DNA from: Epilithonimonas xixisoli
Lineage (GTDB): Bacteria > Bacteroidota > Bacteroidia > Flavobacteriales > Weeksellaceae
Reading direction: 5' to 3'
DNA: 64,000 nt
Assembly (NCBI RefSeq): GCF_004365655.1
Contig: NZ_SOEO01000001.1
Location: forward strand, 558,001-622,000
In this document: positions 1-64,000 of the stretch, one piece after another
How positions within the stretch are numbered: position 1 is the stretch's first letter
Layout of the letters: each line of letters starts with the position of its first letter
Notes under the pieces: model-generated
What the model was told of the DNA's origin: nothing
Databases searched by the model: none
The model's input: only the letters and a program-made list of their open reading frames with translations
Made by a program: the position numbers and the translations under genes

Positions 1-235
1 ATTAAAAAAATATTGCAACGAATATCATACCCAACGGTTTATCATTATTAAATATGACATTAATTGATTTGAATATCTGATTTAATTAATGAAATCTTAA
101 TCATATCAACACTTCATTAAATATTTTTATTAATAAAATTTCCCTTGAGATTGCACAAAGGTTTGATGTTTGCAAGGAATAAACGAGTTGCAGAGATTTC
201 TGCTTTCTTTATTAACATTCAAAAAATAAAAATTT

Positions 236-1006
236 ATGATTCCAAAAAAAATACATTATTGTTGGTTTGGCGGACAAGCGAAAACCGAATTGGCAGAACA
301 TTGCATCGCCACTTGGAAAAAAGTACATCCGGATTTTGAAATTGTGGAATGGAACGAAAGCAATGCGCCTCTGGAAGACAACAACTATGTGAAAGAAGCT
401 TTTGCCCAGAAAAAATGGGCGTTTGTTTCAGATTACGTTCGTTCGAAAGTAATGCTGGACCACGGTGGAATCTATATGGACACGGATATGGAACTGAAAC
501 TTCCGCTGGATGAATTTCTGGATGAGAAGGCCGTTTGCGGTTTCGAAGTGAAAGGTGTTCCTTATTCCGCATTTTGGATGGCTGAGCCGGATCATCAACT
601 TTCTAAGGATTTTGTAGATTATTACAACAAACAAGATGGTTTTGTAGAGCGCATCAACACGGATATTTTTTCCGAAATGCTCGAAAAGGAATATGGCGCA
701 GACCGATACAGCGACACGATTCAAAAACTGAAACACGATGTGACACTTTATCCATCAATTTACTTCTCTCAGGACTTACCGAAAAATTATGTGAGCCATC
801 ACTTCAGCGGATCTTGGTTTGGCGGTGACGAGGAAAGTACACACAAAAAAATGGTAAATACCTACGGACTTTTGGAACAATTGGTCAATCAGCCCGATGC
901 GAAAAAAGCGGTGGAAAGTATCATCAATGAACATAAAATCATCGATGTGAATTCTATCTTGGATTTGATTCCGCAAGAACAGATTGAAGCCTATTTGAAA
1001 GCTTAA
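236..1006 (+). CDS. GT32-like glycosyltransferase (capsular/LPS sugar transferase)
   Basis: This 256-residue protein probably transfers a sugar from a nucleotide donor onto a cell-surface glycan or glycolipid in the cytoplasm. It begins with the typical family start MIPKKIHYCWFGG and has the SDYVR stretch near residue 65. The metal/nucleotide-binding DxD motif follows at about 82-84 (GGIYMDTD), as in the Gly_transf_sug (GT32, Och1-like) family. The length fits a single catalytic domain, and no signal peptide or membrane segment is seen. It stands alone, with a hairpin terminator directly behind it. The acceptor and sugar cannot be told from sequence. The ATG follows an A-rich leader, as is usual in this phylum. 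Confidence 0.85.
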   Translation: MIPKKIHYCWFGGQAKTELAEHCIATWKKVHPDFEIVEWNESNAPLEDNNYVKEAFAQKKWAFVSDYVRSKVMLDHGGIYMDTDMELKLPLDEFLDEKAVCGFEVKGVPYSAFWMAEPDHQLSKDFVDYYNKQDGFVERINTDIFSEMLEKEYGADRYSDTIQKLKHDVTLYPSIYFSQDLPKNYVSHHFSGSWFGGDEESTHKKMVNTYGLLEQLVNQPDAKKAVESIINEHKIIDVNSILDLIPQEQIEAYLKA

Positions 1007-1013
1007 TAATTTT

Positions 1014-1053
1014 AAATCTCTACTGATTCATTTGATTGGTAGAGATTTTTTTA
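1014..1053 (+). terminator. Intrinsic terminator after the GT32-like gene
   Basis: A 9-bp perfect inverted repeat (AATCTCTAC at 1015-1023, GTAGAGATT at 1039-1047) is followed by a run of T. It begins 9 bases after the stop codon of the upstream glycosyltransferase. Confidence 0.7.
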
Positions 1054-1081
1054 TGAGATCAAATTTCCTATTCCAAACCAA

Positions 1082-1645
1082 TTACTCCTGCTGAATCCAT
1101 TCGTATTTTCCGTTTTTCAAGTAGATGACGCCACCGCCACAAGATTCGGCTTGATGGATGAAAATCCCGTCGTTCGGAAGTTTGATTTTGTCTGATTCTT
1201 TCACTTGGTCTTCGGTAAGGATTTCTCCATCGTCGCTGACGTTATTATAATAAATTTCGTTCTTCGAAGCAACTTCGAAGATGCCAACCCAATCGATGTC
1301 ATCAATTCCTTGATTTGCAATATCTTTTCCCATTCCAAGGTAATCCACTTTTTTGTTGCCGAATAGAATTTCCAATCCGTATTTCTGGTTCTCAATATTC
1401 TGAACGATATTCACAACATCTTTCAATCCATCGCCATCCAAATCTAAAGAAATAGAATTTGGCTTGTGCTTTTTTGAAATGATAATTTTGTCGTTTACTT
1501 CTGGAGTTGGTTTTGGATTTGAAATTTGAAGCGTGTCTTTCGCAGGTTCAACAGATTTGTCAATGAGAACTTCCTGAGTCTTTTCTTTTAGACAACTGAG
1601 AATCATTAAGGTTGAAATGAAAAGTGTGGTTATCGGTTTTGTCAT
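1082..1645 (-). CDS. Putative lipoprotein, unknown function
   Basis: The 187-residue product starts with a lipoprotein-type signal peptide (hydrophobic stretch, then LMILSC with the lipid-attachment Cys near residue 18). It is therefore expected on a membrane facing the periplasm. The region around residue 68 (LDLDGDGLKDVVNI) resembles a single acidic VCBS/FG-GAP-type calcium loop. Two Cys occur, the lipobox one and one in the motif ESCGGGVIYL near the C-terminus. I do not recognise a named family. It is followed downstream on the same strand by nothing, and upstream lie three further unknown membrane-protein genes on the same strand. Confidence 0.65.
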   Translation of the reverse strand: MTKPITTLFISTLMILSCLKEKTQEVLIDKSVEPAKDTLQISNPKPTPEVNDKIIISKKHKPNSISLDLDGDGLKDVVNIVQNIENQKYGLEILFGNKKVDYLGMGKDIANQGIDDIDWVGIFEVASKNEIYYNNVSDDGEILTEDQVKESDKIKLPNDGIFIHQAESCGGGVIYLKNGKYEWIQQE

Positions 1646-1736
1646 CGGTTTTTGTTTTAAATTAATTTCTGGTTGGCTTGAACTTTATCATTTTTATTTT
1701 TGATTATCTTGATTTCATTAAAATTAATAAATCGAA

Positions 1737-2546
1737 TCACTTTTTGTGTTTTATTTTGATAATCAAAAAGATATAGAATAACAGTATAACAGCAATCGAA
1801 GTGTAGGTTACCAAGTGATTTCTGCCATTATCACCAAAAAAATAGATGACGAGAAAAACCAAAATAAGAGGTAAAACCAGCAACAGTTTTGAAAGGTACA
1901 TTTCACTTTCGTTCTTCAAAGCTTTGTGATGTTCACTTTCGAGATTTAATTTGTCAGGGAAGTTTTCTTCGATAAATTTTTTAATTTTTTCAATATTTTG
2001 AGCATTCAATTCTCTTGGTCTGATGATGAATTTGCTTGTCAGAATCAAAAAAAAATTATCTTGAAAAACAAAAGAATTAATGTCATTGACGCGAAATGTT
2101 TTCAGGAATTGTTTCGGATTCAAAGCGTAGGATTTGTAGTCATTATCTTCTGTGTGAAGGCATTTTAATCGGAAAGAATCCAAATAAAAAACTTCGAAGG
2201 CATCATCTTTCTGATAATTTTTAATGCTTTCTAAACTTGATTCATAGAAAAACAATGGCGAGAAAAGTATGGATGTGGCGAGGATTTCTACAAATTCAAT
2301 TTCAGGTATTTGTGAAATTAAAATAATCGAAACGATATAAATTATGATTAAAATTGAAAACTTTGTTCTGAATTTTTTATCGAGAAATATTAGAACAAAA
2401 ATCAAAATGATGGCGATCGCATTTCGCCAATTCAAAAATAAACTCAGCAATCCCAAAATCAGAAAAACACCATTGAAAAGCAAAAGCACCAACTCGTTCT
2501 TTTTGCCAAAATTTTTGATGGTGATGCTAATGTTTTCCTGATTCAT
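1737..2546 (-). CDS. Hypothetical membrane protein
   Basis: The 269-residue protein has a cluster of hydrophobic segments in the first 100 residues, a soluble middle part, and two further helices at the C-terminus (about 220-265). The middle contains a charged stretch with IEKIKKFIEENFP near residue 190. The layout resembles bacterial PH-domain-like membrane proteins, but I cannot assign it to one. It ends with a basic tail (KIKHKK). It is the middle of a set of small unknown membrane-protein genes on the minus strand (2575-3234 and 3325-4254 lie upstream), which may be co-transcribed. Confidence 0.6.
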   Translation of the reverse strand: MNQENISITIKNFGKKNELVLLLFNGVFLILGLLSLFLNWRNAIAIILIFVLIFLDKKFRTKFSILIIIYIVSIILISQIPEIEFVEILATSILFSPLFFYESSLESIKNYQKDDAFEVFYLDSFRLKCLHTEDNDYKSYALNPKQFLKTFRVNDINSFVFQDNFFLILTSKFIIRPRELNAQNIEKIKKFIEENFPDKLNLESEHHKALKNESEMYLSKLLLVLPLILVFLVIYFFGDNGRNHLVTYTSIAVILLFYIFLIIKIKHKK

Positions 2547-2574
2547 AGTTTGTTCTGAAAATTAGAATAAAAAA

Positions 2575-3234
2575 TTAATCCGTGTAATAATCAGATAAAA
2601 ACCGTGCATTTTCGGGAATTATCGTGACCATTGGAAATTTATCACCTTCCTCTCTTATTTTCTCGTTGACAGTTTTTGGACTTGCTACGAATGAAACTTG
2701 TTTGCGCCAAACCACAATATTTTCGGTGAAAGCCAAAGGCAGTTTTTTGGCAAATTCGTTAGGTTTTATAAAATCTGGACGGAACAAAATCGCTATTTCC
2801 TTGTCCATCGCAGTTTGTGGATTTTCCGTTGCGATGTCGATTTTCTCAGCAATTCTATCGATGAAGTTTTCGTCGTGGCGGTTTTCATCGCTGGTGTAGA
2901 TGCTGTAGAAAACGTTTTCCGTTGCATTTCCGACAATAATTTTTGCGATGGAAATTGGAGCAATACTGGTGGTCGCCAATAATTTTTTCTTCGTCGAATC
3001 TGCAATTATTTTGACAAGTCCAAAGCACAGAAGCGCGACTGCAACGATAAGCATTGTCATTCCAATGGTTTCCGTCAAGTCGCTGATGAAAGCCATTGCG
3101 ACAAACATCAAAAGTCCGATTCCGATGACCAAGGGAAGATAAATAATTTTGTTGTGCCCAAAAGAGGAAACGCCGATATATTTGTTGATAATCGCGGAAT
3201 CAGTTTCAAGTTTTTTTAGTTTTTCAATGTTCAT
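2575..3234 (-). CDS. Hypothetical membrane protein with two central helices
   Basis: The 219-residue protein has two adjacent transmembrane segments at about residues 30-50 and 58-80. A soluble domain of about 130 residues with many charged residues follows. There is no cleavable signal, so the domain probably stays in the cytoplasm. No catalytic motif is visible. It lies only 28 bp upstream of the next membrane-protein gene on the same strand, which suggests a shared transcript. Function unknown. Confidence 0.6.
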   Translation of the reverse strand: MNIEKLKKLETDSAIINKYIGVSSFGHNKIIYLPLVIGIGLLMFVAMAFISDLTETIGMTMLIVAVALLCFGLVKIIADSTKKKLLATTSIAPISIAKIIVGNATENVFYSIYTSDENRHDENFIDRIAEKIDIATENPQTAMDKEIAILFRPDFIKPNEFAKKLPLAFTENIVVWRKQVSFVASPKTVNEKIREEGDKFPMVTIIPENARFLSDYYTD

Positions 3235-3324
3235 TTCTTTGAGTTTTTAGTGATTTGTTTATGAATTTGATTACAGTCTGTCATAAATGCAGTAACAAAA
3301 CCCAATCCAAAATTTCCTCATCTA

Positions 3325-4254
3325 TTAATTTTTCTCATCCTTCAACCCAATATAAAGTCGATACTTACAAGCAAATTGTTCAATGCCACTCAAAAAAATA
3401 CTGACTTTCCCATTCGTCCATTCGATATGACCTAAATCGAGGTTGTCGTATTTTTCCAGTTCGATGGATGTTGGTTCTCCTAGCAGATCTGTCAATTTTA
3501 CTTTTAGTTCTAAGAATTTTTGATAACCATTATTTTCGGCACCTAAGAATTCGTCGGTTTTGGAAAATGGTTTTCTGCTGTCGATGTCCAGCCATTTCAT
3601 TACGCCAACGTACGAATCAAAACCGTCCAGAATCTTGTGTTTTCCCAAAAACCAGTTGGTTCTGTCGCCACTGTCTTTTCTGTCTTCGGCGTATTTATCC
3701 AGCTCGGAGTAAGGCGTGAGCCAAGGAATGAAAACCTGAGCGTCCTCAAACAAAAGTCCAGTTTGCAGGTTTTCCCAGATTTGTTGGCGTTTGATTTCTT
3801 TGTCGGTGGAATAGGGAAATATGAAATTAGGATTCATTAGTTGCGTCTTTTTCTTCATATAAATAAGACAAACAAAATTCACAATCGCCAGCGGAATCCA
3901 AAACGGCGATGCAAATATGATCGAAAAGATGAACAATGGAATGATGCCTTTCAATCCAGCAGTGACAACATCGTCACTTGGCAAACGCATCCCAATCGAA
4001 GTGAAAATACACACCACCAACATTCCTAAAAGACTTAACAAAATTGCAATTCCCGCCAATTTCCATTTGCTGAAAATTTGATTTTCATCGTTGTCTAATT
4101 GGAAAAATACAGTTCCATAAATACCAATAATGAGCAATGAAATCAGAATCCGATATGGAAAATCCACATCTGGAAACATCAACAAAGCCAAATTACCAAT
4201 TAGCAAATTGATAAAAACACAAACGACAAGCAGAATGATACTTCGATTTTTCAT
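3325..4254 (-). CDS. Hypothetical membrane protein
   Basis: The 309-residue product carries about four transmembrane helices in its first 135 residues, followed by a soluble domain of about 170 residues. The soluble part is rich in Trp, Asp and Lys and contains segments such as WLDIDSRKPFSKTDEFLGAE. It has no motif I recognise. It is the first of three consecutive membrane-protein genes on the minus strand. A regulatory or structural role in the envelope is possible but not supported by any specific residue. Confidence 0.55.
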   Translation of the reverse strand: MKNRSIILLVVCVFINLLIGNLALLMFPDVDFPYRILISLLIIGIYGTVFFQLDNDENQIFSKWKLAGIAILLSLLGMLVVCIFTSIGMRLPSDDVVTAGLKGIIPLFIFSIIFASPFWIPLAIVNFVCLIYMKKKTQLMNPNFIFPYSTDKEIKRQQIWENLQTGLLFEDAQVFIPWLTPYSELDKYAEDRKDSGDRTNWFLGKHKILDGFDSYVGVMKWLDIDSRKPFSKTDEFLGAENNGYQKFLELKVKLTDLLGEPTSIELEKYDNLDLGHIEWTNGKVSIFLSGIEQFACKYRLYIGLKDEKN

Positions 4255-4304
4255 TGGTTTGATTTATTTAAATAATACTCCGAACGATCAATCCGATTTT
4301 AATT

Positions 4305-4973
4305 TTACTTTCCAATCGCCTCATTCAAAAACCGATTGAATGGGTAGATTTCCTTTAGAACTTTTACCGTGTTTTTGACAAAGTCTTTATCAAGAACTTC
4401 CTTGTCCGACAAAGGATGGAACACGGTAAATTGTTTGAATTTAAGATAATCGCCCATTGGATTTTCCTTATCAAAACCTTGCGGAACTTTCACCAATTTT
4501 GTGCCTTGCAGTTCCAAAACATCTTTGAAAGATTTTTTGTTGAGGATTTTTAGGAATGTTTCGCCGTCGGAACTGATGGCTTCTCGGATGGCTTTCAGAT
4601 TTTTTGGTTCGGTCATATAGACGCCACCAGCGAGAAAAGATTTTCCATTTTCCAGATGAATGTAGTATCCAGCGTGGTTCAGAGTTTTTGGACCTTTTTC
4701 TACCAGCGATGCGCCGATATTGGTTTTGTAAGGCGTTTTGTCTTTGGAAAATCGAGTGTCTTTGTAAATCCTGAAAATACAATTCTTAGCTTCCAATCGT
4801 TCTACGCTTTCGTCAAACTCGGCCACTTCGGCAATGATTTCGTTCACCACATTTTCGAAGTTCGCTTTGGCATCCAAATAGAGCGGTTTGTTTTCGTTGA
4901 ACCATTCTCTGTTGTTATTGATTTCAAGCGTTGAAAGGAACTTGAGCGTTTCTGGATTGATGGCTGTTGACAT
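4305..4973 (-). CDS. DUF2461 family protein
   Basis: The 222-residue protein matches the DUF2461/TIGR02453 family in length and conserved stretches. These are an N-terminal FLSTLEINNNREWFNENK segment, then IFRIYKDTRFSKDKTPYKTN near residue 67, and later AGYYIHLENGKSFLAGGVY. The family is common in Bacteroidota and has no proven biochemical role. The protein is soluble, has no signal peptide, and stands alone between a membrane-protein cluster and a secreted protein gene. The assignment to the family is firm, but the function is open. Confidence 0.85.
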   Translation of the reverse strand: MSTAINPETLKFLSTLEINNNREWFNENKPLYLDAKANFENVVNEIIAEVAEFDESVERLEAKNCIFRIYKDTRFSKDKTPYKTNIGASLVEKGPKTLNHAGYYIHLENGKSFLAGGVYMTEPKNLKAIREAISSDGETFLKILNKKSFKDVLELQGTKLVKVPQGFDKENPMGDYLKFKQFTVFHPLSDKEVLDKDFVKNTVKVLKEIYPFNRFLNEAIGK

Positions 4974-5063
4974 TGCTTTTTTTTATTAAAGATATTTAAA
5001 TCTTGATTATTAAATAAATTAAATTAAAAATTCCTTTTTCATTTTAAATCTTAACTTTCACTT

Positions 5064-5111
5064 TCATCCGAAGAAATCTAGCTAAATTTAGATTCCTCCG
5101 GAATGACAAAG
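5064..5111. repeat. Dispersed hairpin repeat (GGAATGACAAAG family)
   Basis: Imperfect inverted arms (CATCCGAAGAAATCT and AGATTCCTCCGGAATG) end in GGAATGACAAAG. Related arms of the form TTTGTCATTC...AGATnCTGAATGACAAA occur at 50406-50455. It lies in a 219-bp spacer that otherwise holds only a terminator. Confidence 0.5.
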
Positions 5112-5149
5112 CACTGTTTTAAATAAGATAATTAAGTATTTTCATTAAT

Positions 5150-5182
5150 AAAAAAATCCCGTTCAATTAGAACGGGATTTTA
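5150..5182 (-). terminator. Intrinsic terminator of the T9SS cargo gene
   Basis: A 12-bp perfect stem (AAAATCCCGTTC / GAACGGGATTTT) with a 5-base loop lies 11 bp after the stop of the 5193-6110 gene. On the minus strand it is followed by a T run. Confidence 0.75.
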
Positions 5183-5192
5183 AAGTTTTCAA

Positions 5193-6110
5193 TTATTGTT
5201 TTACAATTTTGGAAGAGTAAGTCTTTCCTTTGTTGTTTTTCAAATTAATGATGTAAACGCCAGCTTTCAATTGTTTCAGATTGATTTCCTCCATATTGCT
5301 GAAGTCGGAAACCTTTTGTCCAAGCGTGTTGTAAACTTCGATGGTTGAGATTTTCTCGCCGTTTGGAAGATTTAATTTTAAAATATCTTTTACTGGATTT
5401 GGATAGAGTTTGATGTTTCCTTTTGTTGCATCATTTACCGCCATTACCTCGTCATTGATTTTCAGATTGTCGATGTATGCGCTTCCAGCAAAATTGTCGT
5501 GTACAAAGTTGACGCCGGCAATATCAACTTTTGAAAAGTTCGGCATCGTGTGTACCAAAGTTCCATCAACATAGAATTTGATATCATTTTCCGTAATGAC
5601 GGATTTCAATTTGTACCATCTGTTGGCATCCCAAGCGTAGTTTACATCTTCGTACTGATAATCTTCATTTTTTACGACTTCCAAAATTCCCGTCGCGTTG
5701 AAAGCAAAAATAGAAACGGGCATAAACTCGTCCGTATTAGTAATTCCAAAAGCCCCGAAGTCAAAACTAGAACCCTCTTTTTCCGTAACAAAAACATCAA
5801 ATTCTATTGTTGTATTTTGGTAATTATAAGTTGTGTCAAACAATTTTGCGGCACCAAAGATTGGGAACCATCCGAAATTCTCGTCCATATCCACATCTAT
5901 CTTCAGCGATTGAGTGCCATCAAAAGCTTGTTCTGTGCTGATAGTCTGGTTTTTTATAGGATTATCGTCACTGTTTAGGGTCACTTCCCAACCATTTTGT
6001 CCGTGGATGCTTCCTAAAGTAAAACCTTCCGAAGCTTCAAAAGAAATGGTTTGTTGCGCAAATGCAAACGAAGAAACTAAGGAAAGAATGAATAAGTATT
6101 TATTTTTCAT
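5193..6110 (-). CDS. T9SS-exported protein with LamG/concanavalin-like domain
   Basis: The 305-residue protein begins with a Sec signal peptide (MKNKYLFILSLVSSFAFAQ). A beta-rich domain of about 200 residues follows, with features of sugar-binding jelly-roll folds (RWYKLKSVITENDIKFYVDG). A C-terminal type IX sorting domain runs from about residue 232 (IKLYPNPVKDILKLNLP) to the end (SSKIVKQ), with KAGVYIINL inside. It should cross the outer membrane through the T9SS and be released or attached outside. There is no catalytic motif. A polysaccharide-binding role is inferred only from the fold impression. Its own terminator shows that it is a single-gene unit. Confidence 0.8.
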   Translation of the reverse strand: MKNKYLFILSLVSSFAFAQQTISFEASEGFTLGSIHGQNGWEVTLNSDDNPIKNQTISTEQAFDGTQSLKIDVDMDENFGWFPIFGAAKLFDTTYNYQNTTIEFDVFVTEKEGSSFDFGAFGITNTDEFMPVSIFAFNATGILEVVKNEDYQYEDVNYAWDANRWYKLKSVITENDIKFYVDGTLVHTMPNFSKVDIAGVNFVHDNFAGSAYIDNLKINDEVMAVNDATKGNIKLYPNPVKDILKLNLPNGEKISTIEVYNTLGQKVSDFSNMEEINLKQLKAGVYIINLKNNKGKTYSSKIVKQ

Positions 6111-6193
6111 ATAAAATTTTTTGCCAATGATAAGTAAAATTAAGTTGAAATCAAATTTTGAAACTTGAGTTTTTATAGTAATATCGTTTTAAA

Positions 6194-6928
6194 TTAATAG
6201 TGTTTCTGGTCTTTTTCGCAGTAGAAACTTGGTCTTTTTCCTTTTCCTGTATTTTTTTTGATGACGGTCTCGCCACATTTTGGGCATTTTTTTTGATGAT
6301 AGATTTGCCAATGTTTTTTCAATTCATCAGTTCTTTTCCATTTCAAAAAATCGAAACTGTAATTTCTGGCTTCTTGTAAAAGCTCATTCAATTTCTTCAA
6401 AGGCAGATTACCAATTTGACTTTCTGGATGAACACCAATTCTGAAAAGGACTTCGTTTTTAATAATATTCCCAACACCGGAAAAAATTCCCTGATCCATC
6501 AAAACGTCACAAACCATCATTTTTGGGTTCGCTTTAAATTTCTTTTTTGCATTTTTCGGATTCCAATTGTCGCTCATCACATCGGCTTCCCAATCTACGG
6601 TTTTGAGGAAATCGTCATCAACCAATTTCACAGAGCAAGTGTAGAAAAGTGCTTTCCCATTTTTGAAAGTCAAACCAAGTCTCAAAGATTTGTCGGATTT
6701 TGTCTGCTCGTCGATTTCATAAGAACCAAACATCAACAAATGAATTTTGACGCTCACTTTTTCGAATATCAGATACGTCTGTTTTCCGAAGAGCCGGATT
6801 TCTTTTAGTTTTTGATTAATGAGCAATTCGTTGTCGATGCCGGAGTTTCCAACAGCAGAAACCACTTTTTCTCCCTCAAATTTCTGGAGATCTTCCTTCA
6901 TCAACACAATAGTTGGACCTTCTGGCAT
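6194..6928 (-). CDS. Fpg/Nei-family DNA glycosylase (endonuclease VIII-like)
   Basis: The 244-residue enzyme should excise oxidised bases and nick the abasic site. The N-terminus MPEGPTIV supplies the catalytic Pro2 and Glu3. The helix-two-turn-helix stretch is seen at VLMDQGIFSGVGNIIKNEVLFR. The C-terminus carries a zinc-finger-like segment with CPKCG and a later Cys in SFYCEKDQKHY. The usual fourth Cys is replaced, with His as the probable ligand. It is divergent from dgt with 71 bp between the starts. Fpg versus Nei substrate preference cannot be decided by eye; MPEGP starts and the short finger favour the Nei side. Confidence 0.85.
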   Translation of the reverse strand: MPEGPTIVLMKEDLQKFEGEKVVSAVGNSGIDNELLINQKLKEIRLFGKQTYLIFEKVSVKIHLLMFGSYEIDEQTKSDKSLRLGLTFKNGKALFYTCSVKLVDDDFLKTVDWEADVMSDNWNPKNAKKKFKANPKMMVCDVLMDQGIFSGVGNIIKNEVLFRIGVHPESQIGNLPLKKLNELLQEARNYSFDFLKWKRTDELKKHWQIYHQKKCPKCGETVIKKNTGKGKRPSFYCEKDQKHY

Positions 6929-6983
6929 AATGACTTTTTTGATAAAATCTCAAATATTATTCCGTTAAAAATAAAATATCCCT

Positions 6984-6991
6984 TATTTTTG
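6984..6991 (+). promoter_or_regulatory. -7 promoter box of dgt
   Basis: TATTTTTG fits the Bacteroidota -7 consensus TAnnTTTG. It ends 8 bases before the dgt ATG, leaving almost no room for a leader. No clear -33 TTG is seen at the usual distance. Confidence 0.45.
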
Positions 6992-6999
6992 AATCCAAT

Positions 7000-8358
7000 A
7001 TGGATCTCAATTCAATTTTCACCAATCAACGCACCGGAAATCACCAGCAGAACGTGGTTTCCAGAACAGACTTTCAAAGAGATTTTGACCGCATCATTTT
7101 CTCTTCCGCTTTCCGGAGGCTTCAAAATAAAACCCAGGTTTTCCCTTTGCCAGGAAGTGTTTTTGTGCACAATCGTTTGACGCATTCTTTGGAAGTGGCT
7201 TCTGTTGGTCGTAGTTTGGGAAGTTTGGCTGGCGAATTTATTTCTGAACATTATCAAAATGATATTAATGATTTGTCCAAGGATTTTTATCAACATCAAT
7301 TGCACAATGTGATTGCATCGGCTTGTCTTTGTCACGATATTGGAAATCCGGCTTTCGGACATTCCGGCGAAGATGCTATTGCGAGTTATTTTGAAAAAAA
7401 TGAAAATCAATTAAAATCCAAATTCAGTGAAAAAGAATGGGCAGATCTTGTCAATTTTGAAGGAAACGCCAACGCCATTCGGGTTCTCACGCATCAACAA
7501 CAAGGTAAAGATCAAGGTGGTGCGCAATTGACTTACACCACATTGGCAAGTATCGCAAAATATCCGTGCGAATCTGTCGCCAAGAAAAAAGGTGTTATCA
7601 ATCGTAAGAAATTTGGTTTTTTTCAAAACGAAAAACAACAGTTTCTGGACATTGCAAAATCTACGGGAATGATGATGGATAATGATGAACCTGTGATTTT
7701 CAAAAGACATCCATTTGTTTGGTTGGTCGAAGCTTCGGATGATATTTGCTACAATATTATCGATATGGAAGACGCACACCGACTTGGAATTGTGAATTCT
7801 AACGATTGTGAAAATCTCTTTTTGGATTTGATAAAGTCGGTGAATCCGGACGACATCAAAAGAGTAGGAGACAAGCTGGGAATTATCACCAACAAGAATG
7901 AAAGAATCTCGTATTTGCGAGCGAAAGTCATCAATTCTCTCATTAATAAAACGATTGAACTTTACAGAAGTAATTTCGATAAAATCTTGGACGGAAGTCT
8001 GGACAAAGGCATTCTTGACATCTTCAAAACCGAAAGTTCATCGCTGACAGAAATCGAACGTTTTTCCATTGAGAAGATTTACAATCACAAAGCCGTCATC
8101 GAAATAGAAAACGCGGGCTACAACGTAATGTATGAACTTTTGAATCATTTTGTTCCATCCATCATCAAAGAAAAATCCGAGAGAAAATCCTACGATAAAA
8201 TGGCGCTGAAACTGATTCCGCAACAATTCATCTACGATGATTCTACCATCTACCAAAAAACTTTGGGCGTTCTAGATTTTGTTTCCGGAATGACGGATAA
8301 TTTTGCGACCGACCTTTACAGAAAAATCAAAGGGATTGATATTGGGATGACGATGTAA
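7000..8358 (+). CDS. dgt: Deoxyguanosinetriphosphate triphosphohydrolase (dGTPase)
   Basis: The 452-residue cytoplasmic enzyme hydrolyses dGTP (and perhaps other dNTPs) to nucleoside and triphosphate. The HD-domain metal ligands are visible. The first His is in LTHSLEVASVGRSLG near residue 62. The His-Asp pair is in ACLCHDIGNPAFGHSGEDA at about 110-130, and a later Asp in EASDDICYNIIDMEDAH. The N-terminus RTDFQRDFDRIIFSSAFRRLQ is the family signature. The length is normal for the long dGTPase class. It is divergent from the nei-like gene and convergent with lipB, so it is a lone gene. Confidence 0.95.
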   Translation: MDLNSIFTNQRTGNHQQNVVSRTDFQRDFDRIIFSSAFRRLQNKTQVFPLPGSVFVHNRLTHSLEVASVGRSLGSLAGEFISEHYQNDINDLSKDFYQHQLHNVIASACLCHDIGNPAFGHSGEDAIASYFEKNENQLKSKFSEKEWADLVNFEGNANAIRVLTHQQQGKDQGGAQLTYTTLASIAKYPCESVAKKKGVINRKKFGFFQNEKQQFLDIAKSTGMMMDNDEPVIFKRHPFVWLVEASDDICYNIIDMEDAHRLGIVNSNDCENLFLDLIKSVNPDDIKRVGDKLGIITNKNERISYLRAKVINSLINKTIELYRSNFDKILDGSLDKGILDIFKTESSSLTEIERFSIEKIYNHKAVIEIENAGYNVMYELLNHFVPSIIKEKSERKSYDKMALKLIPQQFIYDDSTIYQKTLGVLDFVSGMTDNFATDLYRKIKGIDIGMTM

Positions 8359-8361
8359 TTA

Positions 8362-8438
8362 TGAATGATGATTGATAGGTGATAATTGATCAATTATTGT
8401 GTCAAAATCATTTATCAATCATCATTTATCACTTATAA
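8362..8438. repeat. 7-bp-period inverted repeat between dgt and lipB
   Basis: The left half can be written as consecutive heptamers TGAATGA, TGATTGA, TAGGTGA, TAATTGA. The right half reads TTTATCA, ATCATCA, TTTATCA, CTTATAA. The halves form a perfect 14-bp stem (8364-8377 with 8413-8426). It may terminate both convergent genes, though the T run is poor. Confidence 0.7.
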
Positions 8439-9146
8439 AAACGGTTCACATCCAAAAACATCCACAAAATGTTTTTTGATCTTCTGCTTTACTTCTTCAT
8501 AATCTACTTCCTGTTCTAATTCTCTTTTCATCGAAGTGACTTGCTTGTCGGAAATGCCACAAGGAATGATGTAATCGAAATATTTCATATCGGTGTTGAC
8601 ATTCAAAGCAAAACCGTGGATGGTGACCCACCGTGAAGCTTTCACGCCCAACGCGCAGATTTTTCTTGCATAAGGTTTCCCTACATCAAACCAAACACCA
8701 GTTTCGCCTGGGGAACGTTCGCCTATCAATCCATATTCTGCAATAGTTCGGATGATGACTTCTTCCAAATCGCGCATATAGCGGTGAATATCTGTGTAGA
8801 AATTTTCCAAATCCAATATCGGATAACCTACAACTTGTCCAAAACCGTGATAAGTAATGTCGCCACCACGATTAACTTTTACATAAGTTGCGTTGATTTC
8901 TTTTAACTTATTTTCATTAGCTAGAAGATTGGATTCGTGACCGCTTTTTCCTAAAGTATAAACGTGAGGATGTTCTAAAAAAAGCAGATGGTTTTCGGTA
9001 GTTTTCAAATCTTCCGGATGTTCCCGATTGTGGATTTTGATGTCCAGATTTTGCTTGAGTAATTCTTCCTGATAATCCCAAGTTGGCTGATAATCTTTGA
9101 CGCCGAGGTCTTGAAACTTTACTTTTTTGTTGATGAGAGAATTCAC
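8433..9146 (-). CDS. lipB: Octanoyltransferase LipB
   Basis: LipB moves octanoyl from acyl carrier protein to the lipoyl domains of 2-oxoacid dehydrogenases and GcvH, the first step of endogenous lipoate synthesis. Diagnostic residues are all present: RGGDITYHGFGQVVGYPI near residue 93, the catalytic Lys in CALGVKASRWVTIHGFALNV, and the catalytic Cys in IIPCGISDKQVTSM. At 237 residues it has normal length. It is convergent with dgt. Its C-terminus overlaps the end of the heptad repeat by a few bases. Confidence 0.95.
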   Translation of the reverse strand: MNSLINKKVKFQDLGVKDYQPTWDYQEELLKQNLDIKIHNREHPEDLKTTENHLLFLEHPHVYTLGKSGHESNLLANENKLKEINATYVKVNRGGDITYHGFGQVVGYPILDLENFYTDIHRYMRDLEEVIIRTIAEYGLIGERSPGETGVWFDVGKPYARKICALGVKASRWVTIHGFALNVNTDMKYFDYIIPCGISDKQVTSMKRELEQEVDYEEVKQKIKKHFVDVFGCEPFL

Positions 9147-9204
9147 GTTTGTTGGAATTGTTTATACAAATCTACTCATTATTTTACCAAACAGCAAGCC
9201 ACAA

Positions 9205-9228
9205 AAAAACCACCCGAAGGTGGTTTAA
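9205..9228 (-). terminator. Intrinsic terminator of the T9SS HmuY-like gene
   Basis: An 8-bp perfect stem AAACCACC/GGTGGTTT (9207-9214, 9219-9226) with a CGAA tetraloop. On the minus strand it is followed by TTTT. It lies 30 bp after the stop of the gene at 9256-10542. Confidence 0.75.
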
Positions 9229-9255
9229 ATAAAGAATAAAATCTGAAAATATGGC

Positions 9256-10542
9256 TTATTTCACAATAAGCTTTTTTGTTTCTGTTTGTCCGCCGTAAGT
9301 GATTTTTACGATGTAAACTCCAGATGTAAGTTTGTTAAGATCTACTTGTTGTGCAGAGAAACCAGATTGGTTTGCAATGGCAGATTCGTGTACTTTTTTA
9401 CCAGCGAAATCAAAAATCTGAACCGTTCCGTTTGTGGAAGCAGATTGTTTTACATCTAGCAAGATGTTGATTTTTTTGTCCTCTTTCGTTGGGTTTGGAT
9501 AGATTCCGAAGTTTCCTTTTTTACCAAAGTCAGCAACAGAAAGTTCGCTTGTAATGTTTTTGTACTTGAAGAACATATTTCCGTTTGCTGTGCCTCCATT
9601 GGTTGTGAAGTACAATCTGTAATAAGAACTACCTTCTTTGATGTAATAAACAGCATCCGTGTGCGGAGCTCCAATTGTTGGTTTCCAAGAGTGTCCAATT
9701 GTTGAGATAGTCTTAGAGTAGTTGGCAGCGGCAGGAGCAGAAAATGTAGAAGTTCCCTGAGTTTCTGGTCTTACATAAGCAATACTTACGTTAGGAGATT
9801 GTAAAACACCAGCCATTCTGTACATCATTTGCCCGTTGAAGAAAGTGTAATATCTTGTGAACATTAGATCCCAAGCAGATTTAGAAGGCTCTAGGTTTTC
9901 AACTTTTGCACCATTGTCAAATGAGAAATAGTTGAAGTAAGCATCGTCTGTTCCGTTTGCAATCGTTCTGGTTTGTGTTGCGTCCCAAGTAGTTCCATTC
10001 CATTTTGCATATTTGAATGTGTAACCAGCTTGATATTTTTCAATGAAGAACTTGTAATAATCTCCGTTTGCGTATTCCAATACGAACACCACTTTTCCAC
10101 TGATAACACCACCAGGTGAATATGTTCCCCAACCAAAAGTAGTAGGGCCTGCAGGCAATATTGTAGAATTGGCAAATACACCATCTTCTAAAGCCTCTGT
10201 AAGATCTGGATTGTAAAGTGGTTCGCCCCAGTTAGCTTTATCGGCAATTGAAACTGTTTCAAAATCAGCAGGATTGGCAGAAGCTTGATACACTTTTATA
10301 TCTTTAGCGTCATTCACTCTTTCTCCGAAACTGAAAGCTGAATTTCTGAAGAAGGCAACATCCCAAGTATTTGCTGGCTGAGAAACGATATTGTTTGCAG
10401 AGAGATCAAAGAAAACTCTGTTTGCATAGCTTGCTCCCATTGATAGGTTTACTGTTGTGTAACCATATTCATCTGTTTGCGATAATACAGTTTGGCTTAC
10501 TGCTAGAGATAATGCCGTGGCAAAGAATAGTTTTGTTTTCAT
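9256..10542 (-). CDS. T9SS-secreted HmuY-like heme-binding protein
   Basis: The 428-residue protein has a signal peptide (residues 1-21). A beta-rich region with two HmuY-type WD motifs follows (TWDVAFFRNSAF near residue 59, AWDLMFTRYYTFF near 222). It ends in a type IX sorting domain (FGIYPNPTKEDKKINILLD to LIVK). HmuY proteins are heme-capturing proteins that pass heme to a TonB receptor, and here a receptor gene lies 1.1 kb away. The T9SS tail means it should be displayed or released outside the cell, unlike the lipoprotein HmuY-like protein at 13775. A Fur-like operator sits at its promoter. Heme-ligating residues are not certain from sequence. Confidence 0.75.
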   Translation of the reverse strand: MKTKLFFATALSLAVSQTVLSQTDEYGYTTVNLSMGASYANRVFFDLSANNIVSQPANTWDVAFFRNSAFSFGERVNDAKDIKVYQASANPADFETVSIADKANWGEPLYNPDLTEALEDGVFANSTILPAGPTTFGWGTYSPGGVISGKVVFVLEYANGDYYKFFIEKYQAGYTFKYAKWNGTTWDATQTRTIANGTDDAYFNYFSFDNGAKVENLEPSKSAWDLMFTRYYTFFNGQMMYRMAGVLQSPNVSIAYVRPETQGTSTFSAPAAANYSKTISTIGHSWKPTIGAPHTDAVYYIKEGSSYYRLYFTTNGGTANGNMFFKYKNITSELSVADFGKKGNFGIYPNPTKEDKKINILLDVKQSASTNGTVQIFDFAGKKVHESAIANQSGFSAQQVDLNKLTSGVYIVKITYGGQTETKKLIVK

Positions 10543-10564
10543 AATTTATAATAGATTATCTTAT

Positions 10565-10586
10565 TTAGAATGATTCCACAAAACTA
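10565..10586 (-). promoter_or_regulatory. Promoter -7 box and candidate iron-regulator operator of the T9SS HmuY-like gene
   Basis: On the minus strand TAGTTTTG (10586 to 10579) fits the TAnnTTTG box. It runs directly into a 7-1-7 inverted repeat, GTGGAAT-C-ATTCTAA (10579-10565). A further half site TTAGAAT (plus-strand reading) is at 10602-10608. The same arrangement is found before the next T9SS gene at 11558-11579. The regulator is inferred to be Fur-like, from site geometry and gene content. Confidence 0.6.
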
Positions 10587-10677
10587 TAAATTTGTTTTTA
10601 TTTAGAATGGATAAAAATTAAATTATTTTAATTAATGATAAAAATCATATCATCAATAATCAAATTATGAGCATCAA

Positions 10678-10712
10678 AAAAGCCTTCTAATTTTTTTAGA
10701 AGGCTTTTGTTT
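10678..10712 (-). terminator. Intrinsic terminator of the second T9SS gene
   Basis: A 13-bp stem AAAAGCCTTCTAA / TTAGAAGGCTTTT flanked by T runs on both strands lies 22 bp after the stop of the 10734-11528 gene. Confidence 0.8.
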
Positions 10713-10733
10713 TTATAAGTGAAAAATTCTCAA

Positions 10734-11528
10734 TTACTTCTTGATGAATTTTGATTTTACAGATTGTCCGTTTGCATTTTCTATTACGATGAAATAAACG
10801 CCAGTTTTCAATCTTGTAATGTCCAAAGCATTGTTTGTGATTTTTCCCTCTGTAGCTAATTGTCCAGTAGAAGAGTAAACTTTTGCAGTGGAAAGTTGCT
10901 CATTAGAAACAAATCTCAATGAATTATTGTCAGGAGAAACAGCAAATTTAAAGTTGTTATTGAAAGCACTTTCATTAACTGCCAAGCTAACATCATATTT
11001 TACATTGTCAATTTCTAAAGCAGTATGTGGTGCAGTTGGAGTATGTCTTATTACCAGATACGTTCCTGCCGACTGAGGGATATTAACTTTTACATTTTGA
11101 ACAGTAGTGCTGGTAATTGGGATTGGATCACCTACGGGAACAAAAGTACCCACCATATCTGTAGGATTGGTTGCTATACCAATCTGAATGGTTGTTGTTC
11201 CTGGCGAAGAAGCTACTAATCCTGTATCAAAAGAAATAGTTTTATCACCCGCAGGCGCAACGATCTGTGGTGTGATAAGATATAAAGGCTGATTGGAACT
11301 ATTTCCTGGATAAGCTTGAACAGTTTTTGCGGTTCCATTTTCTATGACACGTATAAATGGTGCTGGTGGATTAGGTAAAGGATTTGGAGGTACAATTATT
11401 GACCATCCATACTGTGGGAAAGATGTAGGACCTGCTGTAAAATTAGAGAAATCTTCATTAATTGTTGTTAATTGAGCTTGTGCAATCACTGCGAATAAAG
11501 AAGCTACCAAAAATAGTTTTGCTTTCAT
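10734..11528 (-). CDS. T9SS-exported protein, choice-of-anchor-J-like
   Basis: The start is placed at 11528 because an MKAKLFLVASLFAVIAQAQ signal peptide begins there; the open frame upstream is spurious. The 264-residue protein then shows a beta-sandwich with WSIIVPPNP and a segment ending ALEIDNVKYDV. These are typical of the 'choice-of-anchor J' extracellular domain. A type IX sorting domain starts near SPDNNSLRFVSNEQL and ends VKSKFIKK, with TGVYFIVIEN. No enzymatic motif is seen. It shares the divergent, operator-bearing region with the heme receptor, so an iron-regulated role in surface heme capture is likely but unproven. Confidence 0.75.
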   Translation of the reverse strand: MKAKLFLVASLFAVIAQAQLTTINEDFSNFTAGPTSFPQYGWSIIVPPNPLPNPPAPFIRVIENGTAKTVQAYPGNSSNQPLYLITPQIVAPAGDKTISFDTGLVASSPGTTTIQIGIATNPTDMVGTFVPVGDPIPITSTTVQNVKVNIPQSAGTYLVIRHTPTAPHTALEIDNVKYDVSLAVNESAFNNNFKFAVSPDNNSLRFVSNEQLSTAKVYSSTGQLATEGKITNNALDITRLKTGVYFIVIENANGQSVKSKFIKK

Positions 11529-11557
11529 AATATAGATTATTAAACTTAAATTGTTAT

Positions 11558-11579
11558 TTAGAATTATTCCACAAAAGTA
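11558..11579 (-). promoter_or_regulatory. Promoter -7 box plus 7-1-7 operator of the second T9SS gene
   Basis: The minus-strand box TACTTTTG (11579 to 11572) is followed at once by GTGGAAT-A-ATTCTAA (11572-11558). This is the same arrangement as at 10565-10586 and places the operator over the predicted transcription start. Confidence 0.6.
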
Positions 11580-11588
11580 CAAAATTGT

Positions 11589-11620
11589 TTTTAATGATTC
11601 TAAATAAAATCTTATCTTCG
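11589..11620 (+). promoter_or_regulatory. Candidate operator and promoter of the heme receptor gene
   Basis: TTTTAAT-G-ATTCTAA (11589-11603) shares the right half ATTCTAA with the two T9SS operators. It sits just upstream of TATCTTCG (11613-11620), a 7-of-8 match to the -7 box. Binding here would block the receptor promoter. Confidence 0.5.
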
Positions 11621-11636
11621 CAAAAATTATTTTTAG

Positions 11637-13769
11637 ATGAAGAAGAGAACGATGAGCCTTTTGTCATTAGCAATTTTGAATTTTGCCTATGCTCAAAAAG
11701 ACTCACTTAATCAAAAAAATATTGAAGAGGTTGTCGTTACCGGACAATTTACACCACAGTCTATCAACAAATCTATTTATAAAGTAGAAGTGATAGATGC
11801 TGCTCAAATCAAGAATATGGCAGTTACCAATGCTGCTGAAGTTCTTAATCAAAATCTTAATATTCTGATAACGCCAGATTCTGGTTCTGGAGATTCTAAT
11901 GCCAATATCCTTGGACTTAACGGTGCTTACACCAAAATTTTAATTGATAACATTCCAGTCGTGAGTGATCAAGGAATGGGGAATAATGTAGATCTTACAA
12001 AAATCAATGTCAATAATATTGAGCGCATCGAGATTGTAAAAGGTTCTATGGGCGTGGAATATGGAAATAATGCTGTAGCAGGTGTTATCAATATTATTAC
12101 CAAAAAAAGCTATGGTAAGAAATTCACTGCCAATCTTTCTTTACAAGAAGAAACAGTTGGGAAAGAATATGACCTCTATAAAAAAGGAAACGGTAGACAC
12201 ATCCAAAGTTTGAATTTGGGCTATAAAATCAATGACAATTGGCAATTGACTGCTGATATTAACCATAATGATTTTCAGGGTTTCCAAGGTAGACGAAATG
12301 GGTACAAATATTTCACCGAAGGTAATGATGGAAAGCGGGGATACGAGTGGCAACCAAAAGATATGATTGTCGCAAATGCCGCGGTTCGCTATTCCAAAAA
12401 TAAAACATCATTGTTCTATAAAATTAATTTCCTGAATGAGGAAATCAATTACAGAGATTATCTGGTTGAGGAACTTTATTTGGGCGGAGGAAACCGAACA
12501 TACGTCGCAAAAGATGCTGATTATTTTACCAAAAGATGGATTCACCAATTGAATGTTCAGACACAGATTGGAAGCAGAATCAACTATTCTGGAGATTTTT
12601 CATATCAGGTTCAAGAACGTAATCGACAGAATTATGAATATGATGTTCCAAACAGACAAATTCTTTCAAAGTATAATAAGTTTACGTATTTCAAATCAGA
12701 AGTTTTGTATTCTCGTGGAATGTTCAGTAATTTTTTAGATAGTGAAAAATTCAACTTTCAAATTGGTTATGAGTTAGATAGAACCAATGGAACTGCAGAC
12801 GCATCCATATTTGTTTATAATCCTGAGGAGCCTACTACAAGAAAGAATATCTTTAATTATGCGAATTTCATCTCAGCAGAATGGCAGATTTCGGATAAAT
12901 TCTCAGTAAGACCAGGCGCACGTTTGGCATTGAGTGATAAATTTGAAAGTCAGTTTAATTACTCATTAACAGGTAGATATAGTCTTGGAGAGAATTCTAA
13001 TTTGCGTGCAATCTTCGGTTCGGCAAACAGATTTCCAACTTATGAAGAGTTGTACACTTTGATGATTGATGCCAATCATAACATTCAAGGTAATGAAAAT
13101 CTAACGCCAGAAACAGGTTATTCTTTAGGTGTTTTCACAGATCATAAATTCAATTCTGGAAGTGATTGGAAATTGGATGCTTCCTTAAACTGGTTGTATC
13201 TCGATGTAAAAGACAGAATAGAATCTGTTGTCGTTAGCAATATTCCTTTAGTTTATAATTTTCTCAATGTAGATAATTACAGATCAAATATGTTTTCGGG
13301 ATCGCTTAATGTAAGGAAAAATGCTTTCTCGATCAATTCAGGCGTTTCTGTTATGGGAATTTCTCAAGTTTTGAACACTGGGAATGTGACATCATCAGAC
13401 TCATACAATTATTTTCTTGAAGCCAATCTTGCTGCAAATTACATCTTGCCTAAAACAAAAACCATTTTCGCATTGTATTATAAGTATACAGGAAAAAGAA
13501 AAGCATTTGTCCACGAGCCTGGATCGGTTGTTTCAGATCCAGGTAGGTATGTTCTTGGAGATGTGCAAGATTTCAGTATGCTGAATTTCACGTTAAGTCA
13601 GCCATTTTTCAAAAATCATTTCGAAGTTGCTTTGGGAATCAAAAATATTTTTGATGTGACAACCATTAGAAATACAACACTTTCTGGCGGAAATCATAAC
13701 GCTGCAGAGTCTAACCAAAATCTTTTTTACGGCAGAAGCTATTTCGCTCGTTTAAACTATAATTTCTAA
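11637..13769 (+). CDS. hmuR: TonB-dependent outer-membrane receptor, probable heme receptor
   Basis: The 710-residue protein has a signal peptide (to about residue 19), a TonB-box-like EEVVVTGQF, and a plug domain (about 40-160). The plug includes VLNQNLNILITPDSGSGDSNANILGL and MGVEYGNNAVAGVINIITKKSYG. A 22-strand-type barrel follows and ends in a terminal aromatic (NYNF). This is a full-length receptor without an N-terminal carboxypeptidase-like domain. It heads an operon with an HmuY-like lipoprotein and the HmuTUV transporter, so heme or hemoprotein-derived heme is the probable ligand. The gap to the next gene is 5 bp. The operator upstream suggests iron repression. Confidence 0.85.
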   Translation: MKKRTMSLLSLAILNFAYAQKDSLNQKNIEEVVVTGQFTPQSINKSIYKVEVIDAAQIKNMAVTNAAEVLNQNLNILITPDSGSGDSNANILGLNGAYTKILIDNIPVVSDQGMGNNVDLTKINVNNIERIEIVKGSMGVEYGNNAVAGVINIITKKSYGKKFTANLSLQEETVGKEYDLYKKGNGRHIQSLNLGYKINDNWQLTADINHNDFQGFQGRRNGYKYFTEGNDGKRGYEWQPKDMIVANAAVRYSKNKTSLFYKINFLNEEINYRDYLVEELYLGGGNRTYVAKDADYFTKRWIHQLNVQTQIGSRINYSGDFSYQVQERNRQNYEYDVPNRQILSKYNKFTYFKSEVLYSRGMFSNFLDSEKFNFQIGYELDRTNGTADASIFVYNPEEPTTRKNIFNYANFISAEWQISDKFSVRPGARLALSDKFESQFNYSLTGRYSLGENSNLRAIFGSANRFPTYEELYTLMIDANHNIQGNENLTPETGYSLGVFTDHKFNSGSDWKLDASLNWLYLDVKDRIESVVVSNIPLVYNFLNVDNYRSNMFSGSLNVRKNAFSINSGVSVMGISQVLNTGNVTSSDSYNYFLEANLAANYILPKTKTIFALYYKYTGKRKAFVHEPGSVVSDPGRYVLGDVQDFSMLNFTLSQPFFKNHFEVALGIKNIFDVTTIRNTTLSGGNHNAAESNQNLFYGRSYFARLNYNF

Positions 13770-13774
13770 TAATT

Positions 13775-14881
13775 ATGAAAAAATTATTTCTTTATATTTC
13801 GATAGTTTCAGGATTTTTATTTCAATCTTGTATCAATGATAATGAGGATCCAATTGCAGTTTCTCCTATAGAAGGTTCTATTGTAAATCCTTCTGTTGGT
13901 GGCGCAACACAACCCAATCAGATTTGGTTTGACCTCAGTTCTGGGACGGAAACTAAGACAAATAGGGCAGATTGGGATTTGGCATTTTATTCAGGCAATG
14001 AATTCAAAGTGGTTCTTAATAGTTCTATAATGATGGCTGCTGGAAAAATTCCAAATGCGACAAACATTGATTTGGTGAAGGAATCAGATGTGACTTCTTT
14101 GAAAGATCAAGTGCAGGTTGCCAATTTCAATCCAGAAAATGAAAATTACATCGATACTGTAACTGGGAATTATTTGACAGGCTACACGGCGATTTCAGAG
14201 ATTTCAGCGACTGATTCACAAAACGCAATTTATTTAGTGAATCTGGGTAAAGATATTTACAAAGGCAATGTTGCAATAGGTTCTGTGACCACTGGAGGCG
14301 ATCTTAGAGGTTGGATGAAAGTTCAAATCACAAGAAATGCAAGTGGTTATAAAATCAAATATGCCGAACTCAATAGCACATCGCACAAAGAGGTTAACAT
14401 TGATAAAAACTTTGATTACAACTTCACATTTTTTAGTTTGAAAAATGACAAAGAAGTGATGATTCAGCCAGAGAAAAAACATTGGGATATCTGTTTCACC
14501 GTATTTACAAATATCATCGAGGGAGCTGGAAGTTATGTTTACGCAGATTTTATTTTGAGTAATATTTTAAGTGGCGTTGGAGCTTATGAAGTAGTTGTAA
14601 CTGCGCCTGCTACAGGTTCAGAAGCCTATAATAACTTCAAGTTGGAAAATGTAGAGCCCTCAAAATTTATTTTTAATGATCACCGCGCGATCGGTGGAAA
14701 TTGGAGAAATCCAGTTGGAGCCAACGGATTGGAAACTTATGGTGATAGATTCTATGTAGTGCGTGATGCGGAAGGTTATTTCTTCAAAATTAGATTTACT
14801 CGAATGACAAAAGCGCAAACAGACCAGTTTGGTCAAGCTGGAGAAAGAGGCTTCCCACAATTTGAATATCAGCCTCTCTAA
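13775..14881 (+). CDS. hmuY: HmuY-like heme-binding lipoprotein
   Basis: The 368-residue protein carries a lipoprotein signal (SGFLFQSC, Cys near residue 19). It has two copies of the family's WD-containing core (RADWDLAFYSGNEFKVVL near residue 65 and KKHWDICFTVFTN near 235), then YGDRFYVVRDAEGYFFKIRF at the end. HmuY lipoproteins capture heme at the outer membrane and hand it to the TonB receptor, whose gene ends 5 bp upstream. It has no T9SS tail, in contrast to the relative at 9256-10542. The axial heme ligands cannot be named from sequence alone. Confidence 0.8.
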   Translation: MKKLFLYISIVSGFLFQSCINDNEDPIAVSPIEGSIVNPSVGGATQPNQIWFDLSSGTETKTNRADWDLAFYSGNEFKVVLNSSIMMAAGKIPNATNIDLVKESDVTSLKDQVQVANFNPENENYIDTVTGNYLTGYTAISEISATDSQNAIYLVNLGKDIYKGNVAIGSVTTGGDLRGWMKVQITRNASGYKIKYAELNSTSHKEVNIDKNFDYNFTFFSLKNDKEVMIQPEKKHWDICFTVFTNIIEGAGSYVYADFILSNILSGVGAYEVVVTAPATGSEAYNNFKLENVEPSKFIFNDHRAIGGNWRNPVGANGLETYGDRFYVVRDAEGYFFKIRFTRMTKAQTDQFGQAGERGFPQFEYQPL

Positions 14882-14916
14882 TATTATATCTAATAAAGAT
14901 CAAATCCAAATTTCAT

Positions 14917-15798
14917 ATGAAAAACATCAAAATAGCAGTCCTTTCAGCAATCCTATTATCAGGAATTTCTTGTAAAAAAGAAGATTCAAAAGTGGCAGCA
15001 ACAGAAGAAACAAAAACAGAAACGCCTGTTTCTAATCATAGAATTGTCAGCATCAGTGGAGGTGTTACAGAGATTGTGGCGGCTCTCGGTCACGAGAAAG
15101 AAATCGTTGGGACAGATGTTACAAGCACATATCCAGAGACGCTGGAAGCTACTGCAGAAAACCTGGGTCACGTTCGCTCTATGACTATTGAACCCGTTAT
15201 GGCACTTAATCCAACTTTGATTTTAGCATCCGACAAAGATGTGAATCCAGATTTGTTAGAAAAAATCAAAGCCTCTAAGATTCAGACCGAATTATTCAAA
15301 CAAGAGTTCACGATTGATGGAACCAAAAATTTGATTAATCAAGTGGCAAAAGCTTTAGGAAACACCAATCAGCAAGAATTGTTGGACAAAATTGATGCAG
15401 ATGTAAAACAAATCCAGCCAATTGCCAACAAACCAAAAGTCCTTTTCATCTACGCAAGAGGAAATATGATGATGGTTGGGGGCAAAAACACACCGATGGC
15501 AAGCATTATTGAAATTGCTGGCGGACAAAACGCAGCCAACGATTTTGAAGATTTCAAACCTTTGACGCCGGAAGCAGTTGTACAATCAAATCCTGATGTT
15601 CTATTGTTTTTTACGACCGGATTGCAAGGTTCTGGTGGAGCAGAAGGTGCTTTGAAAATGCCTGGCGTTTCTCAGACCAATGCCGGTAAAAACAAACGCA
15701 TAATTGCGTTGGATGGTGGATTACTATCATCTTTCGGACCAAGAGTCGGCGAAGCAGCATTGAGCCTCAACAAACTACTTATCGAATCGACAAAATAA
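14917..15798 (+). CDS. hmuT: Heme ABC transporter substrate-binding lipoprotein
   Basis: The 293-residue protein belongs to the BtuF/FhuD/HmuT-type periplasmic binding family. A lipoprotein signal ends at LLSGISC (Cys near residue 19). The fold markers are RIVSISGGVTEIVAALGHEKEIVGTDVTSTYPE and the second-lobe segment ARGNMMMVGGKNTPMASIIEIAGG, which matches heme-binding HmuT proteins. It should deliver heme from the periplasm to the permease encoded next. It lies 35 bp after the HmuY-like gene, in the same operon. Confidence 0.88.
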   Translation: MKNIKIAVLSAILLSGISCKKEDSKVAATEETKTETPVSNHRIVSISGGVTEIVAALGHEKEIVGTDVTSTYPETLEATAENLGHVRSMTIEPVMALNPTLILASDKDVNPDLLEKIKASKIQTELFKQEFTIDGTKNLINQVAKALGNTNQQELLDKIDADVKQIQPIANKPKVLFIYARGNMMMVGGKNTPMASIIEIAGGQNAANDFEDFKPLTPEAVVQSNPDVLLFFTTGLQGSGGAEGALKMPGVSQTNAGKNKRIIALDGGLLSSFGPRVGEAALSLNKLLIESTK

Positions 15799-15806
15799 TT
15801 TTATTT

Positions 15807-15830
15807 GCTCCCTTTAGGGTTGGGGAAATT
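15807..15830 (+). repeat. Dispersed repeat GCTCCCTTTAGGGTTGGGG, copy 1
   Basis: The 19-base core recurs as an inverted copy at 41311-41330 and lacking its first base in direct orientation at 41360-41377. Here it lies in the 34-bp gap between hmuT and hmuU, just before the annotated hmuU start. Confidence 0.7.
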
Positions 15831-15832
15831 GA

Positions 15833-16924
15833 ATGAAATTTTGTCTATCATCTATTTGTCTAAATTCTCTAAGTCTAATTAATTTGAAATCAAAAAGTCT
15901 TACATTCTACGCCATCATCGGTATTATAATCTTAATACTGATGATGGTTTTAGCTTTAAATATCGGCGTTTACGACTTCGGAAAATCTTCTGCTTATGAG
16001 GTTTTCTGGAAATTCATAAACGGCGATTCATCATTATCACTCAGCGAAAAATACATCATTTGGGAAGTCCGTGCTTCTAGAATTGTAATGACGGTTTTGA
16101 TAGGAAGTATGCTCGCTGTTTCCGGAACCACATTGCAAGGAATGTTCAAAAATCCTCTGGCAACAGGCGAAGCGATTGGATTGACTTCTGGAGCAACACT
16201 TTTAGCGGCAATTGCAATCGTCCTAGGACATACATTTGAAGCGTATCTTCCGGAGATTTTTCGCAATTCTTTGGTTGGCGTTTCTGCATTTGTCGGTGCA
16301 TTATTGGCAATGATCATCGTTTACAGAATCTCCACCAGCAACGGAAAAACCAATGTCGTAATGATGCTACTAAGCGGTGTTGCCATCACTTCAATTGGAT
16401 TTTCAATAACTGGATTTCTAATTTACATTTCAAAAGACGAACAATTAAGAGACTTGACTTTCTGGAATCTCGGAAGTCTTGCGGCGGCAACTTGGACGAA
16501 AAATATCATTTTGACCATCGTTTTGGTTTTGTCATATCTGATAATCTTACCAAAAGGAAAAGCTTTGAATGCAATGATGTTGGGCGAAAAAGATGCAGAA
16601 CATTTGGGAATCAATGTTGAAACTTTGAAGAAGCAAATTGTGGTAATCACCGCTTTGATGGTTGGAACTTGCGTCGCATTTTCCGGAACCATCGGCTTTG
16701 TCGGATTGATTGTGCCATATATTCTGAGGTTGCTTTTTCGTTCAGATTATCACTTCATTTTACCATTGTCAGCCATTTGCGGAAGTATTTTATTACTCAT
16801 TGCAGATACGATTAGCAGAACAATTGTAGCACCTTCCGAGTTGCCCATCGGGATTTTAACATCATTGATTGGAGGACCGATTTTTATTGCGATTTTGATC
16901 AAATTTAAAAATACACTGAGATGA
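15833..16924 (+). CDS. hmuU: Heme ABC transporter permease (FecCD family)
   Basis: The 363-residue inner-membrane protein has about nine to ten transmembrane helices and the FecCD signatures. These are RASRIVMTVLIGSMLAVSGTTLQGMFKNPLATGEAIGLTSGA and, near the C-terminus, GTIGFVGLIVPYILRLLF. It forms the channel for HmuT-delivered heme. The first 17 residues (MKFCLSSICLNSLSLIN) precede the first helix and look like translated repeat sequence, so the native start may be the TTG near 15881. The stop overlaps the start of hmuV (ATGA), which indicates translational coupling. Confidence 0.9.
   Translation: MKFCLSSICLNSLSLINLKSKSLTFYAIIGIIILILMMVLALNIGVYDFGKSSAYEVFWKFINGDSSLSLSEKYIIWEVRASRIVMTVLIGSMLAVSGTTLQGMFKNPLATGEAIGLTSGATLLAAIAIVLGHTFEAYLPEIFRNSLVGVSAFVGALLAMIIVYRISTSNGKTNVVMMLLSGVAITSIGFSITGFLIYISKDEQLRDLTFWNLGSLAAATWTKNIILTIVLVLSYLIILPKGKALNAMMLGEKDAEHLGINVETLKKQIVVITALMVGTCVAFSGTIGFVGLIVPYILRLLFRSDYHFILPLSAICGSILLLIADTISRTIVAPSELPIGILTSLIGGPIFIAILIKFKNTLR
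15842..15885. repeat. 7-bp-period array under the hmuU 5' end
   Basis: The sequence reads approximately GTCTATC, ATCTATT, TGTCTAA, ATTCTCT, AAGTCTA, ATTAATT. These are degenerate heptamers with CT at a fixed position. It resembles the array between the response regulator and kinase genes at 22045-22079. Confidence 0.5.
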
Positions 16925-17697
16925 TAAAAGGACAGCAAATCAATTATCAAAGTCAGAAAGTCAGCATTTTGAAAGATGTCGAAATCACTGTCGGTTACGG
17001 CGAATTTCTTGCGATTGTCGGCCCCAATGGCGCAGGAAAATCCAGCCTCCTGAATGTCCTCGCCAACGAGATCAAAACCGATAACAAAAAGAACATCCAT
17101 TTCAAAGACAAGATTCTTGCAGACTGGAATTTGGAGGAATTATCAAAGCACAAAGCCAAATTTTCCCAGCACAATGCGCAGGATATTCCGCTTTTGGTGA
17201 AGGACGTTGTGATGATGGGTCGCTATCCCTATTTCAATTCTCAGCCACATTCCGAAGATTTCAAATCCGTCGAAAAAGCAATGATAGAAACCGACGTCAT
17301 CCATTTTCAAAACCGTGAGTACAATTCACTTTCGGGCGGAGAAAAGCAACGGGTTCACTTGTCGAGAGTTCTCGCGCAGTTGGACAATGATGTTGCACAC
17401 CGACTAATGTTTTTGGACGAACCACTTAATAATCTGGATATTAAACATCAATACAGAACATTAGAACTGATAAAAAAATTCACGGAAAATGGCAATACAG
17501 CGATTGTCGTTTTGCACGATCTCAATCTCGCGGCGCGTTTTGCCAACAAGATTTTATTGATGGAAAACGGACAGGTATTGTCACACGGTTTGCCGGAAGA
17601 AGTTTTCACAGAAGAGACGATCAGCAAGGCCTACAATTTTCCGTGCACCATCTGCAAACATCCTGTAAATGATGATACGATGATTTTGTTTGGATAG
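16921..17697 (+). CDS. hmuV: Heme ABC transporter ATP-binding protein
   Basis: The 258-residue ATPase drives the HmuU permease. It has Walker A GPNGAGKSS (near residue 38), the Q-loop region KFSQHNAQD, the signature LSGGEKQRVHLSRVLAQL, Walker B LMFLDEPLNNLD, and the H-loop His in VVLHDLNLAARF. The C-terminus is normal for HmuV. The start overlaps the hmuU stop by four bases, as is usual in these operons. It is the last gene before a 276-bp spacer with a dispersed repeat. Confidence 0.92.
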   Translation: MIKGQQINYQSQKVSILKDVEITVGYGEFLAIVGPNGAGKSSLLNVLANEIKTDNKKNIHFKDKILADWNLEELSKHKAKFSQHNAQDIPLLVKDVVMMGRYPYFNSQPHSEDFKSVEKAMIETDVIHFQNREYNSLSGGEKQRVHLSRVLAQLDNDVAHRLMFLDEPLNNLDIKHQYRTLELIKKFTENGNTAIVVLHDLNLAARFANKILLMENGQVLSHGLPEEVFTEETISKAYNFPCTICKHPVNDDTMILFG

Positions 17698-17740
17698 AAA
17701 ATTTGAAATAATTTGACTATGTCGAACCACTAAGTTAGGT

Positions 17741-17848
17741 TTGGGCAGCTTTTCCGCCTTCCGCTCCCAATCTTTTTTGCAAGACGATTTTATAATCAAT
17801 AGAACTTTAGTTAATGCAAAAAAGGATTTCCGCTCAAGTCGGGCTGCG
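17741..17848 (+). repeat. Dispersed intergenic hairpin repeat, family A, copy 1
   Basis: It starts TTGGGCAGCTTTTCCGCCTTCCGCTCCC and ends AAAGGATTTCCGCTCAAGTCGGGCTGCG. TTTTTTGCA pairs with TGCAAAAAA inside. A close relative is at 23458-23545, with an inverted one at 41461-41555. It fills most of the hmuV-methyltransferase spacer. Confidence 0.65.
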
Positions 17849-17973
17849 TAAGATTCTCTGTTTAAGAAAGCTACGAAGTTGCGATAGATTGGTAGAAAAT
17901 AGTGAAACAATAACCAAGGTGCCAAGCTCCGAAATGTTATAAGTAGAAAATTTGTGTTCAAAAAACTAAAAAA

Positions 17974-18618
17974 ATGACAGAACAAGAACTCAAAATATTA
18001 GCAAAAAACCTCGCAAATCCCGAAGGAGAAATTGGAAAAGACGTCGCCAAAATGATGAACGAAACCAATATTTCGATGACCAAAGAAACCATCAAAGCAT
18101 TGATTTTGACAGATAATGATAATGTTTTAGAAATCGGTCACGGCAACGCAGGACATTTGTTTTATCTTCTGGATTTTGCAGAAAATATCCAATACACAGG
18201 TTTAGAGATTTCCGAAACTATGAAATCCGAAGCCGAAAATATCAATCAAAAATATCTTTCTCAAGCCAAATTCCAATTGTACGACGGAAACAAAATCCCA
18301 TTTGAAAACGAAAGTTTCGACAAAGTGATGACGGTCAACACCATTTATTTCTGGCAAAATCCAGTAGAATTCTTCAACGAAATCTATCGAGTTCTCAAAA
18401 ATAATGGAAGTTTTGTCCTCACGTTTGCGAAAAAAAAATTTATGAAAACCTTGCCATTCACAACAGATTTCAAATTGTACAATTATGAAGATGTGGAACA
18501 ATTGATAGCACAAACCAACTTCAAAAGAATGATAAAATCAGACAAAGAAGAATTCATCCTCAGCAAAACAGGCGAACCCGTAAAAAGAGAATATAAAGTA
18601 TTGATAATCAAAAAATAA
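17974..18618 (+). CDS. Class I SAM-dependent methyltransferase
   Basis: The 214-residue soluble protein has the Rossmann motif I VLEIGHGNAGHLFYLL (near residue 50), with the acidic residue in YTGLEISETM closing motif II. NESFDKVMTVNTIYFWQNP is the post-motif region of the Methyltransf_11/25 group, followed by EIYRVLKNNGSFVL. The substrate is unknown. It lies between hmuV and hmuS in the same direction, so it may have a role in heme use or in tetrapyrrole or quinone methylation, but no residue supports a specific one. Confidence 0.8.
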   Translation: MTEQELKILAKNLANPEGEIGKDVAKMMNETNISMTKETIKALILTDNDNVLEIGHGNAGHLFYLLDFAENIQYTGLEISETMKSEAENINQKYLSQAKFQLYDGNKIPFENESFDKVMTVNTIYFWQNPVEFFNEIYRVLKNNGSFVLTFAKKKFMKTLPFTTDFKLYNYEDVEQLIAQTNFKRMIKSDKEEFILSKTGEPVKREYKVLIIKK

Positions 18619-18660
18619 CTACATTCAAATATAATATATCTTTCTTCTTTGTTGAGTTTT

Positions 18661-18730
18661 ACGCCTTTGCGAACCTTAAAAATATTTTCAGTAGAAGGAA
18701 AAAAATCTTAGCGCACTTTGCGTTCAAAAA
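18661..18730. repeat. CTTTGCGAACCTTA / GCGCACTTTGCGTT repeat, copy 1
   Basis: The two motifs CGCCTTTGCGAACCTTA and CTTAGCGCACTTTGCGTT occur about 35 bp apart and end 35 bp before the hmuS start. Related copies precede the TolC gene (23611-23875) and the RND pump gene (26459-26530). Confidence 0.55.
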
Positions 18731-18759
18731 AATTACTAAACAATCAAAAATAAATCAAT

Positions 18760-19782
18760 ATGAGTACATTAATTAGCGATTTAAAAACAAAATGGGAAGC
18801 TCTGAAAGCAGAAAATCCACATCTTAGAATTAGAAACGCCGCAGAACAATTGGGCGTAAGCGAAGCAGAATTGTTGCTAACCAACCTCGGAAACGGAACT
18901 ACAGTTTTGAATTCTAATTTTGCAGAACTTCTTCAGGAGATTGTAAAATTGGAAAAAGTAATGGCTTTGACACGCAATGACGAATGCGTTCACGAAAGAA
19001 AAGGCGTTTACCTGAATCCAGATTTCAGCAATCCACACGGACAAGTTTTTCTGGGCGAAGACATAGATTTGAGAATTTTCATCAACTCGTGGAAATTCGG
19101 TTTTTCTGTGGTAGAAGGTGATAGAAAAAGTTTCCAATTCTTCGGGAAAGACGGATTGGCGCTTCACAAAATCTATTTGACCAACAAAAGTAACGAAGCG
19201 GAATTTATTGCTTTAACAGAAAAATACAAAGCTCCCGAACAATCCTTGGAAATTGTAACAGAGCCGATTGCTCCAAAACCTGCGGAAAAACCAGATTCTG
19301 AGATTGATGTTGCTGGTTTCCAACAAGCTTGGAAAGATTTGAAAGACACGCACGATTTCTTTATGATGACGAAAAAATTCGGCGTTAGCAGAACTCAGGC
19401 TTTGAGATTGGCACCGGAAGGTTTCGCGCAGAAAATCGATAATTCTAAAGTGGTGAATGCGTTGGAAGATGCTTCTGAAAAACGAATTCCGATTATGGTT
19501 TTCGTTGGAAATCGTGGGATTATTCAGATTCATACGGGCGAAGTGAAAAAGGTGATGTGGCACGGGCCGTGGTTCAATGTGATGGATCCGGATTTCAATC
19601 TTCATCTTGATACAACTAAAATTGCTGAGACTTGGATTACGAAAAAACCAACGGAAGATGGCGAGGTTACTTCGCTAGAAATCTTCAACAAAGAAGGTGA
19701 TTTCATTGTTCAATTATTTGGAAAGAGAAAACCTGGAAATCCAGAACTTCAGGAGTGGAAAGACTTGGTTGCTGGATTATAA
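18760..19782 (+). CDS. hmuS: Hemin-degrading/heme-handling protein HmuS
   Basis: The 340-residue protein belongs to the HemS/ChuS/HmuS family of cytoplasmic heme-binding and heme-degrading proteins. Two tandem homologous halves are visible. The first starts at KTKWEALKAENPHLRIRNAAEQLGVSEAELL and the second at QQAWKDLKDTHDFFMMTKKFGVSRTQALRLA. Typical segments NRGIIQIHTGEVKKV and WFNVMDPDFNLHL are present; the latter lies near the family's heme pocket. It would release iron from heme imported by HmuTUV, encoded just upstream. No membrane segment or signal is present. Confidence 0.9.
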   Translation: MSTLISDLKTKWEALKAENPHLRIRNAAEQLGVSEAELLLTNLGNGTTVLNSNFAELLQEIVKLEKVMALTRNDECVHERKGVYLNPDFSNPHGQVFLGEDIDLRIFINSWKFGFSVVEGDRKSFQFFGKDGLALHKIYLTNKSNEAEFIALTEKYKAPEQSLEIVTEPIAPKPAEKPDSEIDVAGFQQAWKDLKDTHDFFMMTKKFGVSRTQALRLAPEGFAQKIDNSKVVNALEDASEKRIPIMVFVGNRGIIQIHTGEVKKVMWHGPWFNVMDPDFNLHLDTTKIAETWITKKPTEDGEVTSLEIFNKEGDFIVQLFGKRKPGNPELQEWKDLVAGL

Positions 19783-19807
19783 ATAAGAAATATAATTATT
19801 AAAAATG

Positions 19808-19850
19808 AAGTCGTTTTGAAGTTATAATTGACTTTAGAACGACTTTTGTA
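19808..19850 (+). terminator. Probable terminator after hmuS
   Basis: AAGTCGTT (19808-19815) pairs with AACGACTT (19838-19845), followed by TTGTATTT. The stem is short and the loop about 22 bases, so strength is moderate. It precedes the ChaN-like gene by only 12 bases. Confidence 0.5.
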
Positions 19851-19861
19851 TTTATTTGTCT

Positions 19862-20734
19862 ATGAAAAAGTTACTGTTGTTTATTTTAATAATAAATTTA
19901 AGTTTATTAAATGCACAAAATTTTGATGTGTTCAAATTTTATAACAAGAAATCCAAGGAAGTTGGCTCAAAAGATTTAATCAAAGAATTATCAAATTATG
20001 ATGTCATTTTGATTGGCGAACATCACGATAATTCCATCAATCATTGGCTTCAAAAAAGAATCACGGAAGCTATTTTTGATAAGAAAAATGGACAGATTAT
20101 TCTCGGAGCAGAAATGTTCGAACGTGACAATCAACAAGCTTTAAACTCTTACTTAGAAGGAAAAATTGAGCCTAAAAATCTGAAAGATTCAGTCAGACTT
20201 TGGAAAAATTATGAAACAGATTACAGGCCTTTGGTAGATTTTGCAAAAACCAAAAAATTGAATTTCATTGCCACAAATGTTCCAAGAAAATATGCTTCCC
20301 AAACTTCAAAACAAGGAATCAAAACTTTGAATGAATTACCGGAAAATGAAAAGAAATTCATCGCCAAATTACCAATCGAAGTCACATTAGAAACGCCAGG
20401 CTACAAAGAAATGAAATCCTTGATGGGCGACCACGTGGACGAATTAAAATTGATGAATTTCATCTCCGCACAAGCCATCAAAGACGCAACAATGGCAGAA
20501 TCTATTTTTGAAAATCTACAGGCTGGAAAGACTTTCATCCATTACAACGGCGATTATCACAGCAAGCAATACGGCGGAATCTATTGGTATTTGAAAAAGA
20601 AAAACCCGAATCTGAAAATCGCAGTCATCTCTGTTTTCGAATCTGAAAAACCTAAGTTGGTTTTACCTGAAAAAGACTTTATCCCAACGGAATTCAATCT
20701 TGTGATTCCGAGTGATATGACGAAGACTTATTAG
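19862..20734 (+). CDS. ChaN-family heme-regulated (lipo)protein
   Basis: The 290-residue protein matches the ChaN/DUF399 family, iron-regulated proteins that bind stacked hemes. Key stretches are YDVILIGEHHDNSINHWLQKR near residue 45 and FIHYNGDYHSKQYGG near 218. The N-terminus MKKLLLFILIINLSLLNAQ is a Sec signal without a clear lipobox Cys. I choose the ATG at 19862 over a TTG two codons upstream. It is the last gene of the heme cluster in this direction and may store or transfer heme in the periplasm. Confidence 0.8.
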   Translation: MKKLLLFILIINLSLLNAQNFDVFKFYNKKSKEVGSKDLIKELSNYDVILIGEHHDNSINHWLQKRITEAIFDKKNGQIILGAEMFERDNQQALNSYLEGKIEPKNLKDSVRLWKNYETDYRPLVDFAKTKKLNFIATNVPRKYASQTSKQGIKTLNELPENEKKFIAKLPIEVTLETPGYKEMKSLMGDHVDELKLMNFISAQAIKDATMAESIFENLQAGKTFIHYNGDYHSKQYGGIYWYLKKKNPNLKIAVISVFESEKPKLVLPEKDFIPTEFNLVIPSDMTKTY

Positions 20735-20757
20735 ATTTTAAGTGTTTTAATATTAAC

Positions 20758-21267
20758 TTAATAATTTGTTTTTTTATTAAAATTCATTAAATATAATTCT
20801 GTTAATTCTTTCTCTTCAAAATTTTCAACATCTTGACGATTGTAAAAAATTACATCCAAATTTGAAAAAAATAAATAACCCATTTTAAAATATTTATTTC
20901 CTAGACTTAAAATTTTAATTTTTGTAGGATTGTAATCTATTTTTTTTAATTCCTTTTCAATATTAATTCTTTGTTTTGTAGTAATATCTGTTGTCCATTT
21001 TTCATTACCCTTGTTATTTATCTTTATAGAAATTATTGCAATTAGGTTTTCATTCTTATTTAAAATTGTTACAACTTTTTCAAGCTCAGGAATGATGTTT
21101 TTGTCCAGTCGAACCATATTGTTCCAATTATAATTGAAGTCCAACTTATAATTTTTATTCAATTCAAAATTATCTATTTGATTTAATGAAATTTGATTTT
21201 GGCCAAAGTAAAAAATATGAATAAAGAAAACAAAGCCTAGAATCAAATTTCTATACAAATTTTTCAT
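20758..21267 (-). CDS. Hypothetical exported protein, weakly OmpA-like
   Basis: The 169-residue protein has a probable signal peptide (residues 1-22). Its pattern around 60-115 (PELEKVVTILNKNENLIAII, then KQRINIEKELKKI) echoes the OmpA peptidoglycan-binding domain but lacks the usual Asp/Arg pair in clear form. The gene is noticeably more A+T-rich than its neighbours, which could mean recent acquisition or relaxed selection. It stands alone on the minus strand between the ChaN-like gene and the two-component system. Function unknown. Confidence 0.6.
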   Translation of the reverse strand: MKNLYRNLILGFVFFIHIFYFGQNQISLNQIDNFELNKNYKLDFNYNWNNMVRLDKNIIPELEKVVTILNKNENLIAIISIKINNKGNEKWTTDITTKQRINIEKELKKIDYNPTKIKILSLGNKYFKMGYLFFSNLDVIFYNRQDVENFEEKELTELYLMNFNKKTNY

Positions 21268-21363
21268 AAAGATTGATTTTTAATTAGATAAAAATAATAT
21301 TTTAAAATCAATTATAATTCTCCCAATTTACTTTTCCCCATATTTGTAAAAAATTCTCAATAA

Positions 21364-22041
21364 ATGCAGGCATTACTTTTAGAGGACGATGCTGTTCTAT
21401 CTTCAGAAATTGCACTTTTTCTGGAATCAAAATCGATAAAAACAGACAAAGCAGAAGACGGCGAAGTTTTCCTGAACCAATTTACAGGTAAAGATTACGA
21501 TATTTTTTTGCTGGATATCAACGTTCCGAAAATCAACGGTTTGGAGATTTGCAAAACCATCCGAGAAACCAATTCCGAAACGCCAATCATCATTATTTCT
21601 GCTTACGACGGCATCGAAGAAAAGAAAGAAGCCTTTCTTCAAGCGGCCGATGATTATCTGGTAAAACCATTTTTGTTAGAAGAATTATTGCTGAGAATCA
21701 ATTCTCAAATGCGCCGACGAACGCCGAAATCCGACGAAGTAGAAAAAATTGTAATAGAAGATTTGGAGATTTTCCCGGAAGACAGCAAGGTTTTCCGCTC
21801 CGGCGAAGAAATCAGTTTGACGGTGAAGGAATTTCAGTTGTTGGTTTTATTGGCAAGAGCCAACGGACGAACGCTTTCCAAACAATATATTTCCGATGAA
21901 GTCTGGAAAAACCAATTCCAATCGACAAATAATGCCATCGAAGTTTACATCAATTTCCTTCGCAAAAAAATCGATAAAAACTTCAAAAACAAACTCATCC
22001 ACACAAGACCAGGCTTCGGATATTACCTAAGTCCGCTATAA
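21364..22041 (+). CDS. OmpR/CusR-type response regulator
   Basis: The 225-residue DNA-binding regulator has a receiver domain with the acidic pair near residue 8, phospho-acceptor Asp in FLLDINVPKINGL (about 52), the conserved Ser/Thr in IIISAYD, and Lys in DDYLVKPF (about 103). A winged-helix Trans_reg_C domain fills the C-terminal half (LTVKEFQLLVLLARANGRTLSK). It should be phosphorylated by the histidine kinase encoded 42 bp downstream. The adjacent TolC-adaptor-RND genes are the likely targets, which suggests metal sensing. Confidence 0.9.
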   Translation: MQALLLEDDAVLSSEIALFLESKSIKTDKAEDGEVFLNQFTGKDYDIFLLDINVPKINGLEICKTIRETNSETPIIIISAYDGIEEKKEAFLQAADDYLVKPFLLEELLLRINSQMRRRTPKSDEVEKIVIEDLEIFPEDSKVFRSGEEISLTVKEFQLLVLLARANGRTLSKQYISDEVWKNQFQSTNNAIEVYINFLRKKIDKNFKNKLIHTRPGFGYYLSPL

Positions 22042-22044
22042 AAA

Positions 22045-22079
22045 ATCTAACTTCTAAAATCTAATCTCTAACTTCTATT
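22045..22079. repeat. 7-bp-period array between response regulator and kinase genes
   Basis: Five consecutive heptamers ATCTAAC, TTCTAAA, ATCTAAT, CTCTAAC, TTCTATT share the core TCTAA. The array is exactly 35 bp and fills the spacer almost completely. Confidence 0.8.
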
Positions 22080-22083
22080 TAAA

Positions 22084-23448
22084 ATGTCTCTAAAACGCAG
22101 AATCGCACTCAGTCTCAGCCTTGCATTTTCCTTGATTTTCGGGATTATGATGTTTGTTGTTTATTTTTCTTTTAAAGATTTTAGAAGAGACGAATTTAAG
22201 TTGCGTTTCCAGAAGCGATTGGTTTTTACGGTGAATTTTATCGAGAAATCCAGAGATTTTGAAAAAGAAGCACCTATTTTCTTTGACGAGAATTCCGACA
22301 ATGTTTTGTTGAATGAGAATATTATTATTTTTAATAATGATAAAAAGCTGATTTACAGTACTTTGAAAGATAAGAATATCACTTGGGACAAATTACTATT
22401 AGAAAAATTAGACAAAGAGAAAACCGTATATAACGAACATTCGGCTCCAGAAATTTACGCTGCACTTAGAAATATCAATGGCGAAAATTACTACATTCTA
22501 ACTAGCGCTCAAGATGTTACGGGGCAATCCAAACTTGACTTTTTGAAGTATATGTTGATTTTTTCCTACGTTGTCAGCATTATCTTGATTTGGTTTTTCA
22601 GTTATTACATCGTCTCCAAACTGCTGAAACCGCTGGAGATTCTAAAATCCGATATATCAGAAATCAGTGTTCATAAGCTCACAACGCCTGTCGAAATCAA
22701 AAATCCAAAAGACGAAATTGGAGTTCTGGCAACATCATTTAATTTGATGACTAACCGTTTGAACGATGTCTTCCAGTCGCAGAAAGATTTCAATTCCAGC
22801 GCGGCGCACGAGATGCGAACACCACTTACGAGGATGACTTTTCAGCTGGAAAATTTGATTCAGTTGGAAAATCATTCGCCTAAAACCAAAATCACTTTAC
22901 AACAGATGTTGCAAGATGTACATCAGTTGTCGGACCTCACAAAATCACTACTTTTATTATCGAAATTCGATAAAGAAGGCATCGCCAGCGTTTACGAAGA
23001 AGTGAGGATAGATGAAGTGGTTTTTGACGCTTTCGAAACCGTTCACCGCAATTTCCCCGATTTCAAAATGGATTTCCAAATTGATGAAGAAAGCGTGGAA
23101 GATTCAATCTTGACAGTGAAAGGCGTGAAGTCACTTCTCGAGATTACCTTCATCAATTTGTTCAAAAATGCCGCTTTATATTCAGACAATCAAGAAGTTG
23201 ATATTTCCATCAAGGAAACCGATTTCAGAATTCTTGTGAGCATTGTTTCAAAAGGCACCATCATCCCGATTTCCGAGAGAGAAAAACTCTTCGAAGCCTT
23301 TATGCGAGGCAGTAATTCTCAAAATACAACAGGCTCTGGACTTGGTTTGCGCATCGTAAAACGCATTTTGGAATATCACAAAGCTGAGATTTCCTACAAC
23401 TCGCTTTCGGAGAATGAGAATCTTTTCACGGTGATTTTTAACAAATAA
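22084..23448 (+). CDS. Sensor histidine kinase
   Basis: The 454-residue membrane kinase has a first transmembrane helix at about residues 9-30, a short periplasmic sensor region to about 155, and a second helix at about 158-180. HAMP follows, then the H-box AAHEMRTPLTRM (near residue 240), N-box FINLFKNAALYS, and G-box GSGLGLRIVKR. It should autophosphorylate and pass phosphate to the regulator at 21364. The ligand is not visible in sequence; the adjacent heavy-metal RND pump suggests Cu, Ag, Zn or a related ion. Normal length. Confidence 0.9.
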   Translation: MSLKRRIALSLSLAFSLIFGIMMFVVYFSFKDFRRDEFKLRFQKRLVFTVNFIEKSRDFEKEAPIFFDENSDNVLLNENIIIFNNDKKLIYSTLKDKNITWDKLLLEKLDKEKTVYNEHSAPEIYAALRNINGENYYILTSAQDVTGQSKLDFLKYMLIFSYVVSIILIWFFSYYIVSKLLKPLEILKSDISEISVHKLTTPVEIKNPKDEIGVLATSFNLMTNRLNDVFQSQKDFNSSAAHEMRTPLTRMTFQLENLIQLENHSPKTKITLQQMLQDVHQLSDLTKSLLLLSKFDKEGIASVYEEVRIDEVVFDAFETVHRNFPDFKMDFQIDEESVEDSILTVKGVKSLLEITFINLFKNAALYSDNQEVDISIKETDFRILVSIVSKGTIIPISEREKLFEAFMRGSNSQNTTGSGLGLRIVKRILEYHKAEISYNSLSENENLFTVIFNK

Positions 23449-23457
23449 AATTTTAAT

Positions 23458-23545
23458 TTGGGTAGCTATTCCGCCTTCCACTCCCGCTATTTTTGCCCAC
23501 GCTTTTCCAGCCACAAAAAATGAGCTCCGTTCAAGTCGGGCTACA
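23458..23545 (+). repeat. Dispersed intergenic hairpin repeat, family A, copy 2
   Basis: It begins TTGGGTAGCTATTCCGCCTTCCACTCCCGC and contains AAAAAATGAGCTCCGTTCAAGTCGGGCT. Its reverse complement matches 41491-41555 closely, including a shared GTGGCTGGAAAAGCG block. It starts 9 bp after the kinase stop and may act as its 3' end. Confidence 0.7.
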
Positions 23546-23610
23546 GCTTCGCAAAGTCGAACATTTTTCTACCAATCAAACTTTTCCCAAACAATTGAAA
23601 CCTGCAACAA

Positions 23611-23875
23611 TCTAAAATCTTAGCTGAGCGAAGCGCCTTTGCGAACCTTAGAGAATGTTAAAAAAAATAGTAAAACCACATAGACGCATAGAAAAGTGTA
23701 AAATTCAAGCTTAAAAAGATAAAATAGAATTAAAACACAATGCTATTTTATCTTAAATCTAAATTGAACTATGTGCCTATGTGGTTAATAAAACTTTTCA
23801 ATGTAAATTTATCACAGGCTCTAAAATATTTTCAATAATTTCAAAAAAATCTTTGCGCACTTTGCGTTTATAATC
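23611..23875. repeat. Composite repeat region before the TolC gene
   Basis: Most of the 508-bp gap between the kinase and TolC genes is repeat-derived. It has GCGCCTTTGCGAACCTTA near 23629, then an inverted pair AACCACATAGACGCATAG (23674-23691) and CTATGTGCCTATGTGGTT (23769-23786). An inner AAGATAAAATAG/CTATTTTATCTT pair follows, and finally AATCTTTGCGCACTTTGCGTT (about 23850-23870). No open frame is convincing here. Confidence 0.6.
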
Positions 23876-23956
23876 ACAATTAAGTTTTTTTTAAGCCACA
23901 TTTAAGTCTGTTTTAATCTCGTAAAACCACCTTTGCATCACCAAAACGAGATAAGA

Positions 23957-25204
23957 ATGAACAAAATAACAACGCTGGTGTTATCCGTTTCGGCATTTGT
24001 CTGTCTATCCGGACAGCAACAGATGTCTCTTCAGGATTGCGAATTAGCATTTCAAAAAAACAACCTCCAGCTTCTTGCCGCGCAGTACAATATCAATATG
24101 GCAGACGCCGATATTATTCAGGCAAAAATCTGGGAACTTCCACAAATCGAAGGTTATGTGAATGCTGTTAATCCTCAGGACAAAAGAGTTTTTGATGTCG
24201 GAAGAGCAAAAGGTGTGGAGATTACGCAATTGATTTATCTGGGCGGGAAAAAGAAAAACGAAATCCAATTCGCCAAGTCGAACAAGGAATTATCGCAATT
24301 GCAATTCAGTCAATTGTTGGTGGATTTGAAAACCGAATTGAGACAGACTTATTACAATCTGATTTACGAGCAAAAGAAGCGAACGAGCATAGAAAATCAA
24401 TTGAAGTATATGAATGATCTTTTGTCTGCTTACAAAACTCAGGTGGACAAAGGTAATATTTCGCTTAAAGATTATGTGCGTCTTCAAAGTATTGTCATTC
24501 AGTTGAATAACGATAAAATTGAAATCAATAATAATATTTTGGCTTTCCAGCAAAAGATGAAAGTTTTGACAGGAACTTCGGAAAGTATTTCGCCAGAATT
24601 GTCAAAAGCTGAGGAAAACGAATTGCTGGTTGCCCAACCTTTTGGAGACCAAGAAATTCTTAAAGAAAAAGCGTTGGCGAACAACGCAGACTATCTTTAT
24701 AATTTGAAATTGATTGATAACAGCAAGCTCTACGCACAATGGCAAAAATCGCTCAACACGCCAGATTTGAATCTCGGAGCGGAATATGACCAAGCTTCCG
24801 GAACTTTCAACAATGAAATCAATCTGAAAATCGGAATTCCAATCCCGCTTTGGAAAGTGAACAAGGGAAATGTAGAAAGAGCAAAATACGCCATTCAACA
24901 AAACGAAAAGAATTTAGAATATCAAAAACTGAATCTCGAAACTCAGGTAGAATCGGCTTATCAAACTTGGAAAAATCAATACGATCAATATTTTGAATTA
25001 AAACCTGTTGATAGCGAAAACCTGAACACAGTTTACAACGGAATCCTGAAAAACTTCCGAAGCGGAAATATCAGTCTGATGGATTTTACCGACTTCCTGG
25101 AAAGCTACAGACAAACCGTTTTGCAGATCTACGAGATGAAAAAGCAGATTATGATCTCTGCAGAGGAAATCAATCAATTAGTACAAACCAAAATCTTTTA
25201 TTAA
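23957..25204 (+). CDS. TolC-family outer-membrane efflux protein
   Basis: The 415-residue protein is the outer-membrane channel of the efflux system encoded here. It has a signal peptide (MNKITTLVLSVSAFVCLSG) and two OEP repeats. The helical hairpins include LKTELRQTYYNLIYEQKKR and, in the second half, LNLETQVESAYQTWKNQYDQY, then FRSGNISLMDFTDFLESY. I use the ATG at 23957; a TTG 8 codons upstream is not needed. It is followed after 4 bp by the adaptor gene, so the two are co-transcribed. Confidence 0.9.
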   Translation: MNKITTLVLSVSAFVCLSGQQQMSLQDCELAFQKNNLQLLAAQYNINMADADIIQAKIWELPQIEGYVNAVNPQDKRVFDVGRAKGVEITQLIYLGGKKKNEIQFAKSNKELSQLQFSQLLVDLKTELRQTYYNLIYEQKKRTSIENQLKYMNDLLSAYKTQVDKGNISLKDYVRLQSIVIQLNNDKIEINNNILAFQQKMKVLTGTSESISPELSKAEENELLVAQPFGDQEILKEKALANNADYLYNLKLIDNSKLYAQWQKSLNTPDLNLGAEYDQASGTFNNEINLKIGIPIPLWKVNKGNVERAKYAIQQNEKNLEYQKLNLETQVESAYQTWKNQYDQYFELKPVDSENLNTVYNGILKNFRSGNISLMDFTDFLESYRQTVLQIYEMKKQIMISAEEINQLVQTKIFY

Positions 25205-25208
25205 TAAA

Positions 25209-26288
25209 ATGAAAAATATTATACCAATTATTCTGGCTATTAGCTTGTTTTCCTGTTCAAAAAAGGAAGAAGTAGTAAAGGAAGAAGCCAAAGGTTTTGA
25301 GTTGAGCCAAACAATGCTGAAATCTACAACCTTCGCAAAAGTGGAGAAAAAATTCATCGAGGATGAGTTTAGTTTCTACGGAAAAATATCGGCGGACAAA
25401 AATACGTACATCGATATTTTCCCTTTGGTTGGTGGAAATGTTCTCAGTGTGAATGTTGAATTAGGAGATTACGTGACGAAAGGTCAAGTCTTGGCAACGA
25501 TTAGAAGTACAGAATTGGCGGAAGTTCAAAAAGATGTCAGCGATGCGAAAACCGATTTGCGTGTTGCGGAAAACAACCTGCGTGTGGCCAAAGAAATGTT
25601 CGATGGAAAACTGAACACCGAAAAAGACATCAAAGAAGCACAAGCAGACGTACAAAAAGCGAAAGATGCTTTGCACAGGTCCAATGCGGTAAGCACGGTT
25701 TATAATATCAAAAAAGGAAATATATACAGTGTGATTTCGCCAATCAACGGCTACATCGTTCATAAAGATATCAACAAAGATATGGAACTCCGAAGCGACC
25801 GAAGCGAAAATATCTTCGATGTTGCGAATACCAAAAACGTTTGGGCAATTATGAACGTCAACGAGGCTGATATTGATAAAATCAACCTTGGAATGAAAGC
25901 TCAGGTTTCCACATTGTCTTATCCCGACAAAGTTTTCTATGGTAAGATTGATAAAATCTTCAAAATCATCGACCCAGCAACCAACGCAATGCAGGCGAGG
26001 GTAGTTTTGGATAATACACAAGGTTTGTTGATTCCAGAAAGCAAGGCAACCATCCGAGTTTCGTCCGCAGAAAATGAAACCGCTTTGGCAATCCCGTCCA
26101 GCGCAGTGATTTTTGATGACAATCGATATTTCGTTGTGGCTTATAAATCTCAGACTGACATCAAAGTCAAAGAAATCAAAATCCTGAAACAAAACTCAGA
26201 GACAACTTACGTAACAGAAGGCGTTTCCGAAGGAGAAACGGTTGTGACCAACAATCAATTATTGATTTACCGTTCTTTGAATAATTAA
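25209..26288 (+). CDS. RND efflux periplasmic adaptor (CusB/CzcB type)
   Basis: The 359-residue membrane-fusion protein has a lipoprotein signal (ISLFSCSKKEE, Cys near residue 16). A barrel-sandwich lipoyl-like half (NVELGDYVTKGQVLATIRSTELAEVQ) follows, then a helical hairpin (about 100-150) and the second lipoyl half (YSVISPINGYIVHKDI). A beta-barrel region completes it (VWAIMNVNEADIDKINLGMKA). It links the inner-membrane pump to TolC. No Met- or His-rich metal-binding N-terminus is seen. It lies 4 bp after the TolC gene and 275 bp before the pump gene, with repeats between. Confidence 0.9.
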   Translation: MKNIIPIILAISLFSCSKKEEVVKEEAKGFELSQTMLKSTTFAKVEKKFIEDEFSFYGKISADKNTYIDIFPLVGGNVLSVNVELGDYVTKGQVLATIRSTELAEVQKDVSDAKTDLRVAENNLRVAKEMFDGKLNTEKDIKEAQADVQKAKDALHRSNAVSTVYNIKKGNIYSVISPINGYIVHKDINKDMELRSDRSENIFDVANTKNVWAIMNVNEADIDKINLGMKAQVSTLSYPDKVFYGKIDKIFKIIDPATNAMQARVVLDNTQGLLIPESKATIRVSSAENETALAIPSSAVIFDDNRYFVVAYKSQTDIKVKEIKILKQNSETTYVTEGVSEGETVVTNNQLLIYRSLNN

Positions 26289-26316
26289 AAATCCTCAAAA
26301 TTGTTAAATCAATAGG

Positions 26317-26435
26317 AATGGGCTTCAGCCCGTTTATCACAACAATAATTCGAGTTGGCTTTAGCCAAAACTTAATTAAAATTAGGCTAAAGCCGAATTC
26401 CACTTTTGATTTTATCATCGGGCTAAAGCCCGACG
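26317..26435. repeat. Cluster of GGCTTTAGCC palindromes
   Basis: Four related palindromic units occur within 120 bp: GGGCTTCAGCCC (26320-26331), TTGGCTTTAGCCAA (26355-26368), TAGGCTAAAGCCGA (about 26383) and TCGGGCTAAAGCCCGA (26418-26433). They can fold on themselves or pair with each other. They separate the adaptor and pump genes. Confidence 0.75.
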
Positions 26436-26458
26436 CAATTTATGTTTTACAAATTTGC

Positions 26459-26530
26459 TAAGTTTTACGGCTTTGCGAACTTAAACAACACATAGTATGT
26501 CAAAAAAGACTTTGCGGACTTTGCGTTAAA
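26459..26530. repeat. CTTTGCGAACTTA / GCGGACTTTGCGTT repeat, copy 3
   Basis: GGCTTTGCGAACTTAAAC is followed by GACTTTGCGGACTTTGCGTTAAAAATG, ending 36 bp before the RND pump start. The order and spacing match the copy before hmuS. Confidence 0.6.
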
Positions 26531-26563
26531 AATGAATTGCAATAAACTCATAAAACAAAAAAT

Positions 26564-29500
26564 ATGAACAAATTCATAAAAAGTATCATAGGATTTTCCC
26601 TTAAAAATAAAGCCTTCACATTCATTTGGGTGGCGATTCTTGCGGTCGCAGGATTCATCAGTTTCAAAAATATGCCGATTGAAGCTTTTCCAGATGTAAC
26701 CAATACTCAGATTGTCATCATCACGCAATGGAACGGCCGAAGTGCGGAAGAAGTAGAACGATTTGTCACCACACCGATTGAGTTGGCGATGAGTCCCGTT
26801 CAGAAAAAGACAAGCGTCCGAAGTACGACGATGTTCGGACTTTCCATCGTTAAGATTTTGTTTGAAGATGGCGTGGACGATATTTTCGCAAGAAATATGG
26901 TCAACAATCAGTTGAGAACCGTGAGTTTGCCTGATGAAGTAGATCCGGAAGTTCAACCGCCTTATGGTCCGACTGGCGAGATTTACCGTTACACATTGGA
27001 AAGCAAAGACCGAGATTCCAGAGACCTTTTGACGATTCAGAATTGGGTGGTTGATAGAGCTTTGAGAAGTGTTCCCGGCGTGGCAGACGTGAATGTTTTC
27101 GGGGGTCAGGACAAGGTTTTCGAATTGAGCATCGACCCAAGAAAATTAGACAAATATAATCTGACGCCAAGTGAAGTTTTAGAAGCCGTAACCAACAGCA
27201 ACCTTAATGTCGGAGGCGATGTCATCGAGAAAAGCGGGCAAGCTTACGTGGTTCGCGGAATTGGGTTGGTCAAATCTATTTCGGATATTGAGAATATCAC
27301 AGTTCACAACGACAGCGGAAATCCAATTCTTGTAAAGTACGTTGCCGATGTTCACGAAGGTTCTATGCCTCGCGTTGGTCAGGCTTCCTTGGATAATGAA
27401 GCAGACACCGTTGAAGGAATTGTCGTGATGCGAAAAGGCGAAAATGCACAGGAAGTTTTGCTTGCCGTAAAAGATAAAATTGATGAGCTCAACAACAAAA
27501 TCCTTCCGAAAGATGTAAAAATGAAAACTTTTTACGACCGCCAAAATCTGATGGATTTTACCACGAAAACGGTGATGCACAACTTGTTGGAAGGAATTAT
27601 TTTGGTAACCGTTATCGTCTTGATTTTTATGGCAGATTGGCGAACCACTTTGATTGTTTCCATCATTATTCCATTGTCTTTATTGTTTGCTTTTTTCTGT
27701 TTGAAGATGGCTGGAATGAGCGCAAATCTCTTATCATTGGGAGCAGTAGATTTTGGAATTATCATAGATGGTGCCGTCGTGATGGTCGAAGGATTATTCG
27801 TAATGCTCGACCACAAAGCGAAGAAGTACGGAATGGAACGCTTTAACAAAATGGCGAAAGCCGGTTGGATAAAACAAACCGGAACTGGACTCGGAAAAGC
27901 GATTTTCTTTTCAAAATTAATTATCATCACGTCTCTTTTACCGATTTTCTCTTTCCAAAAAGTGGAAGGTAAAATGTTCTCTCCACTGGCATTCACATTA
28001 GGTTTTGCATTGCTGGGCGCATTGATTTTCACATTGACTTTGGTTCCGGTAATGTCGCATTTATTATTAAAGAAAAATGTAAGGGAAAGACACAATCCAT
28101 TCGTGGAATTTTGGGACAAATATGTAATGAAAGGTCTGAAATTCACTTTCAGATACAAAAAAATTAGTTTGATTGTTGCGACTTCTGCTTTGGTAGTCAC
28201 CTTATTTTCAGGGAAGTTTTTAGGAACGGAATTCTTACCTCAACTGAATGAAGGTTCACTTTGGATTACCGCAGAAATGCCGATGAGCTCGTCATTAGAA
28301 AAATCTTTAGAAAATGCCGAGAAAATGAAGAAAGACATTATGGCTTTTCCAGAAGTGACAGGCGTTTTGGCTCAAACAGGACGAAGCAATGACGGAACTG
28401 ACCCGAACGGATTTGGATTTGTACAATTCGCCGTGAATCTCCAACCAAAAGATGAATGGAAAAGAAAAATCACCTACGACGAATTGATTGAAGAAATCGA
28501 TAAAAAACTCAAAAATTATCAAGGAATTACGTTCAATTATTCTCAACCAATTTCGGATAATGTTGCCGAAGCTGTTGCAGGTTTCAAAGCGGAAAACGGA
28601 ATCAAAATCTATGGTGACAATCTTCACACATTAGACAGATTGGCGGAGGAAGTTCTCGCATCTATCAAAGATGTGGAAGGTGTGAAAGAACCAGGAATCA
28701 TCAAGAATATTGGTCAGCCAGAAATCAGTGTGGTTTTGGACAGAAACAAAATGGCCGCGTACGGCGTTTTACCAGCTGACGCGCAAGCGGTTTTGGAAAT
28801 GGCCTTCGGTGGAAAAACAGCCTCTGAAATGTACGATGGCGAGAGAAAATTCCCAATCCGTTTGCGTTATGCACAAGAATACAGAAAGAATGAAACCGAC
28901 ATTGCCACGCTGATGGTTCCAACTCAAGACGGTGCGAAGATTCCGTTGAAAGAAATCAGTACGATTGAAAAAGAAAACGGCGCCGCGTTCATTTATAGAG
29001 ATGACATCAAGCGTTATATCGGCGTTAAGTTTTCGATTCGTGACAGAGATTTGGGAGGAACGATTGCCGATGCGCAGAAGAAAGTAGAAAAAATAAAAAT
29101 TCCCGATGGTTACTCAATTGGTTGGACAGGACAATTTGAAAACCAACAGAGAGCGACCAACAGATTGACGCAAGTCGTTCCAATCAGTATTTTAGGGATT
29201 TTCTTTTTGCTTTTCATCTTGTTTGGAAATATCAAAGATTCACTTTTGGTTTTGGCCAATGTTCCGTTTGCCTTGATTGGTGCCATCATCGCACTGCATT
29301 TGACTAATATGAATTTCGGGATTTCTGCCGGCGTTGGGATGATTGCCTTGATCGGGATTTGTATCCAAAATGGTGTGATTCTCATTTCAGAATTCCATCA
29401 AAATGTCAAAAATGGACTTTCCGTGGATGAATCGATAATGGAAGGTGTGAAAGTGAGAACAAGACCAGTTGTAATGACTGCGTTGATGGCGTCCATCGGA

Positions 29501-29662
29501 CTTTTGCCGGCCGCACTTTCTACAGGAATTGGGTCAGAATCTCAGAAGCCGTTGGCGATTGTAATTATCGGTGGATTGATTACTGCAACGATTTTGACTT
29601 TATTGATTTTCCCAATTATCTTTTGGATTTTCAATAGAACTAAGAAAGAATTGATTAATTAA
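26564..29662 (+). CDS. Heavy-metal-type RND efflux pump (CusA/CzcA family)
   Basis: The 1032-residue inner-membrane proton-driven pump has the usual two six-helix halves and large periplasmic loops. The helix-4 motif GAVDFGIIIDGAVVMVEG (near residue 405) carries the HME-subfamily acidic pair required for proton transfer. The N-terminus (FAFKNMPIEAFPDVTNTQI-like) and the pseudo-repeat PFALIGAIIALHLTNMNFGISAGVGMIALIGI also fit. With TolC, the adaptor and the two-component system upstream it forms a metal-ion export set. Cu/Ag versus Zn/Co/Cd cannot be settled without checking the porter-domain Met or acidic residues. Confidence 0.92.
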   Translation: MNKFIKSIIGFSLKNKAFTFIWVAILAVAGFISFKNMPIEAFPDVTNTQIVIITQWNGRSAEEVERFVTTPIELAMSPVQKKTSVRSTTMFGLSIVKILFEDGVDDIFARNMVNNQLRTVSLPDEVDPEVQPPYGPTGEIYRYTLESKDRDSRDLLTIQNWVVDRALRSVPGVADVNVFGGQDKVFELSIDPRKLDKYNLTPSEVLEAVTNSNLNVGGDVIEKSGQAYVVRGIGLVKSISDIENITVHNDSGNPILVKYVADVHEGSMPRVGQASLDNEADTVEGIVVMRKGENAQEVLLAVKDKIDELNNKILPKDVKMKTFYDRQNLMDFTTKTVMHNLLEGIILVTVIVLIFMADWRTTLIVSIIIPLSLLFAFFCLKMAGMSANLLSLGAVDFGIIIDGAVVMVEGLFVMLDHKAKKYGMERFNKMAKAGWIKQTGTGLGKAIFFSKLIIITSLLPIFSFQKVEGKMFSPLAFTLGFALLGALIFTLTLVPVMSHLLLKKNVRERHNPFVEFWDKYVMKGLKFTFRYKKISLIVATSALVVTLFSGKFLGTEFLPQLNEGSLWITAEMPMSSSLEKSLENAEKMKKDIMAFPEVTGVLAQTGRSNDGTDPNGFGFVQFAVNLQPKDEWKRKITYDELIEEIDKKLKNYQGITFNYSQPISDNVAEAVAGFKAENGIKIYGDNLHTLDRLAEEVLASIKDVEGVKEPGIIKNIGQPEISVVLDRNKMAAYGVLPADAQAVLEMAFGGKTASEMYDGERKFPIRLRYAQEYRKNETDIATLMVPTQDGAKIPLKEISTIEKENGAAFIYRDDIKRYIGVKFSIRDRDLGGTIADAQKKVEKIKIPDGYSIGWTGQFENQQRATNRLTQVVPISILGIFFLLFILFGNIKDSLLVLANVPFALIGAIIALHLTNMNFGISAGVGMIALIGICIQNGVILISEFHQNVKNGLSVDESIMEGVKVRTRPVVMTALMASIGLLPAALSTGIGSESQKPLAIVIIGGLITATILTLLIFPIIFWIFNRTKKELIN

Positions 29663-29670
29663 TTTTAATG

Positions 29671-29739
29671 ATGTCTTTTGAGAGCCTCAGGATGACAACT
29701 CTAAGTTCAGCATTGTCAGTCTGAGGCTCTCGAAGACAT
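29671..29739 (+). terminator. Long hairpin after the RND pump gene
   Basis: ATGTCTTTTGAGAGCCTCAG (29671-29690) pairs with CTGAGGCTCTCGAAGACAT (29721-29739) with one mismatch. It starts 8 bp after the stop. The loop holds GGATGACAA and TTGTCAG, linking it to the dispersed ATGACAAAG repeat family. There is no T run, so it may stabilise the 3' end rather than terminate. Confidence 0.55.
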
Positions 29740-29781
29740 ATAAAAACTAAGTTATAGTTGTTATTTTATCTCTCTAGTTTG

Positions 29782-29818
29782 CGTTCTCTCGGTTTTTTTT
29801 CGGGAGAACGTTTTTTTG
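29782..29818 (+). terminator. Intrinsic terminator of the efflux operon
   Basis: CGTTCTCTC pairs with GGGAGAACG (one wobble) around a T-rich loop, followed by TTTTTTTG. It is the strongest terminator-like structure in the 555-bp gap after the RND pump gene. Confidence 0.75.
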
Positions 29819-30052
29819 TTTATTAATGTAAGTTTTAGAAATCTGCTATGTGTCTGATTAAAAAATGATGTGTGAAGTTGATTGATACCACGCGTGAAGA
29901 TGGGTCATGACACACTTGAAGTTGAAGAACAGCACACTAGGCATTTTAAGCTACTTTGCAAATCCTTTATCCATCGGACTTTTCGATGGGCATTTTTTAG
30001 CTTTAAAATTGTTTCAATTTTATTGAAATCTTGATTAGAAATTCTCTGTTTC

Positions 30053-30190
30053 ACCTTGGCGAAGCGCACCCCGAGCTGAGTGGAGCTCTTTTTCTGTGAT
30101 TGCGGGTGCAGAATAGTTCTACTGACGGATTCCCGTCGATAGCATTCACAGAAAAAAGCGGGAACGGAGCGCGGAGAAGGTGCCCAAAAT
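30053..30190. repeat. Intergenic repeat with inverted arms, related to family A
   Basis: Arms TTTTTCTGTGA (about 30089) and TCACAGAAAAAA (about 30145) enclose a GGGTGCAGAATAGTTCTACTGACGG segment. The end AGGTGCCCAAAATATTT matches the end of the inverted family-A copy at 41461-41565. The rest of the 29663-30217 gap holds two hairpins and no convincing gene. Confidence 0.5.
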
Positions 30191-30193
30191 ATT

Positions 30194-30201
30194 TATCTTT
30201 G
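30194..30201 (+). promoter_or_regulatory. -7 promoter box of the deformylase-like gene
   Basis: TATCTTTG, a full match to TAnnTTTG, lies 16 bp before the ATG and directly after the repeat at 30053-30190. No clear -33 element is seen. Confidence 0.45.
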
Positions 30202-30217
30202 ATAATTAAAATCAACT

Positions 30218-30850
30218 ATGCGGAATTTTATTGTCTTAATATTATTGTCAGTCGGCGTTTTCGGCTTCTCTCAGAAATTCTCAAAAGAAGAAAAAGAATT
30301 GATTCTCGCAGGCGATGTCAAAACCGCTTTGCCGATTTTCCAGACCGATAACGAAGTGCAACATCAAGTTTTGCTTGCTCAGTCGGAAGAAATCTCTCCA
30401 AAAGATAAAAACCTGCCGATCCTGATCGAGAGAATGAGGTTGGCTCTCGCTGCAACCGGCGGTGGCGTTGGGATCGCGGCGCCTCAGGTTGGGATTAATA
30501 GGAGAGTGGTGCTGGTACAACGTTTTGATAAGCCCAATGCGCCGGTGGAATATTTTATCAATCCGAAGATTACGTGGTGGTCCGAACTTCTTAACAAAGG
30601 TACGGAAGGCGACCTGTCGATAGAAACTTTCCGTGGCGATTTCTACAGAAGCTACAGCATCCGACTGGAATATTATGACCTCGAGAATAAGAAACACGAC
30701 GAAATGGTGGAAGGTTTCACTGCTGTGATCTTCCAGCACGAGATCGACCATTTGTTTGGGGTTTTGATTTCTGATAAATTGGAAAAGGAAAGAAATGAGT
30801 CTTATAAAACATTACAATTTTACAAGAAAAGCAACTCAACAACGCGGTAA
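30218..30850 (+). CDS. Exported peptide-deformylase-like protein with Cys-to-Asp ligand change
   Basis: The 210-residue protein has three deformylase motifs. Motif 1 is GVGIAAPQVG (near residue 88); motif 2 reads EGDLS where cytosolic enzymes have EGCLS; motif 3 is QHEIDHLFG (near 173), with both His ligands and the catalytic Glu. It also starts with a convincing Sec signal peptide (MRNFIVLILLSVGVFGFSQ), so it should act outside the cytoplasm, where nascent formyl-Met chains are not made. Asp could still bind a metal. It may therefore be a divergent deformylase or a repurposed amidase. The next gene starts 10 bp later. Confidence 0.8.
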   Translation: MRNFIVLILLSVGVFGFSQKFSKEEKELILAGDVKTALPIFQTDNEVQHQVLLAQSEEISPKDKNLPILIERMRLALAATGGGVGIAAPQVGINRRVVLVQRFDKPNAPVEYFINPKITWWSELLNKGTEGDLSIETFRGDFYRSYSIRLEYYDLENKKHDEMVEGFTAVIFQHEIDHLFGVLISDKLEKERNESYKTLQFYKKSNSTTR

Positions 30851-30860
30851 TTTCTGACCA

Positions 30861-31868
30861 ATGAACGCTAAAAAACTAATCCTAATAAGCATAAGTCTGT
30901 TGTCATTCTCCTTGGACGGACAGACCAAGAAAACTAAAAAAACAATGAACGAATCTACCACACACAACAATCCATTGCTTTGCGACGCAGAAACCGGAGT
31001 TTGCGGCGTACCTGAAGTTGAAAATGAACAAAATGTAAAAATTGATAACAAAGAACGATCCATCAAGGTCATCTATTTCACCGATCCGATCTGCTCGTCC
31101 TGCTGGGGCATAGAGCCACAATTGAGAAAGATGAAACTGGAATATGGCGAGGAAATAAATGTTGAATATCACATGGGTGGCTTGCTTCCAGATTGGAGTT
31201 ACAACAGCGGTGGCATCAGCAAACCATCGGACGTTGCGCACCATTGGGACGAGGTCAGCGGCCATTACGATATGCCAGTTGATGGTGATGTTTGGCTGGA
31301 AGATCCGTTGGATTCTTCGTATCCGCCGTCGATTGCTTTCAAAGCAGCGCAGCTGCAGAGTGAAGAAAAGGCGATTGTCTTTATGAGAGAACTAAGAGAA
31401 TTGGTCTTCCTAAAAAAGAAAAATATTGCCAAATGGCAAAACATCGCTTTGGCTGCAGAGAAAGTTGGTTTGGATGTTGAGCAACTCAAATCAGATTACG
31501 AAGGCAAAGCCAAAACGCTTTTCGAAGATGATCTCAAATTGGCCAGACAGCTAGGTGTGAGAGGATTTCCTACTTTGTTTTTCGTGGATGCAAACGGCGA
31601 ATCTCAAACCGTTTATGGCACAAAACCATATCCATTTTATGAAACAGCAATCCTAATCGCAAATCCCAAAGCCAGCAAAAAAGAGTACGCAAAAGACTGG
31701 GAATCACTGTTCAAAAAGTATAATTCTATGACGGCAAAGGAGTTCAACGAGCTATCTGGAAACAACCGAAAGGAAAGTGAACGGATTTTGGACGAACTCA
31801 CGTCTCAAGGAAAACTGGAGAAACTGACGACCAAAAACGGCGCGATCTGGACTGTGAAAGCCAATTAG
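30861..31868 (+). CDS. DsbA-family thiol protein (SpxH/FrnE-like), probably exported
   Basis: The 335-residue protein has a thioredoxin-fold oxidoreductase domain with CSSC active site (VIYFTDPICSSCWGIEPQL, near residue 75). The cis-Pro region is VRGFPTLFFVDANGE, as in the DsbA/SpxH group. An N-terminal hydrophobic signal (about 1-21) suggests export. Between them lies a second, spaced Cys pair, CDAETGVC, near residue 43. A helical C-terminal segment follows the fold. It follows the deformylase-like gene by 10 bp, so the two are one operon. Substrate unknown. Confidence 0.8.
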   Translation: MNAKKLILISISLLSFSLDGQTKKTKKTMNESTTHNNPLLCDAETGVCGVPEVENEQNVKIDNKERSIKVIYFTDPICSSCWGIEPQLRKMKLEYGEEINVEYHMGGLLPDWSYNSGGISKPSDVAHHWDEVSGHYDMPVDGDVWLEDPLDSSYPPSIAFKAAQLQSEEKAIVFMRELRELVFLKKKNIAKWQNIALAAEKVGLDVEQLKSDYEGKAKTLFEDDLKLARQLGVRGFPTLFFVDANGESQTVYGTKPYPFYETAILIANPKASKKEYAKDWESLFKKYNSMTAKEFNELSGNNRKESERILDELTSQGKLEKLTTKNGAIWTVKAN

Positions 31869-31913
31869 GTCTGGTTTTTGAATAGAAAGTTTTAATCTAT
31901 AAAATTCAGAACT

Positions 31914-32261
31914 ATGAACTTCATTATCCGTTTGCTGATCACCGCGATATCAGCGTTTATCCTTAGCAAAGTCCTTACAGGTGTCCATTTCGACGGCTTT
32001 ATGTCCACAGTTATTTTCGCAATTGTTTTGGGACTTCTAAATTTGATTGTAAAACCAATCTTATCAATCTTGTCATTGCCGATCACGATTTTGACATTGG
32101 GTCTATTTTCCTTTGTTATCAATGCATTGATCATCCTGTTAGCCGATTATCTGATGGAAAGTATGGAAGTGGCAGGCTTCTGGTGGGCACTTTTGTTTAG
32201 TATTTTGCTCTCACTGGTCACATCAGCTTTCTCCACCATCTTCGAAAGCAACGAGGATTAA
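31914..32261 (+). CDS. Small four-helix membrane protein (phage holin 4_2 / YvlD family)
   Basis: The 115-residue protein has four hydrophobic helices. The family markers are NFIIRLLITAISAFILSKVL at the start, GLLNLIVKPILSILSLPITI in the middle and a final FWWALLFSILLSLV. The Pfam name mentions holins, but members such as YvlD are chromosomal membrane proteins with no lysis genes around them, as here. It may belong to envelope stress responses. A strong terminator follows. Confidence 0.8.
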   Translation: MNFIIRLLITAISAFILSKVLTGVHFDGFMSTVIFAIVLGLLNLIVKPILSILSLPITILTLGLFSFVINALIILLADYLMESMEVAGFWWALLFSILLSLVTSAFSTIFESNED

Positions 32262-32267
32262 AAATAA

Positions 32268-32303
32268 AAAAGAGTTTCAGTCAATTGAAACTCTTTTTTT
32301 TTT
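32268..32303 (+). terminator. Intrinsic terminator after the YvlD-like gene
   Basis: An 11-bp perfect stem AAAGAGTTTCA / TGAAACTCTTT is followed by ten T residues. It ends the deformylase-like/DsbA/YvlD-like transcription block. Confidence 0.85.
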
Positions 32304-32308
32304 AACAT

Positions 32309-32445
32309 CATTTGGGCAATCCCTCTCCAACGCTTAGGCAACTGCTCGGGCCGGGCTATCCGTTACTATCTTTTTGTTTTTCCCAAAGCTTTTCCTCGCT
32401 CAAAAAACAAAAAGGATATCCACTTCTATCCCTATTGCGGGATTT
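32309..32445. repeat. Intergenic hairpin repeat, family A relative
   Basis: It opens TTTGGGCAATCCCTCTCC, has CGGGCCGGGCTATCCGTTACTATC, and forms a hairpin from CTTTTTGTTTTT and AAAAAACAAAAAG. It then ends TATCCACTTCTATCCCTATTGCGGG. It sits between the terminator and the convergent end of trpA. Confidence 0.6.
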
Positions 32446-32486
32446 CAATTTCAATCCAAGAGATCAAAACGAAACCTGTTTTCCAA

Positions 32487-33221
32487 TTAATTTTTCACAC
32501 TTTCGATAAACGTTTTTCCTTTTGCTTCCCAATCTCCATTTTCCAACAAAATTTTCACGAAAGCTGTTCCTATGATGCCGCCTTGCGCTTTTTCGGTCAC
32601 ATTCTCAAAATCTGATTTATCCTTGATCCCAAATCCGATGAAAACTGGATTTGTCAAGTTTAATGAAGCCAATCTGTTTAGGTAATCTTCGTTCTTCAAT
32701 ACAGCATTTGCATTTCCTGTTGTCGAAGACGAACTCACGGCGTACAAAAATCCAGAACTCAAAGAATCCAAATATTTAATGCGTTCCTCCGAAGTTTCCG
32801 GTGTCACGAGAAAAGTAAAATTCAAACTATATTTCCTAAGAATTTCACCATATTGATTTTCAAATGCAATCGGAGGCAAATCCGGAATAATCAATCCTGA
32901 AACCCCAACTTCTGCACATTTCTGGCAAAAATTCTCAAATCCAAATTGCAAAACAGGATTCAAATATCCCATCAAAATCTTCGGAATCGTCACAGAATCT
33001 TTAACTTTAGCCAATTGCTCGAATAGTTTTTTGATAGACATTCCGTTTTTCAAAGCTAAGGAATGCGCATCCTGAATTACTGGTCCATCAGCAACCGGGT
33101 CAGAATAAGGAATCCCGATTTCCATCATATCTGCGCCGGAATTTTGAATGAGTTCGGCGATTTTTCCTGTGTCTTCCAATTTTGGAACGCCTGCTGTGTA
33201 GTATATGTTTAGTTTTTTCAT
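32487..33221 (-). CDS. trpA: Tryptophan synthase alpha chain
   Basis: The 244-residue TIM-barrel subunit cleaves indole-3-glycerol phosphate to indole and glyceraldehyde 3-phosphate. The catalytic Glu is in MMEIGIPYSDPVADGPVIQ (near residue 36) and the catalytic Asp in GLIIPDLPPIAFE (near 117). The loop SSSTTGNANAV and phosphate-binding GFGIKDKSDFE are also typical. It is the last gene of the trp operon. It is separated from trpB by an 88-bp spacer with an A+T-rich hairpin. Slightly shorter than the usual 255-268 residues but complete. Confidence 0.95.
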   Translation of the reverse strand: MKKLNIYYTAGVPKLEDTGKIAELIQNSGADMMEIGIPYSDPVADGPVIQDAHSLALKNGMSIKKLFEQLAKVKDSVTIPKILMGYLNPVLQFGFENFCQKCAEVGVSGLIIPDLPPIAFENQYGEILRKYSLNFTFLVTPETSEERIKYLDSLSSGFLYAVSSSSTTGNANAVLKNEDYLNRLASLNLTNPVFIGFGIKDKSDFENVTEKAQGGIIGTAFVKILLENGDWEAKGKTFIESVKN

Positions 33222-33228
33222 TTTGTTT

Positions 33229-33306
33229 AATGTATTAAGGTATTAACGTAAAATGTATTAACGATTCTAAGGATCGTTAATACATTAATACGTTTTACAT
33301 TTTACA
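33229..33306. repeat. A+T-rich hairpin between trpB and trpA
   Basis: AATGTATTAACGAT (about 33250) pairs with ATCGTTAATACATT (about 33273). The unit TATTAA recurs and the right side reads TACGTTT, TACATTT, TACAG with a 7-bp period. It probably belongs to the heptad-repeat class. Confidence 0.55.
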
Positions 33307-33309
33307 GAT

Positions 33310-34488
33310 TTAAAGATGTTTCAAATATGTTTCCATATCCTTGTCACCGCGACCGCTGAGGCAAATCACTACAATATCATCTTTTTCAAATTTCTTTTTG
33401 TCCAAAACAGCCAAAGCGTGCGCACTTTCCAAAGCTGGAATGATGCCTTCAATTTTTGTCAGTTCAAAAGCTGACTTCAAAGCTTCATCATCATTAATAC
33501 TGAAAAATTCAGCTCTTTTTTGATTGAAAAGATTAGCGTGCATCGGACCAATTCCGGGATAATCCAAACCTGCAGAAATCGAATGTGGCTCAATAACTTG
33601 TCCGTCTTCAGTTTGCATTACCAGACTTTGACTTCCGTGCAAAATTCCCAAAGTTCCAAGAAAAGTTGTAGCCGCAGATTTCCCTGAATCTACGCCAAAA
33701 CCACCAGCTTCTGCAGCAATGATTTTTACACTTTCTTCATTGACATAATGATAAAAAGTTCCAGCCGCATTACTCCCGCCACCAACGCAGGCAATCACAT
33801 AATCAGGGTTTTCTCTGCTGATTTTTTCGTTCAGTTGTTCTTTGATTTCTTTCGAAATAATACTTTGAAATCTCGCCACCAAATCTGGGTAAGGATGTGG
33901 ACCAACCACACTACCAATAATGTAATGCGTTGTGGAAGGATTATTAATCCAATCTCGCAAAGCTTCATTCACAGCGTCTTTCAAAGTTTTTGAACCGGAA
34001 GTTGCAGGAATCACAGTTGCACCAAGCATCTTCATTCGAGCAACATTGGGAGATTGTCTCGCAATATCAACTTCGCCCATATAAACGATGCACTCCAAAC
34101 CAAGTAAAGCGCAGGCCGTCGCCGTTGCAACGCCGTGTTGACCGGCTCCAGTTTCTGCAATGATTCTGTGTTTTCCTAATTTTTTTGCGAGCAAAGCTTG
34201 TCCCAAAGCATTGTTGATCTTGTGCGCTCCAGTGTGATTCAAATCTTCTCTTTTCAGAAAGATTTGAGTCTGATACTTTTCGCTCAGATTCTTCGCAAAA
34301 TAAAGTGGTGTAGCACGCCCAACATAGTTCTTCAACAAATCCTGAAATTCTGTTTGAAATTCCTCGGACTCAATGATTTGTAAATATTTTTCCTGTAATT
34401 CGGCAACGTTTGGATAAAGCATTTCTGGAACGAAAGCGCCTCCGAAATCGCCGTAATAACCGTTTTTATCTGGGTTTTGAAAGTTCAT
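33310..34488 (-). CDS. trpB: Tryptophan synthase beta chain
   Basis: The 392-residue PLP enzyme condenses indole with serine. The PLP-binding Lys is in [15 protein letters not shown] (near residue 85), the phosphate cup is [10 protein letters not shown], and the substrate-specificity Glu is in [12 protein letters not shown]. Both ends match the TrpB1 family (start [20 protein letters not shown], end [17 protein letters not shown]). It forms an alpha2beta2 complex with TrpA, encoded downstream. It sits between trpF and trpA in the operon. Confidence 0.97.
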
Positions 34489-34505
34489 TTTTTATATTTT
34501 ATTGA

Positions 34506-34536
34506 GCCTTGTCAAGGTTTCAAACCTTGACAAGGC
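34506..34536. repeat. Perfect hairpin repeat (CCTTGTCAAGG family) at the trpF 3' end
   Basis: GCCTTGTCAAGGTTT and AAACCTTGACAAGGC form a 15-bp perfect stem around one base. The trpF reading frame ends within it (last residues LVKV and stop). A relative with ACTTTGTCAAAG arms lies at 40150-40181 before trpE. Confidence 0.85.
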
Positions 34537-35179
34537 TGATGAGTTTTTTTATTTTTTCTAAATCTTTATTTCCAGCTTCGATTTCAAATTTTGAATTAAT
34601 ATCGAGAGAAAATGGTTGATGGTTGATGGTTGACAGTTGATGGATATTTTCCAACGAAATTCCGCCACTTAAAAAATACGGAATGGGAATCTCGATTTCG
34701 TTGAGAATATTCCAATCGAAGGTTTTACCTGTACCGCCAAATGCTTTTGAATCGGTGTCAAATAGTAGATAGTTGATAGTTGTTGGTTGTTGGTTGATGG
34801 TTTTTTGTAATTCTTCTGATGTTTGATTTCCAATTCTAATGACTTTTATAATTTCTATTCTTGGATTCAATTTTAAAATGAAATCTTCGGTTTCATCGCC
34901 GTGAAGTTGGATGAAATTCAAGTTTGCTTTTTCAGAAATATCAATAATTTTTTCCAAATCTTCATTCACAAAAACACCAACTTTTCCAGAATGTTCAATG
35001 GTTGAAATCTGTTCTAAGCTTAATTGATTCAAAACAAATCTTGGCGATTTTTCATAAAAGATAAATCCTAAAAAATCAACATTCAAATCAACCAATCCTT
35101 GAATCTGATTGAGCTTTGTTAATCCGCAGACTTTGAGTTGCAATTGGCTTTTGGCTTTTGGCTTTTGGCTTTCAATCAT
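34520..35179 (-). CDS. trpF: Phosphoribosylanthranilate isomerase, invaded by repeats
   Basis: The 219-residue TIM-barrel enzyme converts phosphoribosylanthranilate to CdRP. The catalytic Cys is in LKVCGLTKL (near residue 18) and the catalytic Asp in YLLFDTDSKAFGGTGKTFDW (near 137). The phosphate site is FLSGGISLENI, so it should be active. Four stretches are repeat-derived. The N-terminal SQKPKAKSQ comes from four GCCAAAA-type heptamers; KTINQQPTTINY and HQLSTINHQPF come from internal heptad arrays before the sixth and eighth strands; the last residues come from a hairpin repeat. The stop is 32 bp before the trpB start. Confidence 0.95.
   Translation of the reverse strand: MIESQKPKAKSQLQLKVCGLTKLNQIQGLVDLNVDFLGFIFYEKSPRFVLNQLSLEQISTIEHSGKVGVFVNEDLEKIIDISEKANLNFIQLHGDETEDFILKLNPRIEIIKVIRIGNQTSEELQKTINQQPTTINYLLFDTDSKAFGGTGKTFDWNILNEIEIPIPYFLSGGISLENIHQLSTINHQPFSLDINSKFEIEAGNKDLEKIKKLISLVKV
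34613..34643. repeat. Heptamer array inside trpF, site 1
   Basis: TGGTTGA three times, then CAGTTGA, then TGG. On the coding strand it is read as part of HQLSTINHQPF in the loop before the last barrel strand. Confidence 0.9.
34763..34800. repeat. Heptamer array inside trpF, site 2
   Basis: TAGTAGA, TAGTTGA, TAGTTGT, TGGTTGT, TGGTTGA, TGG: five heptamers with the core TnGTTG. It is read as KTINQQPTTINY on the coding strand, just before the strand that carries the catalytic Asp. Confidence 0.9.
35144..35171. repeat. Heptamer array at the trpF 5' end
   Basis: Four perfect tandem copies of TTGGCTT (GCCAAAA-type on the coding strand). Because 7 is not a multiple of 3, the array is read in all three frames as SQKPKAKSQ. 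Confidence 0.95.
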
Positions 35180-35188
35180 TGGTAATTG

Positions 35189-35968
35189 TTAGATTTTTAC
35201 ATTTGAAATGAATTCTTCGAATTTCTCTCCAGGATTTTCATTTTTCATAAAATATTCGCCCATCAAAAATCCGTCAAATCCTTTTTCTTTTAGAAATTTG
35301 AAATCTTCTTCGTTATAAATTCCGCTTTCTGCAACTGATAGAATATCTTGTGGAAGTTGGTTTTTCAAATTGACAGAATGTTGCAAATCAACTTTGAAAT
35401 CTTTCAAATTTCGATTGTTAATTCCAACAAAATCAACATTTTTATTAATATGTTTTAATTCTTCATCAGAATGTATTTCAAGTAAAACTTCAAGATTGAG
35501 AGAATGCGCTAATTCCGTAAATTCCGAAACCTGAGTTGGTGAAAGACAAGATGCGATTAATAAAATAATATCTGCTCCAATTGATTTGGCTTCGTAAAAT
35601 TGATACTCATCAATCATAAAATCTTTTCTAAGAATCGGAATATTAATGTGATTTCTTACACTCAAAATATCTTCAAAATTTCCACCAAAAAATTCTAAAT
35701 CTGTTAAAATAGAAACCGCGCTTGCTCCGAATTTTTCATATTGAGAAACCACTTCCAAAGGCGAAACTTTATCGTTGATAATTCCTTTGCTTGGAGATTT
35801 TCTTTTGAATTCGGCGATGATTCCGGATTTTGTTTTCAAATTTTCTTTTAAGGAAAAAATTTTCCGGCTAAAAAATTCGGAATCTTTCAATTTTTCAACA
35901 GAAATCTTGGATTTTGAATCTGCAATTTCCTGTTTTTTTCGTTCAATGATTTTATCTAAAATGTTCAT
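35189..35968 (-). CDS. trpC: Indole-3-glycerol phosphate synthase
   Basis: The 259-residue enzyme closes the indole ring from CdRP. Family residues present are FKRKSPSKG (substrate-binding and catalytic Lys, near residue 54), LRKDFMIDEYQFYEAKSIGAD with the second catalytic Lys, VGINNRNLKDFKVDL, and the phosphate site SVAESGIYNEEDF. It is monofunctional; TrpF is encoded separately 9 bp downstream. Length normal. Confidence 0.96.
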   Translation of the reverse strand: MNILDKIIERKKQEIADSKSKISVEKLKDSEFFSRKIFSLKENLKTKSGIIAEFKRKSPSKGIINDKVSPLEVVSQYEKFGASAVSILTDLEFFGGNFEDILSVRNHINIPILRKDFMIDEYQFYEAKSIGADIILLIASCLSPTQVSEFTELAHSLNLEVLLEIHSDEELKHINKNVDFVGINNRNLKDFKVDLQHSVNLKNQLPQDILSVAESGIYNEEDFKFLKEKGFDGFLMGEYFMKNENPGEKFEEFISNVKI

Positions 35969-35995
35969 TTTGATATTATTAATGGAGATTAATTA

Positions 35996-36304
35996 CTAAC
36001 CAATGCTAATTTCATTTATTAAAGCTAGAATTAATAAACAAATTCTTACAAATAAATATATAATTCCTGCCCACATTCCAAACTTTACACGAGGTGAAAA
36101 GTTTTTGTAAGTAGTCGATTGCATATATCTAAATAGAAAAATTAATAATAATATTATGAAAACGATATTTAATATAATTACAACTGTGAAGTTATCTATT
36201 ACAGATTGAGCAAACTTGGTAAATGTTGCTGAACCAACAAATAATAGTAAAATAATAAATGTAAAGTATTCTGACTTGTATAATTTTTGAAAAAAGTTAT
36301 TCAT
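35996..36304 (-). CDS. Small membrane protein inside the trp operon
   Basis: The 102-residue protein has three hydrophobic helices at about 13-33, 37-58 and 74-97, with short charged links (YMQSTTYKNFSPRVKFG). It lies between trpD (35 bp upstream) and trpC (27 bp downstream) in the same direction, and has a good ATG. It is not part of the known pathway, and no family is recognised. A role as a membrane partner or a simple passenger is possible. The gene is A+T-richer than the trp genes around it. Confidence 0.65.
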   Translation of the reverse strand: MNNFFQKLYKSEYFTFIILLLFVGSATFTKFAQSVIDNFTVVIILNIVFIILLLIFLFRYMQSTTYKNFSPRVKFGMWAGIIYLFVRICLLILALINEISIG

Positions 36305-36339
36305 TCGTGATTTTTTTTATTATAATAAAAGATTTAAAA

Positions 36340-37326
36340 TTAATTAATAATACTTTTCAAACTTTGTAACGCTTTTCCACTTTCCAAACTTTCTTTAGCT
36401 AAAGCCAAACAATCTTCATAATTCCCATATTTTCCAGTGTTTTCCAAAGCAATCGTAGCGTTTGCCAAAACCACAGAATTTTGTTCTTCAGTTCCTTTTC
36501 CTTCCAGAATATTGATGAAAGTTTTGGCGGATTCTTCTTTTGAATGACCTCCAAAAATACTTTCAGCTTCTATGTTTTTAAATTTAAAATCTTCGGCTGA
36601 ATAGATTTTTTCGCCTGATTTGTTGATGATTTTTGTATCTCCAGTCAATGAAATTTCGTCGTAACCATCCAAAGCGTGAACGAGCATAAAGTCGCTTTTC
36701 TGCTGTTGCAAAAGGTATTGATAAACGCGGGCAATCTCGAGATTTGCAACGCCAATCATAGAGTATTTTGGTTTCGCAGGATTTACCAACGGTCCTAGAA
36801 TATTGAAAAACGTTTTCAGTCCCAATTGTTTTCTCAAAGGCGCAACAGATTTCAAAGCTGGATGGAAGAGTGGTGCGTGGATAAAACAGATATTTCCTTT
36901 TTCCAAATCGGCTTTCAAATCCTCAGAATTATCTTTGAATTTATATCCCAATTCTTCCAAAACATTGGACGAACCAGAAATGGAAGAAGCTCCGTAATTG
37001 CCTTGCTTGGCTACTTTTTGTCCAGTTCCGGCAACGATAAAACTCGCTAAAGTCGAAATGTTGAACGTATTTTTTCCGTCGCCACCAGTTCCGACAATAT
37101 CAACCAAGTTGTTCGTTCCCAAATCGACCGGTTTTGCCAATTGAAGTAATGCCTCACGGAAACCCGTGAGTTCTTCCAACGTAATGCTTCTCATCAAGAA
37201 AACCGTTACGAAAGCCGTAACCTCGCTTTCATTGAATTTATTTTGTGAGATCTCAGTCAAAATCGCCTTGGCTTCGGCTCTTGTCAAAGTTTGGTGGTTG
37301 AAGAGATATTGTAGTATTTGTTTCAT
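36340..37326 (-). CDS. trpD: Anthranilate phosphoribosyltransferase
   Basis: The 328-residue enzyme adds phosphoribose to anthranilate. The PRPP-binding loop VDIVGTGGDGKNTFNIS (near residue 76) is intact, as are KQGNYGASSISGSSNVLEELG, the anthranilate-site HAPLFHPALKSVAPLRKQLG, and RTFFNILGPLVNP-like text. It is monofunctional, with no glutaminase fusion. It follows an endonuclease-like gene by 36 bp in the operon. Confidence 0.96.
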   Translation of the reverse strand: MKQILQYLFNHQTLTRAEAKAILTEISQNKFNESEVTAFVTVFLMRSITLEELTGFREALLQLAKPVDLGTNNLVDIVGTGGDGKNTFNISTLASFIVAGTGQKVAKQGNYGASSISGSSNVLEELGYKFKDNSEDLKADLEKGNICFIHAPLFHPALKSVAPLRKQLGLKTFFNILGPLVNPAKPKYSMIGVANLEIARVYQYLLQQQKSDFMLVHALDGYDEISLTGDTKIINKSGEKIYSAEDFKFKNIEAESIFGGHSKEESAKTFINILEGKGTEEQNSVVLANATIALENTGKYGNYEDCLALAKESLESGKALQSLKSIIN

Positions 37327-37362
37327 AATTGTGGGATGTTGGGTGCTGGATGGTGGAAGTTT

Positions 37363-38040
37363 TTAGTTTTTCAACTTTTCAATTTTGCAAATTACAGCGT
37401 TGTGGTCAGAGATTTTTCTGTCAATTTTTATCATTTTGTTTGTAACTTTTTTATCGTTTAAAAAATCTTTGTTCATCACGATATGGATAGCGCAATCTTC
37501 ATTTTCCTTTGTTAGAATCTCTAAATTTTCATTTTCAAAAAATAATTTTGTTTCATTAATCACTTTGGTACTTGGATATTTCCAACCTGAAAAAGCAATG
37601 TTGAAATCTCCCGAATAAATGACGTTTCCTTCTAATTTTCTGACTTCATTTTTTTGATTTTCCAAGTCATTTTCAAAATGAAAACCTCTTCCTCCAAAAC
37701 TTCCGATGATGCTTCCGTACAAAATCAGCTGTCCAAATTCAGTACTGATTTTTCCGCAAATTGCTGTGTGCTCATCGTAGGTTTGAAACATTTTTATGAT
37801 AGGATATTTTGAAAAAATGCTTACTCGATTTTCTTTCTCTTTATATTTTTGATTTTCGTGAAATTTTGGTAATTCTATTGAGTTTAAGCTAAAATACTCA
37901 GTTCCAAAATCTATTGTTAAATTGGTTTCTGTCAAAAAAATCAAATCAGGATTTTCCTCTGAAATTAATTTTTTTATAAAATCCAGTTCAGCATTTTTAT
38001 TAATTTTCAATCGCTCAATATTCCAGCTTAAAATTTTCAT
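37363..38040 (-). CDS. Endonuclease/exonuclease/phosphatase-family protein inside the trp operon
   Basis: The 225-residue protein has all core EEP residues: the N-terminal Asn in ILSWNIERL, metal Glu in LIFLTETN, GDFNIAF with the catalytic Asp and Asn, and the terminal SDHNAVI with the His-Asp pair. No signal peptide is seen, so it is cytoplasmic. It may act on nucleic acid or a phosphorylated small molecule. It starts 1 bp from the trpG stop, so it is surely co-transcribed with trp genes although no link to tryptophan is known. Confidence 0.8.
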   Translation of the reverse strand: MKILSWNIERLKINKNAELDFIKKLISEENPDLIFLTETNLTIDFGTEYFSLNSIELPKFHENQKYKEKENRVSIFSKYPIIKMFQTYDEHTAICGKISTEFGQLILYGSIIGSFGGRGFHFENDLENQKNEVRKLEGNVIYSGDFNIAFSGWKYPSTKVINETKLFFENENLEILTKENEDCAIHIVMNKDFLNDKKVTNKMIKIDRKISDHNAVICKIEKLKN

Positions 38041-38041
38041 T

Positions 38042-38668
38042 TTAATTCGTTAAAAAATTCTCTAAAATCTTTTTTCCATCAGGCGTCAAGATACTTTCCG
38101 GGTGATATTGTACGGCGTGAACATCGTAAGTTTTATGTCTCAAACTCATAATCATTCCGTTTTTGTCAACGCTTGTGATTTCCAATTCGAAAGGGAAATC
38201 ATCAGGATTTACCGCCCACGAATGATATCTACCAACTTCCAAAGTTTCTGGTAAACTGTTGAAAATCTGGTGCGCATTGATTTGAATAGATTCTGTTGCG
38301 ACGCCGTGGTAGATTTCGGAAAGATTGATTAAACTTCCACCAAAAGCTTCTGCTATAGCTTGTTGTCCAAGACAAACGCCGAAAATTGATTTTGTTGGTG
38401 CATATTTTTTTATTAATTCTAACAAAATTCCTGCTTCTTCTGGAATTCCTGGTCCGGGAGAGAGAATGATTTTATCATATTTTTCAATGTCTTCCAAAGC
38501 GATTTGGTCATTACGGAAAACGTCTACTTCTGAACCGACAATTTGTTCGATGATCTGAACGAGATTGTAAGTAAAACTGTCATAATTATCTAAGACTAAT
38601 ATTTTTTCCTCCCCAACCCCTCCAAAGGAGGGGCTTTCATTGAGTTTATTTTTATTCATTTTTAACAT
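38042..38668 (-). CDS. trpG: Anthranilate synthase glutaminase subunit
   Basis: TrpG releases ammonia from glutamine for TrpE. The class I amidotransferase triad is visible: Cys in IFGVCLGQQAIAEAFGG, then His and Glu in VQYHPESILTPDG. SPGPGIPEEAG is also typical. The first 22 residues (MLKMNKNKLNESPSFGGVGEEK) precede the usual start ILVLDNYDSFTYN. They are encoded partly by a CCCCTCC/GGAGGGG hairpin repeat, so the start has been moved upstream by repeat capture. The start lies 39 bp after the trpE stop. Confidence 0.95.
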   Translation of the reverse strand: MLKMNKNKLNESPSFGGVGEEKILVLDNYDSFTYNLVQIIEQIVGSEVDVFRNDQIALEDIEKYDKIILSPGPGIPEEAGILLELIKKYAPTKSIFGVCLGQQAIAEAFGGSLINLSEIYHGVATESIQINAHQIFNSLPETLEVGRYHSWAVNPDDFPFELEITSVDKNGMIMSLRHKTYDVHAVQYHPESILTPDGKKILENFLTN

Positions 38669-38700
38669 AATTTTTAACGTTGTTCTCCCCTTTGGGGGAA
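38611..38700. repeat. CCCCTCCAAAGGAGGGG hairpin repeats around the trpG start
   Basis: A perfect palindrome CCCCTCCAAAGGAGGGG (38617-38633) lies inside the trpG 5' end. A second, TCCCCTTTGGGGGA (38686-38699), lies between trpE and trpG. Both are G+C-rich islands in A+T-rich surroundings. Confidence 0.8.
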
Positions 38701-38707
38701 AGGGGGA

Positions 38708-40126
38708 TTATATTTTCTCTGCTTTTAAAACGGCTTTTTTCAAAGCGCCTAATTTGTTGTTCACTTCCTGCAATTCACTTTCGGCAACGGATTTGGCTGT
38801 GATTCCAGCGCCGGCTTGATAAAACAATGTGTTGTTTTTACTCAAGAAAGTTCGAATCATAATCGCCTGATTACAACTTCCATCAAAACCTACAAAACCA
38901 ATACAACCTGCGTAATAACTTCTGGAAGTTTTCTCGTGTTCATCAATCAATTGCATTGCTCTGTATTTTGGAGCACCACTTAAAGTTCCTTGTGGGAAAG
39001 TGGTTGCAATCATTTCATACGGATTCTGATTTTCTTTCACATCGGCAACCACTTCTGAAACCATATGAATCACGTGAGAGAAAAAGTGAATTTCTTTCAG
39101 TTTTGAAACGGTTGTGTTTTTCCCGTGAATGCTCAAATCATTTCTTGCCAAATCTACCAACATCATATGTTCTGCATTTTCTTTCGGGTCTTTTTTGAGC
39201 TCTTCTGCGGATTCCAAATCTTTTTCGATGTTTCCTGTTCGTTTGAAAGTTCCTGCAATTGGATGAATAATGGCTTTACCATTTTTGATAATCAACTGAC
39301 TTTCCGGACTAGAACCCATTAATTTGTAATCACCATAATCGAAGAAAAATAGGTACGGCGAAGGATTGATATTTCTCAAAGCACGGTAAACATTGAACTC
39401 GTCACCTTGGAATTTCTGTTCAAATCTTCTGCTCAAAACTAACTGGAAAACGTCGCCACGGAAACAATGTTTCTTCGCAAATTCTACGGATTCCAAGAAT
39501 TCTTCATCTTTCAAATTCGAAGTTTCTTCTGCGGTAATTTCGAATGGGAAAACTGGTGCGTTTTTTTGATTGATTATGCTTTCCAATGTTGAAAGTTCTG
39601 ATTTTAAACCATCGATTTTATTTTCAATAAGGAACATTTCGTCGTTGTGATGATTAATTGCAATCACGTATTGATAAATTCTGTAACGCATCAACGGGAT
39701 TTTATTTTCCTCAGATTGTTCCTTGAATTTGATATTCTCAAAAAACGGAATCGCATCATAACTTGTATATCCGAAAAATCCCTGTGCTTGTTTTCCAATC
39801 TCGTGGTTTGGTTTTTCGCATTTGAAACAATTGGAAAATTCCTGAAGCAAATCAGAAAGTTTTTCATTTTTCAGATTAATTTTCTGAGGATTTTCAAGCG
39901 GAAATTTCAATTCGGCTTCGTCGTAATTTCGGATTTCGATTCCAGCAATGGCGTTGACACCAATGAAAGAAAACGAATTTTCAGAATTCTGATTTCCTGC
40001 ACTTTCCAAAAGAATCGTGTCCCGAAACTGGTCACGAAGTCGCAGGTAAATCCCAATCGGTGTGTAGAGGTCTGCCAAGCGGGATTTGACGACAGTTTTT
40101 ATTTTTATTGTTTGATGATTTATCAT
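38708..40126 (-). CDS. trpE: Anthranilate synthase component I
   Basis: The 472-residue synthase converts chorismate to anthranilate with TrpG. The feedback site carries the LLES motif (TILLESAGNQN, near residue 38), so tryptophan inhibition is likely. Catalytic stretches are AEHMMLVDLARNDLSIHG, TFPQGTLSGAPKYRAMQLIDE, and YAGCIGFVGFDGSCNQAIMIRTF. It is a full-length stand-alone component, the first structural gene of the operon. The trpL leader and attenuator lie 56-197 bp upstream. Confidence 0.96.
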   Translation of the reverse strand: MINHQTIKIKTVVKSRLADLYTPIGIYLRLRDQFRDTILLESAGNQNSENSFSFIGVNAIAGIEIRNYDEAELKFPLENPQKINLKNEKLSDLLQEFSNCFKCEKPNHEIGKQAQGFFGYTSYDAIPFFENIKFKEQSEENKIPLMRYRIYQYVIAINHHNDEMFLIENKIDGLKSELSTLESIINQKNAPVFPFEITAEETSNLKDEEFLESVEFAKKHCFRGDVFQLVLSRRFEQKFQGDEFNVYRALRNINPSPYLFFFDYGDYKLMGSSPESQLIIKNGKAIIHPIAGTFKRTGNIEKDLESAEELKKDPKENAEHMMLVDLARNDLSIHGKNTTVSKLKEIHFFSHVIHMVSEVVADVKENQNPYEMIATTFPQGTLSGAPKYRAMQLIDEHEKTSRSYYAGCIGFVGFDGSCNQAIMIRTFLSKNNTLFYQAGAGITAKSVAESELQEVNNKLGALKKAVLKAEKI

Positions 40127-40149
40127 ATAAATTTAAAATTAGTTTAAAA

Positions 40150-40181
40150 ACTTTGTCAAAGATTTGAAACTTTGACAAAGT
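40150..40181. repeat. Perfect hairpin between the trp attenuator and trpE
   Basis: ACTTTGTCAAAG (40150-40161) and CTTTGACAAAGT (40170-40181) with an 8-base loop. It is related to the hairpin at 34506-34536. It could protect the 5' end of mRNA that escapes attenuation. Confidence 0.75.
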
Positions 40182-40218
40182 GAAAAAAAAAGACTTCAAC
40201 AAAAAATGTCGAAGTCTT
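40182..40218 (-). terminator. trp attenuator terminator
   Basis: On the minus strand AAGACTTCGAC (40218 to 40208) pairs with GTTGAAGTCTT (40200 to 40190) with one mismatch, followed by a run of nine T. It begins 30 bp after the leader peptide stop and ends 56 bp before trpE. Its 5' arm can pair instead with leader bases 40280-40271, giving an antiterminator. Confidence 0.9.
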
Positions 40219-40248
40219 ATTATGATTGAGTTATAGTTAGTTCAGAAT

Positions 40249-40323
40249 TTAGAACACCGATAAGTCTTTCAGACCCGACAAAGAGTTTGAAAGCCACCAC
40301 CAGTTATTGTTCATTGTTTTCAT
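40249..40323 (-). CDS. trpL: trp operon leader peptide with three consecutive Trp codons
   Basis: A 24-codon frame starts at ATG 40323 and reads MKTMNNNWWWLSNSLSGLKD then LSVF and stop. Codons 8-10 are TGG TGG TGG (40302-40294), and it lies directly upstream of a terminator and trpE. When charged tRNA-Trp is scarce a ribosome should stall here and favour the antiterminator. Bases CTTTCA (40293-40288) and TGAAAG (40271-40266) can form a protector hairpin when there is no stalling. The gene is too short for routine gene calling. Confidence 0.92.
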   Translation of the reverse strand: MKTMNNNWWWLSNSLSGLKDLSVF

Positions 40324-40376
40324 CTGTTGATAATAATTTTTTTAAAAGGACAGATGGAACTGTCGTTTCATTGGGA

Positions 40377-40406
40377 CAAATTTAGAAATGATTTTTAATT
40401 CTGCAA
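40377..40406 (-). promoter_or_regulatory. trp operon promoter
   Basis: On the minus strand TTG (40406-40404) and TAAATTTG (40384-40377) are separated by 19 bp. This matches the Bacteroidota TTG-N17-23-TAnnTTTG pattern. The predicted start is near 40371, about 48 bp before the leader ATG. Confidence 0.65.
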
Positions 40407-40501
40407 CTATTTTTTTGAAAAAATTCTAAACTAATTTTTAAAAACTATTGAATGAATTACAGTAAAGTTGTTGATTGAAATTTCGGTTGCTGATACTATG
40501 T

Positions 40502-40702
40502 AAATTAAACGCAAAGATTAACCTTATTCTCGGTGAAATAAAGAGCAAAGAGGAGTCAATAAATTGATTTGATGAAGCGTGAAATTATTAAAAATGTGTT
40601 TTGTGAAATTTAAAAACAATTCAAGCTTAATCAGTGCAGATTTATCTGCCTTTGCAAGCTTAAATTTTTAATGTTCAAAAATTAAATCTTTGCGTTTAAT
40701 TT
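40502..40702. repeat. 201-bp element with 18-bp perfect terminal inverted repeats
   Basis: AAATTAAACGCAAAGATT (40502-40519) is repeated exactly in inverse at 40685-40702. The interior has no convincing frame. The TTTGCGTTTAA end resembles the CTTTGCG repeats elsewhere. It occupies most of the gap between the trp promoter and the thioesterase gene. Confidence 0.7.
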
Positions 40703-40759
40703 TTGAAAAGTAATAATAAAATGAATTTTGTTTTTTTTAATATTTATTAAAAAACATTA

Positions 40760-41227
40760 TCACAAAAAAGGTTTCATCTCGTCTTCTATATTTTTTCTGA
40801 GGTCTTTTAGTTTTATGGCATATTGTTCCATTTGGATTTCTTTTTCTGTGGTTGGATTCCATTTTGGAACTTCTACAGATTTCCCGTTCTCGTCCACGGC
40901 GACAAAAACGATGATGCAATGTGTTCTCTTCTCAAATTTTTTCTCTTTTACATTTCGAGAAAATACATCGATGGAGATGTGCATACTTGAGTTTCCTGTC
41001 AAAATAACTTTGGACTCCAGTTTTACGATTTCTCCAATTTTGATTGGTTTATAAAACCGAATTCCGCCGACATAAACGGTGACGCAATAGCTGGATGACC
41101 AATTGCTGGCGCAGGCGTATCCGACTTGGTCTATCCATTTCATCACGCTTCCGCCGTGCACGTTGCCTCCAAAATTGACGTCTGTGGGTTCGGAAATAAA
41201 CTGAAAAGTAATTGGTTTGTTGTCCAT
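40760..41227 (-). CDS. Acyl-CoA thioesterase (hotdog fold, YciA/BACH-like)
   Basis: The 155-residue hotdog protein hydrolyses acyl-CoA thioesters. The family motif NVHGGSVMKWIDQVGYACASNWS (near residue 23) carries the active-site Asp and helix. VGGIRFYKPIKIGEIVKLESKVILTGNSSMHI and VFVAVDENGKSVEVP follow the usual pattern. It is soluble, single-domain and of normal length. It stands alone; a link to the beta-oxidation genes 2 kb away is possible only by function. Confidence 0.88.
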   Translation of the reverse strand: MDNKPITFQFISEPTDVNFGGNVHGGSVMKWIDQVGYACASNWSSSYCVTVYVGGIRFYKPIKIGEIVKLESKVILTGNSSMHISIDVFSRNVKEKKFEKRTHCIIVFVAVDENGKSVEVPKWNPTTEKEIQMEQYAIKLKDLRKNIEDEMKPFL

Positions 41228-41296
41228 TTTCTGAATGTTTGTATAAATGTAAGGTTTTTTGAAGGGATTTTAGTACTTCAGAATAATGCATATTCT

Positions 41297-41381
41297 AATT
41301 GTTTTTGTTTGCCCCAACCCTAAAGGGAGCAAAAACAATTAGAAATTTAATCATAATTACTCCCTTTAGGGTTGGGGAAAT
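41297..41381. repeat. Inverted and direct copies of the GCTCCCTTTAGGGTTGGGG repeat
   Basis: The inverse copy GCCCCAACCCTAAAGGGAGC (41311-41330) is nested in an AATTGTTTTTG/CAAAAACAATT pair. A direct copy follows at 41360-41377. The third copy is at 15807-15830 before hmuU. Confidence 0.75.
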
Positions 41382-41460
41382 AATTTTGATTAAATTTTAA
41401 GAAACCTTGTCTTAAAAACAAAACGTGTTTGGATGGGGAATCTGCAACCTACTTCGACAA

Positions 41461-41555
41461 GCTCAGCATAAACTCTCTGAACGGAGCTCATTTTTTGTGG
41501 CTGGAAAAGCGAAGGCAAAAATAGCGGGAGTGGAGGACGGATAAGTTGCCCAAAA
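41461..41555 (-). repeat. Dispersed intergenic repeat, family A, inverted copy
   Basis: GCTCATTTTTTGTGGCTGGAAAAGCG and GGCAAAAATAGCGGGAGTGGA match the reverse complement of 23458-23545 over about 65 bp with few differences. The rest of the 41228-41690 gap holds short repeats and no gene. Confidence 0.75.
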
Positions 41556-41678
41556 TATGAAACTTAATTCCTTAATGAACGTTAAAGTTAGGGATGTAAA
41601 TGGCGGAAGATGAGTGCTTGCGTCGGGGCGTAATATAAGTTATCTAATCGACATAGCCAAGATGTGGAAAATAAAACG

Positions 41679-41686
41679 TATTTTTG
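41679..41686 (+). promoter_or_regulatory. -7 promoter box at the ArsC/Spx-like gene
   Basis: TATTTTTG ends 4 bases before the chosen ATG. This geometry implies a leaderless mRNA if the box is real. Confidence 0.45.
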
Positions 41687-41690
41687 CAAA

Positions 41691-42053
41691 ATGAAAAAAG
41701 TATTTTATCTTAAAACTTGCGATACCTGTAGAAAAATATTGGGACAATATGATACGAGGGATTGGGAACTGCGTGAAATAAAAATGAACCCAATCACAGC
41801 GGAAGAAGTGGAAGATATGTACAAATTGGCTGGTTCTTACGAAGCGCTTTTCAATAAGAAATCTAATCAAATCAAGTTGCAGGAATTGGATCCTAAAGCT
41901 TTGAAGGAAGAGGATTACAAGGAATTGCTGTTGGACCACTACACGTTTCTAAAACGTCCTGTTTTCTTGACGGAAAACGAAATCTTCATCGGTAGCGATA
42001 AAGCGAATCTTGGTAAATTAAAAGAATATTTCTTCTCTCTAAAAGAGGATTAA
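41691..42053 (+). CDS. ArsC/Spx-family thioredoxin-fold protein
   Basis: The 120-residue protein begins MKKVFYLKTCDTCRKIL, with the CxxC of ArsC/Spx-like proteins near residues 10-13. The later stretch TFLKRPVFLTENEIFIGSD is the ArsC-type RPV/I motif. The ATG at 41691 is preferred because the nine residues upstream do not belong to the fold. A true arsenate reductase normally uses a single Cys with three Arg, so the role may be redox or regulatory (YffB/Spx-like). No arsenic genes are nearby. Confidence 0.8.
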   Translation: MKKVFYLKTCDTCRKILGQYDTRDWELREIKMNPITAEEVEDMYKLAGSYEALFNKKSNQIKLQELDPKALKEEDYKELLLDHYTFLKRPVFLTENEIFIGSDKANLGKLKEYFFSLKED

Positions 42054-42161
42054 AAGATATTGCTTGTACAAGTGAATAAGTCCGGAACGGTTGTGTTTCG
42101 GATTTTTTTGTTGACTTACGATTTGGAAAAAAGTCATAAATTGGAAGTTCAAATATCAATT

Positions 42162-42743
42162 ATGAAAAAAGTTTTATTTGTTTTAATTTTTATTATTTCA
42201 TTTTTCTCATTTGGACAATTATCTCCAAATAAGCAAAAATTAATAAAACCATTATTAACAATAGATTATGCTGAGTCAGAAAATATTGGTGTGGGCGGAG
42301 AATACAGTGAAATTTATAAGTCCTTCGAAAATATAAAAGGAAAATTGACAAATCAAGATTTATTGATTTTGGCTTTGAATTCTAGTAACTCTCTTAGATT
42401 CTATTCCTGCGTAGAACTAATTCATAGAAATGATAAAGATGTTATCAATCTTTATGTGTATTATAGTGATTATCCTTTGAAAATGAAATATTTAAATGGT
42501 TGTCTTGCAAGTAATGAAAATATCTCAGATTTAATTTATCAGGAATACCAAAATATTTTTGACATCAAAAAAACATTAGAATTAGAATTGTCAAAATTGG
42601 ACAAAAAAGAAATAGATGAAAATTCTGTTTACAAAGAATGGCAAATTACGCTTGATGGTATTAATAAAAAATTGACAAGCGAATTTTTACAAAATTTTGA
42701 ACAAATTAGAAAATTGAAGAAAGAATTTGATGAAAGAATTTGA
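42162..42743 (+). CDS. Hypothetical exported protein
   Basis: With the ATG at 42162 the 193-residue product starts with a clear signal peptide (MKKVLFVLIFIISFFSFGQ); the frame upstream to 42060 is noise. The mature part is helical, rich in Lys, Glu and Asn, and ends with a probable coiled coil (LQNFEQIRKLKKEFDERI). Two Cys occur (YSCVELIHR, NGCLASNEN). No family recognised. It is A+T-richer than neighbours and lies 108 bp after the ArsC-like gene, with a shared terminator at 42786. Confidence 0.65.
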   Translation: MKKVLFVLIFIISFFSFGQLSPNKQKLIKPLLTIDYAESENIGVGGEYSEIYKSFENIKGKLTNQDLLILALNSSNSLRFYSCVELIHRNDKDVINLYVYYSDYPLKMKYLNGCLASNENISDLIYQEYQNIFDIKKTLELELSKLDKKEIDENSVYKEWQITLDGINKKLTSEFLQNFEQIRKLKKEFDERI

Positions 42744-42785
42744 TGAAATTTATGAATGGAAATCAAGACAAAAGTTGAAAAAATA

Positions 42786-42817
42786 AAACCCGCTTCAGAA
42801 ATTTCTGAGGCGGGTTT
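42786..42817. terminator. Bidirectional terminator between convergent genes
   Basis: AAACCCGCtTCAGAA pairs with TTCTGAgGCGGGTTT (one mismatch) around two bases. It lies between the exported protein gene and the acyl-CoA dehydrogenase gene. The T run is better on the minus strand. Confidence 0.8.
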
Positions 42818-42836
42818 GGTATAATAAATTGATTAA

Positions 42837-44624
42837 TTAATAAGAACCTTTCCCAATAAAATGAGAAGCAATTTTCTCAGTCAATGCAATTGGATTCGGC
42901 GTGTTCACGTATTTTGTAAAACGTCTTAGTCCTGCTAGCATCATTCTTTGCTCGTCGCCTTCGGAGAAAGAAACGATGCCTTCTTTGGCGTTTGTTGCGA
43001 TGATGTCAACGGCTTTGTAAAGATTCAATCTTGCCATTGATGCTTCTACAGAATCGGTGTCGAAATGTTTCTCCGCTCTCAGGATGGCAGATTCTGCCAT
43101 ATAGATTTGGTTCAGGATTTCGGAAGCGTTCAGGAGAAGATGCTGTTGTTTCTCGATGTCCATCATATATTTCTGAAGGGCAGAACCGGAAACCATCAGG
43201 AATACTTTCTTTAGATTTTTGATAACTTCTTTTTCCTCAGACATATACTCTGAATAATCCGGAATGTCGAAAGACGGAATTCCCATCAATTCTTTCCCAA
43301 CATTTTTTGCAGGCGTCAAAAGGTCGATTTTCCCTTGCATTGTACGTTTGATGAGCATTCCAACGGCAAGAAGCCTGTTGATTTCGTTCGTTCCTTCGTA
43401 GATTCTGGAAATCCTTGAATCTCTCCAAGCCGATTCCATTGGTGTATCTTCCGAGAAGCCCATTCCACCGAAGATTTGAATCCCTTCATCCGCTGAATGC
43501 TGTGCTAAATCCGATACAAAAACTTTCAAAATAGAACATTCTACAGCGAATTCCTCCACACCTTTCAATTCAGCTTCCTCGTGGTTCATTCCGCCGGCAA
43601 CCAATTCCTTGATTTTGTTTTCGACATCTTTTGCACCACGGTAAGAACCAGCCTCACTCACGAACGCGCCAGTCGCCATCTCTGCCAACTTCTTGCGAAT
43701 TGCCCCGAAAGTGTTGATAGAGACGCCAAACTGTTTTCTCTCAGTAGAATAAGTCAATGAATGGTTCAGGATTCTTCTTTGCGCATCCAGACACGCCGCA
43801 GCCAATTTGATTCGACCAACGTTCAGGGCATTAAGAGCGATTTTGAAACCGTTGTTTCTTTCGCCCAACAAATTCTCGACTGGAACTTTCATATCATTGA
43901 AGAAAACCTGACGCGTAGAAGACGCACGGATTCCCAATTTGTGTTCTTCCTCTCCGAAAGTCATACTCTCAGGATTTTCCAATTCGGTACGGTTGATGAC
44001 GAATCCGGTGATGTTTTTATCATCATCAATCTTGGCAAACAAAGTGAAAGTGTCTGCAAAACCTGCATTCGAAATCCACATTTTTTGTCCGTTGATAATG
44101 TAATGTTTGCCGTCTTCGGAAAGTTTGGCTCTGGTTTTTCCGCTGTTAGCGTCGGAACCTGCGTCTGGCTCAGTCAAACAGTAAGCACCGAATTTAGTTC
44201 CAGCCGCTAAGTCCGGAAGGTATTTGTTTTTCAGATATTCGCTACCATAAAGTAGGATTGGTAAAGTTCCAATTCCCGTGTGGGCGCCATAAGCTGTTGC
44301 TAATGAACCGGTTGTTCCCGAGATGTAGTCGCAAGCCAGCATCGTGGTTACGAATCCCATTCCCAATCCGCCGTAAGCTTCCGGAACTGCGATTCCCAAG
44401 AATCCCATTTCTCCGATTTTACGCATCACTTCTTCCGTGTAGGCGTAATCTTTTTTTTCGAAGCGTTCTTTGTTCGGAACCACTTCTTTATCTATAAATT
44501 CTTTTGCAGAATCGCGAAGCATTTTTTGTTCTTCGGAAAGTTCCTCGATGCTGAATATTTCCTGAGCAGTGATATCTTTTACAAGGAATTCACCACCGTT
44601 TAATGTTTGGGTTTCAGTACTCAT
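42837..44624 (-). CDS. Acyl-CoA dehydrogenase
   Basis: The 595-residue flavoenzyme catalyses the first beta-oxidation step. FAD/substrate-site motifs are present: AYCLTEPDAGSDANSGKTRA near residue 150, MWISNAGFADTFTLFAKI, and the C-terminal QIFGGMGFSEDTPMESAWRDSRISRIYEGTNEI, which carries the usual base region. An extra C-terminal domain of about 150 residues makes it the long class seen in Bacteroidota. It is the last gene of the marR-fadB-fadA operon; an S23-like gene sits between it and fadA. Confidence 0.94.
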   Translation of the reverse strand: MSTETQTLNGGEFLVKDITAQEIFSIEELSEEQKMLRDSAKEFIDKEVVPNKERFEKKDYAYTEEVMRKIGEMGFLGIAVPEAYGGLGMGFVTTMLACDYISGTTGSLATAYGAHTGIGTLPILLYGSEYLKNKYLPDLAAGTKFGAYCLTEPDAGSDANSGKTRAKLSEDGKHYIINGQKMWISNAGFADTFTLFAKIDDDKNITGFVINRTELENPESMTFGEEEHKLGIRASSTRQVFFNDMKVPVENLLGERNNGFKIALNALNVGRIKLAAACLDAQRRILNHSLTYSTERKQFGVSINTFGAIRKKLAEMATGAFVSEAGSYRGAKDVENKIKELVAGGMNHEEAELKGVEEFAVECSILKVFVSDLAQHSADEGIQIFGGMGFSEDTPMESAWRDSRISRIYEGTNEINRLLAVGMLIKRTMQGKIDLLTPAKNVGKELMGIPSFDIPDYSEYMSEEKEVIKNLKKVFLMVSGSALQKYMMDIEKQQHLLLNASEILNQIYMAESAILRAEKHFDTDSVEASMARLNLYKAVDIIATNAKEGIVSFSEGDEQRMMLAGLRRFTKYVNTPNPIALTEKIASHFIGKGSY

Positions 44625-44644
44625 TTATATTATTTTTTTTTATT

Positions 44645-44673
44645 AAAGAATAAAGAGAAAAGAATAAAGACTT
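44645..44673. repeat. Heptad repeat arm, left of the S23-like gene
   Basis: AAAGAATAAAGAGAAAAGAATAAAGACTT, made of AGAATAA/AGAGAAA-type heptamers. It is the inverse of 45034-45058 except for one extra heptamer (ATAAAGA). The S23-like stop codon overlaps its end. Confidence 0.85.
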
Positions 44674-45028
44674 ACCACTTCAATGTTTTTTGAAAGCCTG
44701 AAATCATTCTCTGTAATTCGGTGATTTTATTTTCTATTAATTCAAATTTCGATTGTTCAATATAATTTCTCCTTGAAGAAATAATTATCTGAGTTTGTAA
44801 TTCATAAAGAGAGCCTAAACTGATTTCTAAAAATCGATTAAAGTCTTTTTGTGAAGTTCTGCTTGAACCTTCTGCAATATTAGAAGCAACAGAAACTGTA
44901 CATCTTCTTATTTGAGATTTCAAACCGAATTCTTCATTTTTAGGAAAACTTTCTGTAACTTCATAAATTTCATCAGCTAATTCAATGGATAATTTCCAAA
45001 TATTCAGATGCTTAAAATTATGCTTCAT
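44672..45028 (-). CDS. Four-helix-bundle (S23/TIGR02436) protein
   Basis: The 118-residue protein matches the S23 ribosomal-insertion/bAvd-like four-helix bundle. It starts FKHLNIWKLSIELADEIYEVTESFP, then FGLKSQIRRCTVSVASNIAEGSSR, and the middle FNRFLEISLGSLYELQTQI. The family is basic and linked to nucleic acids (Avd in diversity-generating retroelements is a relative). It lies between fadA and the acyl-CoA dehydrogenase gene, bounded by inverted heptad repeats, so it looks like an inserted cassette. No reverse transcriptase or variable repeat is in the window. Confidence 0.88.
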   Translation of the reverse strand: MKHNFKHLNIWKLSIELADEIYEVTESFPKNEEFGLKSQIRRCTVSVASNIAEGSSRTSQKDFNRFLEISLGSLYELQTQIIISSRRNYIEQSKFELIENKITELQRMISGFQKTLKW

Positions 45029-45033
45029 TAGGA

Positions 45034-45058
45034 AAAGTCTTTTCTCTTTATTCTTTTT
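45034..45058. repeat. Heptad repeat arm, right of the S23-like gene
   Basis: AAGTCTTTTCTCTTTATTCTTTTTT, the inverse of the left arm at 44645-44673. It sits 6 bp before the S23-like start codon and 10 bp from the fadA stop. Confidence 0.85.
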
Positions 45059-45067
45059 TCTTCTTGT

Positions 45068-46243
45068 CTATAACAACTCAAAAACACTCGCTGCGCCCTG
45101 ACCAGTTCCCACGCACATTGTCACAACACCGTATTTGCTGTTTCTGCGTTTCATTTCGTCAAGAAGTTGAACGGTTAATTTAGTTCCTGTACAACCCAGT
45201 GGGTGTCCGAGTGCGATTGCGCCTCCGTTTACGTTGACGATGTCTGGATTGATGTTTAATTCTCTTAAGATTGCAACAGATTGAGAAGCAAACGCTTCAT
45301 TCAATTCAAACAAATCGATGTCGGATTGTTTAAGTCCAGCTTGTTCCAATGCTTTCGGAATAGCGAACATTGGTCCGATTCCCATAATTCTTGGCGGAAC
45401 ACCAACAGTCGAATAGGAGAGAAGTCTCGCAACCGGCGTCAGATTCAATTCTTTTACCATTCTTTCCGACATTACCATTGTGAAAGCCGCGCCGTCAGAA
45501 GTTTGAGAAGAATTACCTGCTGTTACAGAACCATTTGCTGCGAAAACCGGACGAAGTTTTGCTAAAGCTTCAACAGAAGTATCAGCTCTTGGACCTTCAT
45601 CTTGTTTGAAAGCGTATTCTTTGGTCTGGATTTTTTCCTTTTCGTCAAGGAAATTATATGCTACATCAATTGGAACAATTTGGCTTTCAAATTTTCCTTC
45701 CTTGATGGCTTTCATTGCTTTCTGATGCGAGTTATAAGCAAATTGGTCTTGCTCCTCACGACTCACTTTGAACTCGTTGGCAACCGCTTCTGCTGTCAAT
45801 CCCATTCCCCAATAATAATCGGGATGTTTCTTTGCCAAATCCGTGTCAGGAATGGGTTTGTAACCGCCCATCGGGATGTAAGACATACTCTCTGCACCAC
45901 CAGCGATGATGCATTCTGCCATTCCGGCTTTGATTTTCGCCGCCGCAATCGCAATAGCTTCTGAGCCTGAGGCGCAATATCTGTTGACTGTCACGCCCGG
46001 AACTTTGTCGGTGTCCAATCCCATTAATGAAATCAGTCTTGCGACATTAAGACCTTGTTCTGCTTCAGGCATTGCACAACCGACAATCAAATCGTCGATG
46101 CGGGCCGGGTCAAGATTTGGAACATCTTTCATCAGATGTTGTATCACAGTTGCCGCCATATCATCTGGGCGGGTAAAACGCAAAGAACCTTTCGGTGCTT
46201 TACCAACTGCTGTTCTGTATCCTGTTACTATATATGCTTCCAT
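45068..46243 (-). CDS. fadA: Acetyl-CoA C-acyltransferase (3-ketoacyl-CoA thiolase)
   Basis: The 391-residue thiolase performs the last beta-oxidation step. The nucleophilic Cys is in VNRYCASGSEAIAIAA (near residue 89). The active-site His is in GGAIALGHPLGCTGTKL and the second Cys in TMCVGTGQGAASVFE. Length and both signature blocks are normal. It lies 218 bp downstream of fadB, with a composite inverted repeat in between, and is followed by the S23-like gene. Confidence 0.95.
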   Translation of the reverse strand: MEAYIVTGYRTAVGKAPKGSLRFTRPDDMAATVIQHLMKDVPNLDPARIDDLIVGCAMPEAEQGLNVARLISLMGLDTDKVPGVTVNRYCASGSEAIAIAAAKIKAGMAECIIAGGAESMSYIPMGGYKPIPDTDLAKKHPDYYWGMGLTAEAVANEFKVSREEQDQFAYNSHQKAMKAIKEGKFESQIVPIDVAYNFLDEKEKIQTKEYAFKQDEGPRADTSVEALAKLRPVFAANGSVTAGNSSQTSDGAAFTMVMSERMVKELNLTPVARLLSYSTVGVPPRIMGIGPMFAIPKALEQAGLKQSDIDLFELNEAFASQSVAILRELNINPDIVNVNGGAIALGHPLGCTGTKLTVQLLDEMKRRNSKYGVVTMCVGTGQGAASVFELL

Positions 46244-46268
46244 TTATTTTCTGTTTTAATATTATTGT

Positions 46269-46460
46269 GCCTCGTAGAGGTAAACTGTTAATAGCTAATT
46301 ATTGTTTTTCTAGCAAAGCTCCGTAGGAGCGACCTGTTAATTTTATTCAATCAATAAATATTATTAATCAAAATCTAAATATCATATTTTCAGGTCGCCT
46401 CTACGAGGCTTGTCTTGAAACTCTATCATTTGCTATTAACAGTTCGCTCCTACGGAGCTT
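46269..46460. repeat. Composite inverted repeat between fadB and fadA
   Basis: Four inverted pairs are nested in 192 bp: GCCTCGTAGAGG/CCTCTACGAGGC, CTGTTAATAGC/GCTATTAACAG, AAGCTCCGTAGGAGCGA/TCGCTCCTACGGAGCTT and GCGACCTG/CAGGTCGC. Each unit is itself palindromic, as in REP-like elements. It lies within one operon, so it is transcribed. Confidence 0.85.
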
Positions 46461-46461
46461 T

Positions 46462-48834
46462 TTAGTTTCTAAGCGGTTTTCCAGTTGTTAACATTGTCTG
46501 GATTCTTTCCAAGGTTTTTCTCTCACCGCAAAGTGAAAGGAAAGCTTCTCTCTCCAAATCCAAAAGATATTGCTCGGAAACTTCTGTCGGTTCGGAGAGA
46601 TTTCCGCCGGTCATTACGTAACCGATTTTGTTGGCAATCAATCTGTCGTGTTCTGATGCGTAACCGCCGGCAACCATTTGGTCTGTTCCAACGTAGAACA
46701 TTCCCATTGATTCTTTTCCGAGAACTTTTATTTTTTCGGGAACTGGAGGTGTATATCCTAATTCATCCAAAACAATCGCCTGACGTTTTGCTTCTGCAAT
46801 TTGACGGTCTTTGTTTACAACGATGATATCTTTGTCGGTCAAAATTCCCATTTGCTTAGCTTCGTGAGCAGAAGTTGCCACTTTCGCGGTTGCAATATTC
46901 ATAAAGTAATTTCGCAAATGATTGGTTTTAACATCGTCTGGAAGTGCGCCTTTCAAAGCTCTTAAAGCAAACTCTTTCGTTCCGCCGCCGCCTGGAATCA
47001 AACCAACGCCAACTTCTACCAAACCAATGTAAGTTTCTGCTGCAGCAACGATTTTATCTGAATGCATCGAGAATTCGCAACCGCCACCAAGCGTCATTCC
47101 GAAAGGTGCTGCGATTACAGGAATTGATGAATATCTCAGTTTCATCGATGTTTGTTGGAACAAGTTAATAGCCATATTCAGTTCGTACCAATCTTGCTCA
47201 ACGGCCATCATCATTACCATCGCAAGGTTTGCCCCAACAGAGAAATTATCAGACTGATTTCCTATAACCAATCCTCTGTAATCTTTCTCAGCAATATCGA
47301 TGGATTTATTAAGACCTTCCAAAACGCCACCTCCAAGTGAATTCATTTTTGAGCGGAATTCGAAGTTCAGGATTCCGTCGCCAAGGTCGATTAACGCTGA
47401 TTCGGAATTGGACCAAATCGTCTTTTCTTTTCTAATATTATCAAGAATAATGAATGCATCCAAACCAGGAATCGGCTCGTAAGTTTTTGTATTCTGATTG
47501 TAGAATAATTGCTTTCCATTTTCTAATTTATAGAAAGATTCGTTTCCGGAAGCGAGCATTTCCTTAACCCAATCAGCCACTTTGTAACCTTCGCTTTCAA
47601 CTAAATCAATTCCTTTTTGAATTCCCAGGAAATCCCAGTTTTCGAAAGGCCCATATTTCCACGCATAACCAGTTTTCATCGCATCATCGATAGAGTAGAA
47701 CACATCGGTAATTTCGGGAACTCGCTGAGAAACATAAGCGAAAAGTGAAGCGTAATGTTTTCTAATCAATTCGCCGGCTTTGGTTTGGTCTTGCAACAAA
47801 ATTGGCAAACGATTTTTCAAACTTCCAGCTTCTTTCGCTGTCTTCACGATTGGAAGTTTTGGCTGTTTCGTCGGTTCATAACCAAGCGTTTCATAATTTA
47901 AAACGAAACGATTAACATTTCCGCCAGCGTCTTTTTCTTTATAATAGAATCCTTTTTTAGCTTTATCGCCAAGGAATTTATTTTCAATTAAATGATTCAA
48001 TGTTTTGGAATCTTTCAAAGCCTGAACCATTTCGTCATCTTTCAAATTGGCTTGAAGGCCTTTTGTAACATTGAAAGCCGTGTCCAATCCAACCAAATCT
48101 CCCAATTTGAAAGTTCCGGTTTTAGGACGATTTAATAAATCGCCTGTCAAAGAATCAGCTTCTTCAATGGTCAAACCGATTTCCTCAGTCAGTTCCATAA
48201 TTTTTGCCATCGAGTAAACTCCGATTCTGTTTCCAATAAATCCTGGCGTATCTTTGCATAGAACCGTCGTTTTTCCAAGGAATTTCTCGCCGTAAGACAT
48301 AAAGAAATCAATTACAGATTTGTCTGTTTTCGGACCTGGAATCACTTCAAATAATTTCAAATATCTTGGCGGATTGAAGAAGTGTGTTCCGCAAAAATGC
48401 TTCTGAAAATCTTCTGACCTTCCTTCTGACATCAGATGAATAGGAATTCCTGATGTATTAGAAGTGATTAAAGTTCCTGGTTTACGAAGTTTGTCCACTT
48501 TCTCAAACATCGATTGTTTGATGTCCAGTCTTTCCACAATTACTTCAATCACCCAATCTGAATTTTTGATTTTCTCCAAATCATCTTCGAAGTTTCCAAC
48601 TGTGATTCTGGAAGCGAATGATTTGTCATAGATGGGCGAAGGATTGCTTTTCAGAGCGGTGTCAAGATGACCTTGCGCCACGCTGTTTATTGTTTTTTTG
48701 TCGGCATTTTCTGAGTCTTTCGCAGGCATATCCAACATCAATACCTGAATCCCGTTTCCAGCCAAGTGACAGGCAATTCCGGAACCCATCACGCCGGAGC
48801 CGAGGACTGTAACGTGTTTTATTTTTCTGTTCAT
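46462..48834 (-). CDS. fadB: 3-hydroxyacyl-CoA dehydrogenase / enoyl-CoA hydratase fusion
   Basis: The 790-residue bifunctional enzyme does the two middle steps of beta-oxidation. The NAD-binding dehydrogenase comes first (VTVLGSGVMGSGIACHLAGNG near residue 8; DTPGFIGNRIG near 195; a C-terminal 3HCDH domain follows). A crotonase domain comes last (about 480-720, PFGMTLGGGCEFSMHSDKI and VGVGLIPGGGGTKEF with the catalytic Glu region). This order is the reverse of E. coli FadB and is usual in Bacteroidota. It starts 13 bp after the marR stop. Confidence 0.93.
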   Translation of the reverse strand: MNRKIKHVTVLGSGVMGSGIACHLAGNGIQVLMLDMPAKDSENADKKTINSVAQGHLDTALKSNPSPIYDKSFASRITVGNFEDDLEKIKNSDWVIEVIVERLDIKQSMFEKVDKLRKPGTLITSNTSGIPIHLMSEGRSEDFQKHFCGTHFFNPPRYLKLFEVIPGPKTDKSVIDFFMSYGEKFLGKTTVLCKDTPGFIGNRIGVYSMAKIMELTEEIGLTIEEADSLTGDLLNRPKTGTFKLGDLVGLDTAFNVTKGLQANLKDDEMVQALKDSKTLNHLIENKFLGDKAKKGFYYKEKDAGGNVNRFVLNYETLGYEPTKQPKLPIVKTAKEAGSLKNRLPILLQDQTKAGELIRKHYASLFAYVSQRVPEITDVFYSIDDAMKTGYAWKYGPFENWDFLGIQKGIDLVESEGYKVADWVKEMLASGNESFYKLENGKQLFYNQNTKTYEPIPGLDAFIILDNIRKEKTIWSNSESALIDLGDGILNFEFRSKMNSLGGGVLEGLNKSIDIAEKDYRGLVIGNQSDNFSVGANLAMVMMMAVEQDWYELNMAINLFQQTSMKLRYSSIPVIAAPFGMTLGGGCEFSMHSDKIVAAAETYIGLVEVGVGLIPGGGGTKEFALRALKGALPDDVKTNHLRNYFMNIATAKVATSAHEAKQMGILTDKDIIVVNKDRQIAEAKRQAIVLDELGYTPPVPEKIKVLGKESMGMFYVGTDQMVAGGYASEHDRLIANKIGYVMTGGNLSEPTEVSEQYLLDLEREAFLSLCGERKTLERIQTMLTTGKPLRN

Positions 48835-48847
48835 TTATTGAGATTTA

Positions 48848-49303
48848 TTATTGTTTTCTATTATTAAGTTCGTTGGCGATTTTCAAAATATCATTCATCA
48901 CTTCTTTAAAAATTTCGAATTTTTCTGGTTCGATTCTTTCCACAATTTTTTTGTTGAAGTTGATGACCACTTCTTTCGACAGATTTCTAGAATTAATGCC
49001 TTTTTCCGTAAGTTTGATAATCACCTCGCGTTTGTCGGTCGTGGTTTTTTCTTTGTAGATGTAACCGTTGTCTTCCAGAAGCTTGATGATTCTCGTCAAG
49101 GACGTAGGTTCGATTGCCATTTTTGGACCAAGATTCGTACTTCTTGTTCCTTCCTTTGGGTCGATTTTCAAAAGTGTAAGTGCTTGTACAGCAGTTGAGT
49201 TGTGCAAGGACGCCTGGTCCGAATACATCTTCGAAACAGCCAGCCAAGCTGACTTTAACATCAAGTCTACACTTTCTACTTTTTCTGAATTTTTGTTTTC
49301 CAT
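48848..49303 (-). CDS. MarR-family transcriptional regulator of the fad operon
   Basis: The 151-residue protein is a winged-helix MarR regulator. LHNSTAVQALTLLKIDPKEGTRSTNLGPKMAIEPTSLTRIIKLLEDNGYIYKEKTTTDKRE-type layout gives helix-turn-helix and wing, with DKREVIIKLTEKG as the signature. It is the first gene of the beta-oxidation operon and has a 26-bp palindrome at its own promoter. It probably represses itself and the fad genes until an acyl-CoA or fatty acid binds. The ligand is inferred. Confidence 0.88.
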   Translation of the reverse strand: MENKNSEKVESVDLMLKSAWLAVSKMYSDQASLHNSTAVQALTLLKIDPKEGTRSTNLGPKMAIEPTSLTRIIKLLEDNGYIYKEKTTTDKREVIIKLTEKGINSRNLSKEVVINFNKKIVERIEPEKFEIFKEVMNDILKIANELNNRKQ

Positions 49304-49328
49304 AATTAACTTATTGAAGCACTCTTTA

Positions 49329-49336
49329 CAAATATA
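49329..49336 (-). promoter_or_regulatory. -7 promoter box of the marR-fad operon
   Basis: The minus-strand TATATTTG (49336 to 49329) matches TAnnTTTG, 26 bp before the marR ATG. The operator palindrome begins 3 bp upstream. Confidence 0.6.
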
Positions 49337-49339
49337 AAA

Positions 49340-49365
49340 AAAATACTATGCATGCATAGTATTTT
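49340..49365. promoter_or_regulatory. 26-bp perfect palindrome, probable MarR operator
   Basis: The palindrome with half ATACTATGC and center GCATGC spans the spacer between the -33 and -7 positions of the marR promoter. A degenerate second copy with TTACTATGCGA...TCGCAGTAA lies at 49406-49426. Confidence 0.75.
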
Positions 49366-49405
49366 CGGGTTTTAATTGCTAAGTTGTTTATAATCAATAT
49401 TTTAA

Positions 49406-49426
49406 TTACTATGCGAGTCGCAGTAA
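49406..49426. promoter_or_regulatory. Degenerate second MarR-type operator
   Basis: TTACTATGCGA followed by GTCGCAGTAA shares the half site TACTATGC with the palindrome at 49340-49365. It is 41 bp further upstream and shows one missing base in the right half. Confidence 0.4.
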
Positions 49427-49448
49427 ATAAAAATCTACTAAAGTTTAT

Positions 49449-50393
49449 TTAATAGAAATCATCAGTGTTGATAAGGTTTTGCAGAGATTGTTTAATTTCT
49501 GTCAAGGTATGACAATTATCATAAAAATTATCCGATTTCAGTTCCCAATTGTTATTTTTAAACGTCAATTTAAATTTACTCAAATCCGAGGCGAAGTTTT
49601 TTTGAAGAAAGGAAAACATCATTTCTTTTTCTAATTTCGGTGCATCGATTTCGGGCGGATGGAAGTTTTTGTTGAAATCTAAAATCTTCGGCGTAATCAA
49701 TTCTGGGTTATTTAGAATGATTTCCTCGGAAATTCCGCTGGTGAGTTTTTTGTCTTTCAGCCACCAGATTTTGTCTGAAAATTCCTTTGCTAATCGCCAA
49801 TCGTGAGAAGAAAAGAGAATTAGTTTATTTTCATTCTTCGCCAGATTTCGAATTAAGGAAAGAATCATCAATTTATTTTCTTCATCCAGATGCGTTGTTG
49901 GTTCATCCAAAATAATGAATGGAGAATTCTGTGCTAAGGCTCTTCCAATAAAGACTTTTTGAAGATTTCCATCAGAAAGTTCGGCGAGTTTTTTATCTCG
50001 AAATTGTGTCAAGTTTAGTTTATCAATGATGTCATCGATTTCAATTTTATCCTTTTCATTCAATTTAAAATAATAAGGATAATGAATGTATTTTCCCAAT
50101 GAAATCAAATCGGTAAGTGTATAATTATCCGGAATTTCAGCTTTCGAAAAAACGATGGCGATTTGAGAAGCTATTTCGTTTGGATTTAATTTATGAATTG
50201 ATTTTCCCTTGATGGAAATTTCGCCACTTAAAAGCTTGTTCTGACCAAGAATAGATTTGATTAAAGTCGTTTTCCCAATGCCGTTATTTCCCATCAAAAG
50301 GCAAACTTCGCCTAATTCTAAGGAAGTGTTGATGTCAGAAATTAATGGTTCTGAATAACCGATTGATGTATTATTAATTTTAAGGAAATTCAT
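49449..50393 (-). CDS. ABC transporter ATP-binding protein (FecE/FhuC-like)
   Basis: The 314-residue ATPase has Walker A MGNNGIGKTTLIKS (near residue 35), the signature as LSDGNLQKVFIGRAL, Walker B FIILDEPTTHLDEE and the H-loop His in FSSHDWRLA. The signature begins LSDGN rather than LSGGQ, a common variant. An extra C-terminal region of about 70 residues is present. It follows the FecCD permease gene by 92 bp, with a hairpin repeat between. The substrate is likely an iron chelate or cobalamin; no binding protein is encoded here. Confidence 0.85.
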   Translation of the reverse strand: MNFLKINNTSIGYSEPLISDINTSLELGEVCLLMGNNGIGKTTLIKSILGQNKLLSGEISIKGKSIHKLNPNEIASQIAIVFSKAEIPDNYTLTDLISLGKYIHYPYYFKLNEKDKIEIDDIIDKLNLTQFRDKKLAELSDGNLQKVFIGRALAQNSPFIILDEPTTHLDEENKLMILSLIRNLAKNENKLILFSSHDWRLAKEFSDKIWWLKDKKLTSGISEEIILNNPELITPKILDFNKNFHPPEIDAPKLEKEMMFSFLQKNFASDLSKFKLTFKNNNWELKSDNFYDNCHTLTEIKQSLQNLINTDDFY

Positions 50394-50405
50394 TTTTATG
50401 AATGG

Positions 50406-50455
50406 TCTTTGTCATTCTGAAAGAATCTCAACAGTTTAGATCCTGAATGACAAAA
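50406..50455. repeat. Dispersed hairpin repeat (ATGACAAAG family)
   Basis: TTTGTCATTCTGAAAGAATCT (about 50408) pairs imperfectly with AGATCCTGAATGACAAA (about 50438). It lies in the spacer between the permease and ATPase genes. Related to 5064-5111. Confidence 0.6.
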
Positions 50456-50485
50456 TTATGTTTTAATATTTCTTATCTGAATAAA

Positions 50486-51454
50486 CTACTTCTTTTTAAC
50501 TAACATCAACAAAATCACAGGAATCCCAAAAAACGTCGTAATAATATTAATCGGAAACTGACTCAATTCTGAAATTATCGAAAAAACCTGCATCATTAAA
50601 ACTCCCAAGACAACATTCAAAATCAATTGGTGCCAAAGCTGAGCGGGATTCCAAAGCATTCTGCAAAAATGCGGAACCACAACACCAATAAATAAAATCG
50701 GACCCAAAAAAGCTGTGACAGAAGCCGATAAAATTGATGATGCTACAATGATACTGATTTTCAGTTTCGATTGACTCACGCCAAAACTTTGCGCATAAGC
50801 TGAGCCCAGAGAATTTCCAATCAAAGGTTTTATGGATTTGAAAGTAAAAAATAAGCCTATAATTATTAAAATGGTTAAGATTGAAATCTGAGAAAAATCA
50901 GCCTGGTTATTTGCGCCGAAAGTCCATAGAATGTAGTTTTTCAGGCTTTGACTTTCTACATAAAACTGAAGAAACGAAACCACTGCTCCAGCCAAAGCCG
51001 AAATCAAAAATCCGAAAATAATAATGAAACTTTTGTCCCGAAATCGATTCGAAAACAAGATTAAAACCACCATCAAAAACACGCTTCCGAGAATTGATGA
51101 CAAACTGATAAAACTATTCTGCAAAAAATCAGGAATCAGAACATTCTGCGAAAAGAAAATATAAAACGCCACAAACAAACTGGAAACCGAGGTGATTCCC
51201 AAAACATCCGGACCAGCCAAAGGGTTTTTGAAATGTTCCTGCAAAAGAAATCCACTTGTCGGAATTGCTATTCCAGCTAAAACCATTGCTAAAGCGCGAT
51301 TGATTCTGAATCCTGCTATTTCAAATTGTTCGGAAGATTCATTGAAAAAATCTGAAAATGAAAGCTTTGCATAACCAATATTCAAATTGATGATGAACGA
51401 AATGATGATTCCGACAATGATAAAGAAACAAATAACTCCGAACTTATTTTTCAA
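50486..51454 (-). CDS. FecCD-family ABC transporter permease
   Basis: The 322-residue permease has about nine helices and the family signatures ALAMVLAGIAIPTSGFLLQEHFKNPLAGPDVLGITS and FLGPILFIGVVVPHFCRMLW. The predicted start is TTG at 51454. No in-frame ATG exists upstream before the tlpA-like stop, which lies 8 codons away in the same frame. It forms an importer with the ATPase encoded next. Siderophore or cobalamin uptake is likely; the binding protein is missing from the locus. Confidence 0.87.
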   Translation of the reverse strand: MKNKFGVICFFIIVGIIISFIINLNIGYAKLSFSDFFNESSEQFEIAGFRINRALAMVLAGIAIPTSGFLLQEHFKNPLAGPDVLGITSVSSLFVAFYIFFSQNVLIPDFLQNSFISLSSILGSVFLMVVLILFSNRFRDKSFIIIFGFLISALAGAVVSFLQFYVESQSLKNYILWTFGANNQADFSQISILTILIIIGLFFTFKSIKPLIGNSLGSAYAQSFGVSQSKLKISIIVASSILSASVTAFLGPILFIGVVVPHFCRMLWNPAQLWHQLILNVVLGVLMMQVFSIISELSQFPINIITTFFGIPVILLMLVKKK

Positions 51455-51478
51455 GATTTGTCTTTTGATTGAATTTGT

Positions 51479-52048
51479 TTATTTGGCGGATAAAAACTGA
51501 TTTAATTTTTGATTCAAAGCATCCTCTGTCATAGAACCCAAGGTTTCATCAACTTTATCGCCTTTTTTAATCAATGTAAAAGGAATTGCTCCACCATCCC
51601 AAGTTTTGAAATTTTGCTTGAAAAACTCTGTATTCAAAAGACTTCCGTCCAGCAATGTTACGTTTTTTCTAATATTAAATTCATCCGCAAAATCACTGAC
51701 ATCGGTTGCCCAAACATTCTTGTTGTCAAGACTTACAAACGTGAATTTCACAGGTTGACCTTGCAATTCCTCCATTTTTTTGTGGAAAAACGGAATCTCG
51801 TGCATACACGGTCCGCACCAAGTGGCGAAGAAATTGGTCACATACAAAGTGTCAGAATTTTTATTTTGAATGTAAGCAGACATTTTTTCAGGAGAAAATT
51901 CCACCAATTCTGCAACGTCGGCTTCGGATTTTGTAGGTTCAACTATTATAGAATCTTCTTTCGCTTGAGTTTCTGCTACTTTTTCATCATTCTTTTTACA
52001 AGCTAAGAAGCTGATTGATAGGAATGAATAGAATATTATTTTTTTCAT
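51479..52048 (-). CDS. Thioredoxin-like lipoprotein (TlpA/ResA type)
   Basis: The 189-residue protein has a lipobox (SISFLACKKND, Cys near residue 17). A thioredoxin fold follows with active site FFATWCGPCMHEIPFF (CGPC near residues 74-77) and cis-Pro region GGAIPFTLIKKG. It should reduce or rearrange disulfides in the periplasm, as in cytochrome c maturation. It is the first gene of a unit with the FecCD permease and ATPase; its stop is 24 bp before the permease start. The functional link to the transporter is unclear. Confidence 0.87.
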   Translation of the reverse strand: MKKIIFYSFLSISFLACKKNDEKVAETQAKEDSIIVEPTKSEADVAELVEFSPEKMSAYIQNKNSDTLYVTNFFATWCGPCMHEIPFFHKKMEELQGQPVKFTFVSLDNKNVWATDVSDFADEFNIRKNVTLLDGSLLNTEFFKQNFKTWDGGAIPFTLIKKGDKVDETLGSMTEDALNQKLNQFLSAK

Positions 52049-52059
52049 AGAAATTAATC

Positions 52060-52206
52060 TTAAGGTTTGATTTTTACAATCTTATTTTCTCTGATTACAA
52101 CTATTTCACTGTTGTTTTTTTTCTTGAACTCCAACATTTTTTCATAAGCTTTTTCAAGACCTTTCAATATTTTGTCACGTCTTTCTATTTTATTTTCTGT
52201 TGTCAT
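52060..52206 (-). CDS. 48-residue ORF overlapping the zeta-toxin-like gene, candidate antitoxin
   Basis: A frame from ATG 52206 to TAA 52060 reads MTTENKIERRDKILKGLEKA, then a lysine-rich coiled-coil-like part ending IVKIKP. It overlaps the end of the kinase gene by 17 bp, an arrangement typical of coupled pairs. Too short for routine gene calling. In known epsilon/zeta systems the antitoxin gene comes first, so its role here is uncertain. The overlap with a sound start and many charged residues supports a real gene. Confidence 0.6.
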   Translation of the reverse strand: MTTENKIERRDKILKGLEKAYEKMLEFKKKNNSEIVVIRENKIVKIKP

Positions 52207-52777
52207 AATAAGTTTTTAGTTCGTTAAATTTTTCTGAATTATGAATGAGAAGTTCTTCACCCAAATTTTTTTCGGCAATCAAAATATGCTTTCCTTCAGA
52301 ATTGTCAAAAATCAAAATCTGATCTACAATTGGAAGATAGATTTTAAATAAGTTTATAATACCATTATGGTATCTTCTAATAATGACGTCTTCAGGAATA
52401 TGATGTCCACCCTCGGAAACTCTAATTTTAACACGCTCGATTGCCAACTCGGGATTCTTCAACCAGAAAAAGAGTAAAGTTGTATTGTAATCTTGATTTT
52501 TTGCTTTTAAGATTTTTTGTTTGTAGGTTTTAGTTGCTAATGTTGTTTCAAATGCAAAATTTTCATTTTGTAAAAAAAGTTCTTCGATTCGATTTAGCAT
52601 AATTCTCCCAGATTCAAAAGCCACTTTTTCAGGTTGAAATGGGGACAAACCTTTGGCAATTTCATCAGCATTTACAAATTCCTTACAATCCAATATTTCG
52701 GGCAGAATCGTAAAAGATGCAGTGGTTTTTCCAGCACCGTTACAGCCAGCGATGATGTAAAGATTTTGTTCTTTCAT
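52190..52777 (-). CDS. Zeta-toxin-like P-loop kinase
   Basis: The 195-residue protein has Walker A IIAGCNGAGKTTASF (near residue 9), the substrate motif FVNADEIAKGLSPF, and NFAFETTLATKTY. The segment RVSEGGHHIPEDVIIRRYHNG carries the Arg/His pattern of the zeta family. True zeta toxins phosphorylate UDP-GlcNAc and stop wall synthesis. Chromosomal relatives may be toxins or housekeeping kinases. A 48-residue ORF overlaps its 3' end. Divergent from the oxidoreductase gene at 52821. Confidence 0.85.
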   Translation of the reverse strand: MKEQNLYIIAGCNGAGKTTASFTILPEILDCKEFVNADEIAKGLSPFQPEKVAFESGRIMLNRIEELFLQNENFAFETTLATKTYKQKILKAKNQDYNTTLLFFWLKNPELAIERVKIRVSEGGHHIPEDVIIRRYHNGIINLFKIYLPIVDQILIFDNSEGKHILIAEKNLGEELLIHNSEKFNELKTYYDNRK

Positions 52778-52820
52778 TGATAATGTATCGTGAAATTTTC
52801 ATTAAATTTGATTCTTGACA

Positions 52821-53948
52821 ATGGAGAATCAATTAACAGTAGCCAACCAACCTCAGTTTCACAGGCTAAAAATAGCTAAAAAACAACAACTGACCAAACA
52901 AGCTTTTGCGTTGGAATTAGAGATTCCCGATGCGTTGAAATCCCGATTTCAATTTCGGGCTGGGCAATATGTGACGCTGAAATATCACTTTAATGAGAAG
53001 GAAATTCAAAATGATTATTCCTTTACTTCTGCGCCTTCCGAAGAAAAATTGGCTTTGGCTATCAAAATCAATGGTGAAAACAGTTCGACTCAATTTCTTT
53101 TTGACAATTATAATATTGGCGACGAAATCTCGGTGAGCGAACCTTTAGGGAGATTTTTCCTTAATTCAAAACCGAATGAGAAACGGACGATTATTGCTTT
53201 TGCTTCTGGAATTGGAATCACGCCAATCCTCAGTCACATCAAAAACATTTTGATTGAGGAAAAAACAACGCGAATTTTCCTCTTTTACGGTAACAAAAGT
53301 TACGAAGATATTATCCTGAAAGATGAGCTGGAAAAACTTCAAATAGAATCTGGCGGAAGATTGGAATGTTTCTATTTCATCTCGCAAGAACCTGTAAAGG
53401 ATAAACTGTTTCAAGGCAGAATTGATGAGAAAAAAGTGTCGCTTATCATCAACCAAATCCTTCATCTGGACGAGGACGATGAGGAATCTACAATTTGGGA
53501 TAGCACAGACAAAGTTTTGATTTGTGGTCCGGGAGCAATGATAAAATCGGTCGCCAATGCCTGTTACAATCACGGAATTCCGAAGAAGAATATTCATTTT
53601 GAGTTGTTTGAAAGTTTTAATGAAGACATCTATCCAACTGAAAAAGAATTTCCTTTGATAGAAAATGTTGAAGTTAAAATCAAATTCAATCACATCGAAA
53701 AAGACGGAATTATCCTAAAAAATAACGAGCGAAAAATCCTTCAGCAGTTGCTGGATTTGGGTTACAAATTGCCTTATTCCTGCAAATCTGGAATATGTGG
53801 AAGTTGTCTTTGTTACCTAAAATCGGGCGAAGTTGATATGACGGAAGACGAATATTTGACGGATAACGAAAAACATCAAGGAAAAATCTTACCTTGTACA
53901 GCCATTGCAATGAGCAAAGAAATTTATTTGGATTTTGATATGATTTAA
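52821..53948 (+). CDS. PaaE-like oxidoreductase (FAD, NAD(P)H and 2Fe-2S domains)
   Basis: The 375-residue protein has an FAD-binding barrel (GQYVTLKYHF near residue 49, DYSFTSAP), then NAD(P)-binding IIAFASGIGITPILSHIKNIL. A C-terminal plant-type ferredoxin domain with CKSGICGSCLCY (Cys spacing 4-2) and a distal Cys in ILPCTAIAM completes it. This is the order of phenylacetyl-CoA epoxidase reductase PaaE, but no paa genes are near, so it may serve another oxygenase or desaturase. I use ATG 52821 over a TTG two codons upstream. The next gene begins 2 bp after the stop. Confidence 0.87.
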   Translation: MENQLTVANQPQFHRLKIAKKQQLTKQAFALELEIPDALKSRFQFRAGQYVTLKYHFNEKEIQNDYSFTSAPSEEKLALAIKINGENSSTQFLFDNYNIGDEISVSEPLGRFFLNSKPNEKRTIIAFASGIGITPILSHIKNILIEEKTTRIFLFYGNKSYEDIILKDELEKLQIESGGRLECFYFISQEPVKDKLFQGRIDEKKVSLIINQILHLDEDDEESTIWDSTDKVLICGPGAMIKSVANACYNHGIPKKNIHFELFESFNEDIYPTEKEFPLIENVEVKIKFNHIEKDGIILKNNERKILQQLLDLGYKLPYSCKSGICGSCLCYLKSGEVDMTEDEYLTDNEKHQGKILPCTAIAMSKEIYLDFDMI

Positions 53949-53950
53949 CG

Positions 53951-54574
53951 ATGATTAAGGCGATTACAAATATTCTCAAAACAGCTTTCAGGCTTTTGGA
54001 AGTTGGGATTTTGCTGATGATTTTAGCGAACTTCTGGGTTGTTGCCTTGACGAGTGGGAGAACTTATACCAAAATCAGCAAAGTTCCGCCGAGAGATTGC
54101 GCCTTGGTTTTGGGAACGTCGCCGAAGATGCGTTCGGGCGTTGCAAATCCTTATTTCACAGCGAGAATGGATGCTGTTGGAACGCTTTATCACCACGGAA
54201 AAATCAAAAAAATAATTGTCAGCGGAGAGAAAAGTAAAAACTACGACGAGACGGAAGCAATGAAGAATTTTTTGGTCTATAATGAAGGTGTTCCGGAAAA
54301 TATCATCATCAAAGACCCGAAAGGTTTCAACACGCACAAGAGCATTTTGAATTGTAAAAATACTTACAATCAAAAAAATGTCATCATCGTTTCGCAAGGG
54401 TTTCACAATCTTCGAGCCCTGTTTTTTGCCCGAAACAATGGGATGAATGCGCTAGGTTTTGACGCTCAAGACGTCACCAAAAACGAAAGTTTCTACAGAA
54501 ACCACACCCGTGAATTTCTTGCCAGAGATTTGGCAGTTTTCTATTATATTCTTGGGATTTCGCCGGAGGAATAG
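53951..54574 (+). CDS. SanA/YdcF-like DUF218 envelope protein
   Basis: The 207-residue protein has one N-terminal transmembrane helix (about 16-33) and a DUF218 domain. GTSPKMRSGVANPYFTARMDA near residue 57, KIIVSGEKSKNYDETEAMKNFLV, and IIVSQGFHNLRALFFAR are the family stretches. SanA in enteric bacteria affects envelope permeability (vancomycin resistance at high temperature); the enzymatic role is unknown. It starts 2 bp after the oxidoreductase gene and is probably co-transcribed. Confidence 0.85.
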   Translation: MIKAITNILKTAFRLLEVGILLMILANFWVVALTSGRTYTKISKVPPRDCALVLGTSPKMRSGVANPYFTARMDAVGTLYHHGKIKKIIVSGEKSKNYDETEAMKNFLVYNEGVPENIIIKDPKGFNTHKSILNCKNTYNQKNVIIVSQGFHNLRALFFARNNGMNALGFDAQDVTKNESFYRNHTREFLARDLAVFYYILGISPEE

Positions 54575-54685
54575 TTTTCATCAATCAATAACATTTTACA
54601 GTAAATTTTATCAAAAACGAACTTGGCAGATTCTTTGTAATTATTTTAACGTCATTAATGAAAATGATAATCAAAATTTACAAAA

Positions 54686-55219
54686 ATGAAAAATCTATTT
54701 AAAATAATATTCCCGTCTGTCATTGCATTTACGATGGTTTCTTGTATGACGACTTCCGACGCTTATGCTTATAATAATGACCCATATTCTCAAGGTTATT
54801 CAGATGGATACAGAGATGGCTATTACCAATCGCCGGATGGATTTTGGTACGCACCAAACGTAGTTTATCTGGATAATAACAATAATTATTACAGAAATGG
54901 AGCGGTTTACAACTCAAGAACGAGAACAAGAAATAACGTCGTAATTTCGCCAAAAAGAAATTCTTTGCACAATCAAATTTCGACCGGAACAAGAGCGACA
55001 ACTCAGCCAAATATTCGAATTCAGGAAAGTGGAAGAAGAAATCAAAACAATATAAAAGTTCAGCCAAATGCCAATCGGGGAACGAGAAATCAACCGCAGA
55101 ACAATACAAGAGTTCAGCCACAAAACAATACTAGATCTGGATCTCAGAACAATATAAGAGTTCAACCTCAGATTCAAAAAGAGAGCAGTCCACAAAGATT
55201 AAACAACGGATCACGATAA
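54686..55219 (+). CDS. Putative lipoprotein with Asn/Gln/Arg repeats
   Basis: The 177-residue protein has a lipoprotein signal (AFTMVSC, Cys near residue 20) and a Tyr/Gly-rich part (DPYSQGYSDGYRDGYYQSPD). Residues 90-170 are built of imperfect repeats containing QNNIRVQPQ, QNNTRVQPQ or related text. The repeats are rich in Asn, Gln and Arg, so the chain is probably disordered and basic and could bind nucleic acid, LPS or peptidoglycan. No family is recognised. A terminator follows at 55222. Confidence 0.7.
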   Translation: MKNLFKIIFPSVIAFTMVSCMTTSDAYAYNNDPYSQGYSDGYRDGYYQSPDGFWYAPNVVYLDNNNNYYRNGAVYNSRTRTRNNVVISPKRNSLHNQISTGTRATTQPNIRIQESGRRNQNNIKVQPNANRGTRNQPQNNTRVQPQNNTRSGSQNNIRVQPQIQKESSPQRLNNGSR

Positions 55220-55221
55220 CC

Positions 55222-55250
55222 AAAAAGCCAGTTTCGACTGGCTTTTTTTA
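55222..55250 (+). terminator. Intrinsic terminator after the repeat lipoprotein gene
   Basis: AAAAAGCCAGT pairs with ACTGGCTTTTT around a TTCG tetraloop, followed by further T residues. It lies 3 bp after the stop. Confidence 0.85.
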
Positions 55251-55303
55251 ATTCTAAATTTCAAATTTTCAACATTAAAAACGAGTGTAAATAAAAATTA
55301 TAT

Positions 55304-55311
55304 TATTTTTG
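55304..55311 (+). promoter_or_regulatory. -7 promoter box of udk
   Basis: TATTTTTG, a full match to TAnnTTTG, lies 15 bp before the chosen udk ATG. A -33 TTG is not clear. Confidence 0.45.
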
Positions 55312-55326
55312 TAAAAATTGTTAAAG

Positions 55327-55944
55327 ATGCTCGTGATTGGAATTGCCGGAGGAACAGGTTCCGGAAAAACTACTGTTGTAAATAAGATAATGCAACAGCT
55401 TAATGTAGAAGGTGTTAATATACTTTCTCAGGATAATTATTATCACGATAATCCAAATCTTACGCTGTCCGAAAGAGAAGCTTTGAATTATGACCATCCA
55501 AAATCCATCGATTTTGAGTTGATGTTGCAACACGTAAAAGCGCTCAAAAATAACGAAAGCATAGAACAACCGATTTATTCGTTCGTAACGCACTCCAGAA
55601 CAGGCGATCACGTGACTGTGGAACCAAAAAATGTTTTGATCGTAGAAGGAATTCTGGTTTTGACGAATAAAGAATTATTGAAGGAATTCAATCTCAAAGT
55701 CTTTGTTCACGCCGATTCCGACGAGCGATTGATCCGAAGAATCCGCAGAGATACGCAGGAAAGAGGCCGTGATTTGCAGGAAGTTCTTCACCGTTACCAA
55801 ACGACTTTGAAACCAATGCATCAGGAATTCATCGAGCCTTCCAAAAATGAGGCTGATTTGATTGTTCCAAATATGAAGCAAAACTCTGTGGCTATTGATT
55901 TTCTGACAACTGTCATTAATAATTCGCTTAAAAAAGTTCATTAA
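55327..55944 (+). CDS. udk: Uridine kinase
   Basis: The 205-residue P-loop kinase phosphorylates uridine and cytidine in the pyrimidine salvage pathway. Walker A is IAGGTGSGKTTVVNK (near residue 8), LSQDNYYHD carries the catalytic Asp, and YDHPKSIDFELM and RRIRRDTQERGRDLQEVLHRY (lid) follow. Start set at ATG 55327; the frame goes up three codons to a TTG. It begins a forward run with the DivIC-like and mutA genes. Confidence 0.94.
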   Translation: MLVIGIAGGTGSGKTTVVNKIMQQLNVEGVNILSQDNYYHDNPNLTLSEREALNYDHPKSIDFELMLQHVKALKNNESIEQPIYSFVTHSRTGDHVTVEPKNVLIVEGILVLTNKELLKEFNLKVFVHADSDERLIRRIRRDTQERGRDLQEVLHRYQTTLKPMHQEFIEPSKNEADLIVPNMKQNSVAIDFLTTVINNSLKKVH

Positions 55945-56010
55945 AAAATTTGATGTTAGAAGTTAAACACCAGATTTTAGATTTAAATCAATGTTTTAAA
56001 AATTAAGATT

Positions 56011-56361
56011 ATGAAAGAACTAATCAAGGATATCAAGAAAAAATCGCCGACTATGACGTTTTTCAAAACCTATGTTTTCAACAAATATCTGTTGACGCTT
56101 GTCGGATTTTTGGTTTGGATGATCTTCTTTGACAGCACTTCTTTTTTGGTTATTAATGAACTGAATGGCGAGATAAAACGCTACGAAAAACAACTCGATT
56201 TCTACAAAACTGAATACGAAAAGAACGACAAATTCTTCCGTAAACTGATGAACAACAAAGACGAAAAAGAAAAGTACGCGCGCGAAAATTACTTTATGAA
56301 AAAACCAAACGAGGAGATTTTCATCTTGGTGGTGGACAGTTCTAAGATTGCAAAAAAGTAA
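56011..56361 (+). CDS. FtsB/DivIC-like septum formation initiator
   Basis: The 116-residue protein has a short cytoplasmic N-terminus, one transmembrane helix (about 27-50, LLTLVGFLVWMIFFDSTSFL), and a periplasmic coiled coil (NELNGEIKRYEKQLDFYKTEYEKN). The family end YARENYFMKKPNEEIFIL is conserved. It should join FtsL/FtsQ-type proteins at the division site. It lies 66 bp after udk and 15 bp before mutA. Confidence 0.88.
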   Translation: MKELIKDIKKKSPTMTFFKTYVFNKYLLTLVGFLVWMIFFDSTSFLVINELNGEIKRYEKQLDFYKTEYEKNDKFFRKLMNNKDEKEKYARENYFMKKPNEEIFILVVDSSKIAKK

Positions 56362-56376
56362 CATAAATTTTTCAGA

Positions 56377-57534
56377 ATGAGTGAATTGGAAGATTGGGAA
56401 CAGCTTGTAAAAAAGCAACTCAAAACGGAAAACATCTACGAGATCCTCCAAAAAGAGAATCTGGAAAATATTGATGTAAAACCATATTACCAAAACAATT
56501 CTGAATACAAACTCCTTCCAAAAATCGAAGAAAGTACACATCTCGTTGCGGAATATCAGGAAGGTTTGGAAGAACAAGCGTTTGCTTTTTTGCTTAATGA
56601 AAATGTTGAAAATCTGGATGAAAAATCGATTTTCATCAATAATGCTGAACTTTCAGAACATATTTTAACTGAAGAATCCAACCGATATTTTTCTCTGATT
56701 GATGTTTTTTCTGATGACCAAAAGGCTGAGATTAATGAACATCTTGCAGGTGAATTATTATCAAAATCATTCGAGAGAAATATTTGTATTGATGTCAGTT
56801 TACATCAAAATTCCGGCGCTTCCATTATTCAACAATTGGGTTTTGCTTTGGCGAAATCAAAGGAATTGGTTGAGAAATTTAGTCCTGAAATTTTAGATAA
56901 ATTGATTTTCAAGTTTGCAGTTGGAAGTCAATATTTCTTTGAAATTGCAAAAGTTCGAACTTTCAAATATCTGTTCAATCAGCTTTCCAAAGAATTTGGG
57001 AAAGATTTAATTCCTTATATTTTTGTTGAAACTTCATTAAGAAATAAATCGAAAAACGACCAAGATAATAATCTGATTCGTTCCACTTTGGAATTGGCTT
57101 CTGCAATGATTGGTGGTGCTGATGCGGTTTTTTGTAATAATTATAAAATCGAAAATCCAACGGAACTTTCCAAAGAAATCTCCTTCAAACAACAGATTGT
57201 TTTGGCTTATGAAAGTATCATCAATGTTTTTGAAGACGCCACTTCCGGAAGTTATTTCGTGGAAGACATCACACAACAATTCGCTGAAAAATCGTGGAAA
57301 TTATTTCTTCAGATTGAAGAAAAAGGCGGTTATTTAGAACTATTGAAATCTGGTAAAATCCAAAAAATAATTTTCGAACAAGCGACGAAAGAGCAAAGTT
57401 TGGTGGAAGAAGGAAAAATCAAAATCATCGGTGTCAATCTTTATCCGAAATTAGAAGTTAAGAAATCTGTTTCTGAGCTTTATGATTCTTCTAAAATAAA
57501 GCCGGTTCGTTTGGCGGAAATGTTTGAAGATTAA
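56377..57534 (+). CDS. mutA: Methylmalonyl-CoA mutase small subunit
   Basis: The 385-residue subunit pairs with a B12-binding large subunit to interconvert methylmalonyl-CoA and succinyl-CoA. The start MSELEDWEQLVKKQL, the RSTLELASAMIGGADAVFCNNY stretch and GSYFVEDITQQFAEKSWKLF match the mutase TIM-barrel family. It lacks a B12-binding domain and is shorter than the usual 450-600 residues, as expected in Bacteroidota. The large subunit gene is not adjacent; a pseudouridine synthase gene follows instead. Confidence 0.9.
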   Translation: MSELEDWEQLVKKQLKTENIYEILQKENLENIDVKPYYQNNSEYKLLPKIEESTHLVAEYQEGLEEQAFAFLLNENVENLDEKSIFINNAELSEHILTEESNRYFSLIDVFSDDQKAEINEHLAGELLSKSFERNICIDVSLHQNSGASIIQQLGFALAKSKELVEKFSPEILDKLIFKFAVGSQYFFEIAKVRTFKYLFNQLSKEFGKDLIPYIFVETSLRNKSKNDQDNNLIRSTLELASAMIGGADAVFCNNYKIENPTELSKEISFKQQIVLAYESIINVFEDATSGSYFVEDITQQFAEKSWKLFLQIEEKGGYLELLKSGKIQKIIFEQATKEQSLVEEGKIKIIGVNLYPKLEVKKSVSELYDSSKIKPVRLAEMFED

Positions 57535-57560
57535 AATTACATTATTCTCAATTTTTAGAA

Positions 57561-57596
57561 TTCTTAAACTCAGAATTCGTAACTCTTAACTAATTC
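57561..57596. repeat. 7-bp-period array after mutA
   Basis: ATTCTTA, AACTCAG, AATTCGT, AACTCTT, AACTAAT: degenerate heptamers with CT or TC at a fixed spacing, in the short spacer before rluB. Confidence 0.5.
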
Positions 57597-57598
57597 AC

Positions 57599-57606
57599 TA
57601 TCTTTG
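57599..57606 (+). promoter_or_regulatory. -7 promoter box of rluB
   Basis: TATCTTTG, a match to TAnnTTTG, lies 15 bp before the rluB ATG and directly follows the heptad array. No -33 TTG is obvious. Confidence 0.45.
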
Positions 57607-57621
57607 CAAAAATTTTTAGAA

Positions 57622-58650
57622 ATGAGCGAAGACGGAAAAAGACCAGAAAGAGACAAAAAACCAAGAAGTGCAGGTGGAAGCAGACCTTCTGGAAACTCCC
57701 GTGGCTCTGGCGAAAGAACGTCCAAAAGCAGACCTTCGGCAGGAGGCGCGCGCAAACCAAAAACGACAAGAGGCGGAGACCGATTCGACAGCAGAGACAA
57801 ATATGAGGATGGCGAAAGAAAACCATTCAATAAAAAGCCGGCGAATAAAAAACCATACATCCGACCAGAAACGACTGAGGACAGAACAAAATCTTATATT
57901 CAAAAAAGAAGATTGGAGAAAATCACGAAAGAGGTTTTCAAAGATACCATCAGACTGAATAAATACATTGCCAATTCTGGGATTTGTAGCAGGAGAGAAG
58001 CCGACGAATTGATTTCTCAAGGTCTTGTGGAAGTGAACGGAAAAGTAGTGACCGAAATGGGTTATCAGGTTCAGAAAACAGATCGAGTTGTTTTCGATAG
58101 CCAAAATATCACACCGGAAAAACCAGTTTATGTACTTCTAAATAAACCAAAAGGTTACATCTCTACAACAAAAGATGATAAGGCGAGAAAAACGGTAATG
58201 GATTTGACGGCGAATGCTTCTCCATACAGAATTTTCCCAGTTGGAAGACTGGACAGACAAACGACAGGCGTTATTCTTCTAACGAATGACGGTCATATGA
58301 CAAAAAAACTGACGCATCCATCTTTTAATATTAGAAAAATTTATCACGTTACTTTGGATAGAAAACTAACCAACGACGATTTGAAATCCATTGCAGAAGG
58401 AATCCGTTTGGAAGAAGGTGTTGCAGAGGTTGATAGCATTTCTTTCATCGAAGGAAAACCGAAAAATGAGGTTGGAATAGAACTTCATATCGGATGGAAT
58501 AGAGTTGTACGCAGAATTTTCCAAAAATTGGGCTACGAAGTGGAATCACTAGACAGAGTAATGTTTGCAGGATTGACCAAGAAAAATATCAAAAGAGGAC
58601 ACTGGAGAATTCTTACTGAATTGGAAGTGAATAATTTGAAAATGCTATAG
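57622..58650 (+). CDS. rluB: 23S rRNA pseudouridine synthase (RluB/RsuA family) with basic N-terminal tail
   Basis: The 342-residue protein modifies uridine in rRNA. Residues 1-95 are a low-complexity Arg/Lys/Ser/Gly tail. An S4 RNA-binding domain (LNKYIANSGICSRREADELISQGLVEVNGK) follows, then the catalytic domain with GRLDRQTTGVILLTNDG (Asp). RMF-type ends such as EIGIELHIGWNRVVRRIFQKLGYEV are conserved. Start ATG 57622 is chosen over TTG 57604 because the -7 box covers the latter. Confidence 0.92.
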   Translation: MSEDGKRPERDKKPRSAGGSRPSGNSRGSGERTSKSRPSAGGARKPKTTRGGDRFDSRDKYEDGERKPFNKKPANKKPYIRPETTEDRTKSYIQKRRLEKITKEVFKDTIRLNKYIANSGICSRREADELISQGLVEVNGKVVTEMGYQVQKTDRVVFDSQNITPEKPVYVLLNKPKGYISTTKDDKARKTVMDLTANASPYRIFPVGRLDRQTTGVILLTNDGHMTKKLTHPSFNIRKIYHVTLDRKLTNDDLKSIAEGIRLEEGVAEVDSISFIEGKPKNEVGIELHIGWNRVVRRIFQKLGYEVESLDRVMFAGLTKKNIKRGHWRILTELEVNNLKML

Positions 58651-58751
58651 ATAGCTTTTTGCGAATTGCTTTTTGCGGTTGGCTTTTATAAAATATTAAA
58701 GACTGAAGAAATTCGGTCTTTTTTGTTATCTTGAGATTCATAATTTGAGAA

Positions 58752-59402
58752 ATGAGTAAGATTTATATTTTCAGTGGTCTTGGCGTTGATAGAAGAGTTT
58801 TTGATAATATCGATTTCGAGGATTTGGACGTGGAATTTGTTGATTGGATAAAGCCTTTGAAAAGTGAATCTTTAGAAAATTATGCTGAAAGAATTTCAAG
58901 AAAAATAAGCACAGAAAAACCAATTTTGATAGGTTTGTCCTTCGGAGGAATGATTGCTGTTGAGATTTCAAAAATCATTAAAACTAAAAAAAATATTCTC
59001 ATCGCCTCAGCAAAAAACAGATTTGAACTTCCAAAATTCAATCGAATTTCTGGAAAATTAAAACTCAATCAATTAATTCCAAAATCCATTTTCAAAAAGC
59101 AAAACTTCATTACCAATTGGCTATTCGGAATTGAAACTGAATCTGAAAAACTACTCTTGAAAAATATTTTGAGAGATACAGATCCAAACTTTTTTGCTTG
59201 GGCAATCAATGAAATTGTGAATTGGAAAAATGAAACAATTCCGGAAAACATCATTCACATTCACGGGAATAAAGACCGAATTATACCTTTTAAAAATGTA
59301 AAAGCTGATTTTGTGATTGAAGGTGGCGGACATTTTATGACGGTGAATAAACCTAAAGAAATTCAAAATATTATTTTAAATTTAATAAAATCGTCACAAT
59401 AA
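58752..59402 (+). CDS. Small alpha/beta hydrolase
   Basis: The 216-residue protein has the nucleophile elbow IGLSFGGMIAVE (Ser near residue 63), Asp in HIHGNKDRIIPF, and His in EGGGHFMTVNKP, giving a full triad. There is no signal peptide. The substrate is unknown. It stands alone after rluB, with a small A+T-rich spacer. Confidence 0.8.
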   Translation: MSKIYIFSGLGVDRRVFDNIDFEDLDVEFVDWIKPLKSESLENYAERISRKISTEKPILIGLSFGGMIAVEISKIIKTKKNILIASAKNRFELPKFNRISGKLKLNQLIPKSIFKKQNFITNWLFGIETESEKLLLKNILRDTDPNFFAWAINEIVNWKNETIPENIIHIHGNKDRIIPFKNVKADFVIEGGGHFMTVNKPKEIQNIILNLIKSSQ

Positions 59403-59438
59403 AAATATTTTAATATTCCGAAAAGCCTTCATTTATAA

Positions 59439-61805
59439 CTACTTCACACTCTCATTATAATAATTGATTTGATCATTTTTATCAAAACTAATAATGGTGA
59501 TTTCTCGATTATTCGCACTTTCATTGTTGAAGAAAGTAACGTTTGAACTTGCTTTTGGATTCCAGTATAAAACTTCACGAGTATCATTAATCAATGATTT
59601 GTATTTTGCTTGAGAATAATCGATTATTTTAAAATTATCTACTTTGTCATAAGCTTTGATTTCTATTTTGTTGCTGATGTTTTTACTTTTCTGTTCTTTA
59701 ATTGTACTTCCTGTTCGTGTAAAAATTGCGACTGCGTTCGGAACTAATCCATAATCTTTGAATATTTTTACCATTGCAACGTCGCTTACAGAAAGAGAAC
59801 TGACGGCTTCAATGTCAACTTTCGTTTCATTTAAATAAATACCAGCTCTACCGCCACGGATGTAAGGAACGAGATTTCCTGAATTATCGCTTTGAAAGGT
59901 CAATCCTCCCGCTCTGCCCTGTAGCCATTGCATAATATTGGAGTATGATTGTGCGTCTTCATTTTCGTTAACGAGGTCTAAAACCGTGGCATTCATACTG
60001 GAGAACATTCCGGAAGTTATTTCATCATTCAATTTCTTTTTGGCGTCGCTTTTTCTCTTTATTATTTTTACTTCTTCAATCTGTGTTTCTTCTTGATTGA
60101 TTTTTTCATTGTTCTGTGCGTTTGCCAGAGCTTTTTCTATTGCCATCGGTAAAATGTAGTTTTCATCAATTTCTTTCAGCTCATATTTGGTTTTTGGAAA
60201 ATTAAATTTTGAAATGTTGTTTTCAATCAGAAGTTTGAGTTTTAATGTTAAGTTTACCTGTTGCTTGTCATTTGTGTTCAGAAAATAATTGACAAAATAA
60301 GAATCTTCAAAATTAAGGTTGTTGATGAACAAATCACCATTGCTATCCGTTGTAAACTGTTCCAAAAGCGGTTCTCCATCGTCATTTTTGAAAACCAAAT
60401 TCACCAGCGTATTGGGCAACGGTCGGCTGTTGAGCGCAAGCCGTGCTTTGTAGGAAATGAACTCGTTGTCAGCCAAATTATATTTGATTGTAGGTTTTTG
60501 ACCAGCCATCAATTTAGTCCAGTCAAATCGTTTCCAATTTTCTGAGATTAAAAGCGCATCCAATGCTTCTGGATTTGCATCTTTAGAAAAATATTGAGCC
60601 GGATTTTTTATCGGATTTTTAAAATCTTCGGTGAGATACAAACTGCTGAGGATATTTTCTTTTGAAGCAGGATTAGTATCAGTCAAATCTTTTACAACGA
60701 CTGTGTAATTTTCATTGCCAGGATTTTGTTTAATTTCAAAGCTGTTGAGAGCTCTCGGATCATTGTTGAATTTTGAATTTTCTAAGACGATAGGATTTGT
60801 TGAATTTTGATTTAAAAAACAAAGTCTCTGCGCCACAAGATTTTCTTTGTCATCAAACAGCGAAATCTGCATCACTCCATTTTGCCCGATTTCTTTTGTT
60901 GGAATCAAGCTTGAAATTTTTGGATTGGCAGATTTGATTTTCGCTTTGTACGCCAATTGATTGTTAAGGGTTCCAACGACGGTGTAATTTTGGACGTTTT
61001 TTTCTAAATTAATTGCAGCGATTGTATATCTGATTCCAGATATTTCAGAATTGATTTTCAGATTTAAACCTTGATTTGTAACTGTTTGCAAAGTAGTGAT
61101 TTGACTATTCCCTTCACCATCTTCAACCACAACTTTGTAAGTTTTCCCAAACTTTGGCGTTATCGAAAATAAAGCGACATTTTCATCAAGCGATTTGAAA
61201 GTTTGAATTTTATGATCCGGAAATTCAGAATCTATGACATAACCGTTCCAATTCTTCATCGATTTCCCTTGAGTTAATAATCTCACCGCAACTTTCGTAG
61301 AAACTTGATCTACAAATATTCCACCTTCTGGAAATGCTTCAATTGTCCATTTTGAGTTTTCTGATAAAACTATTTTTTTCTTCGAAGTTGGATTGTAAAT
61401 CGGAATTGGTTTGATGAAATTCCATTCGATGTCAAAGTTTGCCATCCAATTCGTATAGGCTCGAACAAAATAAACATCTTCATTCAAAGTTTTGTTTAGA
61501 TTAAATGTTCCGGAAGCTTTACCATCATTAATCAGAATTGTTTTTTTATCAATCAGATTTTTACTTTGATCGTACAATTCTACAAACATCGTTTTCGAAA
61601 TTGCAGACCGACTATATCCCTCAAAAACAAAAGATTGAAAAAAGATTTGATCACCGGCAACGTATTGATCTTTGTCAAATAAGATATAAACCTTCTCTTG
61701 TGAATAATTTTTTTCAAGATTATCTATCGCGCGATCCAATTTACTTTGAGCATCAACGATTAAAAAACAGAAGACCAATAGCATTGCAGTAAAAATTCCT
61801 TTCAT
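59439..61805 (-). CDS. Exported MG2-like protein with a TonB-receptor plug-like domain
   Basis: The 788-residue protein has a signal peptide (to about residue 19). Macroglobulin-type beta domains follow (VYILFDKDQYVAGDQIFFQSFVF; YFVRAYTNWM), then a charged linker. A plug-like region follows (MNATVLDLVNENEDAQSYSN; LQGRAGGLTFQ; VPYIRGGRAGIYLNE; VAMVKIFKDYG). There is no barrel: the chain ends about 80 residues later. A paralogue is encoded at 62860-64000. It may act with separate receptors or as a surface scaffold; the function is not known. Confidence 0.8.
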   Translation of the reverse strand: MKGIFTAMLLVFCFLIVDAQSKLDRAIDNLEKNYSQEKVYILFDKDQYVAGDQIFFQSFVFEGYSRSAISKTMFVELYDQSKNLIDKKTILINDGKASGTFNLNKTLNEDVYFVRAYTNWMANFDIEWNFIKPIPIYNPTSKKKIVLSENSKWTIEAFPEGGIFVDQVSTKVAVRLLTQGKSMKNWNGYVIDSEFPDHKIQTFKSLDENVALFSITPKFGKTYKVVVEDGEGNSQITTLQTVTNQGLNLKINSEISGIRYTIAAINLEKNVQNYTVVGTLNNQLAYKAKIKSANPKISSLIPTKEIGQNGVMQISLFDDKENLVAQRLCFLNQNSTNPIVLENSKFNNDPRALNSFEIKQNPGNENYTVVVKDLTDTNPASKENILSSLYLTEDFKNPIKNPAQYFSKDANPEALDALLISENWKRFDWTKLMAGQKPTIKYNLADNEFISYKARLALNSRPLPNTLVNLVFKNDDGEPLLEQFTTDSNGDLFINNLNFEDSYFVNYFLNTNDKQQVNLTLKLKLLIENNISKFNFPKTKYELKEIDENYILPMAIEKALANAQNNEKINQEETQIEEVKIIKRKSDAKKKLNDEITSGMFSSMNATVLDLVNENEDAQSYSNIMQWLQGRAGGLTFQSDNSGNLVPYIRGGRAGIYLNETKVDIEAVSSLSVSDVAMVKIFKDYGLVPNAVAIFTRTGSTIKEQKSKNISNKIEIKAYDKVDNFKIIDYSQAKYKSLINDTREVLYWNPKASSNVTFFNNESANNREITIISFDKNDQINYYNESVK

Positions 61806-61877
61806 AAATAATCAATTATGATTGTTGAATCACGATGTAGTTTGAACTCATCAAGATATGAAGAATTTTAAAACAAA

Positions 61878-61903
61878 AAACAGCACTTTAAAAAATGCTG
61901 TTT
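61878..61903 (-). terminator. Hairpin at the end of the alpha/beta hydrolase gene
   Basis: AAACAGCA pairs with TGCTGTTT around a 10-base loop. On the minus strand it is followed by TTTTGTTTT. It lies 22 bp after the stop of the 61925-62752 gene. Confidence 0.65.
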
Positions 61904-61924
61904 AAAATATATAGTTAATTGATT

Positions 61925-62752
61925 TTAACCGTTAAGAAAATTGATTAAAATCTGATTCAATTCATCTGCGTGCGTCACATTCAAGCCGTGTGGTGCGCCT
62001 GAAATCACGTGGTATTGATTGTTAACGATTCCTTTAGCTGCTTGCTCTCCTGAAGTTTTGATTGGGACAATTTGATCTTCGTCACCGTGAACAATCAAAG
62101 TAGGAACTGTCACATTTTGAAGCTCTAGTCGGAAATCTGTGTTTGCCCAACTTTCTGCGGTTTTTACAGTGGCAATAGGAGATGCCTGCGACGCAATGCT
62201 CCAATCATAATCCAACTGTTTGGGACTTACCAATGGTGCGAATATTCCGTGATTGTAAAAATTTTTATGAAAACCTTCCAAGAAATTGACGCGGTCATAT
62301 TTTACATTTTTCAAGATCTCCTCCAAATCTACCGCAGGCACGCCGTCCGGATTGTCCTCTTTTTGTTTAACCAATGGAATGATCGACGCAATCAAAGCGA
62401 CTTTATCTACGTTGTCTGAACCGTAATTGGTCAGAAAACGAACCACTTCGCCACCGCCCATTGAGAATCCAACTAAAACCACATTTTGCAAATCCAATTG
62501 TGTGATGAGTTCTAGAAGATCATCGGCCAGTGAATTGTAATCATAATTGCCCAAAGTAGGCTGGGATTTTCCAAAACCTTTTCTGTCGTAAGTGATGACT
62601 CGATAGCCCGCTTCCAACAATGCAGGAACTTGCAGCTCCCAAGATTTGCCGCTCAATGGCCAGCCGTGAATCAGAATAATGGGTTGTCCACTACCAAAAT
62701 CCTCGTAGTAGAGGTTGAAATTTTTGTCTGTTTCTTTTGTGATGTAAGGCAT
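61925..62752 (-). CDS. Alpha/beta hydrolase (chloroperoxidase/esterase type)
   Basis: The 275-residue enzyme has IHGWPLSGKSWELQVPALLEAGYRVITYDRKGFGKS at its N-terminus. The nucleophile elbow is VGFSMGGGEVVRF (Ser near residue 97), the Asp in VHGDEDQIVP, and the His in SGAPHGLNVTHADE. This is the cofactor-free non-heme peroxidase/esterase class. It has no signal peptide. It lies between two paralogous plug-protein genes on the same strand and has its own terminator, so it may be independent. Confidence 0.9.
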   Translation of the reverse strand: MPYITKETDKNFNLYYEDFGSGQPIILIHGWPLSGKSWELQVPALLEAGYRVITYDRKGFGKSQPTLGNYDYNSLADDLLELITQLDLQNVVLVGFSMGGGEVVRFLTNYGSDNVDKVALIASIIPLVKQKEDNPDGVPAVDLEEILKNVKYDRVNFLEGFHKNFYNHGIFAPLVSPKQLDYDWSIASQASPIATVKTAESWANTDFRLELQNVTVPTLIVHGDEDQIVPIKTSGEQAAKGIVNNQYHVISGAPHGLNVTHADELNQILINFLNG

Positions 62753-62809
62753 AATCTTTTAATTTTTGATATTAATATTTGATTATAATTATCCAAACAT
62801 CAGACCACA

Positions 62810-62840
62810 AAAAAGACTTTCTTATTGGGAAAGTCCTTTA
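62810..62840 (-). terminator. Intrinsic terminator of the partial plug-protein gene
   Basis: AAAGACTTTC and GGAAAGTCCTTT pair with one mismatch, followed on the minus strand by a T run. It lies 20 bp after the stop of the gene that runs off the window. Confidence 0.7.
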
Positions 62841-62859
62841 GTTTTTTATTAATTTTCGA

Positions 62860-64000
62860 TTACTTCACTTCATTATAATAAAGAAGTCTGTCGTTTTTAT
62901 CAAAACTAATGATGATGATTTGGCGGTTTTTAGCATCGTCATTATTAAAAAATTTTGCTCTTGGCGCAAGCCCCGGCTCTTCTGACAGAGAAGGATTCCA
63001 ATACAAAGTTTCCCGCGTGTCTTTTGTAATTTTCTTGTAAGCATCGCTGGTAATATCTGGCAATTCGAATTCCACAGATTTGTCATAGCCTCTCAGCACC
63101 AGTTTGTTTACTTTTTCTTGATCTTTTCCTTTGTCTTCGTCAGACACCATATTTCCTCGTTTTGTGTAGATGGCAACTGCATTAGAAATCAAACCACCGT
63201 CTTTCAAAACTTTTACCATCGCAATGTTGCTTACGGGGATAGAATTAATCATACTCGCATCCACAGGCATCTCATCCAAAAATAAACTCGCTTGTGAACC
63301 ACGGATACTCGGAACCAGATTTCCTGATTGATCCATTTGGAAAGTAAGTCCAGCTGCACGTCCTTGTAACCATTGCAGAATGTTTTGCGAAGCTTGAGCG
63401 TCTTTGTTTTCATTCACGAGGTCAAAGATGGTGGCATTCATACTGTTGAATCTTCCGGTAGAAAGTTCTTTGTCCAGCTCTGCCTTTTTATCCACTTTTT
63501 TCGCGGTTACTTTCACTTCTTCAATCGCTGTTTCCTGGTCAAAATCTTTTAGGGCTTGCTGGTTCTTTCTATTTTGAAGGGATTTTGCAATCGCAGGATC
63601 TGTGGATGAATTTGCGGTAGCTTTTACAAGCGAATAATTGGTAGTCGGAAGTGTATTTCTGTAAGGAATATTTGTGATTAATGGTTGAAAAACAATATTC
63701 AGATTGTCCGATTCTGAAGTTTCTTTTTTGTCTTTATTAAGGTAATAAGAAACTGACAATGGCTCATCAAAATAGATATTGTCGAGATAAATAAATCCAT
63801 TGTTATCCGTTACTGCTGGCACAAAATTCTTTTCTGATTTTTCTGTTTTCAGCAAAAGATTGATGTTTTTGTTGGGTAAAAATCTGCCATTGTTTGTTAC
63901 TTTTCCTTTGAAAGAAAGATTCTTGTGAGGTTTGTAATTGAACTCTGGCGTTTTCCCAGCCAAGAGAGATTCCCAATCAAATCTTTTCCATTTTTCTGAG
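62860..64000 (-). CDS. MG2/plug-like exported protein, partial (5' end outside window)
   Basis: The frame is open to the window edge; the last bases encode SEKWKRFDWESLLAGKTPEF, which aligns with ENWKRFDWTKLMAGQKP in the paralogue at 59439. The visible 380 residues hold a beta domain, a linker with IEEVKVTAKK, and the plug-like part (MNATIFDLVNENKDAQASQN; LQGRAAGLTFQ; VPSIRGSQASLFLDE; IAMVKVLKDGG). The C-terminus (SFDKNDRLLYYNEVK) matches the paralogue's. No barrel follows. The TTG at 63963 is not the true start. Confidence 0.82.
   Translation of the reverse strand, partial: SEKWKRFDWESLLAGKTPEFNYKPHKNLSFKGKVTNNGRFLPNKNINLLLKTEKSEKNFVPAVTDNNGFIYLDNIYFDEPLSVSYYLNKDKKETSESDNLNIVFQPLITNIPYRNTLPTTNYSLVKATANSSTDPAIAKSLQNRKNQQALKDFDQETAIEEVKVTAKKVDKKAELDKELSTGRFNSMNATIFDLVNENKDAQASQNILQWLQGRAAGLTFQMDQSGNLVPSIRGSQASLFLDEMPVDASMINSIPVSNIAMVKVLKDGGLISNAVAIYTKRGNMVSDEDKGKDQEKVNKLVLRGYDKSVEFELPDITSDAYKKITKDTRETLYWNPSLSEEPGLAPRAKFFNNDDAKNRQIIIISFDKNDRLLYYNEVK

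Follow-up and report, generated by a model that had tools for sequence, protein, structure and literature searches.

A probable ribosome-mediated attenuator of the trp operon in Epilithonimonas xixisoli, from a divergent branch of Bacteroid-trp leaders in Weeksellaceae

The trp operon and its leader region

The window analyzed here, a 64,000-nt stretch of the 3.39-Mb genome of Epilithonimonas xixisoli, carries on its minus strand a trp operon, trpEGDCFBA with two extra genes (40126-32487). The trp genes and their Pfam matches are trpE (38708..40126; PF04715 and PF00425), trpG (38042..38668; PF00117), trpD (36340..37326; PF00591 and PF02885), trpC (35189..35968; PF00218), trpF (34520..35179; PF00697), trpB (33310..34488; PF00291) and trpA (32487..33221; PF00290). 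The extra genes, on the same strand, are a non-trp ORF of the endonuclease/exonuclease/phosphatase family between trpG and trpD (37363-38040) and, between trpD and trpC, an ORF of 102 aa that matched nothing in Pfam (35996-36304). The closest relatives of trpE belong to Epilithonimonas (Weeksellaceae, Bacteroidota), with TrpE identity of up to 96%. Although the trp genes were complete, a search of the genome recovered neither HisG (PF01634) nor IlvD (PF00920), which may indicate auxotrophy for histidine and branched-chain amino acids. Two Flavo-1 RNAs (RF01705, Rfam), which are not known to have a function, lie on the minus strand at 17746-17853 and 32345-32440; the latter ends the trp operon region, 46 nt past the stop codon of trpA.

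An earlier note on this DNA had described a three-stem attenuator with a 24-codon leader before trpE, and we found all of its elements, on the minus strand, essentially where the note had placed them. The leader ORF (MKTMNNNWWWLSNSLSGLKDLSVF; 40249..40323, with ATG at 40323 and stop at 40251-40249) is conserved in relatives and contains three consecutive Trp codons (TGGTGGTGG, 40294..40302). The protector (1:2) hairpin (40256..40304), supported by the minimum-free-energy (MFE) fold and by covariation of its core, has the core that had been proposed, CUUUCA (40293-40288) with UGAAAG (40271-40266), but it is longer than the note had it; the MFE fold extends the hairpin outwards through a helix of 40304-40297 with 40263-40256, and the protector therefore includes Trp codons. 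In the antiterminator, region 2 (UGUCGGGUCU, 40271..40280) pairs with AGACUUCGACA (40217-40207) over 10 pairs with the single bulge previously described, although the best duplex has one G-U pair and not two. The terminator (3:4) hairpin (40190..40218) has a 12-bp stem with arms 40218-40207 and 40201-40190, and its T run holds the expected nine T (40191-40183), two of which are paired. The MFE fold suggested in the note, computed for 40371-40182, gave z = -4.45, and none of 200 shuffles was equally stable.

The promoter that had been placed upstream of the leader is also present, on the minus strand, as a TTG -33 element (40404..40406) and, after a 19-nt spacer, TAAATTTG (40377..40384), a -7 element of the Bacteroidota sigma-A promoter by the consensus given in the available text of PMC9723704. 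From the position of this box and the purine preference at the start, transcription is predicted to begin at an A, the fifth base after the -7 box (40372). Two features on the minus strand were absent from the earlier note. One is a 48-nt insertion between promoter and leader (40324..40371), flanked by ATGAAA repeats and absent from most relatives, which carries an upstream mini-ORF (MKRQFHLSF-stop; 40342..40371). This mini-ORF has nine codons plus a stop codon, begins 1 nt downstream of the predicted start of transcription and is in frame with the Trp leader. The 24-codon ORF had been taken as the first to be translated, but here the mini-ORF, at the predicted 5' end of the transcript, precedes it. 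The other is a second hairpin directly after the attenuator terminator (CTTTGTCAAAG...CTTTGACAAAG, 40151..40180), a dispersed repeat found at 10 places in the genome (11 hits, one palindromic) and lying 10 nt or less after the end of an ORF in three of the eight places examined; possibly it is terminator-like or REP-like.

Conservation and covariation of the leader

Our main comparison sample comprised 80 trpE loci (561,944 bases), in which we counted a leader where trpE was preceded by two or more Trp codons in a row together with a T-tailed hairpin. By this measure, leader and terminator lay upstream of trpE in 77 of the 80 loci, that is, in 56/56 Weeksellaceae loci and in 21 of 24 others, which are named as Saprospiraceae, as Flavobacteriaceae or less precisely and are nearly all Bacteroidota, so that the leader frame on which the earlier note had staked its claim was kept with its Trp run throughout the family sample. 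We take L002-L057 to be Weeksellaceae from their record titles and the general taxonomy of their genera, of which Epilithonimonas alone was looked up. No such leader with a terminator was found upstream of trpE in L058 (Cytophagales MAG), L059 (Raineya) or L060 (Microscillaceae MAG). A search of the family genomes found trpE (E <= 1e-60) in 263 of 296, and leader and terminator were present at all 29 further trpE loci examined from these genomes and at all 60 sampled loci of genus g20 (the first 60 g20 entries of the trpE listing), one of which has a GTG start; these loci are not all new, because 18 and 9 of them, respectively, share a 120-nt leader stretch with a named locus.

The 80 loci contained 161 short ORFs with adjacent Trp codons (WW), 137 of them followed by a terminator-like hairpin and all of these within 450 nt upstream of trpE (a triple-W leader is counted twice); no WW leader with a terminator was found away from trpE in the 561,944 bases. 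The bare motif is not unique, since the same kind of scan of the window returned one other match, at 32181, inside the ORF at 31914-32261. The hairpin before trpE might be a plain terminator of an upstream transcript, with a Trp-rich ORF beside it by chance, and a gene on the same strand (41227-40760) could supply such a transcript. However, the gene and the leader are separated by a stretch with a promoter-like sequence, the leader-terminator pair was found only upstream of trpE among the 80 loci, and paired changes were seen in the protector and the antiterminator, so that we give this explanation almost no credence.

The covariation check that the earlier note had proposed revealed paired changes in all three stems within the Weeksellaceae. 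We assessed the stems on an alignment of 57 Weeksellaceae leaders, 55 of them distinct; the counts are of cells from related sequences and not of independent events. In the terminator 98.5% of cells were paired and 3/12 pairs had changes on both sides; the corresponding values were 90.2% and 3/10 for the antiterminator, and 82.1% and 5/6 for the protector core, whose outermost pair fails in 35/55 sequences. The covariation score of each stem was reached by none of 500 shuffles, and sliding the arms by 1-3 columns always lowered the scores and left fewer paired cells in all three stems. When only pairs with two-sided changes were counted, however, 21/500 shuffles matched the antiterminator and 1/500 each the terminator and the protector, and some slid versions equalled or beat the observed count (up to 5 for the terminator, 4 for the antiterminator).

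We further analyzed the antiterminator as a duplex. In the window, its energy was matched by 3 of 100 shuffles; across the sample it fell within the best 5/100 in 44/57 Weeksellaceae leaders (window included) and, among the locus groups labeled FlavoA, FlavoB and Bact in this analysis, in 7/7 FlavoA, 4/5 Bact and 0/4 FlavoB loci, as well as in 0/5 Saprospiraceae loci. Outside the best 5% were thus 13/57 Weeksellaceae leaders and all nine Saprospiraceae and FlavoB loci. The peptide encoded at the antiterminator varies (LSGLK, FQSLEH, SCRV-stop), and the sequence has changed while its pairing to the terminator arm was kept; the maintenance of pairing across different peptide contexts speaks for selection on the RNA. 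When regions 2 and 3 were swapped between groups (at most 12 loci per group), the cognate pair was the best in both row and column for Weeksellaceae and FlavoA only; FlavoB and locus L061 preferred foreign partners, and region 3 of Bact paired slightly better with region 2 of Weeksellaceae and FlavoA than with its own. The conserved LSCC tail of the g20 leaders was considered as a sign of selection on the peptide but was not accepted as such, because RNA pairing explains the tail equally well; depending on position, 37 to 46 of the 46 distinct sequences allow Asn codons close to the start to pair with Cys codons close to the end.

Because all three stems show paired changes in the Weeksellaceae, ribosome-mediated attenuation is the best explanation of this region. 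A structured leader ending in a terminator is also used by other Trp sensors, and a TrpR repressor, TRAP protein, T-box or riboswitch might control the operon with the leader ORF being incidental. Against this, no TrpR (PF01371) was found in a search of the genome (the same search was positive in 2/14 control genomes), no T-box or riboswitch family reached Rfam gathering scores in the whole window, and the Trp run and its frame were kept in 56/56 relatives; control by another sensor appears very improbable to us. We give a probability of about 0.93 to the view that the trp operon is controlled here by ribosome-mediated attenuation of transcription and that the leader belongs to a Weeksellaceae branch which diverges within the Bacteroid-trp leaders.

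Relation to known leaders and modeled switching

Amino-acid attenuators, including those of Bacteroidetes, were reportedly described by Vitreschak et al. in 2004. Bacteroid-trp (RF01692) was presented as a cis-regulatory candidate in Bacteroidetes by Weinberg et al. 2010 (PMC2864571), and the available text of a 2019 paper (PMC6414381) reads it as a trp leader in Flavobacterium psychrophilum. The available text of PMC9723704 reports strong indications that amino-acid operons of the same flavobacterium are preceded by attenuators with leader peptides, a likeness to the present case; the word 'trp' does not occur in its main text. The earlier note had claimed no novelty, which was appropriate, as the kind was already known in the phylum (RF01692, PMC2864571).

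In the window, Rfam gave no match at the leader at the gathering threshold, RF00513 (Trp_leader) included, and at E 10 only low-scoring matches of unrelated families. RF01692 (cut-off 49 bits) had six weak matches in the E. xixisoli genome, none at the leader even at E 10, and exceeded its cut-off in 27/296 genomes of the phylum and 3/40 of the family. Matches directly upstream of trpE were found in six Weeksellaceae genomes (G019, G023, G026, G030, G036 and G039), of which G026 alone was above the cut-off (49.8 bits), the others having E-values of 0.0006 to 0.5. In the reverse direction, R1, a model built from our Weeksellaceae leader alignment, reached E < 0.001 at all but one of the 12 RF01692 loci that were fetched, the exception (L132) having 0.32 (rough E-values). 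Since RF01692 scores sister leaders, mostly weakly, and R1 scores RF01692 loci, the leader in the window appears to be a divergent member of the Bacteroid-trp kind. R1 had one convincing place in the E. xixisoli genome (135.7 bits; the next had 31.7 bits and E 0.06), and thus no convincing paralogous trp leader was found there with this model. The fetched matches share with the window the phylum, a WW or WWW leader and, in 11/12 cases, trpE alongside, but their terminator and antiterminator sequences differ, and the gap from -7 box to ATG is at least 16 nt in 9/12 of them. One RF01692 match in another Bacteroidota family (L130:1475-1597, minus strand; leader MRSILVNTYWWRYLQLNKS) precedes an ORF that by eye resembles trpB and not trpE. 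The attenuator is not a new kind, as RF01692 covers trp leaders of the phylum; it is real, well conserved and was correctly interpreted.

Like the leader described here, trpL of Escherichia coli (RF00513) has consecutive Trp codons, three exclusive stems and a T-tailed terminator. Unlike E. coli trpL, the leader in the window has its stop about 20 nt beyond region 2, and most relatives examined are predicted to have a 5' UTR of 0-1 nt. By the available text of PMC7298713, trpL of Sinorhizobium meliloti has a leaderless leader ORF, as predicted here for most relatives examined, and attenuation without transcriptional repression; it belongs to another phylum, and action in trans is a feature of the Sinorhizobium RNA (rnTrpL) and peptide.

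The predicted sequence of events would run as follows. If charged tRNA-Trp is abundant, or if the leader is not translated, region 2 would be held by the protector, the terminator would form and transcription would end near 40183. A ribosome stalled on the UGG codons would cover the 5' arm of the protector and leave region 2 free, which starts past the modeled edge of the ribosome, 13 nt from the last Trp codon; region 2 would then pair with the terminator's 5' arm while the 3' arm is still to be made, and the operon would be read. In silico, on the assumption that the footprint blocks everything as far as 15 nt past the first P-site base, the fold switched in this manner. In the model without a ribosome, P(1:2) was 0.99 and the terminator formed, whereas a ribosome placed on any one of the UGG codons gave P(2:3) of 0.92 before region 4 existed. 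At equilibrium the full leader always formed the terminator, stalled ribosome or not, and the choice must therefore be kinetic, falling while the leader is being transcribed. With the 15-nt footprint, a ribosome at the stop codon left region 2 free (P(2:3) 0.97 before region 4), so that termination in Trp-replete cells would need prompt ribosome release.

The predicted transcript start and the 48-nt insertion

The promoter pattern TTG-N18..22-TAnnTTTG was present in 48/77 leader regions compared to 37/3850 letter shuffles. In 48/56 Weeksellaceae loci the box TAnnTTTG was followed after 4-5 nt by the leader ATG (L002 is among the 48 only because its insertion reads in frame), as it was in 7/7 loci of FlavoA, a separate group consisting mostly of Flavobacteriaceae MAGs. 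The gap was 4 nt in 60/60 g20 loci, the GTG-start leader included, and L055 has a GTG at 6 nt from the box. Other gaps were seen in L005, L016, L029, L030, L035 and L036, a gap of 7-10 nt in nine loci of the Bact and FlavoB groups, and no box in L017 and five Saprospiraceae loci. According to the available text of PMC9723704, sigma-A boxes of F. psychrophilum lie at -12 to -5; transcription would then start at the fifth base after the box and, with a spacing of 4-5 nt, the 5' UTR would be 0-1 nt. Among 50 distinct rows with this spacing, 48 had a purine at the predicted +1, mostly with pyrimidines before it, as did 31 of the 33 rows in which the +1 falls outside the ATG (a few rows, that of the window among them, are mini-ORF starts). 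In most relatives examined the leader peptide would probably be read from a message that begins with AUG or one base before it, and the ribosome would load on the first bases to leave the polymerase without a Shine-Dalgarno sequence. Such sequences are little used, and not expected, in Bacteroidota.

The spacing might also reflect mere shared ancestry, with the real start elsewhere. The loci are related, an ATG at 4-5 nt follows 34/666 other TAnnTTTG strings in the loci as well, some of the loci lack the box or have the wider gaps given above, and among the 12 fetched RF01692 loci the gap is 16-22 nt in nine, 5 nt in two and 1 nt in one. On the other hand, the same gap recurs in the separate FlavoA group, GTG replaces ATG in one genome at that place, and the purine preference and the published box position agree with a start at the leader codon; we consider the shared-ancestry explanation unlikely. 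That Weeksellaceae and at least one further flavobacterial group have a leaderless Trp leader, and that the 48-nt insertion has turned this in the lineage of the window into a 5'-terminal mini-ORF followed by reinitiation or internal initiation, is a reading to which we give even odds. Only 5.5% of mapped mRNAs are leaderless in F. psychrophilum (available text of PMC9723704), and the available portions of PMC9723704, PMC7366714 and PMC7298713 contain no description of a leaderless leader peptide in Bacteroidota.

The start of the Trp leader in the window lies 49 nt from the predicted transcript start, unlike that of the leaderless relatives; the nine-codon mini-ORF would occupy the 5' position, and the Trp leader would be reached by reinitiation or internal initiation. 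Homologues of the insertion were found in L002, L005, L016 and L102, with near or exact copies of these in L084, L085, L090 and L103, and no second copy was found in the E. xixisoli genome at up to 3 mismatches. The carriers are scattered on the trpE DNA tree (one gene), a pattern that would agree with repeated loss of an old insertion through recombination between the short repeats, or with exchange. The insertion is fused in frame to the leader in L002, its stop overlaps the leader start in L005, and its start codon is lost in L016 and L102; this variation among carriers speaks against a conserved role of the mini-ORF. Other stretches between promoter and leader were observed in L029, L030 and L036, and in the one of L030 a mini-ORF begins 5 nt downstream of the -7 box.

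These results extend a catalogued, little-tested attenuator class to a family that the Rfam model largely misses, with a three-stem anatomy that is here supported by covariation. The prediction of a leaderless start most deserves an experiment; if it is true, it shows how timing-critical leader peptides start in a phylum with little Shine-Dalgarno use. The insertion in the window would then be a natural test of whether start-site loading tunes attenuation, for which species with and without the insertion offer a ready comparison.
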